Shown here piece by piece: positions 1 to 64,000 of a DNA stretch of 64,000 bases (position 1 is its first letter; each line of letters starts with the position of its first letter). Under the pieces are notes generated by a model. The model worked only from the letters and a program-made list of their open reading frames with translations, was not told the DNA's origin and ran no database searches. This stretch comes from Cellulomonas pakistanensis (GTDB lineage Bacteria; Actinomycetota; Actinomycetes; Actinomycetales; Cellulomonadaceae): NCBI RefSeq assembly GCF_016862755.1, contig NZ_BONO01000009.1, positions 62,001 to 126,000 of the forward strand, given 5' to 3'. The position numbers and the translations under genes were made by a program.

Positions 1-864
1 GGGCCCGGACGCGCCGGCGACGCGCGCCCGCACGGTGCGGTCGTAGGCGAGCAGCTCGACGCGGTCGCCGGCGCGGGCGGCCAGCGCGGCCAGCAGCAGC
101 GCGGCCTCGACCGAGGGCTCCAGGCGCGGCTCCTCGCCGGTCCGCGCGGCGCTGGTGCGCGAGGTGTCGAGGACGATCAGCACGCGGCGGTCGCGCTCGG
201 GGCGCCAGGTGCGGACGACGACGTCGGCGCGCCGGGCGCTCGCGCGCCAGTCGATCGAGCGGACGTCGTCGCCGATCACGTACTCGCGCAGCGAGTCGAA
301 CTCGGTGCCCTGGCCGCGCACCTGCACGGCCGCGCGGCCGTCCATCTCCCGCAGCCGCGCGAGCCGGCTCGGCAGGTGCCGGCGGGACGCGAACTCCGGC
401 AGCACCCGCTGGGTGCCCGGCACGTCGATCGAGGCCTGCCGGGCCGCCAGCCCGAGCGGGCCGAGCGAGCGGATCGTGACCCGGTCGGCGTGCAGGTCGC
501 CGCGCCGGGACGGGCGCAGCGCGGTGTCGAGGCGGCGGGACTCGCCCGGCGGCAGGTCGACGCGGTGCCGGTTCTGCGCCGCGCCGGCCGACGGCTGCCA
601 CGCGTCCCGGACGAGGGCGCGCAGCCGGCGGGCGCCGGTGTGCGTGAGCGTCAGCCGCGACCGGGCGGGCTCGTGCAGCCGGACCGCGCCCGTGACCTCG
701 CGCCGGATCGCCACGGCGCGTGGCGACGCGGCCAGGACGGCGTCGACGACGCAGAGCAGCGCGCACAGCACGGCCCACGCCAGCACCGTCCCCGGCACGG
801 GCCAGAGCGCGACCGGCAGCGCGCCGACCGCGGTCAGCGCGACCGCGCGCCAGGTGATCGCCAC
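1..864 (-). CDS. DUF58 domain protein, 3' end outside window
   Basis: About 288 codons are visible from a GTG start, and the C-terminus lies beyond base 1. Two hydrophobic segments near residues 7-45 anchor a soluble part. The DUF58 signature is present around residues 191-212 (LREY..GDD.R.IDWRASAR), followed by a vWA-like strand ending LDTSRT near 231-236. DUF58 proteins typically act with MoxR ATPases and membrane-bound vWA partners in poorly understood assembly or chaperone complexes. It lies 10 bases behind the MoxR gene as the most distal visible member of a minus-strand operon. The family call is firm; the cellular role is unknown. Confidence 0.85.
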   Translation of the reverse strand, partial: MAITWRAVALTAVGALPVALWPVPGTVLAWAVLCALLCVVDAVLAASPRAVAIRREVTGAVRLHEPARSRLTLTHTGARRLRALVRDAWQPSAGAAQNRHRVDLPPGESRRLDTALRPSRRGDLHADRVTIRSLGPLGLAARQASIDVPGTQRVLPEFASRRHLPSRLARLREMDGRAAVQVRGQGTEFDSLREYVIGDDVRSIDWRASARRADVVVRTWRPERDRRVLIVLDTSRTSAARTGEEPRLEPSVEAALLLAALAARAGDRVELLAYDRTVRARVAGASGP

Positions 865-874
865 GCCGGGGGCC

Positions 875-2019
<1,145 letters not shown>

Positions 2020-2023
<4 letters not shown>

Positions 2024-3273
2024 GTGGGGTGAACCTCGCTCTCGAGCTGGTCGAGCCGGCGGGCCAGGTGCTCCAGGCCCGCGTCTGACGTGGGGGGTGG
2101 TCCGTACAGCAGGTCGCGGACGTCGGTCTCGTCCCGCCGGCCCGCGCGGGCGACGGCGGCGACGACCTCGGGCGCACCGGCGGAGGCCGGGACGCCCAGG
2201 CGGCGGGCGAGGCGCGCCGCGGTGCCCGCGCGCAGCGCCGCGGCCGCGTGCCCGTACGACCGGGACGTCCGGTACAGCCGCGCCCTGCCGCGGGTCGTCT
2301 CGGCGGGCCGCACGACGACGGGCAGCCGCTCGGCGACCACGCGGCCGAGCCGGCGTGCGCGCCAGACGGCCAGCGCGAGCACGACGACGAGGGCCTGCAG
2401 CAGCAGCGCCCGCGCCGTCGGCGGCAGCAGGTCGCCCAGCCCGGGGCCGGTCCCCGCGTCCAGCGCGAGGTCGTCGGCCGACGGCACGTACCAGACCAGG
2501 TCGGGGGTGCGGCCGAGGGCGCGCAGCGCGAGCGCGGCGTTGCCGGCGTCGGTGATCCGGTCGTTGGTGATCAGACCCGCGTCGCCGACGACGGTGACGC
2601 GGCGGTCGTCGACCTCGGACACCGAGAACAGGTACGCCTGCGGGGAGCTGCCGGGCAGCGGGAAGCACAGCGTGGTCCCGGCCGGCGGCTCCGCGCCGGT
2701 CGGGGTGACGCCGGCGCCGGTCGCGGAGATCGACCCGGCCGCCTCGGCGTCGGGGTCGGTGCACGACGCGTCGAGCGCGCCGGGCTGCTGGCCGCCGGAC
2801 CAGCCGGTCGTCAGGCCCGGGACGACGCGGTCGAGCAGCAGGTACGGGTCGAGCAGCACCAGGTCCGCCCGGGTGCCGGCGACCGCGTCCATCTGCTCGT
2901 CGGTGAGGAACCAGTCGGAGGTGACGAGGAGGGTCCGGCCCGCCTCGGCGGCCTCGACCGCGGCGCCGGCGGTGCGCACGTAGTCGACCCGCACCCCCTG
3001 GTCGCCGAGGACCTGCGCGAGCGCCATCGCGCCGTTGCCGCGCGGGTTGTCCGGCGCGAGCGCGGTGCTCGAGCGCGTCGGCGCGGGGAGGATCGCGGCG
3101 AGCGCGCCGATGCCGAGCACGACGGCCACGACGACCAGCCAGCGCACCCGGCGCCAGCGGGCGCCGGCCCGGCTGCGGGCGGTCGTGCCGTCGCCGAGCA
3201 CGACGCCGTCGGCGCCGGGCGGCGTGCCCGGCGCGGCGGGGCGCGGCGGGCGGGTCGTCGAGGGCGCGGTCAC
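2020..3273 (-). CDS. DUF4350 domain membrane protein
   Basis: 417 residues from a GTG start coupled (GTGA) to the preceding DUF4129 gene. There is a transmembrane helix near 44-63 (VVVAVVLGIGALAAIL) and a second near 290-305 (LLLQALVVVLALAV), leaving a large extracytoplasmic middle domain and a cytoplasmic tail of about 115 residues. The middle contains the Rossmann-like DUF4350 fold (NPRGNGAMALAQVLGDQGV region). DUF4350 proteins occur with DUF4129, MoxR and DUF58 in Actinobacteria, as here. No enzymatic motif is visible; a structural or scaffold role in the same membrane complex is inferred from the operon. Confidence 0.85.
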
Positions 3274-3977
3274 GCGTCCACCCCCGCGAGCCCGGCGGGC
3301 AGGGTCGGCCGGGTCGCCGCGACGCGCGCGTCGAGCTCGCGCAGGCCGGCGTCGTCCGCGGCGCTCGCCGCGCGCTCGCCGTACACCACGTCGTCGAACA
3401 GCCGGCCGGCCGCGCGGAGGTCGACCGCGTGCGCCGGCAGCCGCACCCCGGCGGCCTCGACGGCCTCGTGCGCGGTGCGTCCCGGGCGCTCGTCCAGCAC
3501 GGCGCGCTCCTCCAGCGCCCGGACGACCGCGCGGAACCGGTCGGCCGCGGCTGCGTCCCAGTCCCCGCGTGCGGCCGCGGCGTCGGCGGCGGCCCGGAGC
3601 TCGGCGGCGGTGCGCCGGTCGTCCGAGTCCAGCACGGTCCCCGTGCCGGCGACGCGCCGGTTGCGCCGCACGGGACCGGTCACCAGGAACGCGATCAGCA
3701 CCAGCAGGGCGATCCCGCCGAGGACGGCGAGCAGCGTGCCGACGTTCCCGACCGGGATGCCGTCCGCGCCCTCGAACAGCCGGCCGAGCCAGTCCAGCAG
3801 CCGCTGCAGCAGGCTCGGCTGCTCGTGGTAGACCGGGTCGGCCAGCTCGCGCTCGAGCCAGCCGCGGGCCTGCTCGGCGTCGGGCACGACGGGCACCTCG
3901 GTGGCCCGGCCGGCGGCCGCGACCACGCCGGGCACGGCGCCGAGCAGCCCGGTCACCTCGAGGGCGGCGTGCGTCAC
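3270..3977 (-). CDS. DUF4129 domain protein
   Basis: 235 residues. The GTG at 3977 is chosen because it overlaps the upstream stop by four bases and gives the usual family length; open frame continues upstream only as a shadow of the neighbouring gene. One transmembrane helix lies near 80-105, and the C-terminal half carries the DUF4129 signature, a helical region of the type [27 protein letters not shown], often likened to transglutaminase-associated C-terminal modules. It is the second gene of the five-gene unit and is probably a component of the MoxR/DUF58 membrane machine. Confidence 0.85.
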
Positions 3978-5401
3978 CGGGCGCTGGTCTCCGCGGCCCG
4001 CGCCAGCTCGACGTCGAGGCCCTCGCGGCGCATCCGCACGTCGATGTAGGCGAGCGCGACGACCCCGGCCATGAACACCGTGGTGATCGTGGTGGCGACG
4101 GCGGTGCCGACCGCGGTCAGCGCGATGGTCGGGCCGCTGGTCATCAGCGGGTCGTTGAGGACGAGCTGGGCGATGAGCGTCACGGGGAACACGATGATCT
4201 GCGCGATGATCCCGACGAGGATCGTCACCAGCAGGTAGAGCCCGAGCAGCCGCCAGAAGCTGCCGCGGGTCAGCCGCCACGCGCGGGCGATCGACGCCCG
4301 GAAGCCGCCGCCCTCGAGCATGATCGCGGCGGGCACGAGCAGCGTGCGGATCGTGATCCAGAACCCGCCGACGATCATCACCGCGATCGCCGCGAGCGCG
4401 ACCAGCACCGTGAGCCCGACGCTGTCGACGCCGGTGCCGACCAGCACGACCAGGCCGACCAGCGCGGCGACGCCGACGGAGGTGACCAGGCCGAGCAGCA
4501 GGCTGAAGCCGACGACCCAGAGGATCCGCTTGCCCTGCCCGTGCACGACCTCGCGCGCGGAGACCCGCTGCCCGATCACGGAGCGGCTGACCGACAGGAT
4601 CAGCAGGCCGGTGAGCACCGTGGTCGCCAGCGCGGTCAGCGGGATGCTCGCGACGCTCGCCAGCGAGGTGCCGAAGCTGTCGCCCAGGAGCTGGCTGTCG
4701 GCCGTGGTCAGGCCCGAGCTGTCGGTGAACACGTCGTTCACGGCGCCCGCGAAGATGCCGGCCAGGTACCACTGGACCAGCGCGCCGATCGCGGTGACCA
4801 CCGCGACGACCACGGCGGTCAGGCCGAACATGGTCGCGGGGTTGTGCCGGATCGCGCGGAACGCGCCGTCGAAGATCTCCCAGATGCTCAGCGGGCGCAG
4901 CGGGACGATCCCGGGCTGCGCGGCCGGCGGGGCGTAGGGCGTGGCGCCCCAGCCGCCGGGCTGCTGGCCGTAGGCCTGGGGCTGGCCGTAGCCCTGCGGC
5001 TGGCCGTAGCCGGGCGCGGCGGGGTGGCCGGGCTGCTGGCCGTACCCCGGCTGCTGCCCGTACCCGGGCGCCGTCGGGTAGCCCGGCTGCCCGTACCCGG
5101 GCGCGCCGGGCTGCTGCCCGGGCGCCGTCGGGTAGCCCGGCTGCCCGTAGCCGAGCTGCTGCCCGTACCCCGGCTGAGGCGCCGCGCCGGGGGCGCCGGG
5201 CGCCGTGCCCGCGTCACCCGGACGGCCGCCGCCCGGCTGGGTGGCGGGGTCGCCCCACGGGTTCGCCGGCTGCCCGGCGGCGGGGGCGCCCGGCGCCTGC
5301 CACCCCGCGGGGGCGTACTGCCCGTACCGCGGCGCGGGGCGCTGCTCGTCGCCCGGGCGCGGGGCGTCCTCGGGGCGGCCCTCGTCGTGGGGTGAGCTCA
5401 T
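3974..5401 (-). CDS. Multipass membrane protein with Gly/Pro/Gln/Tyr-rich tail
   Basis: 475 residues, first gene of the minus-strand operon. Residues 1 to about 150 are low complexity with repeated YGQQPGYGQ- and [10 protein letters not shown]-like units. The rest has about six hydrophobic helices in the arrangement of the glycerophosphoryl-diester-phosphodiesterase membrane domain family ([18 protein letters not shown] at the start of the membrane part). There is no phosphodiesterase catalytic domain, so the name would mislead. Such proteins are common beside DUF4129/DUF4350/MoxR in Actinobacteria. The disordered tail may be cytoplasmic and mediate clustering; that is inference. Confidence 0.8.
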
Positions 5402-5574
5402 CGGGTGCTCCCTGGTGGTCGCGCGGGGGTGCGCCGGACCGCCCCTGCGGGGCCGCCCGGCGTGGCTGACGGCCATCGTGCCACGTCAGGTCCCGGTGCG
5501 GGGGTGCTGCTCCGTCCGGGCGCCGTGCGGCGCCGGTCGCCCGGTCCGGGCCGCCGTTCTGCGATCATGGGGAG
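5402..5574. other. Divergent intergenic region upstream of mtrA
   Basis: Spacer of 173 bases between the minus-strand membrane-protein operon and mtrA. It must hold promoters for both directions. A GGGGAG ribosome binding site sits just before the mtrA ATG. I do not see a convincing sigma-70 box pair or terminator here. Confidence 0.4.
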
Positions 5575-6258
5575 ATGAAGGGACGCGTTCTCGTGGTCGA
5601 CGACGACACCGCCCTGTCCGAGATGATCGGCATCGTGCTCCGCTCCGAGGGGTTCGAGCCGGTGTTCTGCGCGGACGGGGACGAGGCCCTGGACACGTTC
5701 CGGGCGTCGCAGCCGGACCTCGTGCTGCTCGACCTCATGCTGCCGGGCAAGGACGGCACCGAGGTCTGCCGGCTGATCCGCGCCGAGTCGGGCGTGCCGA
5801 TCGTCATGCTGACCGCCAAGGCCGACACCGTCGACGTGGTCCTGGGCCTGGAGTCCGGCGCGGACGACTACATCGCCAAGCCGTTCAAGCCCAAGGAGCT
5901 GATCGCCCGGGTGCGCGCCCGGCTGCGCCGCAGCGACGAGCCCGCGCCCGAGCACCTGCGGATCGGCGACCTGTCGATCGACGTGACCGGCCACCGGGTC
6001 ACCCGGGACGGCCAGGTCATCTCCCTGACGCCGCTCGAGTTCGACCTGCTGGTCGCGCTGGCCCGCAAGCCGTGGCAGGTGTTCACCCGCGAGGTGCTGC
6101 TCGAGCGCGTGTGGGGCTACCGGCACGCCGCCGACACCCGGCTGGTGAACGTGCACGTCCAGCGGCTGCGCTCCAAGATCGAGGCCGACCCGGAGCGCCC
6201 CGAGATCGTCGTGACGGTGCGCGGCGTCGGCTACAAGGCGGGCGCGACCTCGCCGTGA
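5575..6258 (+). CDS. mtrA: Response regulator MtrA
   Basis: 227 residues, OmpR/PhoB class. The receiver domain occupies 1-120 with acidic pocket D10-D11, phospho-acceptor D53 and K102. A winged-helix DNA-binding domain at 130-225 includes the TPLEFDLL and WGYRHAADTRLVNVHVQRLR stretches. MtrA is the essential actinobacterial regulator linking cell division, cell-wall hydrolases and replication. The ATG is preceded by GGGGAG. Its stop overlaps the mtrB GTG (GTGA). The order mtrA-mtrB-lpqB is conserved in Mycobacterium (Rv3246c-Rv3244c) and supports the assignment. Confidence 0.97.
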   Translation: MKGRVLVVDDDTALSEMIGIVLRSEGFEPVFCADGDEALDTFRASQPDLVLLDLMLPGKDGTEVCRLIRAESGVPIVMLTAKADTVDVVLGLESGADDYIAKPFKPKELIARVRARLRRSDEPAPEHLRIGDLSIDVTGHRVTRDGQVISLTPLEFDLLVALARKPWQVFTREVLLERVWGYRHAADTRLVNVHVQRLRSKIEADPERPEIVVTVRGVGYKAGATSP

Positions 6259-8150
6259 GCACCGGCCCCCGCGGCGGCGTCGCCGGCCGGGCGGCGCGCG
6301 CGTGGCGGCTCGCCACGGTGCGCTCCGGGGTCCGGTCGCGCCGCCTGGTCCGCGCCTGGCGCGGCTCGCTGCAGGCGCGGGTCATCACGCTCACGCTCGC
6401 GGCGGGCCTGCTGGCGCTCGCCGTGCTCGGCGGCTACCTCTCCGTGAGCGTGCGCGACGGCCTGTTCACCCAGCGGGTCGACCAGGTGCTCGCCGAGTCG
6501 GCGCGCGCGGCGTCCCAGGCGCAGCAGACCTTCGACGCGTCGACGGCGACCACGGCCCCCGAGGTGCAGCTGCTCCTGAACGACCTCGTCACGGCCCTGC
6601 GCTCGGGCGGCTCCGGGGACCGCGAGGTCTTCATGCTCCGCATCCGCGGGCAGCAGCAGCCGATCCTCGTGAGCAGCGCGGTCACGGACTCGTCGCTGGT
6701 CGGCCTGGTGTCGGACGACCTGCGCACGGCGACGGCGGGCGGCGACGGGCAGCGCTGGGAGTCCGTCGCGTGGCCGGCGTCGGCCTCCGGGACCGGGCGC
6801 GTCGAGCCGGGCGTCGTGGTCGGGCAGGTGGTGACGGTCCCGGCCGCCGGGTCGTACGAGCTGTACTTCCTGTACTCGCTGCAGGCCGAGCAGGAGCGGC
6901 TCGAGTTCCTGCAGAGCGTGCTGGGCATCGGGGCCGTCGCCCTCGTGGCCCTGCTGGTGTCGATGACCTGGCTGGTCACCCGGCAGGTGGTGCATCCCGT
7001 GCGGCAGGCGGCGCACGTGGCCGAGCGGATCGCCGACGGCAGCCTCACCGAGCGGATGCCCGTGCGGGGCGAGGACGAGATGGCGCGGCTGGGCCGGTCG
7101 TTCAACGAGATGGCCGAGAGCCTCCAGGACCAGATCGACCGCATGGAGCACCTGTCGGCGATGCAGCGCCGGTTCGTCTCCGACGTGTCCCACGAGCTCC
7201 GCACGCCGCTGACCACCGTGCGGATGGCCGGCGAGATGATCTACGAGTCCCGCGACGACTTCGACCCGGTCGTGCGCCGCTCGGCCGAGCTGCTGCAGCA
7301 GCAGCTGGACCGGTTCGAGGACCTGCTGGGCGACCTGCTGGAGATCAGCCGGTTCGACGCGGGGGCCGCGGTGCTGGACGCGGAGGCGCGGGACGTCCGG
7401 GACGTCGTCGGCGCGGCGGTCGACCAGGCCGTGCCGCTGGCCGCCGCCAAGGGGTCGTGGCTGTCGATCACGCAGCCCGAGGGGCCGTGCCTCGCCGACG
7501 TGGACCCGCGCCGGGTGGAGCGGGTGCTGCGGAACCTGCTCGTCAACGCGATCGAGCACGCCGAGGGCAGCGACGTCGAGGTGACGGTGGGCGCCGACGA
7601 CCGCGCCGTGGCCGTGACCGTGCGCGACCGCGGCGTGGGCATGACCCGCGACGAGGCCGCGCACGTCTTCGACCGGTTCTGGCGGGCCGACCCCGCGCGC
7701 GCCCGGACGACCGGCGGCACGGGCCTCGGGCTCGCGATCTCGCTCGAGGACGCGCACCTGCACGGCGGGTGGCTCGAGGCGTGGGGCCGCCCCCGGCAGG
7801 GCGCGTGCTTCCGCCTGACGCTGCCGCGGCGGGCCGGGATCACGCTGGAGTCCTCCCCGCTGCCGCTGGAGCCGCCCGCGGAGGCCGAGCGCGCCCAGCA
7901 CCGCGAGCTCGACGCCGACCGGCCCGACCCCGCCGCCCTGCCCGACCTGCCGCCGACCACCGGCTCGTTCGACGTGGTCGAGCGGGCGAGGGAGGCGCAG
8001 CGGGCGGTCGAGCGGCGGCGCGAGCAGGAGGCGGCCGCGCGCGACGCCGCCGCGGCCGGCGCCACCGCGCCCGACGCCACCGCGGCCGCGCGGCCCGACC
8101 CCGAGCCCGCCCGCCGCGGCGGCCCCGACCGACCGGGGGAGACCCGATGA
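6255..8150 (+). CDS. mtrB: Sensor histidine kinase MtrB
   Basis: 631 residues from GTG 6255. Transmembrane helices near 43-64 and 225-247 flank an extracytoplasmic sensor of about 160 residues. A HAMP linker follows, then a HisKA domain with phospho-acceptor H313 in SDVSHELRTPLT, and a HATPase domain with an N-box (NLLVNAIEHAEG) and G-boxes (DRGVGM, GTGLGLAI). The last 85 or so residues are an Ala/Arg-rich charged tail without a fold signature. MtrB phosphorylates MtrA, and the accessory lipoprotein LpqB is encoded next with an ATGA overlap. Confidence 0.97.
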   Translation: MSTGPRGGVAGRAARAWRLATVRSGVRSRRLVRAWRGSLQARVITLTLAAGLLALAVLGGYLSVSVRDGLFTQRVDQVLAESARAASQAQQTFDASTATTAPEVQLLLNDLVTALRSGGSGDREVFMLRIRGQQQPILVSSAVTDSSLVGLVSDDLRTATAGGDGQRWESVAWPASASGTGRVEPGVVVGQVVTVPAAGSYELYFLYSLQAEQERLEFLQSVLGIGAVALVALLVSMTWLVTRQVVHPVRQAAHVAERIADGSLTERMPVRGEDEMARLGRSFNEMAESLQDQIDRMEHLSAMQRRFVSDVSHELRTPLTTVRMAGEMIYESRDDFDPVVRRSAELLQQQLDRFEDLLGDLLEISRFDAGAAVLDAEARDVRDVVGAAVDQAVPLAAAKGSWLSITQPEGPCLADVDPRRVERVLRNLLVNAIEHAEGSDVEVTVGADDRAVAVTVRDRGVGMTRDEAAHVFDRFWRADPARARTTGGTGLGLAISLEDAHLHGGWLEAWGRPRQGACFRLTLPRRAGITLESSPLPLEPPAEAERAQHRELDADRPDPAALPDLPPTTGSFDVVERAREAQRAVERRREQEAAARDAAAAGATAPDATAAARPDPEPARRGGPDRPGETR

Positions 8151-9877
8151 CCGCCCGTGCCCCGGCCCCGGCGACGACCCGCCGCGCCGTCACCGCCGCG
8201 GCCCTGGCGGTGCTCCTCGCGACCCTGTCCGCCTGCGTCGGCATCCCGACCTCCGGCCCCGTCGGCGTGGGGGTCGAGGGCGTGAGCGAGCAGGGCGTCG
8301 TCGAGCTGCTGGGCGACCCGCCGCCGCAGGACGGCACGCCCGAGGACATCGTCCGCGGGTTCCTCGGCGCGAGCGCCGCGGGCTTCAGCCGCGAGTCGGC
8401 GTCCTCGGACGCGGCCGACGACTTCCGCAACGCCCGCGAGTACCTGTCGGGGGAGACCCGGCGGTCCTGGAACCCGCGTGAGCAGGTGCTCGTGTACGCC
8501 ACGGCGTCGAGCCCCGACATCCAGCTCCGCGGCGAGTCCCAGGTACGGGTCGACGTGCGGGTCGCCGCGCGGATCGACGCCGACGGCCGGTACGCGCAGG
8601 GCGGGCCCGACGCGCGGGAGTCGCTGACCTTCGACCTCGTGCAGGACAGCGAGGGCCAGTGGCGCATCTCCGGCCTGGAGGACGGCGTGGTGCTGTCCGA
8701 GCCGAACTTCGAGGCGATCTACCGCTCCGCGACGCTGTACTTCCTGTCGCAGGACCAGCAGTTCCTGGTGCCCGAGACCCGGTGGTTCCCGGTGCGCAAC
8801 CTCGCCACGTCCGTGGTGCGCTCGCTCATCGCCGGCCCCTCCGGGTGGCTCAGGGACGCGGTGCGCAGCGCCGTGCCGGAGGGCGCGGTGCTGCAGCCGG
8901 ACGCGGTCTCGGTCGACGACGAGGGCGTGGCGACCGTCAGCCTCGCGGCCGGCGGCCTGCCCGCCGAGCCCGAGGACCGCGCCCTGATGCAGGCCCAGCT
9001 CGAGGCGTCGCTGCGGATCGCGCGGGTGCGCACCGTGGACGTGAGCGCGGGCGGCGTCGAGATGGACGCCGAGGCGGCCGAGCTCGAGCGCGGCCAGGAC
9101 TGGGGCGGGTCGCTCGAGGCGGTGCAGGACGGCGCGCTCGTGCAGATGTCGGCCGGCGAGCTCGAGCCCGTCGAGGGCGTCGGGTCGCTCGCCGGCCTGG
9201 ACGCCCGGGACCCGGCACGGGACGGGTCGGGGGACCTGCGGGTCATGCTCTCCGGGCCCGATCGCCTGGTGACGGTCCCGACGGCCGACGACGGGCCGGC
9301 GCAGCTGCTCAGCGGCACCGACCTGGTCGGCCCGTCCGTCGACCGGCTCGGCTGGGTGTGGACCGCCTCCCGCGCGGAGCCCGGCGCGCTCCTGGCGGTC
9401 GACGACCGCGGCGGCGTGGTCGACGTCGACGCGGAGTGGCTGGCCGACCGCACCGTGCGCTCGCTGCGGGTCGCGCGGGACGCCACCCGGGTCGCCGTCG
9501 TCTCCGAGGGCGCGGACGGGGTGCGGGTCGACGTCGCGTCGATCGTGCGCGACGACTCCGGCACGCCGCAGGTCCTCGGCGAGGCGTGGCGCACCGGCGT
9601 GACGCTGACGGACGCCACGCGGGTCGTGTGGGTCGACGAGGGGACGCTCGGCGTGCTCGGGCGGTCGGGGAGCACGACCACCGCCGTCTACCACCTGGTG
9701 CCGCTGTCCGGCGAGGTGCAGACGCGCCCGGCGCTCGCGGACGCGGTCGACATCGCCGGCGGGAAGGGCGACAGCGCCCTGTACCTCGCGACGGCGGAGG
9801 GCGAGCTGTTCGCCCGGGCGGGCTCGAGCTGGGCGTCCGTGGGCGAGGGCGTGCGGGACCCGGCCTTCGCGGGCTGA
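8147..9877 (+). CDS. lpqB: Lipoprotein LpqB
   Basis: 576 residues. Signal peptide 1-29 ends in a lipobox (LSAC) with lipidated Cys30. A Sec-exported GerMN-like module follows (near 60-330, GP..WLRDAVRSAVPEGA), then a beta-propeller-like C-terminal half, the known LpqB architecture. LpqB binds the extracellular domain of MtrB and tunes MtrA phosphorylation. ATG 8147 overlaps the mtrB stop (ATGA). Alternative frames over this region are very long and open because of GC bias but have no family features. Confidence 0.96.
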   Translation: MTARAPAPATTRRAVTAAALAVLLATLSACVGIPTSGPVGVGVEGVSEQGVVELLGDPPPQDGTPEDIVRGFLGASAAGFSRESASSDAADDFRNAREYLSGETRRSWNPREQVLVYATASSPDIQLRGESQVRVDVRVAARIDADGRYAQGGPDARESLTFDLVQDSEGQWRISGLEDGVVLSEPNFEAIYRSATLYFLSQDQQFLVPETRWFPVRNLATSVVRSLIAGPSGWLRDAVRSAVPEGAVLQPDAVSVDDEGVATVSLAAGGLPAEPEDRALMQAQLEASLRIARVRTVDVSAGGVEMDAEAAELERGQDWGGSLEAVQDGALVQMSAGELEPVEGVGSLAGLDARDPARDGSGDLRVMLSGPDRLVTVPTADDGPAQLLSGTDLVGPSVDRLGWVWTASRAEPGALLAVDDRGGVVDVDAEWLADRTVRSLRVARDATRVAVVSEGADGVRVDVASIVRDDSGTPQVLGEAWRTGVTLTDATRVVWVDEGTLGVLGRSGSTTTAVYHLVPLSGEVQTRPALADAVDIAGGKGDSALYLATAEGELFARAGSSWASVGEGVRDPAFAG

Positions 9878-9987
9878 CGCGCGGGAGGGGACGACCGGGA
9901 CGACCACAGGGTCCGCGGGCGCGCCGGTACCCCGGTGGCCTGGGGACGCGCGGCTCGGCCGGCCGGCCGCGCCGGGAGCCTGGTGCC
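9878..9987. other. Intergenic lpqB-comF
   Basis: 110 bases of GC-rich spacer between co-directional genes; no convincing terminator or promoter is seen. Confidence 0.3.
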
Positions 9988-10767
9988 GTGACCGCGACGA
10001 CCGCGCGGGCCGTCGCCCGCGAGCTGCTCGACCTCGTGCTGCCCGTGACCTGCGCCGGCTGCGGCGCCCCCGGCCGGGCGCTGTGCGCCGCGTGCCTGCA
10101 CCGGTTCGCCGGACCGCCGCGCCGGTGCGAGCGCGCCGCCGGGCGGCTCGACCGGATGGACGGCACGGTGCTCCCGGTCTGGGCGCCGGCGGCGAACGAC
10201 GGTCCGGTGCGGCGCGCGGTCGTGGCGTGGAAGGACGGCGGGCGCGCGGACGTGACGCCGTGGTTCGCCGCGGTGCTGGCCCGCGCCGCGCCGGCGCTGG
10301 ACCTGGCGGGCGAGCCGGACGCGCCGGGGCCTCGGCGCGCAGGGGACGGCGGCGCCCGGCCGCTGCTCGTGGTCGGCGCCCCGCCGTCCCCGCGGGGGCG
10401 GGCGCGGCGCGGCGAGGACCTCGTCGGGGCGCTCGCGGCGGCGGTGGCCGCGGCCCTCCCGCCCGCCGCCGCGGTGCCCGCCCTGCGCCTCGCCGGCGGC
10501 GGGCGCGACCAGGTCGGGCTCGGCGTCCGGGGCCGCGCGGCGAACCTCGCCGGCCGGGTCCGGGTCCGCCCCCGGGCGCGCGCCGCGCTGGCCGGCTCCC
10601 GGGTGCTGCTCGTGGACGACGTGCTCACCACCGGGGCCACGCTGGCGGCGTGCCGCGCGGCGCTGGAGTCCGCGGACGTGCAGGTCGCGGGCGCGCTGGT
10701 GCTCGCGGTCACCCGTCCGCCGGGTTCCCCGACCGCCTGGTTGGAAGCCTCGCCGGACCCGGGCTAG
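9988..10767 (+). CDS. ComF-family phosphoribosyltransferase
   Basis: 259 residues from a GTG start. The N-terminus has a zinc-ribbon-type Cys set (C22, C25, C33, C36) typical of ComF/GntX proteins. The C-terminal phosphoribosyltransferase fold carries the PRPP-binding signature VLLVDDVLTTGATL at about 205-218. ComF proteins are linked to DNA uptake in competent bacteria, but the biochemical substrate is unsettled. It sits between lpqB and the hibernation factor gene exactly as in Mycobacterium (Rv3242c). No other competence genes are in the window. Confidence 0.92.
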   Translation: MTATTARAVARELLDLVLPVTCAGCGAPGRALCAACLHRFAGPPRRCERAAGRLDRMDGTVLPVWAPAANDGPVRRAVVAWKDGGRADVTPWFAAVLARAAPALDLAGEPDAPGPRRAGDGGARPLLVVGAPPSPRGRARRGEDLVGALAAAVAAALPPAAAVPALRLAGGGRDQVGLGVRGRAANLAGRVRVRPRARAALAGSRVLLVDDVLTTGATLAACRAALESADVQVAGALVLAVTRPPGSPTAWLEASPDPG

Positions 10768-10770
10768 CGT
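10741..10770 (+). promoter_or_regulatory. Candidate hpf promoter
   Basis: TTGGAA at 10741-10746, an 18-base spacer and TAGCGT at 10765-10770 form a plausible principal-sigma promoter overlapping the end of comF. It would give hpf a leader of about 160 nt. Confidence 0.5.
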
Positions 10771-10935
10771 GGACCCCCAACAGCACCGGGCGGCATCGCC
10801 GTCGCCCGGTACCGGGACTCGACGGGCACGCCCCGCACGAGGAGGTGGTGCCGCAGACCAGCGCCCCGCGAGGGCGCACCGAGCACGCTGCCGGGCGGGT
10901 CGCGCACCCGCCCCCGGACCTCCCGGAGGTACCCC

Positions 10936-11628
10936 ATGGAGATCGTCGTCGCCGGCCGTCACACCGACGTCCCCGAGCGGTTCCGTCAACACGTGACGGA
11001 CAAGCTCGCCAGGCTCGAGCAGCTCGCGCCCCGCGCGCAGCGCATCGACGTCGAGGTGACCCACGAGCCCAACCCCCGGCAGGCCGCGGCCGCCGAGCGG
11101 GTCGAGCTGACCGTGGTGGGCAAGGGACCGGTGATCCGCGCGGAGGCCTGCGCGGACGACCGGTACGGCGCCTTCGACCTGGCGATCGACAAGCTCGCGG
11201 AGCGCCTCCGCCGGGCGCGCGACCGGCGCAAGAGCCACCGCGGCAAGGTCCCCACGCCGGTCAGCGACCCGCTGCCGTCGCTCGACGAGCTGGAGCCGGA
11301 GCCCGAGGCCGCCGCGCCGCAGCCCTCCGAGGACGGCGTGGTCGAGACGACGCTCGGCGACTCGCCGGTGGTCATCCGCGAGAAGGTGCACGCCGCCCAG
11401 CCGATGACGATCGACGACGCGCTCTACGAGATGGAGCTGGTCGGGCACGACTTCTTCCTGTTCGTCGACGCCGAGACGGCCCAGCCGTCCGTGGCGTACC
11501 GCCGGCGCGGCTGGAGCTACGGCGTCATCAAGCTGGACGCCGCCGTGACGAGCATGGGATCGGGCGAGGCCGCCGCGACGCAGGCGGGCGGGGTCGCCAC
11601 CCCGGCGGCCGCCGTGGCCCAGCGCTGA
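10936..11628 (+). CDS. hpf: Long-form ribosome hibernation promoting factor
   Basis: 230 residues. The N-terminal S30AE domain (1-105) begins MEIVVAGRHTDVPERF and carries basic residues for 16S rRNA contact. A variable acidic linker (about 110-160) leads to the C-terminal dimerisation domain (LVGHDFFLFVDAET, YRRRGWSYGVI) that makes it a long HPF able to form 100S ribosome dimers. A strong GGAGGT lies just upstream of the ATG. It is placed before secA, as in Mycobacterium (Rv3241c), and is followed by a clear terminator hairpin. Confidence 0.96.
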   Translation: MEIVVAGRHTDVPERFRQHVTDKLARLEQLAPRAQRIDVEVTHEPNPRQAAAAERVELTVVGKGPVIRAEACADDRYGAFDLAIDKLAERLRRARDRRKSHRGKVPTPVSDPLPSLDELEPEPEAAAPQPSEDGVVETTLGDSPVVIREKVHAAQPMTIDDALYEMELVGHDFFLFVDAETAQPSVAYRRRGWSYGVIKLDAAVTSMGSGEAAATQAGGVATPAAAVAQR

Positions 11629-11650
11629 CCGCAGGCCGCCCGCACCAGGC

Positions 11651-11689
11651 ACCGCGCCCGCCGACGACCCTCCGGTCGGCGGGCGCGGT
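11651..11689 (+). terminator. Terminator hairpin after hpf
   Basis: Perfect 15-bp stem (11651-11665 with 11675-11689) around a 9-base loop, 22 bases after the hpf stop. There is no U tract, as is common in high-GC Actinobacteria. Confidence 0.8.
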
Positions 11690-11774
11690 CGTGCCCGGGG
11701 CAGGGCGCCGCGGCGCCGCGGCGCGAGGCCAGGACCCGCGCGCCGCGGTCGCGGTGCCGCCGACCGCCGCCCTT

Positions 11775-11838
11775 GCCGAGTCTCCACCTCCGGATTGCGG
11801 ATCGACGCGTCGGTACACGCAGGAGATGCAGACTCGGC
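11775..11838. repeat. Intergenic palindrome D (GCCGAGTCT arms)
   Basis: Left arm 11775-11793 and right arm 11819-11838 pair over about 17 of 19 positions, ending in GCCGAGTCT and its complement. The outer sequence GAGTCTCCA recurs in palindrome C at 50481-50546, so this is a member of a dispersed family. It lies between the hpf terminator and the next gene. Confidence 0.6.
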
Positions 11839-11921
11839 GAGCTGTGCGGCGCGGGACGTGCGGCGCGCGGGACGCGCGGCGCCGCGGGGCGGGTGTCGGT
11901 GGTCGGCGGCACGATGGGGCG

Positions 11922-13313
11922 ATGGCCACCAGCACCGACGCCGCGCCGGTCCCCGCCCAGGACTCCGCGCCCGCGCCCGCCGCCCCCGGGCGCCGGCTCG
12001 CCGCCGCGCGCCGGGGCCCGACCGGATCGGCCCACCGGCCCTCGGGGTCCCTGTCGCTGTCCCAGGCCCGCCGCGTCGCGCTGCGCGCCCAGGGCCTCGA
12101 CCGCCCGCGCGCCGAGCGCACCGGCCCGGCCACGATGCGCCAGCTCCAGCAGGTCGTCGACCGGCTGGGCCTGCTGCAGATCGACTCGGTCAACGTCGTC
12201 GCCCGGGCGCACCTGGTGCCGACGTTCTCCCGCGTCGGCCCGTACGACACCGCGCTGCTCGACCGGGCGGCGGGCCGGGCGCCGCGGCGGCTCGTGGAGA
12301 CGTGGGCGCACGAGGCCTCGTACGTGCCGCCGGAGACCTACGCGCTGCTCGGCTGGCGCCGCCGCGCCTACCTGACGTACGCCTGGGGCTCGATCAAGGA
12401 CGTCCCGCTCGACCACTCGCCCCTGGTCGAGGACGTGCTGGCGATGATCGCCGCGGACGGGCCGCTCACCGCGAGCGAGGTGCACGCGCGCGTCGAGGGG
12501 CCCGCGCCGCGCGACCGGACCGAGTGGGGCTGGAACTGGACGGCCGCCAAGCGCGTGCTCGAGTACCTGTTCTTCACCGGCCAGGTGGCGTCGGCCCGAC
12601 GCAACGCGCAGTTCGAGCGCTGCTACGACCTGACCGACCGGGTGCTGCCGCCCGAGGTGCTGGCCGCGCCCGAGCCGGACGACGACGAGGCGGTGCGGGC
12701 GCTGCTGCGGATCGCCGCCCGCGCGCACGGCGTCGCCTCCGAGCGGTGCCTGCTCGACTACTTCCGCATCCGGGGCCCGCGCGCCCGCGCCGCCGTCCGC
12801 GACCTGGTCGAGGAGGGCACGCTCGTGCCGGTGCGGGTCGCCGGCTGGGACCGGCCGACGTACCTGCACGCGGACGCCGACCTGCCCCGCCGCGCCACCG
12901 GCCGCGCGCTGCTCAGCCCGTTCGACCCGCTGGTGTTCGAGCGCCGCCGGCTCGAGGAGCTGTTCGGCCTGCGGTACCGCATCGAGATCTACGTGCCCGA
13001 GGCGCAGCGCGTGCACGGGTACTACGTGCTGCCGTTCCTGCGCGGCGAGCGGCTCGCGGCGCTCGTGGACCTCAAGGCCGACCGCCGGGCCGGGCTGCTG
13101 CGGGTGCACGCCGCGCACCCCGCCGAGCCCGCCGGGGCGGTGCCGGGCGCGGATCCGGACGCGTCGCCCGGCGCGGTGGCGGAGGACCTGGCGGCCGAGC
13201 TGCGGCTGCTCGCGGCGTGGCTCGGGCTGGACGACGTCGTGGTGGGGGACCGGGACGGCACGCCGCGCGGCACGCTGGCCCCGGTGCTGGCCGGGGCGCT
13301 GGCCGCGGGCTGA
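11922..13313 (+). CDS. YcaQ-like winged-helix DNA-binding protein
   Basis: 463 residues from ATG 11922. After an Ala/Pro-rich N-terminus (1-45) the protein matches the YcaQ / winged-helix DNA-binding (AlkX-like) family: [52 protein letters not shown] and a C-terminal [31 protein letters not shown] block. Characterised members are DNA glycosylases that unhook interstrand crosslinks. The catalytic Gln residue conserved in E. coli YcaQ should be near the QIDSVNV stretch. The role in crosslink repair is by homology only. Confidence 0.88.
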
Positions 13314-13424
13314 CGCCCCGCCCGCCCGCGTGCGGGCCGCCGCGTGCCGATGCGCGCCCACCGCGGGGATCCGCTCGCCCCCGCGACTGCGCGCTCGGAG
13401 CCGTCCGCCGCGCGGGTGGCCGGG

Positions 13425-13455
13425 TTGCTGCACGTCGCCGCGCCTCACCTACGAT
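13425..13455 (+). promoter_or_regulatory. Candidate secA promoter
   Basis: TTGCTG at 13425-13430 and TACGAT at 13450-13455 with a 19-base spacer. Transcription from about 13462 would place the palindrome at 13491-13514 in the 5' leader. Confidence 0.5.
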
Positions 13456-13490
13456 GGTCGGGGCCCGGCTGTGCGGTCGGGACGCCGGGA

Positions 13491-13514
13491 CGCCGCACGT
13501 GGCCACGTGCGGCG
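13491..13514. promoter_or_regulatory. Perfect 24-bp palindrome in the secA leader
   Basis: The 12-base half CGCCGCACGTGG is followed immediately by its exact complement, ending about 20 bases before the secA GTG and 10 bases before its GGGAG ribosome binding site. It could be a protein operator (CACGTG core) or a leader hairpin affecting SecA translation. It is too close to the start to be a terminator of the upstream gene. Confidence 0.6.
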
Positions 13515-13533
13515 CAGCGAGTCGGGAGTGCAC

Positions 13534-16365
<2,832 letters not shown>

Positions 16366-16404
16366 TCCCCGGCACGGCACCGCTCGGGGCCACCGCACGG
16401 ACCA

Positions 16405-16440
16405 CGCCGCCCGCCCTCCCGCACCGGAGGGCGGGCGGCG
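16405..16440 (+). terminator. Terminator after secA
   Basis: Perfect 15-bp stem (16405-16419 with 16426-16440) and a 6-base loop, 40 bases after the secA stop. It probably ends secA transcription before the convergent gene. Confidence 0.8.
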
Positions 16441-16460
16441 TCGTCGCGGTCGGGGACCGT

Positions 16461-16498
16461 GCCGTCGGTGCCGGACCGCGCGGTCCGGCACCGACGGC
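16461..16498. terminator. Perfect 38-bp palindrome, likely terminator of the convergent gene
   Basis: 18-base arms (16461-16478 and 16481-16498) are exact complements with only CG between them. It ends five bases before the stop of the minus-strand Rv3235-type gene, so it can terminate that transcript and back up the secA terminator. Confidence 0.75.
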
Positions 16499-16503
16499 CG
16501 GGG

Positions 16504-17259
16504 TCAGCCCACGACCAGTGCCGCCGCGCGCCAGCGGCCTGTCGATCGGGTCAGCCGCAGCGCGACCGCGCGCACCCGGTCGGCGTGCGCGACGACCACC
16601 GTCGCCTCCAGCGTCGCGTCGTCGACCCGGTGCACCCGGACCCGGCGGACGAACGGGCGCCGTGCCACCCCTGCGGGCGCGGATCCCTGGTCCGTCGCGA
16701 GGTCCCGGGTGGACGCGGCGGCGTCCAGCACCCGGCCCGCCGGCGCGGTGAGCGCGGCGCGACGCGCGAGGGCGTCGTACACCTCAGGGGTGAGCCAGCG
16801 CGCGAGCTGGGCGAGCGGACGGCTCCCGTCGAGCACCTCCACGGCGGCGAGCGCGACCATGCAGCTCGCCTGCCGCGGGTCGAGCCCGGGCGCCCCACCG
16901 CCCGCCCCGACCGGCACCCCGCGCGCCGCCCTCGTCGGCTGCTCGCGCCCGCGGGTCCCGGCGGCCCGGGCCGGCGGGACGGGCGTCGACCGCGTGCGCG
17001 CCGTGCCGACGACGCGCGGGGTGACCTCGCGCGGCGGTGCGGGTGGCGCGGGCGGAGCCGGCGCCGCAGGGGCCCGCGCCACAAGGGTGCCGGGCGGCCC
17101 CTCGGGTGCGACCGGCGCCGCAGCCGGGCCGGCGATCGCCGCAGCCGGGCCGACGGACGCCGCCGCGGCGGGCGGCGCCACCGGGCCCCCGTCCGCGACG
17201 GCCGGCGGTGGCAGCGGCGGGGGAGCGGGGACGAGGCGCACGTCGACGGCGGTGCTCAC
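16504..17259 (-). CDS. Rv3235-type (DUF6459-like) protein
   Basis: 251 residues. Residues 1-130 are a Pro/Ala-rich disordered region. Residues 135-250 form a compact domain with DPRQASCMVALAAVEVLDGSRPLAQLARWLTP and a beta-rich end (VRRVRVHRVDDATLEATVVV). This domain, encoded next to secA, matches the actinobacterial Rv3235 family of unknown function. The GTG start overlaps a 14-codon open frame (MSSPRPDPTTTELP, 17256-17300) by four bases; that frame has the better ribosome binding site (GGAGGACACC). No catalytic motif is evident. Confidence 0.75.
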   Translation of the reverse strand: MSTAVDVRLVPAPPPLPPPAVADGGPVAPPAAAASVGPAAAIAGPAAAPVAPEGPPGTLVARAPAAPAPPAPPAPPREVTPRVVGTARTRSTPVPPARAAGTRGREQPTRAARGVPVGAGGGAPGLDPRQASCMVALAAVEVLDGSRPLAQLARWLTPEVYDALARRAALTAPAGRVLDAAASTRDLATDQGSAPAGVARRPFVRRVRVHRVDDATLEATVVVAHADRVRAVALRLTRSTGRWRAAALVVG

Positions 17260-17300
17260 GGCAGCTCCGTCGTGGTGGGGTCCGGTCGGGGTGAGCTCAT
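17256..17300 (-). CDS. Possible 14-codon leader peptide coupled to the Rv3235-type gene
   Basis: ATG at 17300 is preceded by GGAGGACACC, the only strong ribosome binding site in front of the Rv3235-type gene. The frame encodes MSSPRPDPTTTELP and stops at 17256-17258, overlapping the GTG of the downstream gene by GTGA. It may couple translation into the main gene. Alternatively a sequence indel hides a longer N-terminus. Expression is unproven. Confidence 0.4.
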   Translation of the reverse strand: MSSPRPDPTTTELP

Positions 17301-17486
17301 GGTGTCCTCCGTGGTCGGTCGGCCCGCGCAGCAGCGGCACAGATGTACCGCGCCGCCCGGCGGCCCGCCAAGGACGTCCTGCGAGCCTGGGGACAACTCC
17401 CGGCGGGTCGCGCCCGGCGTGCCCGGGCTCGCCCCGGTTCGTCCGCGTTGCGCCGCGCGGCGTCGCTGACCGGGCACACTGGACCC

Positions 17487-17972
17487 GTGCGCCTCTACCT
17501 GCCTGCCACCCTGGACGAGCTCGACGACCTGCTCCGGAACAGCACCCCGCTCGCGGCCCCGCGCCGCGCGCACGCGGTCACGCCCGCGCTGACCGCGCTG
17601 CTGCCCGACGAGGACGAGGAGGGCGTCGAGTTCGCGGCGCAGCTGATGGCTGCGGACGACGCGCTGGTGCTGCTGGCGTCGCGGCCCGACGCCCCCGGCC
17701 TGCGCCTGGTCGTGACCGTCGAGGTGCCGGACGACGCCGTGCGGGAGGGCGCGCCGGACGCGTCCGCCGGCGTGGACGACGAGGCCGCCAGCCTGGTCAC
17801 CCTCACCGCGCCCGCGACCCTGGACGACGTCGTGTGCGTGCACGTCGACGAGCCCGCGGCGAAGGCCGAGGTGGCCCGCGCCCTGGACGGCGACGACGAC
17901 GCCCTCGACTCCCTCGCCGAGCGGGACCTGCTCTGGTACGACGCGACGGAGCTCACGCGCATCCCGCGCTGA
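17487..17972 (+). CDS. DUF6912-like conserved actinobacterial protein
   Basis: 161 residues from a GTG start, beginning VRLYLPATLDELDDLL. This short soluble alpha/beta protein is conserved near secA and rsgA in Actinobacteria and I assign it to the DUF6912-type family from its N-terminal signature and context. It has an acidic middle (DEDEEGVEF) and ends DLLWYDATELTRIPR. No ribosome binding site is close to the GTG, and a CACACT box lies 6 bases upstream, so it may be leaderless. Function unknown. Confidence 0.7.
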   Translation: MRLYLPATLDELDDLLRNSTPLAAPRRAHAVTPALTALLPDEDEEGVEFAAQLMAADDALVLLASRPDAPGLRLVVTVEVPDDAVREGAPDASAGVDDEAASLVTLTAPATLDDVVCVHVDEPAAKAEVARALDGDDDALDSLAERDLLWYDATELTRIPR

Positions 17973-18002
17973 CCTCCGGACGCCCCGGTCCCGGCCGGCC
18001 GC

Positions 18003-18797
18003 TCAGTGCTCGATCAGCGGGTCCAGCACCTGGAGCGCCGCGCCGTGCAGCCGGCCGTTCGACACCAGCGCGCTGCCGCCGAACGGCCCGTCGACGCCCT
18101 GCACCGACGTGAACCGCCCGCCGGCCTCGGTGACGATCGGCACGAGCGCGGCCATGTCGTGCAGCGCGAGCTCGGGCTCGCAGGACAGGTCCACGGCGCC
18201 CTCGGCGACGAGCACGTGCGACCAGAAGTCGCCGTACGCGCGGGTCCGCCACACCTTCCGGGTCAGGTCGAGGAAGTGCCCGAGCCGGTCCTGCTCCTCC
18301 CAGCCGCTCAGGCTGGAGTAGGACAGCGACGCGTCCTGCAGCCGCCCGACCTCCGACACGTGCAGCCGGGTCGCCGCGGCCAGCGACCGGCCGGTCCAGG
18401 CGCCGGACCCGACGGCGGCCCACCAGCGCCGGCCGAGCGCGGGCGCGCTCACCAGGCCGACCACGACCTCGTCCCCGTCGAGCAGCGCGATCAAGGTGGC
18501 CCAGACGGGCACGCCGCGCACGAAGTTCTTGGTGCCGTCGATCGGGTCGACCACCCAGCGTCGCGGGCCGTGGCCGGTGTCGGGGAGCTCCTCGCCGTGC
18601 ACCGCGTCGCGCGGGCGGGCGCGGGACAGCTGCGCCCGGATCAGCTCCTCGGCGGCGCGGTCGGCGTCGGAGACGGGGGTGAGGTCGGGCTTGGTCTCGA
18701 CCCGGAGGTCCAGCGCCTTGAACCGCGACATCGTGAGCGCGTCCACCTGGTCGGCGATCACGTGGGCGAGGCGCAGGTCGTCGTCGTACCGGGTCAT
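18003..18797 (-). CDS. hisN: Inositol-monophosphatase-family phosphatase, likely histidinol-phosphatase HisN
   Basis: 264 residues. It has the metal-binding motifs of the IMPase fold: HGEEL near 68-72, DPIDGTKNF near 83-91 and the C-terminal WSHVLVAEGAVD block. Close relatives in Actinobacteria are HisN-type histidinol-phosphatases, which hydrolyse L-histidinol phosphate in histidine synthesis; some act on inositol phosphates. The start ATG is at 18797. The neighbour rsgA reads the same way 248 bases upstream. Substrate choice cannot be settled from sequence alone. Confidence 0.85.
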   Translation of the reverse strand: MTRYDDDLRLAHVIADQVDALTMSRFKALDLRVETKPDLTPVSDADRAAEELIRAQLSRARPRDAVHGEELPDTGHGPRRWVVDPIDGTKNFVRGVPVWATLIALLDGDEVVVGLVSAPALGRRWWAAVGSGAWTGRSLAAATRLHVSEVGRLQDASLSYSSLSGWEEQDRLGHFLDLTRKVWRTRAYGDFWSHVLVAEGAVDLSCEPELALHDMAALVPIVTEAGGRFTSVQGVDGPFGGSALVSNGRLHGAALQVLDPLIEH

Positions 18798-18866
18798 GGG
18801 GGCCAACCTATCCGGCCGCGGACGCGTGACGCCGCGCACGGCCACGTCACCGGCCCGGCGTCGGGA

Positions 18867-18931
18867 CGCCGAGCGTGCAGTAGATGCGGGGTTCCGGGTG
18901 GCGGAACCCCGCATCTGCTGCAAGTTCGGCG
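18867..18931. repeat. Intergenic palindrome E
   Basis: 30-base arms (18867-18896 and 18902-18931) match at 27 of 30 positions around a 5-base loop. It starts CGCCGAG like palindromes A-D. It lies 115 bases beyond the rsgA stop, so it could serve as a terminator of rsgA. Confidence 0.7.
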
Positions 18932-18993
18932 CAGCGGCGCAGCGGCGCAGCGGCGCAGCGGGCCGGCGGGCGCAGCGGGCCGGCGGGCGCAGG
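18928..18993. repeat. Short tandem repeats next to palindrome E
   Basis: Four copies of GGCGCAGC (18928-18959) followed by two copies of a 16-base unit containing GGCCGGCGGGCGCAGC. It is a simple-sequence tract in non-coding DNA between rsgA and hisN and may vary in copy number between strains. Confidence 0.7.
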
Positions 18994-19045
18994 GGGCAGG
19001 TGCGCAGGAGCGCGGCGGGGCTGCGTGCCGCGGGCCCCCGGGCCC

Positions 19046-20092
19046 TCAGCCCGCCTCGGGGGAGCCCGACCGGCTGACGAGCAACCGCCGGAACGAGTCG
19101 ACCCGCGCGGTCCGGGCCGCGCGCGCCTCGTCGTCCGGCGACGCCTCGACCCACTCGTCCAGGGCGCAGTCCGGGGCGTCGGCGGCGTGCGTGCAGCCGC
19201 GCGGGCAGTCCTCGGCGACCTCGGCGAGGTCGGCGAACGCGCCGAGCAGGTGGTCCGGGTCGACGTGCGCCAGGCCGAACGACCGCACGCCGGGCGTGTC
19301 GATCACCCAGGTCCCGGGCTCCCCGGGCACGCGCAGCGCCACGGCCGAGGTCGAGGTGTGCCGCCCGCGGCCGGTGACGTCGTTGACCACGCCGACGGCC
19401 CGCAGGGCGTCGGGGACCAGCGCGTTGACCAGGGTCGACTTGCCGACGCCCGAGTGCCCGACGAGCACGGACATCCGCCCGGCGAGCGCCTCGCGCACCT
19501 CGTCGAGCCCCTCGATCGCGGCCTCGTCGGTGCGCGAGCTCACGACCACCCGCACCCCGATCGGCTCGTACAGCGCGCGCAGCGGCGCCGGGTCCGCGAG
19601 GTCGGCCTTGGTCAGGGCCAGCAGCACGTCCATGCCCGCGTCGTAGGCGGCGACGACGCACCGGTCGATCATCCGGGTCCGCGGCTCGGGGTCGGCGAGC
19701 GCGGTCACGACCACGAGCTGGTCGGCGTTCGCGACGATGACGCGCTCGACCGGGTCGGTGTCGTCGGCGGTGCGGCGGAGCACCGTGCTGCGCTCGACGA
19801 TCCGCACGATCCGGGCGAGCGAGCCCTCGGACCCGGAGGTGTCGCCGACCAGGTCCACCCGGTCGCCGGGGACGACCCGCTCGCGGCCGAGCTCACGCGC
19901 CTTCATGGCCACGGCGACCCGCTCGTCGGGGCCGTCGGCGTCGACCAGCACGGTGTACCGGCCGCGGTCCACGCCGGTGACCAGCGCGCGGTCGGCGTCG
20001 GCGTGCTCCGGGCGGGTCTTGGTACGGGGGCGGGTGCCCCGGCGGCTGGGCCGGACGCGGACGTCCGACTCGTCGAGCGCGCGGCGGGCCAC
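19046..20092 (-). CDS. rsgA: Ribosome small subunit-dependent GTPase RsgA
   Basis: 348 residues from a GTG start. An OB-fold (about 35-100) precedes a circularly permuted GTPase with motifs in the order TKAD (G4), GHSGVGKST (G1) and DTPG (G3). The C-terminal zinc site is formed by Cys and His residues in DCPRGCTHAADAPDC. RsgA checks 30S subunit maturation near the decoding centre. It lies 34 bases after aroA in the same direction, as in Mycobacterium (Rv3228/Rv3227). Confidence 0.96.
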   Translation of the reverse strand: MARRALDESDVRVRPSRRGTRPRTKTRPEHADADRALVTGVDRGRYTVLVDADGPDERVAVAMKARELGRERVVPGDRVDLVGDTSGSEGSLARIVRIVERSTVLRRTADDTDPVERVIVANADQLVVVTALADPEPRTRMIDRCVVAAYDAGMDVLLALTKADLADPAPLRALYEPIGVRVVVSSRTDEAAIEGLDEVREALAGRMSVLVGHSGVGKSTLVNALVPDALRAVGVVNDVTGRGRHTSTSAVALRVPGEPGTWVIDTPGVRSFGLAHVDPDHLLGAFADLAEVAEDCPRGCTHAADAPDCALDEWVEASPDDEARAARTARVDSFRRLLVSRSGSPEAG

Positions 20093-20126
20093 GGTCAGCG
20101 GCCCCCGGCCGCGTCGCGCCGGCCGG

Positions 20127-21428
20127 TCACGCCAGCATCCCGTCCCACAGGCCCACGAAGTCCGGGATGGTCTTCGCGGTCGTGGCGACGTCCTGCACCT
20201 CGACCCCCGGGACCGCGAGCCCGAGCAGCGCGCCGAACGTCGCCATCCGGTGGTCGGCGTAGGTGCGCACGGTGCCGCCGTGCAGCGGGCGCGGCGTGAC
20301 GACCAGGCCGTCGGCGGTCTGCTCCGCCTGGCCGCCCAGCCGGGTGATCTCGGCGGACAGCGCGGCCAGCCGGTCGGTCTCGTGCCCGCGCAGGTGCGCG
20401 ATGCCGCGCAGCCGGGTGGGGGAGTCGGCGAGCGCGGCGAGCGCGGCGATGGTGGGGGCGATCTCGCCCGCGGCGTGCAGGTCGAGGTCGACGCCGCGGA
20501 CCCGGCCCGTGCCGGTCACCGCCAGCACGTCGCCGTCGAGCCGGGTCGTCGCGCCCATCTGCTCGAGGATCCCCGGCAGCAGGCCCCCGGGCTGGGTGGT
20601 GGCGGCGGGCCAGCCCGGCACCCGCACGGTGCCGCCGGCGACCAGCGCGGCGCAGAGGAACGGCGCGGCGTTCGACAGGTCCGGCTCGACCCGGACGTCC
20701 CGGGCGGCGACCGGCCCCGGCTCGACCTGCCAGACGGTGGGCACCGAGTCGTCGACGGCCACGCCCGCGGCGCGCAGCACGGCGACGGTCATCTCGATGT
20801 GCGGCAGGCTCGGCAGCGTCGGGCCGGTGTGCCGGACGGTGAGGCCGCGCGCGAACCGCGGTGCGGTGAGCAGCAGGCCGGACACGAACTGCGACGAGCC
20901 CGACGCGTCGACGTCGACGACGCCGCCCTCGACCGACCCGGTGCCCGTGACCGTGAACGGCAGGTGGCCGGGCTCGCCGTGCTCGGTCACGCCGACGCCG
21001 AGCGCCCGCAGCGCCGCGAGCACCGGGCCCATCGGCCGCAGCCGCGCGCCGGCGTCGCCGTCGAACCGGACCTCGCCGTCGGCCAGCGCGGCGACCGCGG
21101 GCAGGAACCGCATGACGGTGCCGGCCAGGCCGCAGTCGACCGCGCGCGGCCCGCGGAACGCCCCGGGGGTGACCACCCAGTCCCCGGGCGCCTCCGGGTC
21201 GTCCTCGATCGTGGTGCCGAGGTCGCGCAGCGCCTGCGCCATCAGCAGGGTGTCGCGGGAACGGAGCGCGCCGCGCAGCCGGCCGGGGCCGTCGGCGAGG
21301 GCCGCGAGCACCAGGTAGCGGTTGGTCAGCGACTTGGACCCGGGCACCTCGACCGTCGCGTCCAGCGGGCCGGGCGCCACGGGGGCGGGCCAGTCGGGCG
21401 CGGTGGTGGGGGCGACCTCGGAGCTCAT
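20127..21428 (-). CDS. aroA: 3-phosphoshikimate 1-carboxyvinyltransferase (EPSP synthase)
   Basis: 433 residues. ATG 21428 is chosen; an in-frame start at 21479 lacks a ribosome binding site. The PEP/shikimate-binding signature [16 protein letters not shown] is at about 29-44, with the GTVMRFLPA and RTYADHRMA motifs further on. The enzyme joins shikimate 3-phosphate and phosphoenolpyruvate in aromatic amino-acid synthesis. It forms a probable two-gene unit with rsgA. Confidence 0.97.
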
Positions 21429-21573
21429 GCCGGCCAGGCTATCGGGGCTCGCCGTCGCCTCGGCGCCGCCGTCCGCCACCCGGCCCGCCGCGCGGGCTGC
21501 GCCGGAGGCCTGCGGGGCAGGCCGGCGAGCGCCTGATCCGGGCGCGAGGTCACGCGGCCGGGCGCCGGGCGGC

Positions 21574-22152
21574 TCAGTGCACCGCGTCCGCGATCTTCTT
21601 CGACGCGGCCTTCTTCGAGGCCGCGGCGGTGGCGGCGGCGGCGGCCGCCTTCGCGGTGGCGGCCCGGGTGGCGCGGGCGTGCTCGACGCGCCAGCGCACG
21701 GACGGGCGGCCCGCGGTGTCGGCGGCGGCGATCAGTGCCCCGCCGGTGAGCGTCAGCCCGCGCAGGAACCGGGTCCTCCGCTCCTGCTTGTCCTGCTCGG
21801 AGAGCGCGCGGCGCTCCTTGCGCGAGGCCGGGGCGTCGGCGGCGGCGAGCGGCAGCGTGAGGGCGGCCAGCGTCAGCGCCGCGACGCGCGGGGCGCGCCC
21901 GGTCGCCAGCAGCAGCGCGGCGAGCGCGGTGGCGCCGCCGTGCACCCGCACCACGGTGGCGAGCTGCGCGTCGGACGGGTGCCGGTAGGCGTCCAGGGCG
22001 CCGCCGAGGGCGCCGCGGGGGACGGACGCGTCCAGCCGCTCCACCGCGCCCCGCGCCACCGCGACGTGCGCGGCCGGGCGGCGCAGCGCGTCGACCCCCT
22101 CGCTCAGGAACCACGACGCGAACAGCGGTCGGGCGATGCGGCGCAGCAGCAT
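21574..22152 (-). CDS. DoxX-like membrane protein
   Basis: 192 residues from ATG 22152, preceded by GGAGGACGTC. The start [19 protein letters not shown] and four hydrophobic helices match the DoxX family. A long basic Ala/Lys tail ([18 protein letters not shown]) follows, likely cytoplasmic. Mycobacterial DoxX relatives link superoxide and thiol redox proteins at the membrane. It lies divergently next to the redox sigma factor gene, which fits but does not prove a redox role. Confidence 0.8.
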
Positions 22153-22229
22153 GACGTCCTCCTCCGGGCCGTCCGCCACGCACGGACGCCTGACCACCAA
22201 CCTAGCGGCGCGCCCTGCTCGCCGCCCCC

Positions 22230-22257
22230 GGGAATGCTCCGGGGACCGGGCTGCGTT
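22230..22257 (+). promoter_or_regulatory. SigR/SigH-type promoter of sigH
   Basis: GGGAAT at 22230-22235, 19 bases, then GTT at 22255-22257, close to the SigR/SigH consensus GGGAAT-N18-GTT. This implies autoregulation of sigH. The expected transcription start is about 22265-22267, at or next to an in-frame ATG (22267). Confidence 0.75.
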
Positions 22258-22371
22258 GTGCCGTCCATGAGCTGTTCCACCCTCGACCGGCCGGCCGCCG
22301 TGACCGGCGGCGTCGCCCTGCTGCCCCGCCCGGGCGGCCCGGCGCCCGCGCGCGCACTAGGCTCGGCCCTG

Positions 22372-23028
22372 ATGAGCGAGGACACCACACGCGCCCCCGA
22401 GTCCGAGGACGACGCGGCGCGCAGCGAGCGGTTCGAGGCCGAGGCGCTGGTCTACCTGGACCAGCTGTACGGCGCCGCCCTGCGCATGACCCGGAACCCG
22501 TCCGACGCCGAGGACCTGGTCCAGGAGACGTTCGCCAAGGCGTTCGCCGCCTTCCACCAGTACCGGCCCGGGACGAACCTCAAGGCGTGGCTGTACCGGA
22601 TCCTCACCAACACGTTCATCAACACGTACCGCAAGAAGCAGCGCGAGCCGCGGCAGTCCCAGGCCGACGAGATCGAGGACTGGCAGATCGCGCGGGCGGA
22701 GTCGCACTCGTCGACGGGACTGCGCTCCGCCGAGGCCGAGGCGCTCGACCACCTGCCCGACTCGGACGTGAAGGACGCGCTCGCGCGGCTGCCGGAGGAC
22801 TTCCGGATCGCCGTGTACCTGGCGGACGTCGAGGGGTTCGCCTACAAGGAGATCGCCGAGATCATGGGCACGCCGATCGGCACCGTGATGTCGCGGCTGC
22901 ACCGCGGGCGCGGGCAGCTGCGCGACATGCTGGCCGACTACGCGCGCGACCGCGGTCTGGTGCCGGCAGGGGGGTCGTCGACCGCCGAGGGCGGGGACGG
23001 CGCGGGATCGTCGAGGAGGGCACGATGA
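22372..23028 (+). CDS. sigH: RNA polymerase sigma factor SigH/SigR (ECF)
   Basis: 218 residues from ATG 22372. Region 2 ([27 protein letters not shown]) and region 4 ([37 protein letters not shown]) are typical of the thiol-oxidative-stress ECF group SigR/SigH. Its stop overlaps the anti-sigma start by four bases. An in-frame ATG at 22267 would add 35 residues and coincides with the start predicted from the SigH-type promoter. That echoes the longer, unstable SigR isoform known in Streptomyces. Confidence 0.95.
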
Positions 23029-23321
23029 CGGGCTGGGACGCCGCGGGGGCGACGCCGGAGCAGACGGCGGGGGGCTGCGGCCCCGAGTGCGAGCAGGCGC
23101 TGGGCCGGCTGTTCGCGTACGTGGACCGGGAGCTGGAGCCGGTCGACGCCGAGCAGGTGCGGCAGCACATCGAGGACTGCCGCCCGTGCCTGGACGAGAT
23201 CGCCGTGGAGACGATGCTCAAGGAGCTCGTCAAGCGGTGCTGCCAGGACAAGGCGCCGGCGGACCTGCGCGTGAAGATCCACGCGCAGCTCACCACGCTG
23301 CGCGTGACGCGGACCGTCTAG
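23025..23321 (+). CDS. rshA: Zinc-containing anti-sigma factor RshA/RsrA
   Basis: 98 residues. The ZAS motif HxxxCxxC is H48, C52 and C55, with an upstream Cys22 that likely completes the zinc site. Extra Cys18, C72 and C73 resemble the redox-active set of RsrA. Under disulfide stress such proteins lose zinc and release SigH. ATG 23025 overlaps the sigH stop (ATGA), so the two are co-translated. A 28-bp palindromic terminator follows. Confidence 0.94.
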
Positions 23322-23361
23322 GACCGCGCGGGGGCCGGACCGGCCCCTCCGAGCACGACGA

Positions 23362-23389
23362 AGGGCCCGGTGCGATCGCACCGGGCCCT
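23362..23389. terminator. Bidirectional terminator between rshA and bL37 gene
   Basis: Perfect 28-bp palindrome of 14-base arms, 40 bases after the rshA stop and 28 bases past the convergent bL37 stop. Weaker flanking complementarity (GAGCACGA/CGTGCTGT) extends the stem. It suits both strands. Confidence 0.8.
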
Positions 23390-23417
23390 CGTGCTGTGCG
23401 GCTGCGCCGCCCGACGC

Positions 23418-23492
23418 TCAGGCGTTGGGGCGCTTGCCGTGGTTGGCGCCGTTCCCGGCGCGGGAACGGCGCTTGCGACCACGCTTGCTCAT
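23418..23492 (-). CDS. Ribosomal protein bL37 (24 aa)
   Basis: A 24-codon gene encoding a very basic peptide, MSKRGRKRRSR followed by a stretch ending NHGKRPNA. This matches the small actinobacterial large-subunit protein bL37, first seen in mycobacterial ribosome structures. ATG 23492 has GGGAGAA at good spacing. It is divergent from pilT and ends at a shared terminator. Genes this short are often missed by automatic annotation. Confidence 0.88.
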   Translation of the reverse strand: MSKRGRKRRSRAGNGANHGKRPNA

Positions 23493-23584
23493 GGAACTTC
23501 TCCCTGGTGAGGCTGACCGGTGCGGCGGTGCAGCCGCCCGGGGACCCCCCATGGTCCCACACCCGGCACGCGCGTTTCGCACCG

Positions 23585-23629
23585 ATGGTTCAAGGACCGG
23601 GGGGAACCGGCCGATCAGAGGAGGTGTGA
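23585..23629 (+). CDS. Possible 14-codon leader peptide coupled to pilT
   Basis: ATG 23585 opens a frame MVQGPGGTGRSEEV that stops at 23627-23629, overlapping the pilT GTG by GTGA. The AGGAGG at 23619-23624 lies only one base from the pilT GTG, too close for normal initiation, so coupling or reinitiation from this frame could matter. No ribosome binding site is obvious before ATG 23585. Speculative. Confidence 0.25.
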   Translation: MVQGPGGTGRSEEV

Positions 23630-24714
23630 GCGAGCAGCCGCAGTCCGTCGTCCCCCTCCTGCACGCCCTGGCCCAGGCCGGCGGCTCCGACCTGCACGTC
23701 AAGGTGGGCTCCGAGCCGCGCGTGCGCGTCGACGGCCGGCTGCGCCGGCTGCAGGTGCCGGCCCTCAAGCCGCGCGACACCGAGCACATGCTCGGCGAGG
23801 TGCTGCCGGACGACCTGACGGAGACCTTCGGCCGCACCCACGAGGCCGACTTCGCGTTCTCGCTGTCCGGCGTCGGCCGGTTCCGCGTCAACGCGTACCA
23901 GGCGCGCGGCACCTACGGCATGGTGTTCCGCCTCGTCGCGATGGGCGCGCAGTCGCTGTCGGAGCTCGGCCTGCCGGACGTGCTGGGCGAGCTCGCCCTC
24001 GAGCCGCGCGGCCTGGTGCTCGTCACCGGCCCCACCGGCTCGGGCAAGACCACGACGCTGGCGTCGATGATCGACCTGATCAACACGGTGCGCGAGGCCA
24101 ACATCGTGACGATCGAGGACCCGATCGAGGTCCTGCACCCGGACAAGCGCGGCATCATCTCCCAGCGCGAGATCCGGCAGGACACCGCCGACTTCACCGT
24201 CGCGCTGCGCGCCGCCATGCGGCAGGACCCCGACGTCATCTTCGTCGGCGAGATGCGCGACGTGGAGACGGTGCGCGCGGCGCTGTCCGCCGCGGAGACC
24301 GGCCACCTGGTGCTGTCCACCCTGCACACCATCGACGCGGCCGAGTCGGTCAACCGCATCGTCGACTTCTTCCCGCCGCACGAGCAGCAGCAGATCCGGG
24401 TCGCGCTGGCGCAGTCGCTGCGGGGCATCGTGTCGCAGCGCCTGGTGCGCAAGGCCGACGGCGGCGGGCGCACCGCGGTCGTCGAGGTCCTGGTCAACAC
24501 CGGCCGCACCGCGGAGGCGATCGTGGACCCTGCGAGCAGCGAGCCGCTGCTGGACCTGATCAAGCAGGGCGACTACTACAAGATGCAGACCTTCGACCAG
24601 CACCTGGTGCGCCTGGTCGCGGACGGCACCGTCACGTACGACGAGGCCCTCGGCGTCGCGTCGAACCCGCAGGACCTCACGGTCGAGCTGCGCTCGGTGG
24701 GCCTGATCGCCTGA
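23626..24714 (+). CDS. pilT: PilT-like type IV pilus retraction ATPase
   Basis: 362 residues from GTG 23626. It has the PilT N-domain, Walker A GPTGSGKT (135-142), an Asp box (IVTIEDPIE), Walker B (PDVIFVGEMRD) and a His box (GHLVLSTLHT). The C-terminal block ends QGDYYKMQTFDQHL, as in PilT. PilT depolymerises type IV pili for twitching. No other pilus gene is in the window, so the machinery must be elsewhere or the ATPase has another role. The in-frame extension upstream of 23626 lacks family similarity. Confidence 0.93.
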   Translation: MSEQPQSVVPLLHALAQAGGSDLHVKVGSEPRVRVDGRLRRLQVPALKPRDTEHMLGEVLPDDLTETFGRTHEADFAFSLSGVGRFRVNAYQARGTYGMVFRLVAMGAQSLSELGLPDVLGELALEPRGLVLVTGPTGSGKTTTLASMIDLINTVREANIVTIEDPIEVLHPDKRGIISQREIRQDTADFTVALRAAMRQDPDVIFVGEMRDVETVRAALSAAETGHLVLSTLHTIDAAESVNRIVDFFPPHEQQQIRVALAQSLRGIVSQRLVRKADGGGRTAVVEVLVNTGRTAEAIVDPASSEPLLDLIKQGDYYKMQTFDQHLVRLVADGTVTYDEALGVASNPQDLTVELRSVGLIA

Positions 24715-24784
24715 CGAGGCGGGGCCGGTCCGCCGACCCGCCGACCCGGCGCGCCGCCGCGACCCGCCCGCCCCGGGAACGCCC

Positions 24785-24835
24785 TTGCCGGGCTCCCGCG
24801 CGCCCTCTACCGTGGGGTAGACGCGATATATCTCG
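24785..24835 (+). promoter_or_regulatory. Promoter and PadR-type operator of the DUF4097-padR operon
   Basis: TTGCCG (24785-24790), 17 bases, TACCGT (24808-24813). Just downstream, 24822-24835 reads CGCGATATATCTCG, a near-palindrome with a perfect GATATATC centre. AT-rich dyads of this kind are typical PadR operators and stand out in this GC-rich DNA. Binding here by the downstream PadR protein would block the transcription start. Confidence 0.65.
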
Positions 24836-24853
24836 ATGCGAGGGAGCAGCGTC

Positions 24854-25696
24854 ATGGCCACGGAGTCCTGGGTCGTCATCGGCCCGCAGATCATCGAGGT
24901 CGAGGACGTGCGCTCGCTGCGCGTCCAGGTCAGCGGCGGCCGGGTCGACGTGGTGGCGCACGAGGACCCCGCGCTCACCGGCGCGCGGCTGGAGGTGCAC
25001 CGCGTCGACGGCTCGCCGCTCGAGGTCACCTACGCCGACGGCGCGCTCTGGGCGGGGGTCCGCTCCGTCACCGGCATCGACGGGTTCCTCGACCGCCTGC
25101 GCGGCCCGGGCCAGCGCGACCGCGTGGAGGTGCACCTGGCGGTGCCGGCGCACGTCGTCGCCTCGGTGGCGTCGGTCAACGCCGACCTGCTGCTGGCGGG
25201 CGTCGAGCAGGACGCGACGGTGTCGACGGTCGGCGGCGGCGTGGTCGTCGACGGGACCCGCGGGGCGCTGTCGGTGAAGAGCGTGTCGTCCGACGTCGTG
25301 GTCCGGGACCACCTCGGCGACCTGTCGGTCGGCACCGTGTCCGGCGCGGCCACGGCGTCCGGCGCGCTGCACCGCGTCACGGTCACGACCGTCTCCGGCG
25401 AGGTCACGCTCGACTGCCTGGCGCCGACGTCGGTGTGCCACGTGCGGACGGTGTCGGGCGACGTCGCGGTGCGGCTGCCCGCCGGCCACGGCGTCGGCGT
25501 GGAGGCGCGCAGCGTGTCGGGGCGCGTCGTGATCGACGGGGTGGAGCGCGGCGACCGGCGGCCGGGCCGCACGACCGTCGACCTCCGCGACGACCGCGCC
25601 ACCTGCTACGTGTACTCGCAGACGGTGTCCGGCCACCTCACGGTGCTGCACGGCGCCCCGCTCGCCGAGCCGGTGGTGGACGCCGGCGGCGCCTGA
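24854..25696 (+). CDS. DUF4097 beta-helix (putative adhesin-like) protein
   Basis: 280 residues of repetitive beta structure with recurring SVSGDVAV / TVSGEVTL-like units (DUF4097). There is no signal peptide or membrane helix, so it is probably cytoplasmic despite the adhesin label. ATG 24854 has GAGGGAGC upstream. Its stop overlaps the next ATG by one base (TGATG), coupling it to the PadR regulator. DUF4097-PadR pairs are common in Actinobacteria, and the DUF4097 protein may be the regulated output or a partner. Function unknown. Confidence 0.88.
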   Translation: MATESWVVIGPQIIEVEDVRSLRVQVSGGRVDVVAHEDPALTGARLEVHRVDGSPLEVTYADGALWAGVRSVTGIDGFLDRLRGPGQRDRVEVHLAVPAHVVASVASVNADLLLAGVEQDATVSTVGGGVVVDGTRGALSVKSVSSDVVVRDHLGDLSVGTVSGAATASGALHRVTVTTVSGEVTLDCLAPTSVCHVRTVSGDVAVRLPAGHGVGVEARSVSGRVVIDGVERGDRRPGRTTVDLRDDRATCYVYSQTVSGHLTVLHGAPLAEPVVDAGGA

Positions 25697-26466
25697 TGGC
25701 CGTCTTCGGGCACGGGCAGCTCCGGCTCTACCTGCTCTCGCTGCTCGAGGTGGGCCCGCGGCACGGCTACGAGCTGATCAGGGCCCTGTCCGACCGGTTC
25801 GGCGGCACCTACCGCCCGAGCGCGGGCACGGTGTACCCCCGGCTGGCCCGGCTCGAGGAGGAGGGCCTGGTCGAGCGGTCCGCGGCCGGCCGCAAGACGC
25901 TCTACACGCTCACCGATCGGGGCCGGGCGGAGGTCGACGCGCACCGCGCCGAGCTCGCCGCGCTGGAGCACGAGCTGGCCGGCGTCGTCCGCGACCTCGC
26001 GGCGCGGGTGCGCGCGGAGGTCGCGGGGTCGATGGCGGGGATGCGCGCGGACGTCGCCGCGGCGGCGCAGCAGGCGCGGGCGGCGGCGGTGCGCGCCGGG
26101 TGGGACGGCGCCGCGGCGCCGGGCGCGCCGGGCGCGGGCGGCCCCGGGGCGGGGGGCAGCGCGCCGGCCGGGGGCGTCACCGGTGACGGCGTGCCGAGCG
26201 GCGTGGCTCCGGCCGGCGGCGGCCCCGGTGGCGTCCCACGGGTGCCGACGCCGGGCGTGCCGTTCGACGGCCCGGGGGAGCGCCGCGCCGCCCGGGCCCG
26301 CCGCGCGGCGATCGAGGCCGAGCTGGCCGCGTTCCGCGCGGAGGTCCGGGACGCGGTGCGCCGCTCGGAGGCGGCGGGCGGCCCGACCCCGCTCACGGCG
26401 GACACGGTGCGGACCGTGCTGGCGAGCGCCCGCGCCGCGATCGCCGCGACGCTCCCGCCCGGCTGA
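25696..26466 (+). CDS. PadR-family transcriptional regulator
   Basis: 256 residues. Winged helix at 1-90 with the PadR signature: LRLYLLSLLEVGPRHGYELI, the YRPSAGTVYPRLARLEEEGLV recognition/wing region and YTLTDRGR. The C-terminal half holds a coiled region (95-140), a long Gly/Ala/Pro low-complexity insert (140-200) and a final helical segment, longer than the usual PadR effector domain. It probably represses its own operon through the dyad at 24822-24835. It ends next to a 24-bp perfect hairpin. Confidence 0.93.
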   Translation: MAVFGHGQLRLYLLSLLEVGPRHGYELIRALSDRFGGTYRPSAGTVYPRLARLEEEGLVERSAAGRKTLYTLTDRGRAEVDAHRAELAALEHELAGVVRDLAARVRAEVAGSMAGMRADVAAAAQQARAAAVRAGWDGAAAPGAPGAGGPGAGGSAPAGGVTGDGVPSGVAPAGGGPGGVPRVPTPGVPFDGPGERRAARARRAAIEAELAAFRAEVRDAVRRSEAAGGPTPLTADTVRTVLASARAAIAATLPPG

Positions 26467-26477
26467 CTCCCGGGGGT

Positions 26478-26532
26478 GCACGAGACGCGTCGGGGGTGCC
26501 CCCGGTGAGGGCACCCCCGACGCGTCTCGTGC
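26478..26532. terminator. Long perfect hairpin G between convergent genes
   Basis: 24-base perfectly complementary arms (26478-26501 and 26509-26532) around a 7-base loop. It starts 11 bases after the PadR stop and ends one base before the stop of the convergent SGNH-like gene, so it can terminate both. The arm begins GCACGAG, like palindrome H. Confidence 0.85.
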
Positions 26533-26533
26533 G

Positions 26534-27133
26534 TCAGACCACGTCCTCCGGGAGGCCGAGCCAGGCGTTCCAGTGCGAGTGCAGCACGAGCCAGGCCATC
26601 AGGCCGTAGCCGGCCTGGCCGGGCAGCGACCCGTCGCCCGCGGCGAGATCGGCGAGCCACTGCTCGTGCCCCGCGAGCGGGGTGAACGTGTCGACGTACG
26701 GCACGCGGCGGCGGGTGGTGACGTCGGCGAACGCGGCCGACAGGTCGGCGAGCGTGGTGGGGTCGACGCCGGCGCCGGGCGGCGGGCCGACCACGAACGC
26801 CGGCATCCGGCGTTGCTCCGCGGCGTCGAGGATGTTCGCGAGGTTGAGCCGGCTGCGCGCGAGCGACAGGCCCGCGAGGGCGTCCGCGCGGCCGAGCGAC
26901 ACGACCAGCCGGGTGTCGGCCTCGGCGGAGGCGCGGCGGCCGACCTCCTCCTCCCAGCGCGCGGAGAGGCCCGAGGTGGTCTCGCCGGGCACCGCGAGGG
27001 TGAGGACCGTCGGCGGCACAGGGGTCGTGGTCCGCGCGGCGACCCGGCCGACCCAGCCCAGCGCCCGGGGGTCGCCGGCGCCCGCGGCCAGCTCGTCCCC
27101 GATCACCACCAGGCGCACCGGCAGCTCGCCCAC
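26534..27133 (-). CDS. SGNH/GDSL-hydrolase-like protein lacking catalytic residues
   Basis: 199 residues from GTG 27133 (GGGAGG seven bases upstream). The fold follows SGNH hydrolases: VVIGDELAAGAGDPRALGW at the block I position, GRAD at block III and DGSLPGQAGYGLMAW at block V. The nucleophile Ser of GDSL is Glu14, the block III Asn is Ala and the block V His is Leu, so hydrolase chemistry seems lost. It may be a binding or regulatory pseudo-enzyme. It is annotated as a normal GDSL esterase in similar genomes, which the sequence does not support. Confidence 0.8.
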   Translation of the reverse strand: MGELPVRLVVIGDELAAGAGDPRALGWVGRVAARTTTPVPPTVLTLAVPGETTSGLSARWEEEVGRRASAEADTRLVVSLGRADALAGLSLARSRLNLANILDAAEQRRMPAFVVGPPPGAGVDPTTLADLSAAFADVTTRRRVPYVDTFTPLAGHEQWLADLAAGDGSLPGQAGYGLMAWLVLHSHWNAWLGLPEDVV

Positions 27134-27229
27134 GTCCCGTCCTCCCGCTCGACCCGCACGTCCCGCGGCCGCGGGACGCCCCAGTGTCGCAGCCGGACCG
27201 GCCGGGACGCCCGCCGACGCGCGGCCCTC

Positions 27230-27293
27230 GCCGAGATGGCACTCCTCGGCTGTGTACCCGGGTCCGCGGACAGCCGAGAGGTGCCGTCTCGGC
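27230..27293. repeat. Intergenic palindrome B
   Basis: 24-base arms (27230-27253, 27270-27293) match at 21 of 24 positions. It is nearly identical to palindrome A at 50421-50484 in both arms, while the loops differ. It lies just beyond the stop of the 51-aa membrane protein gene, a terminator position. Confidence 0.8.
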
Positions 27294-27309
27294 GGAGCGA
27301 GGGGCGCGG

Positions 27310-27465
27310 TCAGCGCAGGTAGCCGTCCGCGCCCTCGGTCCAGTCGCGGTGCGAGCGCGGCGGCGCGCGGTGGCCGAGCCCGTCGGTGCGGATCCAGTCG
27401 TAGAGCCGCGCGCCGAGCCAGGCGGTCAGGGTGATCAGGGCCAGGGCGATCAGGAGAGTGGTCAT
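27310..27465 (-). CDS. 51-aa small membrane protein
   Basis: Begins MTTLLIALALITLTAWLGARLYDW: one N-terminal transmembrane helix (about 2-20) followed by a short basic tail ending DWTEGADGYLR. ATG 27465 has CTGCC-rich sequence upstream and no strong ribosome binding site. It is divergent from the DJ-1/AraC gene 93 bases away and followed by palindrome B. Codon third positions are GC-rich as in real genes. Function unknown. Confidence 0.6.
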   Translation of the reverse strand: MTTLLIALALITLTAWLGARLYDWIRTDGLGHRAPPRSHRDWTEGADGYLR

Positions 27466-27558
27466 GGCAGAAAGCCTGCCGCCGGGTCATTTCCGCCACG
27501 AGTGGCAGGACTGCCGAGACCCATCGACTTCCCGCCAGTTCCGTGGCAGGCTCGGCGC

Positions 27559-28542
27559 ATGCTGCAGCGAGTCGCCGCGATCGCGGTCCCGGGGGTGTCC
27601 ACGTTCGAGCTCGGGCTCGTCTGCGAGGTGTTCGGCATCGACCGGTCCGACACCGGCGGCCCGACCTTCGACTTCACGCTGTGCACCCCGGAGCCGGGCC
27701 GGGTGCCGATGGAGCCCGCGCTGGCGGTCGAGGTGCCGACCGGTCTCGACGCCACCGAGGACGCCGACCTCGTCGTGGTGCTGCCGTACAAGGCGCCGTA
27801 CGGGCTGCCCGAGGCGGCGCGCGACGCCATCCGCGCCGCGCACGACCGCGGCGCCTGGGTGATGAGCATCTGCTCCGGCACGTTCGCGCTCGGGGAGGCC
27901 GGGCTGCTCGACGGCCGCCGGTGCACCACCCACTGGATGTACGCCGACGACCTGCAGCGCCGGTACCCCACGGCCGAGGTCGACCCGGCGGTCCTCTACG
28001 TCGAGGACGGCCGCGTCATCAGCAGCGCGGGCACCGCCGCGGGCATCGACGCGTGCCTGCACCTGATCCGGCGTGAGCTGGGCGCGCAGCAGGCCGCGCT
28101 CGTCGCCCGGCGGATGGTCGTCCCGCCGCACCGCGACGGCGGGCAGGCCCAGTACGTCGACACCCCGCTGCCGTGCGACGCCGACACCCTCGCGCCGCTG
28201 CTCGCCTGGATGACCGAGCACCTGGACGCCGAGCTCACGGTGCCGGACCTCGCCGCGCGGGCGCTCATGTCCGAGCGGACGTTCGCCCGCCGGTTCCGCG
28301 CCGAGACCGGCACCACGCCGGCGGCCTGGGTGACCCGGCAGCGGCTGGTCCGGGCGCAGGAGATGCTCGAGCGCACGTCGGCCGGGGTGGACGAGGTCGC
28401 CCGCGCGAGCGGGTTCGGCAGCGCCGCGATCCTGCGGCACCACTTCGCGCGGGTGCTGGGCACGAGCCCGCAGGCGTACCGCCGCCAGTTCGCGTGCACC
28501 GACGAGGCCGAGTCGGCGGCCGACCGCATGTCGGTCGCCTGA
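27559..28542 (+). CDS. GlxA-type AraC regulator with DJ-1/PfpI domain
   Basis: 327 residues. An N-terminal DJ-1/PfpI-like domain (1-175) has the nucleophile-elbow Cys105 in MSICSGTFALGEAG. A C-terminal AraC double HTH (225-315) contains ERTFARRFRAETGTTPAAWV and VDEVARASGFGSAAILRHHFARVLGTSP. GlxA relatives control catabolism of small amines or arginine. The spacer to the divergent 51-aa gene contains several TGGCAG/CTGCC half-sites that could be its operator. A terminator follows. Confidence 0.93.
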   Translation: MLQRVAAIAVPGVSTFELGLVCEVFGIDRSDTGGPTFDFTLCTPEPGRVPMEPALAVEVPTGLDATEDADLVVVLPYKAPYGLPEAARDAIRAAHDRGAWVMSICSGTFALGEAGLLDGRRCTTHWMYADDLQRRYPTAEVDPAVLYVEDGRVISSAGTAAGIDACLHLIRRELGAQQAALVARRMVVPPHRDGGQAQYVDTPLPCDADTLAPLLAWMTEHLDAELTVPDLAARALMSERTFARRFRAETGTTPAAWVTRQRLVRAQEMLERTSAGVDEVARASGFGSAAILRHHFARVLGTSPQAYRRQFACTDEAESAADRMSVA

Positions 28543-28559
28543 CCCGCGACCCCGGACGC

Positions 28560-28600
28560 GCCGGAGGCCGGCCACCCGCAGCGGGTGGCCGGCCTCCGGC
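28560..28600. terminator. Terminator between araC-type gene and kgd
   Basis: 18-bp perfect stem (28560-28577 with 28583-28600) and a 5-base loop between two convergent stops; it can act in both directions. Confidence 0.85.
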
Positions 28601-28612
28601 GTGCGGCGCGGG

Positions 28613-31600
28613 TCAGCGCTCGAACGCCGCCCGCAGGATCTCCGCCTGCTCGGCCTGGTGCGCCTTCGCCGAGCCGGCCGCGGTGGACGCGGACGCCGGG
28701 CGGGACACGGCCCGGACCGGCGCGCCGACGACCTGCGGCAGCGCGAGCGACACGTACGACCACGGGCCCTGGTTCCGCGGCTCGTCCTGGACCCAGACCA
28801 GCTCGGCCCCGTCGAACGGCGCGAGCGCCGCGCGGATGCCCTCGTGGTCGAGCGGGTACAGCTGCTCGAGCCGGACGATCGCGGTGCGCTCGTCGTTCAG
28901 CTTCTCCCGCTGGGCCACGAGGTCCCAGTAGAGCTTGCCGGAGCAGAGCAGGACGCGGTCGACCCGGGCGGCCGAGGCCGCGGCGCGCTCGTCGCCGATG
29001 ACCGGTCGGAACGTGCCGGACGTGAAGTCCTCGACCCGCGACGCGCCCGCCTTGAGCCGCAGCATCGACTTCGGGGTGAAGACGACGAGCGGGCGGCGCG
29101 GCCGGGCGTAGGCCTGGCGGCGCAGCAGGTGGAAGTACGACGCCGGCGTGGTCGGCTGCGCGACGGTCATGTTGCCCTCGGCGCACAGCTGCAGGAACCG
29201 CTCGATGCGGGCCGACGAGTGGTCCGGCCCCTGGCCCTCGTAGCCGTGGGGGAGCAGCAGCACGACGGACGAGTGCTGGCCCCACTTCTGCTCGGCGGAG
29301 GAGATGAACTCGTCGATGACGGTCTGCGCGCCGTTGACGAAGTCGCCGAACTGCGCCTCCCAGAGCACCAGGGCGTCCGGGCGCTCGACGGAGTAGCCGT
29401 ACTCGAACCCGAGCGCCGCGTACTCCGACAGCGACGAGTCGTAGATCCAGAACTTGGCCTGGTCCGCCGACAGGTAGAGCAGCGGGGTCCACTCGGCGCC
29501 GGTCTCCCGGTCGTGCAGGACGGCGTGCCGCTGCACGAAGGTGCCGCGGCGGGAGTCCTGCCCGGCGAGGCGCACCGGGGTGCCCTCGATGAGCAGCGAG
29601 CCGAACGCGAGGATCTCGCCGAAGCCCCAGTCGATGCCGCCCTCGCGGGACATCTGCTCCCGCTTGGCGAGCAGCTGCGCGAGCTTCGGGTGGACCGTGA
29701 AGCCCTCCGGCGCCCGGACGTGCGCGGCGCCGATCCGCTCGAGCACCTTGGCGGGCGTGGCGGTCTGCCAGCCGATGATGACGCCGGCGTCCTCGCGCTG
29801 GGACTCCGGGCGCTCCAGGCCGGCCACCGGCTCGGCGTCGGGCGACGGCGGGGTCCAGCCCTCCTCGCGGGTCTCCGCGAACACCCGCTCGAGCTGCGCC
29901 TGGTAGTCGCGCAGCACGTGCTCGGCCTCCTCGAGCGTGATGTCCCCGCGGGACACCAGGGCCTCGGTGTAGAGCTTGCGCACCGAGCGCTTGGCCTCGA
30001 TGAGGTTGTACATGAGCGGCTGGGTCATCGAGGGGTCGTCGCCCTCGTTGTGGCCGCGGCGGCGGTAGCAGACCATGTCGATGATCACGTCGCGGTCGAA
30101 CTGCTCGCGGTACTCGAAGGCGAGCTCGGCGACCCGGACGCACGCCTCGGGGTCGTCGCCGTTGACGTGGAAGATCGGGACCTGCAGGCCCTTGGCCACG
30201 TCGGTGGCGTACTGCGAGGAGCGCGAGGACGACGGGCCGGTGGTGAAGCCGACCTGGTTGTTGATGACGACGTGGATCGTGCCGCCGGTCCGGTAGCCGC
30301 GCAGCTGGGCGAGGTTGAGGGTCTCGAAGACCACGCCCTGGCCGGCGAACGCCGCGTCGCCGTGGATGAGGATCGGCAGCACGGAGAACCCGTCGCCGCC
30401 CAGGTCGATCCGGTCCTGCTTGGCGCGGACGATGCCCTCGAGCACCGGGTCCACCGCCTCGAGGTGCGACGGGTTCGCGGCCAGGTACACGCGGGTCGAC
30501 GCCCCGGACTCGGCCTGGAACACGCCCTCGGTGCCGAGGTGGTACTTCACGTCGCCGGAGCCCTGCACGGACTTCGGGTCCTGGTTGCCCTCGAACTCGC
30601 TGAAGATCTGGCCGTAGGACTTGCCGGCGATGTTCGCGAGCACGTTGAGCCGGCCGCGGTGCGCCATGCCGATGGCCACCTCGTCCAGCCCGCCCTCGGC
30701 GGCGCGGGACAGCACGGCGTCGAGCAGCGGGATGACGGACTCGCCGCCCTCCAGGGAGAACCGCTTCTGCCCGACGTACTTGGTCTGCAGGAACGTCTCG
30801 AACGCCTCGGCGGCGTTCAGGCGGCGCAGGATGCGGAGCTGGTCCTCGCGCGGCGTGGGGGCGTAGCCCGCCTCCAGGCGCTCCTGCAGCCAGCGGCGCT
30901 GGCGGGGGTCCTGCAGGTGCATGTACTCGAAGCCGGTGGTGCGGCAGTACGAGTCGCGGAGCAGGCCGAGCACCTGGCGCAGCGTGGCGCGGGGCTTGCC
31001 GGTGAACCCGCCGGTCGGGAAGGTCCGGTCCAGGTCCCACAGCGACAGGCCGTGCGTCTGCACGTCCAGGTCCGGGTGCTTGCGCAGGCGGTAGGCCAGC
31101 GGGTCGGTGTCCGCCATCAGGTGGCCGCGCGACCGGTAGGAGTGGATGAGCTCGGCGATCCGGGCCGGCTTGATGGCCTCGGCGTCGGGGTCGGCCGCCT
31201 CCTTGACCCAGCGGATCGGCTCGTAGGGCACGCGCAGCGACGCGAACACCCGGTCGTAGAAGCCGTCCTCGCCGAGCAGCTTCCGGTGCAGGATGCGCAG
31301 GAAGTCGCCGGACTGGGCGCCCTGGATGACGCGGTGGTCGTAGGTGGACGTCACCGTCAGCACCTTCGACACGCCCATCCTGTTGAGCTGCTCGTCGGAG
31401 GTGCCCTGGAACTCGGCGGGGTAGTCCATCGCGCCGACGCCGATGATCGTGCCCTGGCCCTGCATGAGCCGCGGCACGGAGTGCACGGTGCCGATGGTGC
31501 CCGGGTTGGTCAGGGAGATCGTGGTGCCCGCGAAGTCGTCGACCCCGAGCTTGCCGCCGCGGGCCCGGCGCACGACGTCCTCGTACGCGTTCCAGAACTG

Positions 31601-32578
31601 CGCGAAGTCGAGCGTCTCGGCCTGCTTGATGCTCGGCACCAGCAGCTGGCGGGTGCCGTCCGGCTTGGCCAGGTCGATCGCGAGGCCCAGGTTCACGTGC
31701 GCGGGCGTGAGGTAGCCCGGCTTGCCGTCGACCAGCGTGTACGCGGTGTTCATCGCCGGCATCTCGCCGACCGCCTCCACCAGCGCGAAGCCGATGAGGT
31801 GCGTGAACGAGATCTTCCCGCCGCGCCCGCGGGCGAGGTGGTTGTTGATGACGATCCGGTTGTCGACCAGGAGCTTGGCCGGGATGGCGCGCACCGACGT
31901 CGCGGTGGGCACCTCCAGGCTGGCCTCCATGTTGGTGACCACCCGGGCGGCGGGGCCGCGCAGGCGCTGCGTCTCGTCGGAGGCCGCGGGGGCCTCCTGC
32001 TCCGCCTCGCGCGCGGCCTTGGCGGCGGGCGCGTAGGGCGCGGTCGCCGGCTGCGCCGTGGCCACCGGGGAGCTGGCCGGTGCCTGCTCGGGGTCGCGCG
32101 GCGCGGGCTGCTCCTGCGGGCGCGTCGCCGCCGGGGCGGGGGCGGGCGGGACCGGGGTGTCGTCGCCGGTGTGCGCGGGGCGCTCGGCCTCGGGCGCGGC
32201 GACGGTGCCGGGGCGCTCGCCGGCGGGGGCGCCCGGGGCGGGCCGCTCGGCGGCCTGCTGCGGGGTGGGCGCCGTGCCCGGTGCCGCGCCGGACGCCGGG
32301 GCCTGCGCGGGCGCCGCGGCGCCCGTCGCCGGGGCGGGGCTGCTCGCGGGGGCGGCGGCGTCGACCGCGCCGTTCGTCCCCGTGCTCCCCGCGCCGTCCC
32401 CGGCCGCGCCCGACGTCGTCGCGGCGGGCGCCGAGGGCTTGTAGCCCTCGAAGAAGTCCCACCACGCGGGGTCGACCGCGGTCTTGTCCTGGAGGTACTG
32501 CTCGTACAGCTCGTCGACCAGCCACGTGTTCGCGCCGAAGTCGGCCCGGTTCACGTCTGGCTCCGCATGCTGGGACAC
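28613..32578 (-). CDS. kgd: Multifunctional 2-oxoglutarate decarboxylase/dehydrogenase E1-E2 fusion
   Basis: About 1321 residues. A short E1o-like N-terminus ([20 protein letters not shown]) leads into a Pro/Ala-rich linker. Then come an E2-type acyltransferase domain with the DHRVIQGA motif and the ThDP-dependent E1 domain ([22 protein letters not shown]). This KGD/OdhA/SucA fusion feeds the TCA cycle at 2-oxoglutarate in Actinobacteria and is normally inhibited by GarA/OdhI. The start is uncertain: GTG at 32593, 32578 or 32554 are all in frame; 32554 has the best-spaced GGAG, 32578 fits usual homologue lengths. Confidence 0.96.
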
Positions 32579-32829
32579 GCGAGGATCGCCCACTTCCTCC
32601 GCGGCACGGACCGCGTCATCGCCGGATCAGTTCGTGACCACCCTACGTCCTGACCGGGCGTCATCTCCCCTTGGGAGGCGCGGCGCGCGGACGGTTCACA
32701 CGGCTGTCACACGGCGGGTCCGGCGGGGGTACCAGGCGTCCCATCTGCGGGTCTGCACCGGGTCGAGGGCGTGCCAACTCGGTCATGTGACCGCCGTCGC
32801 GGGGGCGCGGCGCGGCCGGGTGCGTCGCA
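32579..32829. other. Upstream region of kgd
   Basis: About 250 bases between the kgd start and palindrome H. It must hold the kgd promoter (minus strand), but I see no clear -35/-10 pair. A short dyad GGTCATGTGACC occurs near 32781-32792. No open frame here looks coding. Confidence 0.4.
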
Positions 32830-32885
32830 CGAGTGGAAGATCCGGCCCGACACGCCGGTGCGTGTCCGGCCGGATCTTCCACTCG
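32830..32885. repeat. Intergenic palindrome H
   Basis: 24-base arms (32830-32853, 32862-32885) with a single mismatch and an 8-base loop. It lies 22 bases beyond the stop of the minus-strand ABC permease and so probably terminates that operon. The arm starts GCACGAG like hairpin G. Confidence 0.8.
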
Positions 32886-32907
32886 ACGCGGGGAGCGCGC
32901 GGGCGCG

Positions 32908-33713
32908 TCAGGTGATGTCGCGCTTCAGGGTCGTGAACCGGCCCAGCAGCGCCAGCACCACCGCGTACCCGACGAGCACCGCCGCGCCCGCGGCCGGGCC
33001 GAGCAGGTCGCCCGCGCCGGTGGCGGAGTAGAACGAGCCGCCGCTGATCGCCTCGCCCGCGGCGCCCGGCAGGAACTTGCCGGCCGGCGCGAGCGCGTCG
33101 TTGAGGCCGAGCACCAGCCGCGCGATCGGCTCGACGAACTGCGTGAACGCGAGCACCACGACGATCGCCACCACCTGGTTCGGCATCGCGAACCCGAGGC
33201 CGACGCCGACGACGCACCAGACGGTGAGCGCGAGCGCGGTGCGGGCGATGACGCCCCAGACCGCGCCGTCGTCCAGGCCGGTCGCCGTGTCGTTGACCAC
33301 GAACGCGAGCGCGCCCGCGCCCACCGTGGCGAGCGTGCCCAGCACGCCGTACAGCACGCCCATCGGGATCGACGCGACGAGCTTGGACACGACGAACCGG
33401 TTCCGGTCCGGCTGGGCCAGCAGCGTCGGCGTCAGCGTGCGGTGCCGGAACTCCGACGTCACGGACAGCAGGCCGACGAGCAGCGGCAGCGCGTAGCCGA
33501 ACGTCGAGGGCAGCGTGTACACGGTGGTCGCCGCCGTGGTGGTGTCCATCGGGACCGCCTCGCCGGACGCGCCGGTGACCTCGGCACCGTCGAAGCTGAA
33601 CGCGAACGCCATCGCGGCGCCCATGAACGCCATGTAGCCGACCATGACGATCAGCAGCACCCACCAGGTCCGGGTGGTGACGATCTTGCGGTACTCGGAG
33701 ACCAGGGAGTCCT

Positions 33714-33717
<4 letters not shown>
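32908..33717 (-). CDS. ABC-2 type transporter permease
   Basis: 269 residues with six hydrophobic helices beginning near 18-40 and the SVTSEFRHRTLTPTLLAQPDR motif typical of ABC-2 permeases after the second helix. The start overlaps the ATPase stop (ATGA), so the two form one exporter. The substrate is unknown; similar pairs export drugs, bacteriocins or lipids. Palindrome H follows the stop. Confidence 0.9.
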
Positions 33718-34712
<995 letters not shown>

Positions 34713-34821
34713 GCCTCGACCCTAGGGACGCCCGACGGCCGGGCGGATCAGCCGCGAGGAGGAACCGCCGCGGGCCGGCGCTCCGCCGTCCGGAGGAGAC
34801 CGCCGCGGCGGGGGCGGGGGC

Positions 34822-35907
34822 TCAGAACGCCGCGGTCGCCGGCCGCGAGGTCCGCCGGGACGGCATCATCACCCGCATCGTGCAGCCGGTGTCCGTGTCG
34901 GCGACCTCGACGGTGCCGCCGTGCAGCGTCACCGCCCAGCGGACGATCGACAGGCCCAGCCCCGTCCCGCCGGTCGAGATCTGGCCGGTGATCGCGGGGG
35001 TGTTGCCGCGGGCGAACCGCTCGAACACCCGCTGCCGCTGGTCGGCGGCGATCCCGGGGCCCTCGTCGATCACGTCGATCTGCACCCAGCCACCCGCCCG
35101 GTGCGCCTCGAGCCGCACCGGCGCGCCGCGGGGGGAGTGCCGGACCGCGTTCTGCACGAGGTTGGCGACGACCTGGTGCAGCCGCTCGCGGTCGGCGGGC
35201 AGCGTCAGCTCCGGCGGGTCGACCCGGACCGGGAACGTCAGGTCCTTGGACGCCCCGACGAGCCGGCCCTCCTGCGCCGCCTCCTCCAGGAACTGCTGCA
35301 CCGGCACGTCGGACACCTGCAGGTCGACGGCGCCGGCCTCCAGGCGGGACAGGTCGAGCAGCGTCGCCACCAGGCGGCTCAGCCGCTGCGTCTGGGCGAG
35401 CGCGGCGCGCATCGCCTCGGGGTCCGGGTCCTCGACGCCGTCGACGATGTTCTCGAGCTGCGCCTGCAGCGCGGTCACCGGGGTGCGCAGCTCGTGCGAG
35501 ACGTTGGCGACCATCTCGCGGCGCAGCGAGTCGGCCTGCTCGAGGTCGTCGGCCATGCGGTTGAACGCGGTCGCGAGCTCGCCGACCTCGTCGCGGCTCG
35601 TGGCGCGGACCCGCCGGCTGTAGTCGCCGGCGGCCATCGCGCGCGCCGCGGACGTCATCTCGCGCAGCGGCGACGTCATGCCTCGGGCGAGCACCTGGGT
35701 CATCACCAGGGCGATGACGATGACGATCGGGAAGGTCCGCGTCGGGCCGAGCGCGTTGTTCAGGCCGATCCAGGTGAGCAGGGCCGCGACGAACACCGCG
35801 GCGGCCACCAGGACGCCGAGCTTGATCTTGATCGACCGCAGCCGGTCGAGCGGGCGGACGTCGGGCAGCCGCGGGCGCTGGTGCCGGGGCGGGGTCGGCA
35901 CCGTCAC
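34822..35907 (-). CDS. Sensor histidine kinase
   Basis: 361 residues from GTG 35907, which overlaps the response-regulator stop (GTGA). Two transmembrane helices (about 32-50 and 57-75) are separated by only a few residues, so there is almost no external sensor; it may sense the membrane itself or a partner. HAMP, HisKA (MVANVSHELRTPVTALQ) and HATPase (NLVQNAVRHSPRG, DEGPGI, GTGLGLSI) follow. This intramembrane-sensing layout beside an ABC-2 exporter resembles cell-envelope stress modules. Confidence 0.93.
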   Translation of the reverse strand: MTVPTPPRHQRPRLPDVRPLDRLRSIKIKLGVLVAAAVFVAALLTWIGLNNALGPTRTFPIVIVIALVMTQVLARGMTSPLREMTSAARAMAAGDYSRRVRATSRDEVGELATAFNRMADDLEQADSLRREMVANVSHELRTPVTALQAQLENIVDGVEDPDPEAMRAALAQTQRLSRLVATLLDLSRLEAGAVDLQVSDVPVQQFLEEAAQEGRLVGASKDLTFPVRVDPPELTLPADRERLHQVVANLVQNAVRHSPRGAPVRLEAHRAGGWVQIDVIDEGPGIAADQRQRVFERFARGNTPAITGQISTGGTGLGLSIVRWAVTLHGGTVEVADTDTGCTMRVMMPSRRTSRPATAAF

Positions 35908-36689
35908 GCCGGGCCGCCTCCCGCGCTCCCCGCCGGCTCGAGGGCGTAACCCACGCCGTGCACCGTGCGGATGAGGTCGGCGCCCAGCTTCCTGCGCAGG
36001 GCCTTCACATGCGAGTCGACCGTGCGGGTGCCGGAGGCGTCCACCCAGTCCCAGACCTCGGCCAGCAGGCGCTCGCGGGTGAGCACCGTGCGGGGGCTCG
36101 CGGCGAGCGCGAGCAGCAGGTCGAACTCGGTCGGCGTGAGGTGCACCTCCTCGCCGGCGCGGTGCACGCGGCGCTGGGCGCGGTCGATCACCACGTCGCC
36201 CACGGCGACCGGCGGCTCGGCGCCCTCGGAGCCGGCGGAGGCCAGCTCGGCGGCCAGGGCGGCGCGCTGCTGGCGGCGCAGCAGCGCCTTGACCCGGGCG
36301 ACGAGCTCGCGCATGGAGAACGGCTTGGTCATGTAGTCGTCGGCGCCGACGCCCAGCCCGATCAGCATGTCGGTCTCGTCGTCCCGCGCCGTGAGCATGA
36401 GGACGGGCACCGGGCGGTCCGCCTGGATCCGGCGGCACACCTCGAGCCCGTCGATGCCCGGCAGCATCACGTCGAGCACGACCACGTCGGGGTTCAGCCG
36501 GGCCGCGGCGTCGACCGCCTGCAGGCCGTCGCCGACGGTCTCGACCTGGTAGCCCTCGGCGGACAGCCGCCGCGCGACGGCGGTGGCGATGGCCGGCTCG
36601 TCCTCGACGACGAGGACCGACGTGGAGGCGGCGCCCGGGGCGCCCGCGGGGGAGCCGGCCGCAGCGCCGGGGCGGGATGCTGACGTCAT
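35904..36689 (-). CDS. OmpR-family response regulator
   Basis: 261 residues from ATG 36689. A 25-residue Ala/Gly-rich lead precedes the receiver domain (phospho-acceptor D73 in VVVLDVMLPG; conserved Lys in YMTKPFSM). A winged-helix output domain follows (LTPTEFDLLLALA, TVDSHVKALRRKLG). A 25-residue Ala/Glu insert separates the domains. It pairs with the overlapping kinase and may control the ABC exporter downstream. Confidence 0.93.
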   Translation of the reverse strand: MTSASRPGAAAGSPAGAPGAASTSVLVVEDEPAIATAVARRLSAEGYQVETVGDGLQAVDAAARLNPDVVVLDVMLPGIDGLEVCRRIQADRPVPVLMLTARDDETDMLIGLGVGADDYMTKPFSMRELVARVKALLRRQQRAALAAELASAGSEGAEPPVAVGDVVIDRAQRRVHRAGEEVHLTPTEFDLLLALAASPRTVLTRERLLAEVWDWVDASGTRTVDSHVKALRRKLGADLIRTVHGVGYALEPAGSAGGGPA

Positions 36690-36723
36690 CCCGCCAGCGT
36701 AGAGCGCGCGTGTGGAGGTTTCG

Positions 36724-36729
36724 TATGAT
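36724..36729 (+). promoter_or_regulatory. Candidate -10 box (TATGAT) upstream of the CNNM gene
   Basis: TATGAT at 36724-36729 is a strong -10 match in this GC-rich DNA. The predicted start (about 36736) is only a few bases before ATG 36739, so a leaderless upstream open frame is possible. A -35 box is not clear. Confidence 0.45.
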
Positions 36730-36738
36730 CCTGCCACC

Positions 36739-36894
36739 ATGAGCAGCTCAAGTCGCTGCCGGCGTCACTCCCGGGCCGACGTGCCCGGGGGGGACCATGC
36801 CGGCCCTTCCTGCCTCCTGACCCTCCCCGCGCGCGTCCCGGCCGGCCCGGCCGGGCGCGGCGTCGTGCACGGCACCGGGGGGAGCCCGTGCTGA
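36739..36894 (+). CDS. Possible leaderless upstream ORF before the CNNM gene
   Basis: ATG 36739 opens a 51-codon frame beginning MSSSSRCRRHSRADV and ending GTGGSPC; its stop overlaps the start of the CNNM gene (GTG 36888). It directly follows the TATGAT box. It could be a leader peptide controlling the downstream gene. It has no homologue that I recognise, and its codon use is not decisive. Confidence 0.3.
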   Translation: MSSSSRCRRHSRADVPGGDHAGPSCLLTLPARVPAGPAGRGVVHGTGGSPC

Positions 36895-38216
36895 CCGACT
36901 GGCTGCTCGTCGCCCTCGGCGTCGTGCTGACCGCCGGCACCGCGGTGTTCGTCGCGAGCGAGTTCTCCCTCGTCACGCTCGACCCCGGCGTGGTCGAGGG
37001 CCAGACCCGGCCCGACGACCGCCGGGGCCAGAGCGTGCTCAAGGCGCTGCGCCGGCTGTCGACGGAGCTGTCCGGAGCGCAGGTCGGCATCACGGTCACC
37101 ACGGTGCTGCTCGGCTACACCACCCAGCCCGCGGTGAACGCGCTGCTGGCCGAGCCGCTGCGCGGGACCGTCCTCGGCCCGGCGGTCGGCGGGGCGGTGG
37201 CGCTGGTCGTGACGCTGGTGCTGGTCAACGGCTTCTCCATGCTGTTCGGCGAGCTGGTGCCGAAGAACTTCGCGATCAGCCGCCCGCTGGGCACCGCCCG
37301 GTGGGTGGCGCCGCTGCAGGCCGGCTTCACGTCCGCGCTGCGACCGCTCATCACGCTGTTCAACTCGAGCGCGAACGCGCTGCTCCGCCGGATGGGCGTC
37401 GAGCCGCGCGAGGAGCTGTCCGGCGGCCGGTCGCCGCAGGAGCTCGCGGCGCTGGTCAAGCGGTCCGCGCAGCAGGGCACGCTCGACGAGTCCACGGCGA
37501 CGCTGCTCACCAACTCGATCGACTTCACCGACCTCACCGCGGTCGACGTGATGACCGACCGGCAGCGCGTGGTGACGCTGCGCCGGGCGGACACCGCGGC
37601 CGACGTCGTCCGGCTGTCGCGCGAGACGGGGCACTCCCGGTTCCCGGTGATCGGCGACGACTCCGACGACATCGTCGGCCTGGTGCACCTGCGCCGGGCG
37701 ATCGGCGTGCCGTACGAGCGTCGGCACGAGGTGCCCGCGGCCGCGCTGATGATCGACGCGCCGCGGGTGCCGGAGACCGTGCACCTGGGCCCGCTGCTGG
37801 TCGAGCTGCGCGAGCACGGCATGCAGATGGCGGTCGTCGTGGACGAGTACGGCGGCACGTCGGGGGTCGTGACGCTCGAGGACGTCGTCGAGGAGCTGGT
37901 GGGCGACGTCGCGGACGAGCACGACCGCCGGCGGACCGCCGCGTCCCGGCGCGCGGACGGCGCCTGGGTGGTGTCCGGGCTGCTGCGCCCCGACGAGCTG
38001 ACGGAGACGACCGGCCTGGTCGTGCCGGAGGACGGGCCGTACGAGACGCTCGGCGGCCTGGTCATGGCGGCGCTCGGCCGCGTGCCGGAGGCGGGCGACG
38101 AGGTCGTCGCCGGCGACGTCCTGCTGCGCGTCGACACGATGGCCCGCCGCCGGGTCGAGCGCGTGGTGGTGCAGCCGACGCGACCGGCCGCCGACGCCGA
38201 GGGGGCGGCCCGGTGA
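36888..38216 (+). CDS. CNNM/CBS-domain (hemolysin C-like) membrane protein 1
   Basis: 442 residues. The DUF21/CNNM transmembrane domain (1-175) begins TDWLLVALGVVLTAGTAVFVASEFSLV and contains the LVPKNFAIS motif. A CBS pair follows (about 205-330; VVVDEYGGTSGVVTLEDVVEELVGDV), then a CorC/HlyC C-terminal domain (345-425). CNNM/CorC proteins are implicated in magnesium or other cation transport; hemolysin is a historical label. It overlaps its paralogue by four bases (GTGA). A 198-base leader precedes it. Confidence 0.92.
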   Translation: MLTDWLLVALGVVLTAGTAVFVASEFSLVTLDPGVVEGQTRPDDRRGQSVLKALRRLSTELSGAQVGITVTTVLLGYTTQPAVNALLAEPLRGTVLGPAVGGAVALVVTLVLVNGFSMLFGELVPKNFAISRPLGTARWVAPLQAGFTSALRPLITLFNSSANALLRRMGVEPREELSGGRSPQELAALVKRSAQQGTLDESTATLLTNSIDFTDLTAVDVMTDRQRVVTLRRADTAADVVRLSRETGHSRFPVIGDDSDDIVGLVHLRRAIGVPYERRHEVPAAALMIDAPRVPETVHLGPLLVELREHGMQMAVVVDEYGGTSGVVTLEDVVEELVGDVADEHDRRRTAASRRADGAWVVSGLLRPDELTETTGLVVPEDGPYETLGGLVMAALGRVPEAGDEVVAGDVLLRVDTMARRRVERVVVQPTRPAADAEGAAR

Positions 38217-39271
38217 GCCCCGGGGTCGCCCTGGCGCTCGCGGTCGCGCTGCTGGCCGGGAACGCGTTCTTCGTCGCGGCGGAGTTCGCGATCATCTCCG
38301 CGCGCCGCTCCGCGATCGAGCCGCTGGCCGCCGCCGGCGACCGGCGGGCGACGACCGTGCTGTGGGCGATGGAGCACGTGTCGCTCATGCTCGCCTGCGC
38401 GCAGCTCGGCGTCACCGTCTGCTCCACCAGCCTCGGCCTGGTCGCCGAGCCGGCGATCGCGCACCTCGTCGAGGACCCGCTGCACGCGCTGGGCGTCAGC
38501 ACGAGCCTGGCGCACCCGATCGCGTTCGTGGTGGCGCTGCTGGTCGTCGTCTACCTGCACGTCGTGCTCGGCGAGATGGTGCCGAAGAACCTGGCCGTGT
38601 CCGGCCCGGACCGGGCGGTGCTGATCTTCGGCCCGCCGCTGGTGTGGCTGGGCCGGGTCGTCCGCCCCGTCATCGCCGCGCTCAACTGGATCGCGAACCA
38701 CGTGCTCCGGCTGTTCCGGGTGGACCCGCGCGACGAGGTCGCCTCGGCGTTCACGGCGCAGGAGGTGCAGTCGATCGTCGAGCAGTCGCAGGCCGAGGGC
38801 CTGCTGGACGACGAGCAGGGCCTGCTGTCCGGGGCGCTGGAGTTCTCCGACCGCACCGCGGCCGACGTGATGGTGCCGCTCGACGACCTGGTGTCCGTGC
38901 CGGTCGACGTGACGCCGGACGAGGTCGAGAAGCTGGTCGCGCGCACCGGCTACAGCCGGTTCCCGGTCCCCGGCCGGGACGGCGGCCCGACCGGCTACCT
39001 GCACGTGAAGGACGTCCTGTACGCCGACGACGCCTCCCGGCGGCTGCCGGTGCCGGCCTGGCGGGTCCGCGCGCTCGCGGTCGTGGCGCCCGGCGACGAG
39101 GTGGAGGAGGCGCTCGCCGCGATGCAGCGCTCCGGCGTGCACCTCGCGCGGGTGCAGCAGGACGGCCGCGCCGTCGGCGTCGTGTTCCTGGAGGACATCC
39201 TCGAGGAGCTCGTGGGCGAGGTGCGCGACGCGATGCAGCGTGGCGCGTTCCGGCACCGGACGGGGGCCTGA
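38213..39271 (+). CDS. CNNM/CBS-domain membrane protein 2
   Basis: 352 residues from GTG 38213. It has the same DUF21 (VAEFAIISARR-like start, GEMVPKNLAVS) and CBS pair (LVGEV end) as the gene before it but ends right after the CBS domains, lacking the CorC/HlyC C-terminal domain. Such long-short CNNM pairs are common in Actinobacteria and probably form heteromeric cation transporters or sensors. Translationally coupled to the first gene. Confidence 0.92.
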   Translation: MSPGVALALAVALLAGNAFFVAAEFAIISARRSAIEPLAAAGDRRATTVLWAMEHVSLMLACAQLGVTVCSTSLGLVAEPAIAHLVEDPLHALGVSTSLAHPIAFVVALLVVVYLHVVLGEMVPKNLAVSGPDRAVLIFGPPLVWLGRVVRPVIAALNWIANHVLRLFRVDPRDEVASAFTAQEVQSIVEQSQAEGLLDDEQGLLSGALEFSDRTAADVMVPLDDLVSVPVDVTPDEVEKLVARTGYSRFPVPGRDGGPTGYLHVKDVLYADDASRRLPVPAWRVRALAVVAPGDEVEEALAAMQRSGVHLARVQQDGRAVGVVFLEDILEELVGEVRDAMQRGAFRHRTGA

Positions 39272-39536
39272 GCGCGGGGCCGTCGGCGTCCGCGCTGGGC
39301 CGTTCGTAGGACCTTCGTCACACGCACGGGTGACACCGGTGGGTGATCTCGTGCGACACGCCGATGATCCGTCAGCTACCCCCCGGTCGGGGGCTTGGAA
39401 CCGGCGGGTCACTGCCGTTATGGTTTCGTGATCGTTCACCCGGATCCCCCCGGCAGCCGCGCAGCCGCGCTGCCATCCCCGGGTGGCCGCCCCTCGTCCG
39501 TGGCGACTCGTCGCCTGCCCTGAGCTCGGAGGTCCC
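39272..39536 (+). promoter_or_regulatory. Promoter and structured leader of the VanY-like gene
   Basis: TTGGAA (39395-39400), 18 bases, TATGGT (39419-39424) is a good promoter, giving a leader of about 105 nt. The leader folds with nested stems: CACCCGG with CCGGGTG enclosing GGCAGC with GCTGCC. Upstream, 39317-39334 is a GTCAC-N8-GTGAC dyad that may be an operator, and CCGTCAGCTA at 39370-39379 resembles a conserved piece of the ydaO riboswitch. No coding frame is supported. Confidence 0.5.
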
Positions 39537-40388
39537 GTGGCGTCGCACCGCGTGCAGCCCGCCGACGCCGGTACCCCCACCCGTCGGCAGCTCCGCGAGG
39601 GCACCCGTCCGCGCGCCGCGGCCACGACGGCCGCGCTGGTCGCCACGATCGACGCCCCGGACCGCGCCCGGCGGACCAGCCCGCTGGCCCGCTGGGGCAC
39701 CCGCGCCGGCGTCCTCGTCACCCTCGCCGCCGTGACCGTCGCGATCCCGCTGTCGCAGCAGTCCGCGCACAGCGAGGACGGGTTCACCGACGCGCAGGCC
39801 GACGCCACGCTGCCCACCACCGTCGAGGCGCTGACCTCCTCGGCGTCGTCCGTCCTGCCGCCGGCGTCGCTGCTGTCCAGCGACGCGACCGCGCTGCGCG
39901 CCCAGGTCGACGTCAGCCGCAGCCAGGAGCGCGAGGTGCTTCCCGGCTGCGACGGCGAGGCCGTCAGCACCAGCGCCAACGGCCAGCTCCCGCAGGACGA
40001 CCTCTGCTACCTCTGGGACGGCGGGACCCAGCTCCGCGCGGACGCCGCCGAGGCGCTCGCCGAGCTCAACGCCATGTGGGTCACCCGCTGGGGCACCGAC
40101 CTGTGCCTGTCCTCCGGCTACCGGACCCTCGCCGAGCAGCGCGCGGTCAAGGCGGCCAAGGGCTCGCTCGCCGCGCCCGCCGGCCGCAGCAACCACGGGT
40201 GGGGCCTGGCGGTCGACCTGTGCACCTCGCAGACCACCGGCGCGCAGTGGGAGTGGCTCAACGAGAACGCCCCGGTGTTCGGCTGGGAGAACCCCGCGTG
40301 GGCGCGGCCCGGCGGCTCGGGCCCGTACGAGCGCTGGCACTGGGAGTACACCAAGGGCGTCATGGCCGACGGCGAGTACTACGGCTGA
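39537..40388 (+). CDS. VanY-type D-alanyl-D-alanine carboxypeptidase family protein
   Basis: 283 residues from GTG 39537 (CGGAGGT upstream). There is a basic cytoplasmic lead of about 55 residues and a transmembrane/signal-anchor helix near 56-75. An extracellular peptidase domain (about 155-283) has the M15B zinc motifs SNHGWGLAVD (His and Asp ligands) and a terminal ERWHWEY (His ligand and Glu). It likely trims peptidoglycan stem peptides. Its own promoter and structured leader suggest tight control. A terminator follows. Confidence 0.9.
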   Translation: MASHRVQPADAGTPTRRQLREGTRPRAAATTAALVATIDAPDRARRTSPLARWGTRAGVLVTLAAVTVAIPLSQQSAHSEDGFTDAQADATLPTTVEALTSSASSVLPPASLLSSDATALRAQVDVSRSQEREVLPGCDGEAVSTSANGQLPQDDLCYLWDGGTQLRADAAEALAELNAMWVTRWGTDLCLSSGYRTLAEQRAVKAAKGSLAAPAGRSNHGWGLAVDLCTSQTTGAQWEWLNENAPVFGWENPAWARPGGSGPYERWHWEYTKGVMADGEYYG

Positions 40389-40409
40389 CGCCGACCCTCA
40401 CGCACGACG

Positions 40410-40442
40410 AAGGCCCCCGGTCCGCACAGGACCGGGGGCCTT
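40410..40442 (+). terminator. Terminator after the VanY-like gene
   Basis: 14-bp perfect stem (40410-40423 with 40429-40442), 5-base loop, followed by CTC; the AAGG...CCTT outer pairs give a short T-containing tail. Confidence 0.85.
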
Positions 40443-40467
40443 CTCGCGTCCTCGGGCCGGTGGTTCC

Positions 40468-40542
40468 GCGCGAGGTAGTGCGATCCGCGCGAGGTAGTGC
40501 CATCGCTCCCTCTACCTCGGCGCGACGGCACTACCTCGGCGC
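40468..40542. repeat. Intergenic palindrome F with internal direct repeats
   Basis: The unit GCGCGAGGTAGTGC occurs twice in direct orientation (40468 and 40487) and its complement, as GCACTACCTCGGCGC and a shortened CTACCTCGGCGC, occurs twice on the right (40512-40542). Outer and inner copies can pair in alternative hairpins. It lies between convergent stops, after the main terminator of the VanY-like gene. Confidence 0.75.
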
Positions 40543-40575
40543 AGCGGCGACGGCCGCGCCCGCGGCGGCGCTGGC

Positions 40576-41505
40576 TCAGACCAGCGTCATGCCCCAGGTG
40601 ACCTCGTGCGTGGCGCCCGGCTCCAGGCGGACCAGGCGCTCGCCGGTGCGGAACGCGTCCGCGATGCAGCTCATCGGCTCCGCGGCGACGCCGCGACGGT
40701 CGATCTTCGGGATCCCGTTGCCGGTGCACACCTGCCAGGTGTCCATCGAGCCGTCCATCCACATGGCGGCGCCGTGGCCGTCCGTCGACCCCAGCACGAT
40801 CCAGGACAGGCCGTCGGCGTCCCGGGTGACGTCCACGAACGCGTCGTCCAGCGCCACGCCGGCCAGCGGCTGCGGGGTGGTGCGGTCCTCGGCGCTGGAC
40901 AGCGGGCGCGTGCCGGTCGGCAGCAGGCGGTCGTCGACCGTCACCTGGGACGTGGCGTCGACCCGCAGCGTGCAGTCGTCCACGGCGGCGTCGCCGGGGG
41001 AGAGCCACGGGTGGAAGCCGATGCCGTACGGCGCCGCGGTCGCGTCGAGGTTGGTCGCGGCGACGTGCACCCGCAGCCCGGCGTCGGACAGCGAGTAGGT
41101 GACGTCGACGCGCAGCGACCACGGGTAGCCCGGCGTCGGGACCAGGTCGTGGCGCAGCGTGACGGACGTGTCGCCGTCGGGGCCGGACTCCGAGGCGACC
41201 TTCGCGAACCGGACCTGGGCCACCAGGCCGTGCAGGGCGGTCATCCGGTCGGGCTCGGTGACGGCGACCTGGTACTCCGTGCCGTCCCAGGTGTACCGGC
41301 CGTCGCGCAGCCGGTTCGGCCACGGGGCGAGGACGGCGCCGGAGAAGGCGGGCGCGAGGTCGGTCTCGTCGAACGGCAGCACGACGTCGCGGCCGCCGAC
41401 GCTGTAGGCGCGGACGCTGGCGCCGACCTCGGCGACGACGGCGCGGTGGGCGCCGTGGGCGAGGGGGTGCTGCTGTCCGGAGGGTGCGGGCGTGTTCACG
41501 CTCAC
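40576..41505 (-). CDS. Aldose 1-epimerase family protein
   Basis: 309 residues from a GTG start. The beta-sandwich galactose mutarotase fold shows APWPNRLRDGRYTWDG (substrate region), TALHGLV with the catalytic-type His, and GIGFHPWL with the second His. These proteins interconvert sugar anomers or bind sugar phosphates. No sugar pathway neighbours are present. Function by family only. Confidence 0.88.
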   Translation of the reverse strand: MSVNTPAPSGQQHPLAHGAHRAVVAEVGASVRAYSVGGRDVVLPFDETDLAPAFSGAVLAPWPNRLRDGRYTWDGTEYQVAVTEPDRMTALHGLVAQVRFAKVASESGPDGDTSVTLRHDLVPTPGYPWSLRVDVTYSLSDAGLRVHVAATNLDATAAPYGIGFHPWLSPGDAAVDDCTLRVDATSQVTVDDRLLPTGTRPLSSAEDRTTPQPLAGVALDDAFVDVTRDADGLSWIVLGSTDGHGAAMWMDGSMDTWQVCTGNGIPKIDRRGVAAEPMSCIADAFRTGERLVRLEPGATHEVTWGMTLV

Positions 41506-41553
41506 ACCGTAGCGGGGGATCCCCGGAGCACGGTGCGCCGTGGGTCCCGGGCG

Positions 41554-41916
41554 TCACCACAGCGGCCAGGAGGCCTCCGTTGCGGGCAGGACGATCCGCC
41601 CGACGACGAACCAGACGACGCCGACCGGCACCGCGACCGCTAGGCGGGCGCGGAGCGGCCACCTGCGGTGGGTCAGGGCGCACGCCGGCGCGACGAGAGC
41701 GATGGCTGATGCGGCCCAGGCGACGCTGCCCTGACCAGGGTCGGGCTGCGCGCCCGCGATCCCGACCCCGTGGGTGCCGCCCAGCGCCAGCCAGCCGAGC
41801 GCGGCCATGGTGGCGGCCCACGTCCACCCGACGAGGGTCGCAGCGAGCGGCTCGCCCCAGCGCCACCACCACGAGAGCGCGGGCCGGTCGCGCTCGGCCC
41901 GACGGTCTCGGCTCAC
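41554..41916 (-). CDS. Small membrane protein, tandem paralogue 1
   Basis: 120 residues from GTG 41916. Three hydrophobic segments lie near 25-47, 65-80 and 88-112. It shares with paralogues 2-4 a Trp-rich start (SWWWRWGEPL versus SWFWRSCG) and the signature RWPLRARLAVAVPVGVVWFVVGRIVLPA. It is the most diverged and last copy of the array, and its start overlaps the stop of paralogue 2 by GTGA. No known family is recognised. The operon is led by a secreted SGNH-PKD protein. Confidence 0.7.
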   Translation of the reverse strand: MSRDRRAERDRPALSWWWRWGEPLAATLVGWTWAATMAALGWLALGGTHGVGIAGAQPDPGQGSVAWAASAIALVAPACALTHRRWPLRARLAVAVPVGVVWFVVGRIVLPATEASWPLW

Positions 41917-42335
41917 ACGTCACCCCTGTCGCAGATGGAGAGTGCTGGAGAGTCCCGAGATCGCCTCGGCCACGCTGCGGAGCGAGCCCGGGACCTCGGG
42001 GCGGGCAGCACGAACCGTCCGACGACGAACCAGGTGACCGCCAGCGGCACCGCGACCGCCAGCCGTAGCCTGAGCGGCCAGAGCCCGTGGCTGGCGACCC
42101 ACGGCAGGCCGAACATCGACAGGGCGGAGGCGGCCCACAGGAGGGAGCCGAGAAGGAGGAGCGAGCGCAGGTCGTCGCCTCGACGCCCCGCGGCAGCGTC
42201 GAGCACCAACCAGCCCGAGAAGGCCAGGGGTCCGGCCGCCATCCAGCCGATGACCATTCCGATCAACGGTCCGCAGGACCGCCAGAACCACGACTCGGTC
42301 GCACGTTCCGGTGACGCATGAACGTTCTCCGTCAT
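41913..42335 (-). CDS. Small membrane protein, tandem paralogue 2 (frameshifted C-terminus)
   Basis: 140 residues from ATG 42335. It has the family pattern SWFWRSCGPLIGMVIGW, SALSMFGLPWVASHGLWPL and FVVGRFVLPAP. After VLPAP the reading frame departs from paralogues 3 and 4: one base is missing near 42000, giving an Arg/Ser-rich end. The alternative frame still encodes PEVPGSLRSVAEAI as in the sisters and would stop at 41920. The shifted frame stops at 41913, overlapping paralogue 1 by four bases. Confidence 0.7.
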   Translation of the reverse strand: MTENVHASPERATESWFWRSCGPLIGMVIGWMAAGPLAFSGWLVLDAAAGRRGDDLRSLLLLGSLLWAASALSMFGLPWVASHGLWPLRLRLAVAVPLAVTWFVVGRFVLPAPRSRARSAAWPRRSRDSPALSICDRGDV

Positions 42336-42973
42336 CGCACGAGTCCCGCCATCCCCTCAGCGGGCCGGACCGCGATCGCCTCGGCCACGCTGCGGAGCGC
42401 CCCCGGGACCTCGGGCGCGGGCAGCACGAACCGTCCGACGACGAACCAGGCGACCGCCAGCGGCACCGCGACCGCCAGCCGTCGCCTGAGCGGCCAGAGC
42501 CCGTGGCTCGCGACGCACGGCAGGCCGAACATCGACAGGGCGGAGGCGGCCCACAGCATTGAACCGAGCACCGGGTCCGGCGGAGCGCCAGCGACGCTGC
42601 GCCCGTGGGAGGCGCCGAGGGTGACCCATCCCATGTACGCCATCAGGACGCCCCAGAACCACCCGACGACGACACCGATCTGCAGCCCGCACGAGCGCCA
42701 GAACCACGAACCGGTGGGGCCCTCATGTGTTCGACGGTCGTGCTCGTCAGTTCTCATCGAGAAGCCGTGTCGTCACAGGGAGAGGACCGCGATCGTCTCG
42801 GCCGCTCTGCGGAGCGATCCCGGGACCTCCGGCGCGGGCAGCACGAACCGCCCGACGACGAACCAGGCGACCGCTAGCGGCACCGCGACCGCCAGCCGTC
42901 GTCGGAGCGGCCAGAGCCCGTGGCTGGCGACGCACGGCAGGCCGATCACCGAGAGAGTGGAGAGGACCCACAG
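42003..42973. repeat. Three direct DNA repeats of about 138 bp inside the paralogues
   Basis: Segments 42003-42140, 42419-42556 and 42837-42973 are highly similar at the DNA level, covering the C-terminal membrane helix of paralogues 2, 3 and 4, and are spaced by about 417 bases. They mark unequal crossing-over or slippage and are a likely site of copy-number change. Confidence 0.75.
42332..42757 (-). CDS. Small membrane protein, tandem paralogue 3
   Basis: 141 residues from ATG 42757, overlapping paralogue 2 by ATGA. A hydrophilic lead of 16 residues precedes SWFWRSCGLQIGVVVGWFWG, then hydrophobic segments and the conserved SHGLWPLRRRLAVAVPLAVA block ending PAPEVPGALRSVAEAIAV. Its DNA from about 42419 to 42556 is nearly identical to the matching parts of copies 2 and 4, so duplication was recent or gene conversion is active. 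Function unknown. Confidence 0.7.
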   Translation of the reverse strand: MRTDEHDRRTHEGPTGSWFWRSCGLQIGVVVGWFWGVLMAYMGWVTLGASHGRSVAGAPPDPVLGSMLWAASALSMFGLPCVASHGLWPLRRRLAVAVPLAVAWFVVGRFVLPAPEVPGALRSVAEAIAVRPAEGMAGLVR

Positions 42974-43177
42974 CATCGAACCCAGCGCCGGATCCGGTCG
43001 AGCGCCGGCCAGGCCCCGCCCGTCGAAGCCGCCGAGGACCATCCAGGCCATCACCGTGAAGAGCACACCCCACAGCCAGCCGACCAGGATGCCGAGCTGC
43101 AGCCCGCACGATCGCCAGAACCACGACAGCCGGGCCGGGTCCGTGGGGTCGTCCTCGGGACCTCGATCGATCGTCAT
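42773..43177 (-). CDS. Small membrane protein, tandem paralogue 4
   Basis: 134 residues from ATG 43177, overlapping the SGNH-PKD stop by four bases (ATGA). It has the same layout as paralogue 3: acidic lead, SWFWRSCGLQLGILVGW, middle hydrophobic segment and the SHGLWPLRRRLAVAVPLAVA block, with the end PAPEVPGSLRRAAETIAV. It is the first of four tandem copies. The coupling to a secreted hydrolase suggests a joint role at the envelope, but no function is known. Confidence 0.7.
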   Translation of the reverse strand: MTIDRGPEDDPTDPARLSWFWRSCGLQLGILVGWLWGVLFTVMAWMVLGGFDGRGLAGARPDPALGSMLWVLSTLSVIGLPCVASHGLWPLRRRLAVAVPLAVAWFVVGRFVLPAPEVPGSLRRAAETIAVLSL

Positions 43178-45333
43178 GACACCGTCGGAGCCGACGGCAG
43201 AAGCCCACCGGGCCCTCCAGGAAGCATCGGGCCGATCACCACGCTGATCTCGTCGGCGAACCCGAAGCCCTTCGCGCCCTCGTCGTCCGTCGTCACGAGC
43301 GTCACCTCGTGGATGCCCGGGGCGAAGGTGTGGGTCACGACCGGTCCGGTCGCGGTCGCGCCGTCGCCAAACTCCCACGCGTAGTCGACGATGCGACCGT
43401 CGGGGTCGGACGAACCGGACGCGTCGAAGGTGAACGTGTTGCTGCTCGTGATGCCGGTCGGCACGAGGGTCGTGTCGTGCCGGGTCGTGGTGACGACGGC
43501 GGTCGGGGGCTCGTTCTCGGGGAGGGCGTCGGCGACCGTGAGGAGCACGCCCAGACCGTCGGCGGGGACGTCGGCGCCGAAGGTCTCGACAGTCCACGTC
43601 CCCGGCTCGGGGTCGGCGATCGTCCAGAACTCGTAGGTGGGACCGGCCTCGTGCTCGGCGTCCCGGGGATCGTCGCGCGTGTAGCGGATGCCGGACGGGG
43701 AGATGAGCGACGTGACCACGTCGGTGATGGCCGGTCCGAGCTCCAGCTCGTTCAGAGGCGACACGCCGCCGGCCCGGGCGGGGGCCGCAGACACGATCGG
43801 CCACAGGGTGCCCACGTCGAGCGCGGTCCCCTCGACGTCGACGTGGGTCGTGACGGTCTGCAACGACCGCGCAACGAACGTGGGCCGAACCGGGGCGCTC
43901 ATCGCGGCGACCAGCCGATCAGCCATCAGTCCGTGGCCGAGAGCATTCGGGTGGAACGAAGCCGACCCGTCGCTGATCGTCACGCCGTTGATCCCGGGGA
44001 TGTGCGTGCACAGGTGGTGCCCTGCGAGGACGTCCGTCATCGAGACGCGCTCGAAGCCAATCCGCGTCGCGATCCGCCCGATCGCCCCGTTCGCTTGGCG
44101 GATCTTCTCGTTCACCCAGACCTGGTCCGACGACCGGAAGCCGTGGCAGCCGGCGTACCCGCCGAACCCATCGGCCGGGAAGAACTGCGGGTAGTCGACG
44201 ACGACGACTCGGGCATGGGGAGCGCGCCGCCGAATGTCCCGGTAGAGCTCCTGCAGCTCGTCGGCGAGCCCGCCGTCGCGAAGGGCCGCGATCTTGGAGT
44301 CGACCGACGGTCCCAGGTTCCGAGCGCAGCTCCGCCACCAGGTGCCGACCGGTGAGATGCCGTTTCCAGCCAGGTGCGTACCGATGCAGGCTTTCAGGAT
44401 CCCGGCGAAGTCCAGATCGTTCCCGCCGATCCCGACGGTGACCAGCCGGGTGTCCGATCCCAGCGCGTCGAGCTGCGGTCCTTGGTCCGCCTTCTGCGAC
44501 CGGTAGAAGTCCCGCATCACGGCTCCGGAGCACGCCTGGAAGTCCAGGTCGAGCCGGACGGCCCCGCGTCGCACGAGCAGGTGCGGGTACGCGTCGTACG
44601 AGCGCCGGCAGGCGTTGCCGTCCTTGTCCGTGCCCGGCACGTAGTTGCCGACTCCCTCGCCCGACTGGAACGAGTCGCCCATCGCCACGTAGGTGTCGAC
44701 GTGCACCACGTCCGGCGCGAGGGGTGATAGGTACGTGACGTTGTCGATCGCGAACCCGTTCGGCTCGTTCGCGACCGCCTCCACGCGGAACGACGCCATC
44801 CGCGCCTGTGTGATCTTTACCGTGACGATGCCACGCGCGTCGAGCGGGACGTCCAGCAGCGCCGAGCCGTCGGGGTCGCGGACGATGACGCGGACGCTTT
44901 TCGCTGCGTCGATGTAGCCCACGTCGAGCTCCACGTGGTTGACCGTGCGGGTCGAGCCGTCCTCGCGGACGAACCGCCCCTCGATCGCCCCCAGGAACGT
45001 GGGAGTGCCCGACAGCACCGGACTGGTGGGGTTGGAACCGTCGGTCGTGATGAAGGGGGAGTCCCCGCCGAAGACGATCCCGCGCGGCTGGTACTGCGTC
45101 GTGATCGCCGTGCCGATCCGGAACTCCGAGAAGGTGATCGTCTCGGTCAGGTCCACGTCGTCCGTCAGCGCCGCTCTTGCCTGTGCGCCGACCTCGATCG
45201 TCGCCGTCTCGCCGGACGACCCGGCGGCGGTGGTGCCCCCGGGGTCTTCCGCGGCCGCCACCGGGGCCACCGCCGTCACGGCCAGGACCAGGGCCAGTCC
45301 TGTCGCTGCCATCCGCCGCCTCGTCGCGGGCAT
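43174..45333 (-). CDS. Secreted SGNH hydrolase with PKD domain
   Basis: 719 residues. ATG 45333 is chosen because GAGGAG lies seven bases upstream; ATG 45351 has none. Signal peptide 1-28 ([15 protein letters not shown]) is followed by a beta-sandwich of unknown type (about 60-200). The SGNH domain has all blocks: [10 protein letters not shown] (Ser221), GIGGND and [16 protein letters not shown] beta-rich linker and a PKD domain ([22 protein letters not shown]) end it. It is probably an exported esterase acting on polysaccharide or lipid. It heads the operon with four small membrane paralogues. Confidence 0.88.
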
Positions 45334-45501
45334 GCGCGCACTCCTCGTCATCGGGAGAGGAGCGAGCGGCTGTGGCCCGACGTCAGGTCATCGGTTCCCC
45401 ACGCCGTCCACCCTGTCGGAACGGCGCGTCCCAGGAGCCGGGACCGACGTCCCGAGCTTCCGAGCCGGTCCGCCCCGCGCACGACCCCGCCCGGCAGCGG
45501 G

Positions 45502-45507
45502 TAGCCT
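45502..45507 (+). promoter_or_regulatory. -10 box of a probably leaderless prfB transcript
   Basis: TAGCCT at 45502-45507 lies eight bases before the prfB GTG (45516), and no ribosome binding site is present between them, so transcription likely starts at or next to the start codon. Confidence 0.5.
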
Positions 45508-45515
45508 GGACCGTC

Positions 45516-46634
45516 GTGGCAGCCACCGACTTCCCCGCCGAGATCCGCGACCTGCGCAGCACCCTGCAGTCGATCCAGGCGGTGTCCGACCCCACGGCCC
45601 TCCGCGCCAAGATCGCCGACCTCTCCGAGCAGGCGTCGGCCCCCGACCTGTGGGACGACCCCGAGTCGGCGCAGAAGGTCACCAGCGCGCTGAGCGCCGC
45701 GCAGTCCGAGCTGGACCGCGTCGACACGCTCGACGGCCGGATCGACGACCTGGAGACCCTGGTTGAGATGGCGACGGAGGACGGCGGCGACGCCGAGACC
45801 CTCGCCGAGGCCGAGGCCGAGCTCGTCGGCATCCGCAAGGACCTGGGCGAGCTCGAGGTCCGCACCCTGCTGAACGGCGAGTACGACCAGCGCGAGGCGG
45901 TCGTGACGATCCGCGCGGGCGCCGGCGGCGTCGACGCGGCGGACTTCGCCGAGATGCTCATGCGGATGTACCTGCGCTGGGCGGAGCGGCACGGCTACCC
46001 GACGACGGTGCTCGACACCTCGTACGCGGAGGAGGCGGGCCTCAAGTCCGCCACGTTCGAGGTGAAGGCGCCGTACGCGTTCGGCCACCTGTCCGTCGAG
46101 GCCGGCACGCACCGCCTCGTGCGCATCTCGCCGTTCGACAACCAGGGCCGCCGGCAGACGTCGTTCGCCGCGGTCGAGGTCATCCCGCTCATCGAGCAGA
46201 GCGACGACAACATCGAGATCCCCGAGTCGGAGATCAAGGTCGACGTGTTCCGCTCGTCCGGCCCGGGCGGCCAGTCGGTCAACACGACCGACTCCGCGGT
46301 CCGCATGACCCACCTCCCGACCGGCATCGTCGTGTCGATGCAGAACGAGAAGTCGCAGATCCAGAACCGCGCCGCCGCGCTGCGCGTGCTCCAGTCCCGC
46401 CTGCTCCTGGTCCGCAAGGCCGAGGAGGACGCGAAGAAGAAGGAGCTCGCCGGCGACATCAAGGCGTCCTGGGGCGACCAGATGCGCTCGTACGTGCTGC
46501 ACCCGTACCAGATGGTCAAGGACCTGCGGACGGAGCACGAGGTCGGCAACACGTCCGCGGTGTTCGACGGCGACATCGACGGGTTCATCGAGTCGGGCAT
46601 CCGGTGGCGCCGGCAGGCGGCCGTCGAGGCCTGA
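45516..46634 (+). CDS. prfB: Peptide chain release factor 2
   Basis: 372 residues from GTG 45516. The stop-codon discriminator SPF lies near 203-206 ([15 protein letters not shown]) and the catalytic GGQ near 250-252 ([16 protein letters not shown]). RF2 releases peptides at UGA and UAA. The gene is one continuous frame with no programmed +1 frameshift. The order prfB-ftsE-ftsX-...-smpB is the conserved actinobacterial arrangement. Confidence 0.97.
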
Positions 46635-46726
46635 TCCGCGCCCGATCGGGGCGGGCGAGGGCGTGAATCGGGCATAACGCCCGGCGCGGGGCCCGGTGGG
46701 GCGACTCACAGGTTCCCGCGCGGCGT

Positions 46727-46762
46727 GTCACGGACGGGTCACGACGGGCCGCTGCCTACGCT
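46727..46762 (+). promoter_or_regulatory. ftsE promoter region with direct repeat GTCACG
   Basis: GTCACG-N5-GTCACG (46727-46743) has the 11-base periodicity expected of an OmpR-family regulator site, and TACGCT (46757-46762) is a candidate -10. MtrA, encoded in this window, is a plausible binder since it controls division and cell-wall hydrolase genes; this is inference. Confidence 0.4.
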
Positions 46763-46830
46763 CGACGCGGCCAGGTCCCGCACCACCCTCCGCACGCCCT
46801 CTCGTCCCCGACCGACCGGCCGCAGCCCCC

Positions 46831-47520
<690 letters not shown>

Positions 47521-47533
47521 GGGGAGGATCGAC

Positions 47534-48451
47534 GTGCGACTGCAGTTCATCCTCTCGGAGATCGGCATCGGCCTGCGCCGGAACCTCTCCATGACCGTGT
47601 CGGTCATCCTCGTGACCTTCGTGTCCCTCACCTTCGTCGGCTCCGCCGCGCTGCTGCAGATGCAGATCAGCAAGATGCAGGACGACTTCTACGGCAAGGT
47701 CGAGGTCGCCGTGTACCTCTGCCCGGCCGGCACCTCCCCGGAGCCGACGTGCGCCGGCGGCGAGGTCACCGAAGAGCAGAAGGAGGCCGTCCTCGACGCC
47801 CTGGACGCGCCGGACGTGGCCCCGTACATCGAGAGCGTCACCTCCGAGTCGAAGGAGGAGGCGTTCGCCACCTTCCAGCGGCAGTTCGAGGGCCAGTACT
47901 GGGCGCAGGTCACCACGGTCGACGACATGAACGAGTCGTTGCGCATCAAGCTGACCGACCCCGAGAAGTTCGAGGTCGTCGCCGACGTGCTGCAGGGGCG
48001 CCAGGGCGTCGAGAACGTGCAGGACCAGCGCGAGCTCTACAACACGCTGTTCCGGGTCCTGAACTCCGCGACGCTGCTGTCGCTCGGCCTCGCCGGCGTC
48101 ATGCTGCTGGCGGCGGTGCTGCTCATCACGACGACCATCCGGCTGTCCGCGCTGAGCCGCCGCCGGGAGACCGGCATCATGCGGATGGTCGGCGCGTCGA
48201 ACCTGTTCATCCAGCTGCCGTTCATGCTCGAGGGCGCGATCGCCGCCACGATCGGCGCGGTGCTGTCCGTCGTCGGGCTGTGGGCGGGCGTCCGCTACCT
48301 GGTGACCGACTGGCTCGGCGGCCAGGTCGCGTGGATCCCGTACGTCACCACCAACGAGGTCTGGCAGGTGGCGCCGTTCCTGGTGGCGGCCGCGATCCTG
48401 CTCGCCGCGATCTCGTCCCTGGTCACCCTCAGCCGCTACACGAAGGTCTGA
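47534..48451 (+). CDS. ftsX: Cell division permease-like protein FtsX
   Basis: 305 residues from GTG 47534 (GAGGATC upstream). One N-terminal helix (about 20-42) and three C-terminal helices flank an extracellular loop of about 120 residues with a pair of Cys residues (LCPAGTSPEPTCAGG). The motif RRRETGIMRMVGAS follows the second helix as in FtsX. The loop should contact the next-encoded M23 peptidase. Two bases separate the stop from that gene. Confidence 0.97.
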   Translation: MRLQFILSEIGIGLRRNLSMTVSVILVTFVSLTFVGSAALLQMQISKMQDDFYGKVEVAVYLCPAGTSPEPTCAGGEVTEEQKEAVLDALDAPDVAPYIESVTSESKEEAFATFQRQFEGQYWAQVTTVDDMNESLRIKLTDPEKFEVVADVLQGRQGVENVQDQRELYNTLFRVLNSATLLSLGLAGVMLLAAVLLITTTIRLSALSRRRETGIMRMVGASNLFIQLPFMLEGAIAATIGAVLSVVGLWAGVRYLVTDWLGGQVAWIPYVTTNEVWQVAPFLVAAAILLAAISSLVTLSRYTKV

Positions 48452-48452
48452 C

Positions 48453-49799
48453 ATGGCGAGCACGCGCACCCGCAGTCCCCGCCGCGCCCGCGGCGTTCGG
48501 GCCCTCGCCGGCTCGCTCGCCGGCGTGCTGACCGTGCTGGTCGGCGTCACCGCCGCCGGGCCGGCGGTCGGCGACGACCTCGACGACCGCAAGTCCGCGC
48601 TCGAGCAGCAGCAGCGCACGAACGAGCAGCAGCGGGCCGACGCGGAGGCCGCGCTGGAGGGGCTCAGCGAGCAGTACGCGCAGACCGCGCAGGATTTGCT
48701 GGCCGTGCAGCAGCAGCTCGCGCCGGCGCAGGCGGCGCTGACCGCCGCGCAGGAGGCCCTGGCCGGCTACGAGCGCGAGGCCGAGCTCATCGCCGCCCGG
48801 CTGCAGGACGCGCAGGACCAGGAGACGTCGATCAGCGCCACGATCGACACCGACACGGCGCGCGCGGACGAGATCCGGGCGCAGGTCGGGCAGATGGCGC
48901 GCCAGGCGTACCAGGGCGGGCCGGAGCTGTCGGGGATCGGGATCGTCGTCGGCGCGCAGAGCGTCGAGGAGTTCACCGAGCAGTACGGGCTGGCCACCGC
49001 CGCGCAGCGCGCGCAGAGCGAGGTGCTCGACGAGCTCGCCGACATCGCCGCGGCGAACAAGCAGAGCCAGGCCCGCCTGACGGCGGTGCGCGAGCGGATC
49101 ACCGAGCTCAAGGCCGAGGCCGACGCCAAGGTCGCCGAGGCGGAGGAGGCGCGCCAGGAGGCCGCCGACCGCAAGGCCGAGGTCGAGGACCTCATCGCGC
49201 AGGAGACGGCCAAGAAGCGGCAGCTCGAGGGCCAGAAGGCGTCCGCCGAGGCCGAGGTCGCGAAGATCGACGCCGAGAAGAAGGCGATCGAGAACGAGAT
49301 CACCCGGGTGGCGAACGAGCAGCGCGCGCGTGCGGCGGCCGCGGCCGCGGCGGCGGGTCAGCCCGCGCCCGCACCCGGCCCGGTCACCGGCTCGGTGTTC
49401 GGCAACCCGACGTCGATCAACCCGATCTACGTCACCAGCGAGTACGGCATGCGCCTGCACCCGATCCTCGGGTACTACCGCCTGCACGCGGGCATCGACC
49501 TGCGCACGTACTGCGGCACCCCGATCTACGCGGCCCGGGAGGGCACCGTGCAGTGGGCGCGGTGGCGCAGCGGGTTCGGCAACCAGGTGATGGTCGACCA
49601 CGGGCTGTACAACGGCAGCTCGCTCATGACCTCGTACAACCACATGACGAGCTTCGTGGTCGGCGGCGGGCAGCACGTGTCCCAGGGGCAGCTGCTCGGC
49701 TACTCCGGCAACACCGGGACGTCGGCGGCGTGCCACCTGCACTTCGAGGTGTACGTCAACGGCGCGACGACCAACCCGCGGCCGCTGCTCGGCCTGTAG
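48453..49799 (+). CDS. M23 family peptidase, FtsEX-linked (EnvC-like)
   Basis: 448 residues. Signal peptide about 1-39 (LAGVLTVLVGVTAAGPAVG). A long coiled coil spans 42-300 and is rich in Ala/Glu/Gln. The LytM domain (about 320-448) keeps its zinc ligands: the HAGIDL segment and CHLHFEV near the end. It is directly downstream of ftsX, so FtsEX probably controls it through the coiled coil. It likely cleaves peptidoglycan cross-bridges or activates an amidase. Catalytic residues appear intact, unlike in some EnvC proteins. Confidence 0.93.
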   Translation: MASTRTRSPRRARGVRALAGSLAGVLTVLVGVTAAGPAVGDDLDDRKSALEQQQRTNEQQRADAEAALEGLSEQYAQTAQDLLAVQQQLAPAQAALTAAQEALAGYEREAELIAARLQDAQDQETSISATIDTDTARADEIRAQVGQMARQAYQGGPELSGIGIVVGAQSVEEFTEQYGLATAAQRAQSEVLDELADIAAANKQSQARLTAVRERITELKAEADAKVAEAEEARQEAADRKAEVEDLIAQETAKKRQLEGQKASAEAEVAKIDAEKKAIENEITRVANEQRARAAAAAAAAGQPAPAPGPVTGSVFGNPTSINPIYVTSEYGMRLHPILGYYRLHAGIDLRTYCGTPIYAAREGTVQWARWRSGFGNQVMVDHGLYNGSSLMTSYNHMTSFVVGGGQHVSQGQLLGYSGNTGTSAACHLHFEVYVNGATTNPRPLLGL

Positions 49800-49892
49800 C
49801 GGAATCCGCGCGACGGCACGGGCGCGGCCGGATAGGCTGCTGCGTCGCCCCTCGCACCCGCGGGGCGCCCGCACGACCCCAGGAGGGCAGTC
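49800..49892 (+). promoter_or_regulatory. smpB promoter region
   Basis: TAGGCT at 49833-49838 is a candidate -10 giving a leader of about 45 nt with CAGGAGGG before the smpB ATG. The GGAAT at 49801 has no matching GTT at 18-19 bases, so I do not call it a SigH promoter. Confidence 0.4.
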
Positions 49893-50363
49893 ATGGCCAA
49901 GCAGAGCGGACGGTCGCTCGTCGCGTCCAACCGCAAGGCGCGCCACGACTACCTCATCGAGGACGTCTTCGAGGCGGGCGTCGTGCTGAGCGGCACCGAG
50001 GTCAAGGCGCTGCGCGCCGGCCGGGCGTCGCTCGTCGACGGCTGGTGCTCCGTCGACGGTGGCGAGGCGTGGCTCGAGGGCGTGCACATCCCCGAGTACT
50101 CGCAGGGCACCTGGACGAACCACGCCCCGCGCCGCAAGCGCAAGCTGCTGCTGCACCGCGAGGAGATCGACCGGCTGGAGGCCAAGACCCGCGAGAAGGG
50201 GCAGACGATCGTCCCGCTGTCCCTGTACTTCCTCGACGGGCGCGCCAAGGTCGAGATCGCGCTGGCGCGAGGCAAGCGCGAGTACGACAAGCGCCAGGCG
50301 CTGCGCGAGCGGCAGGACAACCTCGAGGCCGTCCGCGCCATGCGGGAGAAGCGCGACCGCTGA
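49893..50363 (+). CDS. smpB: SsrA-binding protein SmpB
   Basis: 156 residues. The conserved OB-type core begins [29 protein letters not shown] and contains [23 protein letters not shown]. The basic C-terminal tail ends EKRDR. SmpB binds tmRNA and, through its tail, the empty mRNA channel of stalled ribosomes. Its RNA partner ssrA is encoded at 61257 in the same window. Confidence 0.98.
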
Positions 50364-50420
50364 CCGCGCGGGCAGCGCCCCGCGGGCGGCGCGCTGCGTC
50401 GCCGCGCGCTCGCCGCATCC

Positions 50421-50484
50421 GCCGAGATGGCACATCTCGGCTGCGAGCGGCCCCCGGACGACAGCCGAGAAGTGCCATCTCGGC
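50421..50484. repeat. Intergenic palindrome A
   Basis: 22-base arms (50421-50442, 50463-50484) match at 21 of 22 positions around a 20-base loop. Each arm contains its own dyad (GCCGAGATG-GCA-CATCTCGGC). Both arms match palindrome B (27230-27293) at about 21 of 23 positions. It lies between the convergent stops of smpB and the YyaL-like gene. Confidence 0.8.
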
Positions 50485-50546
50485 GAGTCTCCAACCCGCG
50501 CCTGTATGCGGGCGGCGCGGCACAGGCGCGGGGTGCAGGCTCGGCG
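50481..50546. repeat. Intergenic palindrome C, abutting palindrome A
   Basis: 25-base arms (50481-50505, 50522-50546) match at 21 of 25 positions. It shares GAGTCTCCA with palindrome D and ends seven bases before the stop of the minus-strand YyaL-like gene. With palindrome A it forms a two-hairpin array. Confidence 0.7.
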
Positions 50547-50552
50547 GAGGCG

Positions 50553-52658
50553 TCAGGCGAGCGACACGCGCAGGGCCCCCGGGTCCGTCGTCGGGCGGTC
50601 GCAGACGAACCCCCGGCACACGTACGCCGCCGCGCGCCCGCCGACCAGCGGCCGGTCCCGCAGCAGCCCCACGGCCGCGGGGTCCTCGGCCACCTCGTCG
50701 GGGTCGCCCTGCGCGAGCACCAGCCCCGGCGCGGGGGAGCGGACCGCCGCGCGGGCCAGCGCCACCCGCCCCGGGTCGTCGGCCCGGCCGAGCACGGCGA
50801 CCTCGCGCGGCCCGTCCAGCACGGCCTCGGCGGTCGCGAGCGCCCAGGCCACGGCGCGCGGGTGCTGGTGCGCGATCGACAGCGGCCCGGCGAGCGCGAG
50901 CTCCGCGGCCCGCCGGTCCGTCGCCGAGCCGGTGAGCGCCGCCCGCGCCAGCAGCGCGCCCGCGGCGGCCGACCGGCCCGCCGCCGAGGGGCCGTCCGCC
51001 ACGTCGGGCCGGGTGGCGAGGCGCGCGACGACCGGGTCGGTCTGGTCGTCGGCGGTGTCCCGGAACCCGTGGCCGGGTGCGCGGAACCGCGCGAGCACCG
51101 TGTCGAGCAGCGCGGACGCCCGGGTGGACCAGTGCGGGTCCCCGGTCACGCCGGCGAGGACGAGGAACCCCTCCGCCACGGCCGCGTAGTCCGTGAGCAC
51201 CCCGGGCGCGGTGCCGACCGCCCCGTCCCGCGAGGTGCGCGCCAGCCGCAGCAGGCCGTCGCCGCCCTCGAGCGTGTGCACGGTGTCGAGCACCCGCGCC
51301 GCGTCCACCGCGGCCGCCACCCACTCGCGCCGCTCGAGCATCGCGCCGGCCTCGGCGAGCGCGGCGATCGCGAGCCCGTTCCAGGTCGCCACGACCTTGT
51401 CGTCCCGCGCCGGCTGCGGCCGCTCGCCGCGGGCCCGGAGCAGCGCCCGGCGGACGCGCGCGAACCGCACCTCGTCCCCGGGCGCCGGGTCCTGGCGCAG
51501 CTGCAGCACCGAGGTCCCGGCCTCGAACGTGCCCTCCGCGGTCACCCCGAGCAGCTCCGCGGCCCACGCGCCGTCCTCGGCGCCGAGCGCCTCGTCCAGG
51601 GTCTCGCGGTCCCAGACGTACGTCGCGCCCTCGACGCCGTCGGTGTCCGCGTCGAGCGAGGACGCGAACGCGCCCTCCGGGGTGCGCAGGTCGCGCAGCA
51701 GCCAGTCGGCCGTGCCCTCGACGACCCGGCGGGCCAGGTCGGACCCGGTGCTGCGCCACCAGTGCGCGTACACCCGCAGCAGGATCGCGTTGTCCTCGAG
51801 CATCTTCTCGAAGTGCGGCACGGTCCACGTCGCGTCCACCGCGTACCGGGCGAACCCGCCGCCGACCTGGTCCGCCATGCCGCCGCGGGCCATCGCCTCG
51901 AGCGTGCCCTCGGCCATCGCCAGCGCGCGGTCGTCGCCGGTGCGCGCGTGCCGGCGCAGCAGCCACTCCAGCGTGGTCGACGGCGGGAACTTCGGGGCGC
52001 CGCCGAACCCGCCGTGCTCGGCATCGTACGCCGGGGCGAGCGCCTCGACGGCGAGGTCGGACACCCGGGCGACGGCCGCCAGGTCGAGGGCCGCGGCGTC
52101 GTCCTCCTCGGCGCCCGGGCCGTCCTCCGCGCCGGCCTGGCCGGCCGCCGGCGCCGCGGCGCCCCCGCCCAGGTGCGCCAGCAGCTCCGCCGCCCCGCCG
52201 CGCACCTCGTCCCGCCGCTCCCGCCACGCCCGCGACAGCGCCTCCAGGACCTGCCCGAACGCCGGCCGCCCGGCGACGGGCACCGGCGGGAAGTACGTGC
52301 CGCAGAAGAACGGGTCGCCCTCCGGCGTCGCGAACACCGTCATCGGCCAGCCGCCCTGCCCGGTCATCGCCTGGGTCGCCGCCATGTACGCCGCGTCCAG
52401 GTCGGGCCGCTCCTCGCGGTCGACCTTCACGTTGACGAACCGGCTGTTCATGACGGCGGCGACCCGCTCGTCCTCGAACGACTCGTGCGCCATCACGTGG
52501 CACCAGTGGCACGCCGCGTACCCGATGGACACCAGCAGCGGCACGTCCCGACGCCGCGCCTCGGCGAACGCCTCCTCGCCCCATTCGTACCAGTCGACGG
52601 GGTTGTCGGCGTGCTGGCGCAGGTAGGGGCTGGTGCTGCGGGCGAGGCGGTTGGGCAT
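50553..52658 (-). CDS. YyaL-like thioredoxin-domain (DUF255) protein
   Basis: 701 residues. An N-terminal thioredoxin-like domain has a CxxC motif (C50, C53 in [10 protein letters not shown]), followed by an alpha/alpha toroid of the type seen in sugar epimerases and GH-like enzymes. The family (YyaL / spermatogenesis-associated protein 20) opens with [26 protein letters not shown]-like sequence. Biochemical function is not established; a role in thiol or glycan handling is speculative. ATG 52658 is the conserved start. Confidence 0.92.
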
Positions 52659-52773
52659 GCGTCCACTCTCGCGCCGGGCAGCGCCGCCCGCGACCGCGGT
52701 GGCCGCCCGACTGGCCGAGGTGCACGGAGTCCGCCAGAGTCGGGACCCACCCCTCGTCCGAAGGAGCTCGTCC

Positions 52774-53589
52774 GTGCCGTCGCCGTCCCGCACCGCCCCC
52801 GACCAGGCGACCCGGAGGGGCCGGGGTGCCGGCCGGACCCTCGCGCGAACCGTCGGCGGCGCGCGGCCGCGCGGGCTCGACCCGGCGGCCGGGGTGGTCG
52901 TGACCGACGTCGGGCGCCCCGACGACCCGGCGGTCGTGCTGGTGCACGGCATCGGCGTCTCCGAGCGGTACTACCGCGGCCTCGCGCGCGAGCTGGCGTC
53001 CGACCGGCGCGTGCTGGCGCCGGACCTGCCGGGGTTCGGTCGCAGCCCCCGCCCGTCCCGGGTGCCGACGGTCGAGGACCTCGCGGACGTGGTGCTCGCC
53101 GTGCTCCGGCACCGGGGGATCGAGCGGGCGACGCTCGTCGGGCACTCGATGGGCTCGCAGGTCGTCGCCGAGGCGATGCTGCGCGCCCCGGACGTGGTGG
53201 AGCGCGTCGTGCTGATCGGCACGGTCGTCGACCCCGCCGCGCCGTCGGTCGTGCGGCAGGCGCTGCGGCTCGCGCGGGACGGGCTGCACGAGCCGGCCGG
53301 GGTCAACGCGATCGTGGCCACGGACTACCTGCGCACCGGCCCGTTCTGGTACTCGGCGGTGCTGCCGCACATGTTCGCGTACGACACCGCCGCCGCCGTG
53401 TCCCGGCTGCCCGGGCCGGCCCTCGTCGTGCGCGGGGAGCACGACCCGGTGTCGTCCCGCGCCTGGGCGCGCCGGCTGGCGGTGCTCGCGCCGCGGGCCG
53501 AGGTGCGGGAGGTGCCGGGCGCGGGGCACGTCGCGATGGCGAGCCACGCCCCGCTGGTCGCTGGGTGGGTCCGGGAGCCGCCGTGCTGA
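52774..53589 (+). CDS. Alpha/beta hydrolase
   Basis: 271 residues from GTG 52774 (AAGGAG upstream). The oxyanion motif VLVHGIG near 56-62, nucleophile Ser in VGHSMGSQ near 129, the acid in RGEHDPV and the catalytic His in [10 protein letters not shown] form a complete triad. The substrate is unknown. It overlaps the next hydrolase gene by seven bases, so the two are co-expressed. Confidence 0.9.
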
Positions 53590-54287
53590 CGGCGCTGGAC
53601 ACGGCCCGCCGGGGCGTGTGGTGGGGCCAGGACTACGCCTACGCCGGCTGGCGGCAGGCGCGCGGCCTGCTGTCCCGGACGTCGCCCGACTCGTACACCC
53701 GGCCCGACCCGGCGCGGCGCCCGCCCGTCCTGCTGCTGCCCGGCGTGTGGGAGACCTGGCGGTTCCTCGAGCCGCTCGCGCGGGCCCTGTTCGCGCACGG
53801 GCACCCGGTGCACGTCGTCGCGCCGTTCGGGCTGAACCGGGGGAGCGTGCCCGACATGGCCGAGCTCGCGGCCGCGCAGCTCCGGGACGCCGACCTGCGG
53901 GGCGTCGTCATCGTCGCGCACTCCAAGGGCGGGCTGATCGGCAAGAGCGTGATGGGCCGGACCGACGTCGGCGACCGCGTGCTCGGCATGGTCGCGATCA
54001 ACACGCCGTTCTCGGGCTCGCCGTACGCGCGGCTGCTGCCGGTGCGGTCGATCCGGGCGTTCCTGCCGGACGACGAGGTGCTGACGGCGCTCGCGGCCCG
54101 GCGCGCGGACGACGCGCGGATCGTGTCGGTCGCGACGTGCTTCGACCCGCACATCCCGAACGGCAGCGAGCTCCCGGGCGCGCGGAACGTCCGTCTGGCG
54201 ACCCCGGGGCACTTCCGGTCGCTCGCGGACCCGGAGCTGGTCCCGCTGCTGCTGCGCGAGCTGGCCCGGTTCGCCGCGGCGGGCTGA
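53583..54287 (+). CDS. Alpha/beta hydrolase, lipase-like
   Basis: 234 residues from GTG 53583. It has VLLLPGVWETW, the nucleophile Ser in VAHSKGGLIG and the His in TPGHFRSLADPE. The AHSKGG elbow and NTPFSGSPYARLL stretch resemble esterase/lipases of the PGAP1-like or triacylglycerol lipase group. It is tightly coupled to the preceding hydrolase. The pair is unusual in that the two enzymes are only distantly alike, so a simple duplication is unlikely. Confidence 0.85.
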   Translation: MLTALDTARRGVWWGQDYAYAGWRQARGLLSRTSPDSYTRPDPARRPPVLLLPGVWETWRFLEPLARALFAHGHPVHVVAPFGLNRGSVPDMAELAAAQLRDADLRGVVIVAHSKGGLIGKSVMGRTDVGDRVLGMVAINTPFSGSPYARLLPVRSIRAFLPDDEVLTALAARRADDARIVSVATCFDPHIPNGSELPGARNVRLATPGHFRSLADPELVPLLLRELARFAAAG

Positions 54288-54308
54288 CCCCGCCGCGGCG
54301 GGGGTCAG
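54284..54308. terminator. Bidirectional hairpin containing both stop codons
   Basis: CTGACCCCGCC pairs with GGCGGGGGTCAG (one extra G). The stop of the lipase-like gene (54285-54287) and the complementary stop of ndh (54305-54307) both lie inside the stem, so the two convergent genes share one compact terminator. Confidence 0.7.
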
Positions 54309-55678
54309 TCGCCCAGCACCGTCCGGGTGGGCACCGTCGGCTTGTCGACGCCGCGGCTGCGCAGCGCCCCGCGGCCGACCACCTGCTGCCAGGTCGCGGT
54401 GCGCTCGGACCGCCCGCGGCCGATGAAACTCACCGCCCAGTGCAGCAGCGTGGTGATCCGGTTCTTGAACCCGACCAGGTAGAACAGGTGCACGCCGAGC
54501 CAGAGCAGCCACGCGCCGAACCCGGCCGTCTTCACCGGCCCGATCTTCGCGACCGCCTGGAACCGGGACACGGTCGCGAGCGACCCCTTGTCCTTGTACC
54601 GGAACGGCCCGGCGCTCGGCTGCCCGTGCACCTGGCGGGCGATCTCCTGCGCGGCGTACCGTCCGGTCTGCATGGCGGCGGGCGCGACGCCCGGGACCCC
54701 GGGGCGCAGCGCCATGTCGCCGACCACGAACACCTCGGGGTGCCCCGGCAGGGAGCCGTTCGGCTCGACCCGGACGCGGCCGGCGCGGTCGACCTCGGCG
54801 CCGGTGGCCTCGCCGAGCTGCCGGCCGAGCGGGGACGCCTGCACGCCGGCGGCCCACACCTTGGTCTGCGCCTCGATCCGGGTCCGGTTGCCGTCGCCGT
54901 CCTCGACCGTGACCGACTCGTCGTCCACGTCGACCACCTTGTGACCCATGAGCAGCTCCACGCCCAGGCCCTCGAGGACCCCGGCGGCGGCGTCCTGCAG
55001 GTCCTCGGGGTTGCCGGGCAGCACCTTCGGCACCGGGTCGATCAGCAGGATCCGCGACTGCGTCGGGTCGAGGTTGCGGAACGACCCGCGGAGCGACCGG
55101 TGCGCGAGCTCGGCGAGCTGGCCGGCCATCTCGACGCCTGTCGGGCCGGCGCCGACGACGACGAACGTCGTGAGGCGCGCGCGCTCGGCCGGGTCCTTCG
55201 ACAGCTCGGCGAGCTCGAACGCGCCGAACACCCGGCCGCGGATCTCCAGCGCGTCGTCGATGCTCTTGAGCCCCGGCGCGAAGTCGGCGAACTGGTCGTT
55301 GCCGAAGTAGGACTGCCCGGAGCCGGCCGCGACGATCAGGCTGTCGTACGGGGTGCGCGTCTCGCCGAGCGGCGAGGACGACACGACCTCGCGCCGCTCC
55401 AGGTCGATCGAGGTCACCACGCCGAGCAGCACCCGGGCGTTCCGCTGGCTCCTGAGCACGTCGCGCGTCGCGGGGGAGATCTCGCCGACGGACAGCACGC
55501 CGGTCGCCACCTGGTAGAGCAGCGGCTGGAACAGGTGGGTGGCGGTGCCGTCGATGACGGTGATCCGGACCGGCTCGTCGGCGAGGGCCTTGGTCGCGAA
55601 CAACCCGCCGAACCCCGAGCCGATCACCACGACGTCGTGCGGCTTGCCGGGCGTGCGTGAGGGGACGCCAGTGCTCAT
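54305..55678 (-). CDS. ndh: Type II NADH dehydrogenase
   Basis: 457 residues. The FAD-binding GSGFGGLFA is near 15-23, a second dinucleotide site GAGPTGVEMAG near 170, and the flavin-contact block VFVVGDMALRPGVPGVAPAAMQTGRYAAQ near 315. A C-terminal hydrophobic segment (LLWLGVHLFYLVGF) fits the amphipathic membrane anchor of NDH-2. It passes electrons from NADH to menaquinone without pumping protons. Confidence 0.94.
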   Translation of the reverse strand: MSTGVPSRTPGKPHDVVVIGSGFGGLFATKALADEPVRITVIDGTATHLFQPLLYQVATGVLSVGEISPATRDVLRSQRNARVLLGVVTSIDLERREVVSSSPLGETRTPYDSLIVAAGSGQSYFGNDQFADFAPGLKSIDDALEIRGRVFGAFELAELSKDPAERARLTTFVVVGAGPTGVEMAGQLAELAHRSLRGSFRNLDPTQSRILLIDPVPKVLPGNPEDLQDAAAGVLEGLGVELLMGHKVVDVDDESVTVEDGDGNRTRIEAQTKVWAAGVQASPLGRQLGEATGAEVDRAGRVRVEPNGSLPGHPEVFVVGDMALRPGVPGVAPAAMQTGRYAAQEIARQVHGQPSAGPFRYKDKGSLATVSRFQAVAKIGPVKTAGFGAWLLWLGVHLFYLVGFKNRITTLLHWAVSFIGRGRSERTATWQQVVGRGALRSRGVDKPTVPTRTVLGD

Positions 55679-55783
55679 GGGGGGTCCTTCCGCGGTCGGG
55701 TCTCGAGGACTCGTCCGACCCTACGAGCGGCCCGGGGAGCGCGCGCGCCGAGCGCCGGGGCGCCCCGCGTGGCCGCCCGCGCG

Positions 55784-56863
55784 TCAGGCCGGCGGCGCGA
55801 GGATCTCGGACAGCCGGAAGCCCACCGGCTCCTCGAGCTGGGCGTAGGTGCAGGTCGCGGGGTCGCGGTCGGGGCGCCACCGCTTGAACTGCGCGGTGTG
55901 CCGGAACCGGTCGCCCTCCATGTGGTCGTAGGCGACCTCCACCACCAGCTCGGGGCGCAGCGGGACGAACGACAGGTCCTTGCTCGCGTTCCACCGGCTG
56001 ACCGCGCCCGGCATCCGCTTCCCCTCGTGCGCGGACTGGTCCGCCCAGTCGCCCCAGGGGTGCTGCGACAGGTCGTCGGCCCGCAGCGGCGCCAGCTCCT
56101 CGACGAGCGCCTTGCGGCGGGCCATGGGGAACGACGCGGCGACGCCGACGTGCTGCAGCCGGCCGTCGTCGGTCCACAGACCCAGCAGGAGGGACCCGAG
56201 CACGTCGCCGGACTTGTGCCAGCGGAACCCGGCGACCACGCAGTCGGCGGTGCGGGCGTGCTTGACCTTGAACATGGTGCGCTTGTCCGGCTGGTACGTG
56301 CCGTCGAGCGGCTTGGCGACGACGCCGTCGAGGCCCGCTCCCTCGAACTGCTCGAACCACCGCTGCGCCTCGGCGAGGTCGCCGGTGGCGGGCGTGAGGT
56401 GCACGCGGGGGTCGTCGCCCGTGACCGTGGCGCCGAGCGCGTCCACCAGCCGCGCGCGCCGGTCGCCGAACGGGGTGCGCATGAGGTCCTCGTCGCCGAG
56501 CGCCAGCGCGTCGAACGCCACGAACGACGCGGGCGTCTGCCCGGCGAGCAGCCGGACCCGGCTCTCCGCGGGGTGGATCCGCTGCTGGAGGGCGTCGAAG
56601 TCGAGCCGGTCGCCGGACACCACGACGATCTCGCCGTCGAGCACGCACCGCTCCGGGGTCGACGCCTTGATCGACTCGACCAGCTCCGGGAAGTACCGGG
56701 TCATCGGCTTCTCGTTGCGGCTGCCCAGCACGACGTCGTCGCCGTCCCGGAACACGATCGTGCGGAACCCGTCCCACTTGGGCTCCGTGTGCCCGAGGTC
56801 GGGGATCTCGGGCACGGCCTTGGCCAGCATCGGGGACACGGGCGGCATCACGGGCAGGTCCAT
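55784..56863 (-). CDS. ATP-dependent DNA ligase, LigC type
   Basis: 359 residues from ATG 56863; ATG 56872 is also possible. The nucleotidyltransferase domain has adenylated Lys29 in motif I (EPKWDGFR), motif III (SFVAFDALALG), motif IV (AGLDGVVAK) and motif V (TMFKVKHARTADCVV). An OB domain ends the protein (RPELVVEVAYDHMEGDRFRHTAQFKRWRPD). Length and layout match mycobacterial LigC, a stand-alone ligase of non-replicative repair. There are no Ku or polymerase genes nearby. Confidence 0.93.
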   Translation of the reverse strand: MDLPVMPPVSPMLAKAVPEIPDLGHTEPKWDGFRTIVFRDGDDVVLGSRNEKPMTRYFPELVESIKASTPERCVLDGEIVVVSGDRLDFDALQQRIHPAESRVRLLAGQTPASFVAFDALALGDEDLMRTPFGDRRARLVDALGATVTGDDPRVHLTPATGDLAEAQRWFEQFEGAGLDGVVAKPLDGTYQPDKRTMFKVKHARTADCVVAGFRWHKSGDVLGSLLLGLWTDDGRLQHVGVAASFPMARRKALVEELAPLRADDLSQHPWGDWADQSAHEGKRMPGAVSRWNASKDLSFVPLRPELVVEVAYDHMEGDRFRHTAQFKRWRPDRDPATCTYAQLEEPVGFRLSEILAPPA

Positions 56864-56924
56864 GCGGCCCATCCTGCTGGCGGACGCCGCGCCCGGCCAG
56901 GGCTGCGGCGCGTCGTGGTCCCGG

Positions 56925-57671
56925 TCAGCCCGCGTCCGGGCGCTCCGGCGAGCGCACCGGCTGCTCCGTGCCCGGCACCGGCAGGCCCGGCGCGCCCTGG
57001 GCCGCCGGGTCGAACCCGAAGGTGTGCACCTCGCGCGAGCCGTCGGGCCCGATCCGGACCGTCGACACGCTCGCGTTCGCCAGCGGGTCCATCGGCACGG
57101 TCCCGACCATCGCCAGGTAGGCCAGGAGCGTGACGCCGTGGCTCACCACGAGGACGTCGCCGCCGCCCGCGTGCTCCTGCTCGATCCGGCCGAACGCGCC
57201 GGCGACGCGCTCCAGGTAGTCGCTGGTGCGCTCGGCGCCCGGGAGGCCGGGGTAGGTGCCGGTGAGGATGCCGCCGAACAGCTCGACCGGGTCGCCCAGC
57301 GCGAGCAGCTCGGCCTCGGGGCGGGCCTCCAGGTCGCCGAAGTGCATCTCCCGCAGCCCCGGGTCCGTCGTCAGCCCGACGCCCGGGTGCTCGGTGAGCA
57401 GCTCGCGCGCGGTGGCGACCGTGCGCCCCGCGGGGCTGGCGTAGGCGGCGGCGAACGTCCGGTCCGCCAGCACCCGGGCCGTGGCGCGCACGCCGGTCAG
57501 GCCCTCCTCGGTGAGCGGGGAGTCCGTCCAGCCCTGCAGCCTCCGCGCGGTGTTGAACTCGGTGCGGCCGTGCCGGACGAGGTACAGCGTGGTCGTGCCG
57601 TCGGGCGCGGCCCCGTCGTCGAGCGTGCTGGCCGGGCCGGGCTCGGCCCCGGTGGTCGCGAGGAAGGGCAT
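56925..57671 (-). CDS. Histidine phosphatase (phosphoglycerate mutase-like) protein
   Basis: 248 residues. The RHG motif is R33-H34-G35 in YLVRHGRTEFN, with the second catalytic His in VVSHGVTLLAYLA. The 25-residue lead is Pro/Gly-rich. The family covers cofactor-dependent phosphoglycerate mutases and broad phosphatases; the short length and sequence favour a phosphatase. Substrate unknown. Confidence 0.9.
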   Translation of the reverse strand: MPFLATTGAEPGPASTLDDGAAPDGTTTLYLVRHGRTEFNTARRLQGWTDSPLTEEGLTGVRATARVLADRTFAAAYASPAGRTVATARELLTEHPGVGLTTDPGLREMHFGDLEARPEAELLALGDPVELFGGILTGTYPGLPGAERTSDYLERVAGAFGRIEQEHAGGGDVLVVSHGVTLLAYLAMVGTVPMDPLANASVSTVRIGPDGSREVHTFGFDPAAQGAPGLPVPGTEQPVRSPERPDAG

Positions 57672-57685
57672 GCCCGCGATCCTAG

Positions 57686-57726
57686 GCGCGGCCCCGGCAC
57701 CCCTGCCCGGGGCACCGGGGCCGCGC
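57686..57726 (-). terminator. Terminator of the ABC-2 exporter operon
   Basis: 12-bp perfect stem (57686-57697 with 57715-57726) with further pairing in the loop, immediately past the permease stop at 57730 on the minus strand. Confidence 0.7.
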
Positions 57727-57729
57727 GGC

Positions 57730-58464
57730 TCACGCCCGCCGGCGCAGCGCCCAGGTCGCGCCGGCCACGGACGCGGCGCACCAGGCGAGCAGCACGACGA
57801 GTGAGCGGCCGGGCATCGAGAACGCGTCGCTCGCGAGCCCGGACCGGATCAGCTGGGCCATGGGCTCGAACGGCAGCCACTCGTGCGCCGCCTGCAGCCA
57901 GGCGGGCATGCGGTCCGCCGGGTAGCTGACCGGGGTGAACAGCAGGATCACGAACACCAGCACCTGCGTCATCAGCATCGCCAGCGTCGGCTTGAGCAGG
58001 GACGCCATGCCGTAGCCGACCGCCGCGGCGGTCAGCGAGACCAGCAGCGTCGCGGGCACCAGCCAGGGCGCGGGCGAGAGGTCGACGTCGAACCGCAGCA
58101 CGCCGGTGACGATGCCGAGCACCATGCCGGGCAGCGCGATGAGCGTCCACACGAGCAGGTCGCTCACGAGGAACAGCCCGCGCGGCACCGGCAGCGTGCG
58201 CATCCAGTCGAGGCTGCCCTCGGTGCGGGACTGCGACAGCATCTGCGGCGTCATGACCAGGCCCACCATGACGAGCGTGATCGTCGGCGCCCCGGTCGCG
58301 AGGTAGAGCGCCTGGTCGGGCGGCGGGTCGCCGATGACCAGTCCGAAGCCGAGGATCGTCGCGATCGCGAGGAACACCTGCACGAGCACGAGCAGCGGGA
58401 GCATCGTGGCCTGCCGCCGGAACTGCCACTGGGTGAGCAGGAGCGTCTGCTGGACCGTGGTCAC
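57730..58464 (-). CDS. ABC-2 type transporter permease
   Basis: 244 residues from GTG 58464, overlapping the ATPase stop (GTGA). Six hydrophobic helices, with the typical TPQMLSQSRTEGSLDWMRTLPV segment between helices 2 and 3. With the upstream ATPase it forms an exporter under likely TetR control. Substrate unknown. Confidence 0.9.
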   Translation of the reverse strand: MTTVQQTLLLTQWQFRRQATMLPLLVLVQVFLAIATILGFGLVIGDPPPDQALYLATGAPTITLVMVGLVMTPQMLSQSRTEGSLDWMRTLPVPRGLFLVSDLLVWTLIALPGMVLGIVTGVLRFDVDLSPAPWLVPATLLVSLTAAAVGYGMASLLKPTLAMLMTQVLVFVILLFTPVSYPADRMPAWLQAAHEWLPFEPMAQLIRSGLASDAFSMPGRSLVVLLAWCAASVAGATWALRRRA

Positions 58465-59438
58465 GCCGCCACCTCCGCCGTCCGGCCCTGCGCGGCGCGG
58501 TGCTCGTCGCCGACGAGCTCCACGTACACGTCCTCCAGGGACGCGGGGGTCAGCGCGTACCGCTCGAGGCGGCGCCCGGCGACCTCGCCCTGCGCCCAGC
58601 GGACGACCTCGGCGGCGTCCTCGGCGCGCACGGTGCCGACCTCGCGGTTCCGCCCGCGCGACACCTCCCGGACGGCCGGGTGCCAGCGCCAGCCGGCGTC
58701 GACGGCGCCGGGGGACAGGTCGGCCTCGACCGTGAGCGTGCCCTGCAGGTGCGCGGTGAGGCCCGCCGGGGTGTCGTCGGCGACGACGCGCCCGTGGTCC
58801 AGGACGGCGAGCCGGTCGACGACCCGCTCGGCCTCCCGCACGTTGTGCGTCACGAGGAGCACGGCGCGGCCGTCGTCGGCGAGCGACCGGATCTGCTGCC
58901 ACAGCAGCCGGCGCCGGACCGGGTCGACGTCGTTGGTCGGCTCGTCGAGCACCACCAGCCGCCCCGGGGCGACGACGGTCATCGCGAACGCGGTGAGCCG
59001 GGCGATGCCGCCCGACACCTTCTCGGCCGGGGTGTCGGCCCACGGGCCGAGGTCGAGGGCGTCCAGCAGCTCGCCGGTCCGCGTCCGCACGGCGGCCCGG
59101 TCCGCGCCCCGGATCCGGCCGACCAGCTCGATCGCGCGGCGCGGCGTCAGGCCGGTGATCGGCACGTTCGCCTGCGCCTGGATCGACGTGCGGCGCCGGG
59201 CCTCGTCGGGCCGGGCGACGGCGTCGACGCCCTCCAGCGCGATGGTGCCGGCGTCGGGGAGGACGAGCCCCACGACCTGGTTGACCAGCGTCGTCTTGCC
59301 CGCGCCGTTGTGGCCGAGCAGGCCGACGACCTGCCCGGCCGCGACGTCCAGGTCGATGCCGTCGTTCGCCTGCACTCCGTTGCGTCCCCGGTACCGCTTG
59401 CGCAGCCCGCGGACGGTCAGGACCGCCGCCTCGCTCAT
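58461..59438 (-). CDS. ABC transporter ATP-binding protein
   Basis: 325 residues. Walker A GHNGAGKTTL near 42-51, a degenerate signature region (VSGGIARLTAFAM), Walker B LVVLDEPTNDVDP and the H-loop LVTHNVRE. The C-terminal 90 residues form the accessory domain common to ABC-2 drug exporters. It is first in the operon and its promoter lies among three TetR-type operators shared with the divergent regulator gene. Confidence 0.93.
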   Translation of the reverse strand: MSEAAVLTVRGLRKRYRGRNGVQANDGIDLDVAAGQVVGLLGHNGAGKTTLVNQVVGLVLPDAGTIALEGVDAVARPDEARRRTSIQAQANVPITGLTPRRAIELVGRIRGADRAAVRTRTGELLDALDLGPWADTPAEKVSGGIARLTAFAMTVVAPGRLVVLDEPTNDVDPVRRRLLWQQIRSLADDGRAVLLVTHNVREAERVVDRLAVLDHGRVVADDTPAGLTAHLQGTLTVEADLSPGAVDAGWRWHPAVREVSRGRNREVGTVRAEDAAEVVRWAQGEVAGRRLERYALTPASLEDVYVELVGDEHRAAQGRTAEVAA

Positions 59439-59476
59439 CTCGTGCTCCCTCGTCAGCCGGACGCCGACCGGTGGGA

Positions 59477-59488
59477 TACCGATCGGTA
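59477..59488. promoter_or_regulatory. TetR operator 1
   Basis: TACCGATCGGTA is a perfect 12-bp palindrome close to the ABC ATPase start (minus strand); same core as operators 2 and 3. Confidence 0.7.
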
Positions 59489-59521
59489 CATCCGGGAACG
59501 TAGCAGGATGTGTGCGTCGAG

Positions 59522-59533
59522 TACCAGTCGGTA
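59522..59533. promoter_or_regulatory. TetR operator 2
   Basis: TACCAGTCGGTA, the TACC-N4-GGTA core with an imperfect centre, in the middle of the divergent region. Confidence 0.65.
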
Positions 59534-59598
59534 TTTCGCGCCGATGCGGCGTGTCCGCGCTGGTGGACGGCGGGCCGCGGCCGGCCGGGCGGCCGACA

Positions 59599-59627
59599 TA
59601 CCGGTCGGTACGCCGGTCGGGTAGGCT
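59599..59627 (+). promoter_or_regulatory. TetR operator 3 and tetR -10 box
   Basis: TACCGGTCGGTA at 59599-59610 lies just upstream of TAGGCT (59622-59627), which is seven bases before the tetR ATG. The operator covers the expected -35 region, and the transcript is probably leaderless. This predicts autorepression. Confidence 0.65.
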
Positions 59628-59634
59628 GGGCGGC

Positions 59635-60453
59635 ATGGCACGCAGGCAGGACGACCGCACCCCCGACGACGGCACCGCGCCCGGCGACGACTCGATCGGC
59701 GCCGCCACCCGCGCGCTCGCCGACGCCACCGCCGCGCTGACCCGCCTGATCGGGAAGCAGGTGCAGTCGGTGGTCCCGGAGGTCTCGGACGCGGTCGCGG
59801 CCAGCCTGCGCGAGGCGTCGCGGGGGCTGGCGGACGCGTCGGAGAGCGTGGGGCGGCGCGCCGGGGGCTCGCGCGCCGACGAGCGCCGCACGGAGCGCGC
59901 GCACCGCACCCGCGCCGAGCTGCTCGACGCCGCGGCGCGGGCGTTCGCGCGGCACGGCTACGAGGGGGCCTCGCTCGGGGACATCGCGGCCGACGCCGGG
60001 TACACGAAGGGCGCGGTGTACGCCCACTTCGGGTCGAAGCACGAGCTGTTCGTGGAGGTCGCGCGCCGTTTCTTCGCCTCCGCGCCGGTCGGATCCGGGC
60101 TGCCCGACCTGGGTGACGACGACCTCGAGCACGAGCTCGCGGCCGTGCTCGGCGGCCTCGTCGACGAGGACCGGCTGCTGCTGTCGCTCGAGATCCTGTC
60201 CTTCGCCGTGCGGCACCCCGAGGCGCGTGCCGAGATCGGCGCGGTGCACGAGGAGGGGTTCGCCGAGCTGGCGGAGCAGGTCGGCCGCCGCCGGCACCCC
60301 GACGCGCCGGAGCCCGCCGAGGCCGACTGGGACACCGCGCTCGCGGTCGTCAGCGTGTCGAACATCGCCCTGCTGCTCGGCTCCGTGACCGGGTCGCCCC
60401 ACGCGTCGCCCGAGGCCGGCGCGCGCGTCATCGCCCGGCTGCTGCGCGGCTGA
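59635..60453 (+). CDS. TetR-family regulator with extended N-terminus
   Basis: 272 residues from ATG 59635. Residues 1-85 are an unusual helical, Asp/Ala-rich extension. The TetR HTH is at about 88-135 (RAELLDAAARAFARHGYEGASLGDIAADAGYTKGAVYAHF split by the turn), followed by a helical ligand domain. It likely represses itself and the divergent ABC exporter through three TACC-N4-GGTA sites. No ribosome binding site precedes the ATG. Confidence 0.92.
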   Translation: MARRQDDRTPDDGTAPGDDSIGAATRALADATAALTRLIGKQVQSVVPEVSDAVAASLREASRGLADASESVGRRAGGSRADERRTERAHRTRAELLDAAARAFARHGYEGASLGDIAADAGYTKGAVYAHFGSKHELFVEVARRFFASAPVGSGLPDLGDDDLEHELAAVLGGLVDEDRLLLSLEILSFAVRHPEARAEIGAVHEEGFAELAEQVGRRRHPDAPEPAEADWDTALAVVSVSNIALLLGSVTGSPHASPEAGARVIARLLRG

Positions 60454-60457
60454 CGCC

Positions 60458-61027
60458 TCAGTCCGCCTCGCCCCGGGCGCGGTGCGAGAGCCGGAGCGGC
60501 AGGACGACCCACACCACCGTCAGCCCCACCAGCGCGACCGCGCCGGCCACCCAGCCCGCCGACCGGCCGACCACGACGTCGAACAGCAGCAGCGCGGAAC
60601 CGGCGAGCACCAGCGCGAGCGTCGCCAGCCCGGCCTGCGCCATCCGGTCGGCGGAGTCCACGAGCTCCCGCTTGAGGTGCCGGCGGAACAGGATCCGGTG
60701 CAGCGACACGGGCGCGACGATGAACCCGGTCGCGGCCACCGCGAGCACGACGAGGGCCAGGTAGACGGTCTTCTGGTGGGCGTCGAGGTCCAGGAAGCGC
60801 TGCTGGAACGGCACCGTCAGCAGGAAGCCCGTGAGGATCTGGACGCCGGTCTGCGCCACGCGCAGCTCCTGGAGCAGCTCGTTCCAGTTCCGGTCCATCC
60901 GCTCGGTCGCCGTCTCGTTCCGGCCGTCGTGGGGGTCGGCGTCACGGGGGTCGGCGTCGTGGTCCTCGGGTCGAGCGGCGCTGTGGCGCGGGGCGGGGTG
61001 CGGGGTGGTGCTCTGCGGCTGCGACAT
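60458..61027 (-). CDS. DUF6328 family membrane protein
   Basis: 189 residues. A 40-residue His/Asp/Pro-rich lead precedes NWNELLQELRVAQTGVQILTGFLLTVPFQ, the signature of DUF6328, and four hydrophobic helices. It ends in a basic tail. Convergent with tetR (four bases between the stops) and divergent from ssrA. Function unknown. Confidence 0.85.
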   Translation of the reverse strand: MSQPQSTTPHPAPRHSAARPEDHDADPRDADPHDGRNETATERMDRNWNELLQELRVAQTGVQILTGFLLTVPFQQRFLDLDAHQKTVYLALVVLAVAATGFIVAPVSLHRILFRRHLKRELVDSADRMAQAGLATLALVLAGSALLLFDVVVGRSAGWVAGAVALVGLTVVWVVLPLRLSHRARGEAD

Positions 61028-61140
61028 CGTCGTCGGTCCTTCGTCCGGTGCCGCTCGGGGGCGGCGGCGTCAGGCCCGTATGGTGCCGCGCGCGGTCGCA
61101 GCGCGCTGGTCAGCGCGCCGGGGCGTCGGCGCGCGGAGTC

Positions 61141-61167
61141 GGGAATGACGATGCGGGCGGCGGCGTT
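61141..61167 (+). promoter_or_regulatory. SigR/SigH-type promoter upstream of ssrA
   Basis: GGGAAT (61141-61146), exactly 18 bases, GTT (61165-61167) matches the SigR/SigH consensus. The start would be near 61175, about 80 bases upstream of mature tmRNA. Confidence 0.7.
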
Positions 61168-61174
61168 GGGCACG

Positions 61175-61180
61175 TATGCT
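61175..61180 (+). promoter_or_regulatory. Candidate housekeeping -10 box of ssrA
   Basis: TATGCT at 61175-61180, ten bases after the SigH-type site, could give basal expression. No clear -35 box. Confidence 0.4.
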
Positions 61181-61256
61181 GGACCTGCTGCGCTCGGCGG
61201 CCGGACCCTCGCGAGGGGGCTCGGACGAGGGGCCGCGGTGTTTGACAACTCCACAT

Positions 61257-61623
61257 GGGGGTGATCGGTTTCGACGGTGATCGTCGAGCCAGGAGAAGCG
61301 GGCCGAGGACACACGGTTATCTCGCTAACGCTCCGTGTAAACCCATAGGTGCCGATAACAAGCGCACCGACTTCGCCCTCGCCGCCTGAGCGAGCCTCGA
61401 AGTCCGTCAGCCTGAGCTAGCTCCCGTCTCAGATCCTGGCGTCATCTAGGGAGCCACTGCTCGCAGTCCTCGTCACCGGGGCTGCGGGGACTTTCAGGTG
61501 ACTGAGCCTGTCCACCACTCGTCTGCGTGATGGTGGGGGCCGAGAAAAGCGCAGCAGACTGCGCCCGGAGAAGTCCTGGTTCCACGTCATCGGACGCGGG
61601 TTCGATTCCCGCCACCTCCACCA
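61257..61623 (+). ncRNA. ssrA: Transfer-messenger RNA
   Basis: The 5' end GGGGGTG pairs with CACCTCC before the 3' ACCA (seven-base acceptor stem, encoded CCA). A TTCGATTC T-loop lies near the 3' end. The tag reading frame gives ADNKRTDFALAA and then TGA at about 61351-61389, the ALAA end being the usual protease signal. Length 367 nt. Works with SmpB (49893) in trans-translation. The mature 5' end is set by RNase P. Confidence 0.97.
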
Positions 61624-61624
61624 C

Positions 61625-61660
61625 CGAGAGGCCCGTCCCCACCAGGGGGCGGGCCTCTCG
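61625..61660. terminator. Terminator after ssrA
   Basis: Stem of 15 pairs with one bulged T (61625-61640 with 61646-61660) around a short loop, starting two bases after the mature 3' end. It can also end the convergent PemK-like transcript (stop at 61672). Confidence 0.85.
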
Positions 61661-61671
61661 TGCGTCCGGCG

Positions 61672-62100
61672 TCAGCGCACCCCGCGCGCCGCGTCGTCGT
61701 ACCACCGCAGCCACGCCGACCCGGCGTCCCCGGTCCGCCGGCGCAGCGCGGTCCGGCGCAGCACCATCGGCCGCAGGTCCACCCAGCCCCGCGTCGACAG
61801 CCCCGGCAGCGCCTCGGGCGACCGCGCGTAGCCGTCCCGACCGTCCTGGTCCTTCGAGGTCAGCCGGACCACGGTGCACCGCCGCCCTCGCGACGACAGC
61901 ACGACGACCGGCCGGTCCTTGGCGCCGGTCCCGTCGCGGTACGGCACCATCGCGAACCACACGTCGCCGCGCCGGGCCCGCGGCGCCCCCGCGCGTCCGA
62001 GCAGCCGGAGCACGAGCAGCACCGCGCCGGCCGCGAGCACCAGCAGCCAGGGCCGGTCCGCGACCAGGTCGGCGAGGGCGTCGGGCACGAGGTCGGTCAT
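61672..62100 (-). CDS. Membrane-anchored PemK/MazF-like protein
   Basis: 142 residues. A transmembrane helix (about 17-36, PWLLVLAAGAVLLVLRLLG) precedes a PemK/MazF fold: RRGDVWFAMVPYRDG, RPVVVLSSRGRRCTVVRLTSK. MazF toxins cut RNA and are normally soluble with an adjacent antitoxin. Here there is no antitoxin gene and the domain is membrane-tethered, so it may be a solo, non-toxic or regulated RNase. Confidence 0.82.
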   Translation of the reverse strand: MTDLVPDALADLVADRPWLLVLAAGAVLLVLRLLGRAGAPRARRGDVWFAMVPYRDGTGAKDRPVVVLSSRGRRCTVVRLTSKDQDGRDGYARSPEALPGLSTRGWVDLRPMVLRRTALRRRTGDAGSAWLRWYDDAARGVR

Positions 62101-62127
62101 GCGGAGGAGTGTCGCAGGCGGCCGGCC

Positions 62128-62889
62128 TCAGGCCCGGTAGTACACCGCCAGCGGGTACCCCGGGCCCTCGACGACCGTCACCGGCGTCGCGAACACGTCC
62201 GACAGCACCGCGTCCGTCATCACCTCGCGCGGCGTCCCGACGTACCGGACCCGCCCCTCGGTCATCGCGACGACCTGGTCGGCGTACGCGGACGCGAAGT
62301 TGATGTCGTGCACGACCAGCACCACGGTCTTGCCGAGCTCGTCGGCGGCGCGGCGCAGCCGGGCCATCATCGACACGGCGTGCTGCATGTCGAGGTTGTT
62401 CAGCGGCTCGTCGAGCAGGACGTACTCGGTGTCCTGGGCGAGCACCATCGCGACGTAGGCGCGCTGCCGCTGGCCGCCGGACAGCTCGTCGAGGAACCGG
62501 TGCTGCAGGTCCACGAGGTCGAGGAACCCGAGCGCCGTGTCGACGGCCGCCTCGTCGTCGCGGGTGATCCGGCCCTGCGAGTGCGGGAACCGGCCGAGCT
62601 GCACGAGCTGCCGCACGGTCAGCCGGGCGACGAAGTGGTTCTCCTGGCGCAGGATCGCCAGCCGCTTCGCGAGCTCCCGCGGGCGCGCGGTCACGACGTC
62701 GAGGCCGCCGACCGTCACCCGGCCGGCGTCGGCGCCGAGCAGCCGCCCGACGATCGTCAGCATGGTGGACTTGCCGGCGCCGTTCGGGCCGACGAGGGCG
62801 GTCACGCCGCCCGTGGGGATCTCGAGGTCGACCGGCCCGAGGGCGTGGACGTCCCCGTAGGTCTTGGCGACGCCGTCGAGGGTGATCAC
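62128..62889 (-). CDS. Iron-siderophore ABC transporter ATP-binding protein
   Basis: 253 residues from GTG 62889, overlapping the permease stop by four bases. Walker A GPNGAGKST near 34-42, signature LSGGQRQRAYVAMVLAQ, Walker B YVLLDEPLNNLD and the H-loop VVHDINFA. The FecE/FepC-like sequence, together with the two FecCD permeases upstream, indicates siderophore or heme uptake. Confidence 0.93.
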   Translation of the reverse strand: MITLDGVAKTYGDVHALGPVDLEIPTGGVTALVGPNGAGKSTMLTIVGRLLGADAGRVTVGGLDVVTARPRELAKRLAILRQENHFVARLTVRQLVQLGRFPHSQGRITRDDEAAVDTALGFLDLVDLQHRFLDELSGGQRQRAYVAMVLAQDTEYVLLDEPLNNLDMQHAVSMMARLRRAADELGKTVVLVVHDINFASAYADQVVAMTEGRVRYVGTPREVMTDAVLSDVFATPVTVVEGPGYPLAVYYRA

Positions 62890-63941
62890 CGCAGGCCCTT
62901 CCGGAGCAGGTGGACGAGGAACACGAGTCCGCCGCCGAGCTCGATGATGACGGAGACGAGGCCGCCGGCGTAGAACACGTGCCGGAGCACGAAGTAGGCG
63001 AGCAGGAGCGTGGCGGACGCGACGGCGACGACCATCGGCAGCGTCCGGGCGTGCCGGCTCGTGCCGACGACCTGGTAGGTCAGCATCGCGACGACGAACC
63101 CGAAGAACGTCATCGGGCCGACCATCGACGTCGACACCGAGATGAGCACCGCGACCAGGACCAGCGTCAGCAGCACCTCGCGCTGGTGCCGCACGCCGAG
63201 GCTGGTCGCGGTCTCCCGGCCGAGCGCCACGACGTCGAGCACGTGCCGGCGCCGCCACAGCACCGTGCCGACGACGACGCAGACCAGCGCGCCCCACGGC
63301 AGGTAGGACGCGTCCGAGACGCTGATGTTGCCGAACAGCCGGGCCGAGAGGATGTCGAACTCGCTCGGCGTCAGCAGCCGCTGCATGAACGTCGACAGCG
63401 AGCCGAACCCCATGCCCAGCACGACGCCGACCAGCAGCAGGAGGTGCAGGTTCGCGCGCGTGCCGGTGAACAGCCAGCCGTACAGCAGGGACGCGACGCC
63501 GACCATGAGCAGGCTCTGCAGCGCGATCTTGCCGAGCCCGTCGGTGGCCGCCAGCGTGCCGGCGCCGAACAGGAACACCAGCGCGGTCTGGATGACGCGG
63601 TACATCGCGTCGAACCCCAGGATCGACGGCGTGAGGATCCGGTTGTTCGTCACGGTGTGGAACACGACCGTCGCGACGCCCTGGCAGAACGCGACGACGA
63701 GGATCGTGCCGACCGAGGTGAACCGGCTCCGGACGATCACCCAGAAGCCCGACGAGCCCGGGGGAGCGGGGTTGCCGTAGGTGAGCACGCCGACGGCCGC
63801 CGCGACGGCGACGAGCGCGACGACCGCGAGCCGGAAGCCGTACGAGCCGGTCACGGCGCGCAGCCGGGTGCCGCCGGGCGCCGGACGCCCCGCCGGGGTC
63901 GCCGGGGCCGTGGGCGGGGACGTGGTCGCGACCTCAGCCAC
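62886..63941 (-). CDS. Iron-siderophore ABC transporter permease (FecCD type)
   Basis: 351 residues from a GTG start. A Pro/Ala/Thr-rich lead of 30 residues precedes about nine hydrophobic helices of the BtuC/FecCD family, with RILTPSILGFDAMYRV and GPMTFFGFVVAMLTYQVVGTSRHART motifs. It overlaps the preceding permease stop by eight bases, so the two permeases form a heterodimer. The binding protein is expected outside the window. Confidence 0.93.
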   Translation of the reverse strand: MAEVATTSPPTAPATPAGRPAPGGTRLRAVTGSYGFRLAVVALVAVAAAVGVLTYGNPAPPGSSGFWVIVRSRFTSVGTILVVAFCQGVATVVFHTVTNNRILTPSILGFDAMYRVIQTALVFLFGAGTLAATDGLGKIALQSLLMVGVASLLYGWLFTGTRANLHLLLLVGVVLGMGFGSLSTFMQRLLTPSEFDILSARLFGNISVSDASYLPWGALVCVVVGTVLWRRRHVLDVVALGRETATSLGVRHQREVLLTLVLVAVLISVSTSMVGPMTFFGFVVAMLTYQVVGTSRHARTLPMVVAVASATLLLAYFVLRHVFYAGGLVSVIIELGGGLVFLVHLLRKGLR

Positions 63942-64000
63942 GGCGCTGCACCCGCAGGACGAGGGCGACGAACGCGGCGGCGCCGACCAGGCCGAGCACC
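63934..64000 (-). CDS. Second FecCD-type permease, C-terminal fragment
   Basis: Only the last 21 codons are in the window: a hydrophobic helix and the basic end RVQRRG before TGA at 63934-63936. The eight-base overlap with the next permease gene and the helix-plus-basic-tail ending identify it as the partner permease; the rest lies beyond base 64000. Confidence 0.7.
   Translation of the reverse strand, partial: VLGLVGAAAFVALVLRVQRRG

Follow-up and report, generated by a model that had tools for sequence, protein, structure and literature searches.

Four tandem genes for an unnamed three-segment membrane protein beside a secreted SGNH-PKD hydrolase gene in Cellulomonas pakistanensis

The window, a 64,000-nucleotide stretch of the Cellulomonas pakistanensis genome (G000), contains between galM (40576-41505, - strand) and prfB (from about 45516, + strand) a segment (41506..45515) with a gene for a secreted hydrolase of 725 residues (43174..45351, - strand), followed on the same strand by four genes for small membrane proteins, MP1 to MP4. 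MP1 (42773..43177, - strand, 134 aa) overlaps the hydrolase stop by 4 nt (ATGA), MP2 (42332..42757, - strand, 141 aa) begins 15 nt after MP1, MP3 (41913..42335, - strand, 140 aa) overlaps MP2 by 4 nt, and MP4 (41554..41916, - strand, 120 aa), which starts at GTG, overlaps MP3 by 4 nt. The repeat units are spaced by 419, 416 and 417 nt, and identity to MP1 is 72% for MP2, 52% for MP3 and 47% for MP4. An assembly artefact was considered for the tandem copies and rejected because they differ by 24-42% over the aligned units. The first-pass annotation had described four tandem paralogues with about three hydrophobic segments each and three 4-base overlaps, and this description held: open reading frames of 134, 141, 140 and 120 codons are present, hydropathy gives three segments in each copy, and the overlaps fall at hydrolase/MP1, MP2/MP3 and MP3/MP4. 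The SWFWRSCG motif that it had assigned to all four copies is present in MP1-3 but reads SWWWRWGE in MP4. The SHGLWPLRRRLAVAVPL block is exact in MP1 and MP2, while MP3 carries the version SHGLWPLRLRLAVAVPL and MP4 the version THRRWPLRARLAVAVPV.

In eight of the nine proteins compared, loop 2 has a higher density of basic residues than loop 1, which suggests a topology with the N-terminus inside and loop 1 (13-22 residues in the Cellulomonas proteins) outside. MP3 is the exception, with 2 of 14 residues basic in loop 2 vs 3 of 13 in loop 1, and the basic residues in the N-terminal tails vary from 0 of 26 (G065, another Cellulomonas genome) to 6 of 27 (MP4). An AlphaFold2 model of MP2 showed three long helices and a weak C-terminal one, at a mean pLDDT of only 64. 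The four frames are very probably translated, since their GC content by codon position is gene-like (third 0.84-0.91 vs second 0.56-0.67) and dN/dS stayed below 1 (0.36-0.77) in every one of the 15 pairs among six aligned cores, namely MP1-MP4 and one copy each from G065 and a further Cellulomonas genome, G075.

A membrane protein of no recognised family had been reported, with profile searches, structure searches and a copy-number survey suggested as checks, and no known family was matched here. At E-values up to 1, the four proteins gave a single Pfam match (MP4, E 0.26; no significant family), a single NCBIfam match (MP2, 0.035), two PHROGs families at 0.089 and above, and zero matches in PADLOC, that is, to none of its immunity or defence families. 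A PDB sequence search returned one chance match (E 0.79), and the 13 matches from a PDB fold search with the MP2 model (best E 3.6) are not meaningful at a pLDDT of 64. MP2 had no match in phages and plasmids, and viral contigs gave none.

The hydrolase consists of a signal peptide and a beta-sandwich-like leader (both by eye), an SGNH/GDSL domain (residues 223-474), a P-like domain (by eye), a PKD domain (632-695) and a short GPMLPGG tail. The Pfam models Lipase_GDSL_2 (5.8e-18, 66.4 bits; cut-off 32.9) and PKD_4 (1.1e-18) were matched, and the GDS, ACSG, GGND and HP blocks align with those of the nearest solved structures, phospholipase A1 4hyq (E 3.2e-22) and lipase 5mal (1.9e-20), over about 254 residues; both are from Streptomyces. 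With a Pfam score above cut-off and the catalytic blocks present, the protein belongs to the SGNH/GDSL hydrolases, and by profile the SGNH and PKD domains are certain. It resembles the two Streptomyces enzymes in the SGNH domain and catalytic blocks and differs from them in adding the leader, P-like and PKD domains and the overlapping membrane-protein genes. An RHS-repeat protein of 1720 residues (G049, L044:6424-11586) carries a leader 53% identical to residues 15-218, and the NIDO leader of other hydrolases recurs on an RHS protein of G638 (L133). Plasmid matches to the hydrolase covered the SGNH part only (12 records). We found no work joining an SGNH hydrolase, a PKD domain and Cellulomonas, and no evidently relevant work on secreted phospholipase partners.

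Near-identical stretches between copies had led the first-pass annotation to propose a recent expansion. The near-identity is real: from segment 2 onwards and into the tail, MP2 and MP3 are 95-100% identical in 40-nt windows. Compared with MP1 and MP2, MP3 lacks one base immediately behind segment three, which puts its tail of about 28 residues in another frame. The proposed recent age applies to one half of the genes only: the N-terminal halves of MP1-3 are old (dS 0.64-1.09), whereas the C-terminal halves have been recently homogenised (dS 0.09-0.22). The cores of MP1-3 differ from the G075 and G065 copies at dS 0.62-0.97. In a breakpoint test, all three pairs among MP1-3 reached p 0.0005, the lowest value possible with 2000 shuffles, and pairs that include MP4 had p values of 0.01 to 0.2; the optimal breakpoint fell mid-gene in MP1/MP3 and MP2/MP3 and near the start in MP1/MP2. 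Given the contrast between the halves and the breakpoint test, the array is better explained by an old duplication that was followed by homogenisation, for instance through gene conversion, than by recent expansion. In a nine-row tree with some long branches, MP4 clusters with the proteins of G075 and G065, each the only copy in its genome (support 95/98), and apart from MP1-3. No positive selection was seen by dN/dS in the 15 pairs of six cores, and the half containing the outside loop had no excess of amino-acid changes (dN/dS 0.36-0.45 among MP1-3).

These data bear on a mostly non-adaptive history, which we consider unlikely, in which a mobile lipase cassette arrived with one membrane-protein gene, unequal crossing-over multiplied it, and the extra copies drift, with copy 3 decaying. 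Such decay would account for the out-of-frame tail of MP3, its divergent first loop that breaks the charge pattern, and the highest dN/dS of the 15 pairs (0.77, MP3 vs MP4); homogenised halves are expected of tandem repeats, and more than one copy occurs in only one of the three Cellulomonas species having the protein. Drift fits less well with dN/dS below 1 in every pair of the six cores and with four frames that are all open despite the N-terminal divergence among MP1-3.

Nearly all of the segment between galM and prfB is extra relative to 12 of the 12 near relatives examined, which were the next closest by galM score of 77 genomes with a galM match and included G075. The galM and prfB matches lie 39-89 nt apart in all 12, with similar sequence at either edge, and the two genes flank the cassette both in the window and in G065. 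The G065 hydrolase has its N-terminal part in another frame, and its membrane-protein gene overlaps the hydrolase by 4 nt provided that translation begins at the second of two GTG codons. G075 has an empty galM-prfB site and carries the membrane-protein gene on another contig, intact and with an ATGA overlap; of the hydrolase ahead of it, only part of the PKD domain and, by eye, a signal peptide are left. Third-position GC was 0.99 in galM vs 0.91 in the hydrolase vs 0.84-0.91 in MP1-MP4, and the lower values in the cassette, with one neighbour gene as the reference, fit a foreign origin. Elsewhere in the window, two neighbouring genes (36888-38216 and 38213-39271, + strand), which read as paralogous CBS-domain membrane proteins of the CorC/HlyC type, share a 4-base overlap.

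The copy-number survey of the genus found the protein in at least 3 of 81 genomes, with four copies in the source genome and one each in G065 and G075. A six-row profile matched at least 11 of 221 family genomes at E 0.01 (three Cellulomonas strongly, eight genomes weakly), and an order search on an even draw matched at least 4 of 396 genomes at 0.001 (G000 strongly, three weakly). These genome searches scored part of the first-look candidates, with per-genome maxima of 50 (genus), 19 (family), 10 (order) and 16 (combined profile) for the membrane protein and of 13 (genus) and 2 (order and class) for the hydrolase, so absences are not proof. In a collection of 84,980 species, a first scan returned no locus and a second returned two, in Cellulomonas triticagri and Cellulomonas sp. 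ACRRI; this contig pattern scan needs short exact motifs, and the more distant proteins of G319 and G246 discussed below were not returned by it. Close relatives were thus confined, among the searches made, to three Cellulomonas species. Five weak family and order genome matches were inspected and set aside, two as pieces of large transporter-like proteins (L061, L063) and three as chance frames (L048, L049, L062).

The tie to the upstream hydrolase that the first-pass annotation had drawn proved real, as a single copy lies beside the hydrolase in G065 and diverged relatives lie directly downstream of hydrolases in other families. Searches with the window hydrolase found 8 of 396 order genomes at E up to 1e-35, and searches with the G319 hydrolase found 7 of 394 class genomes at E up to 1e-60, G000 being included in each. 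A three-segment ORF was present directly downstream in 5 of 30 SGNH loci (G000, G065, G319, G246 and G649), and no such ORF was present in the other 25 (G058, G612, G626, G374, G503, G361, G386 and 18 genus-search loci). The ORF had to lie on the same strand, have at least 80 codons and three segments and start between -25 and +300 nt of the hydrolase stop, with no coding filter; the hydropathy threshold was a mild 1.3, and at 1.6 the G649 protein shows two segments. The 30 loci comprised the window, G065, G058, nine from the order and class searches and 18 other SGNH loci from the genus search, leaving out G431, where the frame runs off the stretch, G638 and G752, which were leader-only matches, and the PKD-only matches of the genus search. 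As a control, a small three-segment gene was next downstream of 2 of 352 genes in 400 kb of related genomes, a low estimate because the crude gene caller overlooked MP3, MP4 and the genes of G246 and G649. One branch (support 96/96) unites the hydrolases of G000, G065, G319, G246 and G058, four of the five having the partner, and the placement of G649 is unsure. The clustering of partners on an 18-row hydrolase tree is only suggestive, because 29 of 500 label shuffles were as low. The G319 hydrolase had no plasmid match at E 1e-30, and the G319 and G246 membrane proteins had no match in plasmids.

Several observations were made at individual hydrolase loci. The hydrolases of G319 (L114), G246 (L115) and G058 (L043) have a C-terminal bactofilin-like domain after PKD, with Pfam Bactofilin scores of 25.1, 20.8 and 29.5 bits, respectively (cut-off 27.9). 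The hydrolase gene of G058 is split between two frames, has third-position GC below that of some neighbours and lies close to a transposase-like reading gene, and the locus resembles a decaying foreign island. In G626 (L132, just after 3265), a 178-residue two-segment ORF, lipoprotein-like by eye, overlaps the hydrolase stop by 4 bases and is possibly another kind of coupled partner.

To judge whether the downstream proteins are related, 59 three-segment pieces taken from control proteins served as background. The G319 protein scored 28.0 against profile A2 vs 16.8 for the best of the 59 controls, and G246 and G649 did not stand out, being equalled or exceeded by 20 and 28 of the 59, respectively. 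Pairwise, none of the controls reached the scores of G319-G246 (28.1 bits), MP1-G319 (26.9), MP4-G319 (19.6) or MP4-G649 (18.5); one was as high as G319-G649 (18.1), 14 as G246-G649 (15.0), 20 as MP2-G319 (13.9) and 37 as MP4-G246 (12.7). Homology of the MPs to the G319/G246 family therefore stands above membrane background, although G246 does not when compared directly with A2 alone. By these scores the G319 protein is a relative of the MPs and G246 is one through G319, while G649 is a possible to probable relative with a marginal link. Part-matches of the G319 protein to Pfam MFS_1 (E 1.6e-4, 21.1 bits; cut-off 33.4) and NCBIfam TIGR00880 (3.3e-5, 24 bits; cut-off 131) were below cut-off and were provisionally taken as membrane background. 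The G246 protein had an NCBIfam match at E 0.0031, and the G649 and G228 proteins had no Pfam match.

The G228 protein (L158:979-1815, - strand) was found with the combined profile A5 (E 1.7e-6, 268 genomes searched); of three matches to this profile inspected (L158, L161, L165), it alone was taken as real. It has three segments and a CGFDGC first loop, adjoins a GTPase-like gene and, in the stretch read, is not next to a hydrolase; the family is therefore wider than the lipase pair. The unnamed actinobacterial proteins of G319, G246 and G228 share with the MPs three segments, a loop-1 motif and a W/R-bearing second loop. A CGxxGC first loop is common to these three, the Cys pair being absent from the Cellulomonas MPs, and G228 and G649, unlike the Cellulomonas proteins, have an added outside C-terminal domain. 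The G228 homologue, with this added domain and its GTPase-like neighbour, would suit an unrelated membrane function such as envelope-stress sensing, the MPs merely travelling with the hydrolase. We regard this as quite improbable, in that this arrangement is found again beside hydrolases in different families and only 2 of 352 control genes, the low estimate given above, have a small three-segment gene next downstream.

The recurrent pair could also reflect an anchor, export or maturation partner that would hold the PKD-bearing hydrolase at the surface or aid its folding, with copy number setting capacity. Anchoring was, with immunity and dosage selection, among the roles suggested in the first-pass annotation. 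The anchor or maturation reading is the main rival to the one that we favour and almost as good, a real if tentative possibility. The overlapping genes and fixed order speak for it, the partnered hydrolases have no C-terminal membrane segment (by eye), and a related SGNH-PKD hydrolase with no downstream membrane-protein ORF (G612, L131:763-3522) ends in LPDTG and a membrane segment, presumably a sortase-type end, as if anchoring in cis had replaced the partner. It is harder to reconcile with G075, which retains the membrane protein though its hydrolase is almost gone, and with the G374 and G361 hydrolases, which have neither an anchor (by eye) nor a partner. For a foldase in particular, the short outside parts are unfavourable. 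Lipase-specific foldases (Lif) have one segment and a large outside helical domain. The MPs are like Lif in being membrane proteins encoded directly after a secreted lipase; unlike Lif, they have three segments and short loops, and no lipase chaperone Pfam model was matched at E 1.

We favour self-protection (probability roughly 0.38), in which the cassette would be a mobile unit that pairs a secreted SGNH-PKD hydrolase of lipase type with a translationally coupled, immunity-like three-segment membrane partner. Cell-envelope lipids would be the target of the hydrolase, and the membrane protein, N-terminus in and first loop outside facing the exported enzyme, would shield the producer membrane from the hydrolase or bind it; tandem copies would raise the dose or cover variants, as in a homogeneous polyimmunity locus. 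Three observations lead us to prefer self-protection: G075 has retained the membrane protein although little of its hydrolase is left, as expected of an orphan immunity gene; the protein has been amplified into a tandem array; and RHS proteins share the leader domains (beta-sandwich, NIDO). The overlapping pair in G000 and G065, the adjacency in G319, G246 and G649, the remote homology, the hydrolase branch, the loop charges and the sporadic occurrence were counted in its favour as well. Tandem paralogue arrays are described as an immunity arrangement, the homogeneous polyimmunity loci of polymorphic toxin systems, in PMC3482391, and one duplicated immunity gene is noted in PMC4549250. The C. 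pakistanensis locus has such tandem small-protein paralogues of one family beside a gene for a secreted modular protein; unlike those loci, its membrane proteins match no known immunity family and its hydrolase is at most a candidate toxin.

In polymorphic toxins the toxin domain stands at the C-terminal end. The cassette hydrolase is like these systems in having leaders common to RHS proteins and unlike them in its mid-protein lipase domain, which occupies residues 223-474 of 725 with PKD after it, and this position was counted against self-protection. Also counted against it were the lack of a match to known immunity or defence families, the lack of diversifying selection, the 25 of 30 SGNH loci with no partner (mostly of more distant hydrolases, but with G058 within the branch), the G228 homologue away from a hydrolase, the failure of G649 and G246 to exceed controls against A2, and the weak tree clustering. 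Many secreted SGNH lipases are not known to need a protector. A still fuller account, a novel lipase self-protection system of actinobacteria with a mobile phospholipase-type SGNH-PKD effector, exchangeable RHS-shared leaders (NIDO, beta-sandwich), a new three-segment immunity family and an array homogenised by gene conversion, we hold to be rather doubtful.

The unnamed small membrane-protein family is real and belongs to what looks like a mobile lipase cassette; its relationships are wider and older than the first-pass annotation could see. A candidate partner can be named for a branch of secreted actinobacterial SGNH-PKD hydrolases, in a membrane-protein family for which Pfam, NCBIfam, PHROGs and PADLOC contain no fitting model. 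If the partner anchors, it would represent a non-sortase way of holding a secreted enzyme at the surface; if it protects, the effectors encoded together with their own immunity proteins would come to include a secreted lipase of a Gram-positive bacterium.
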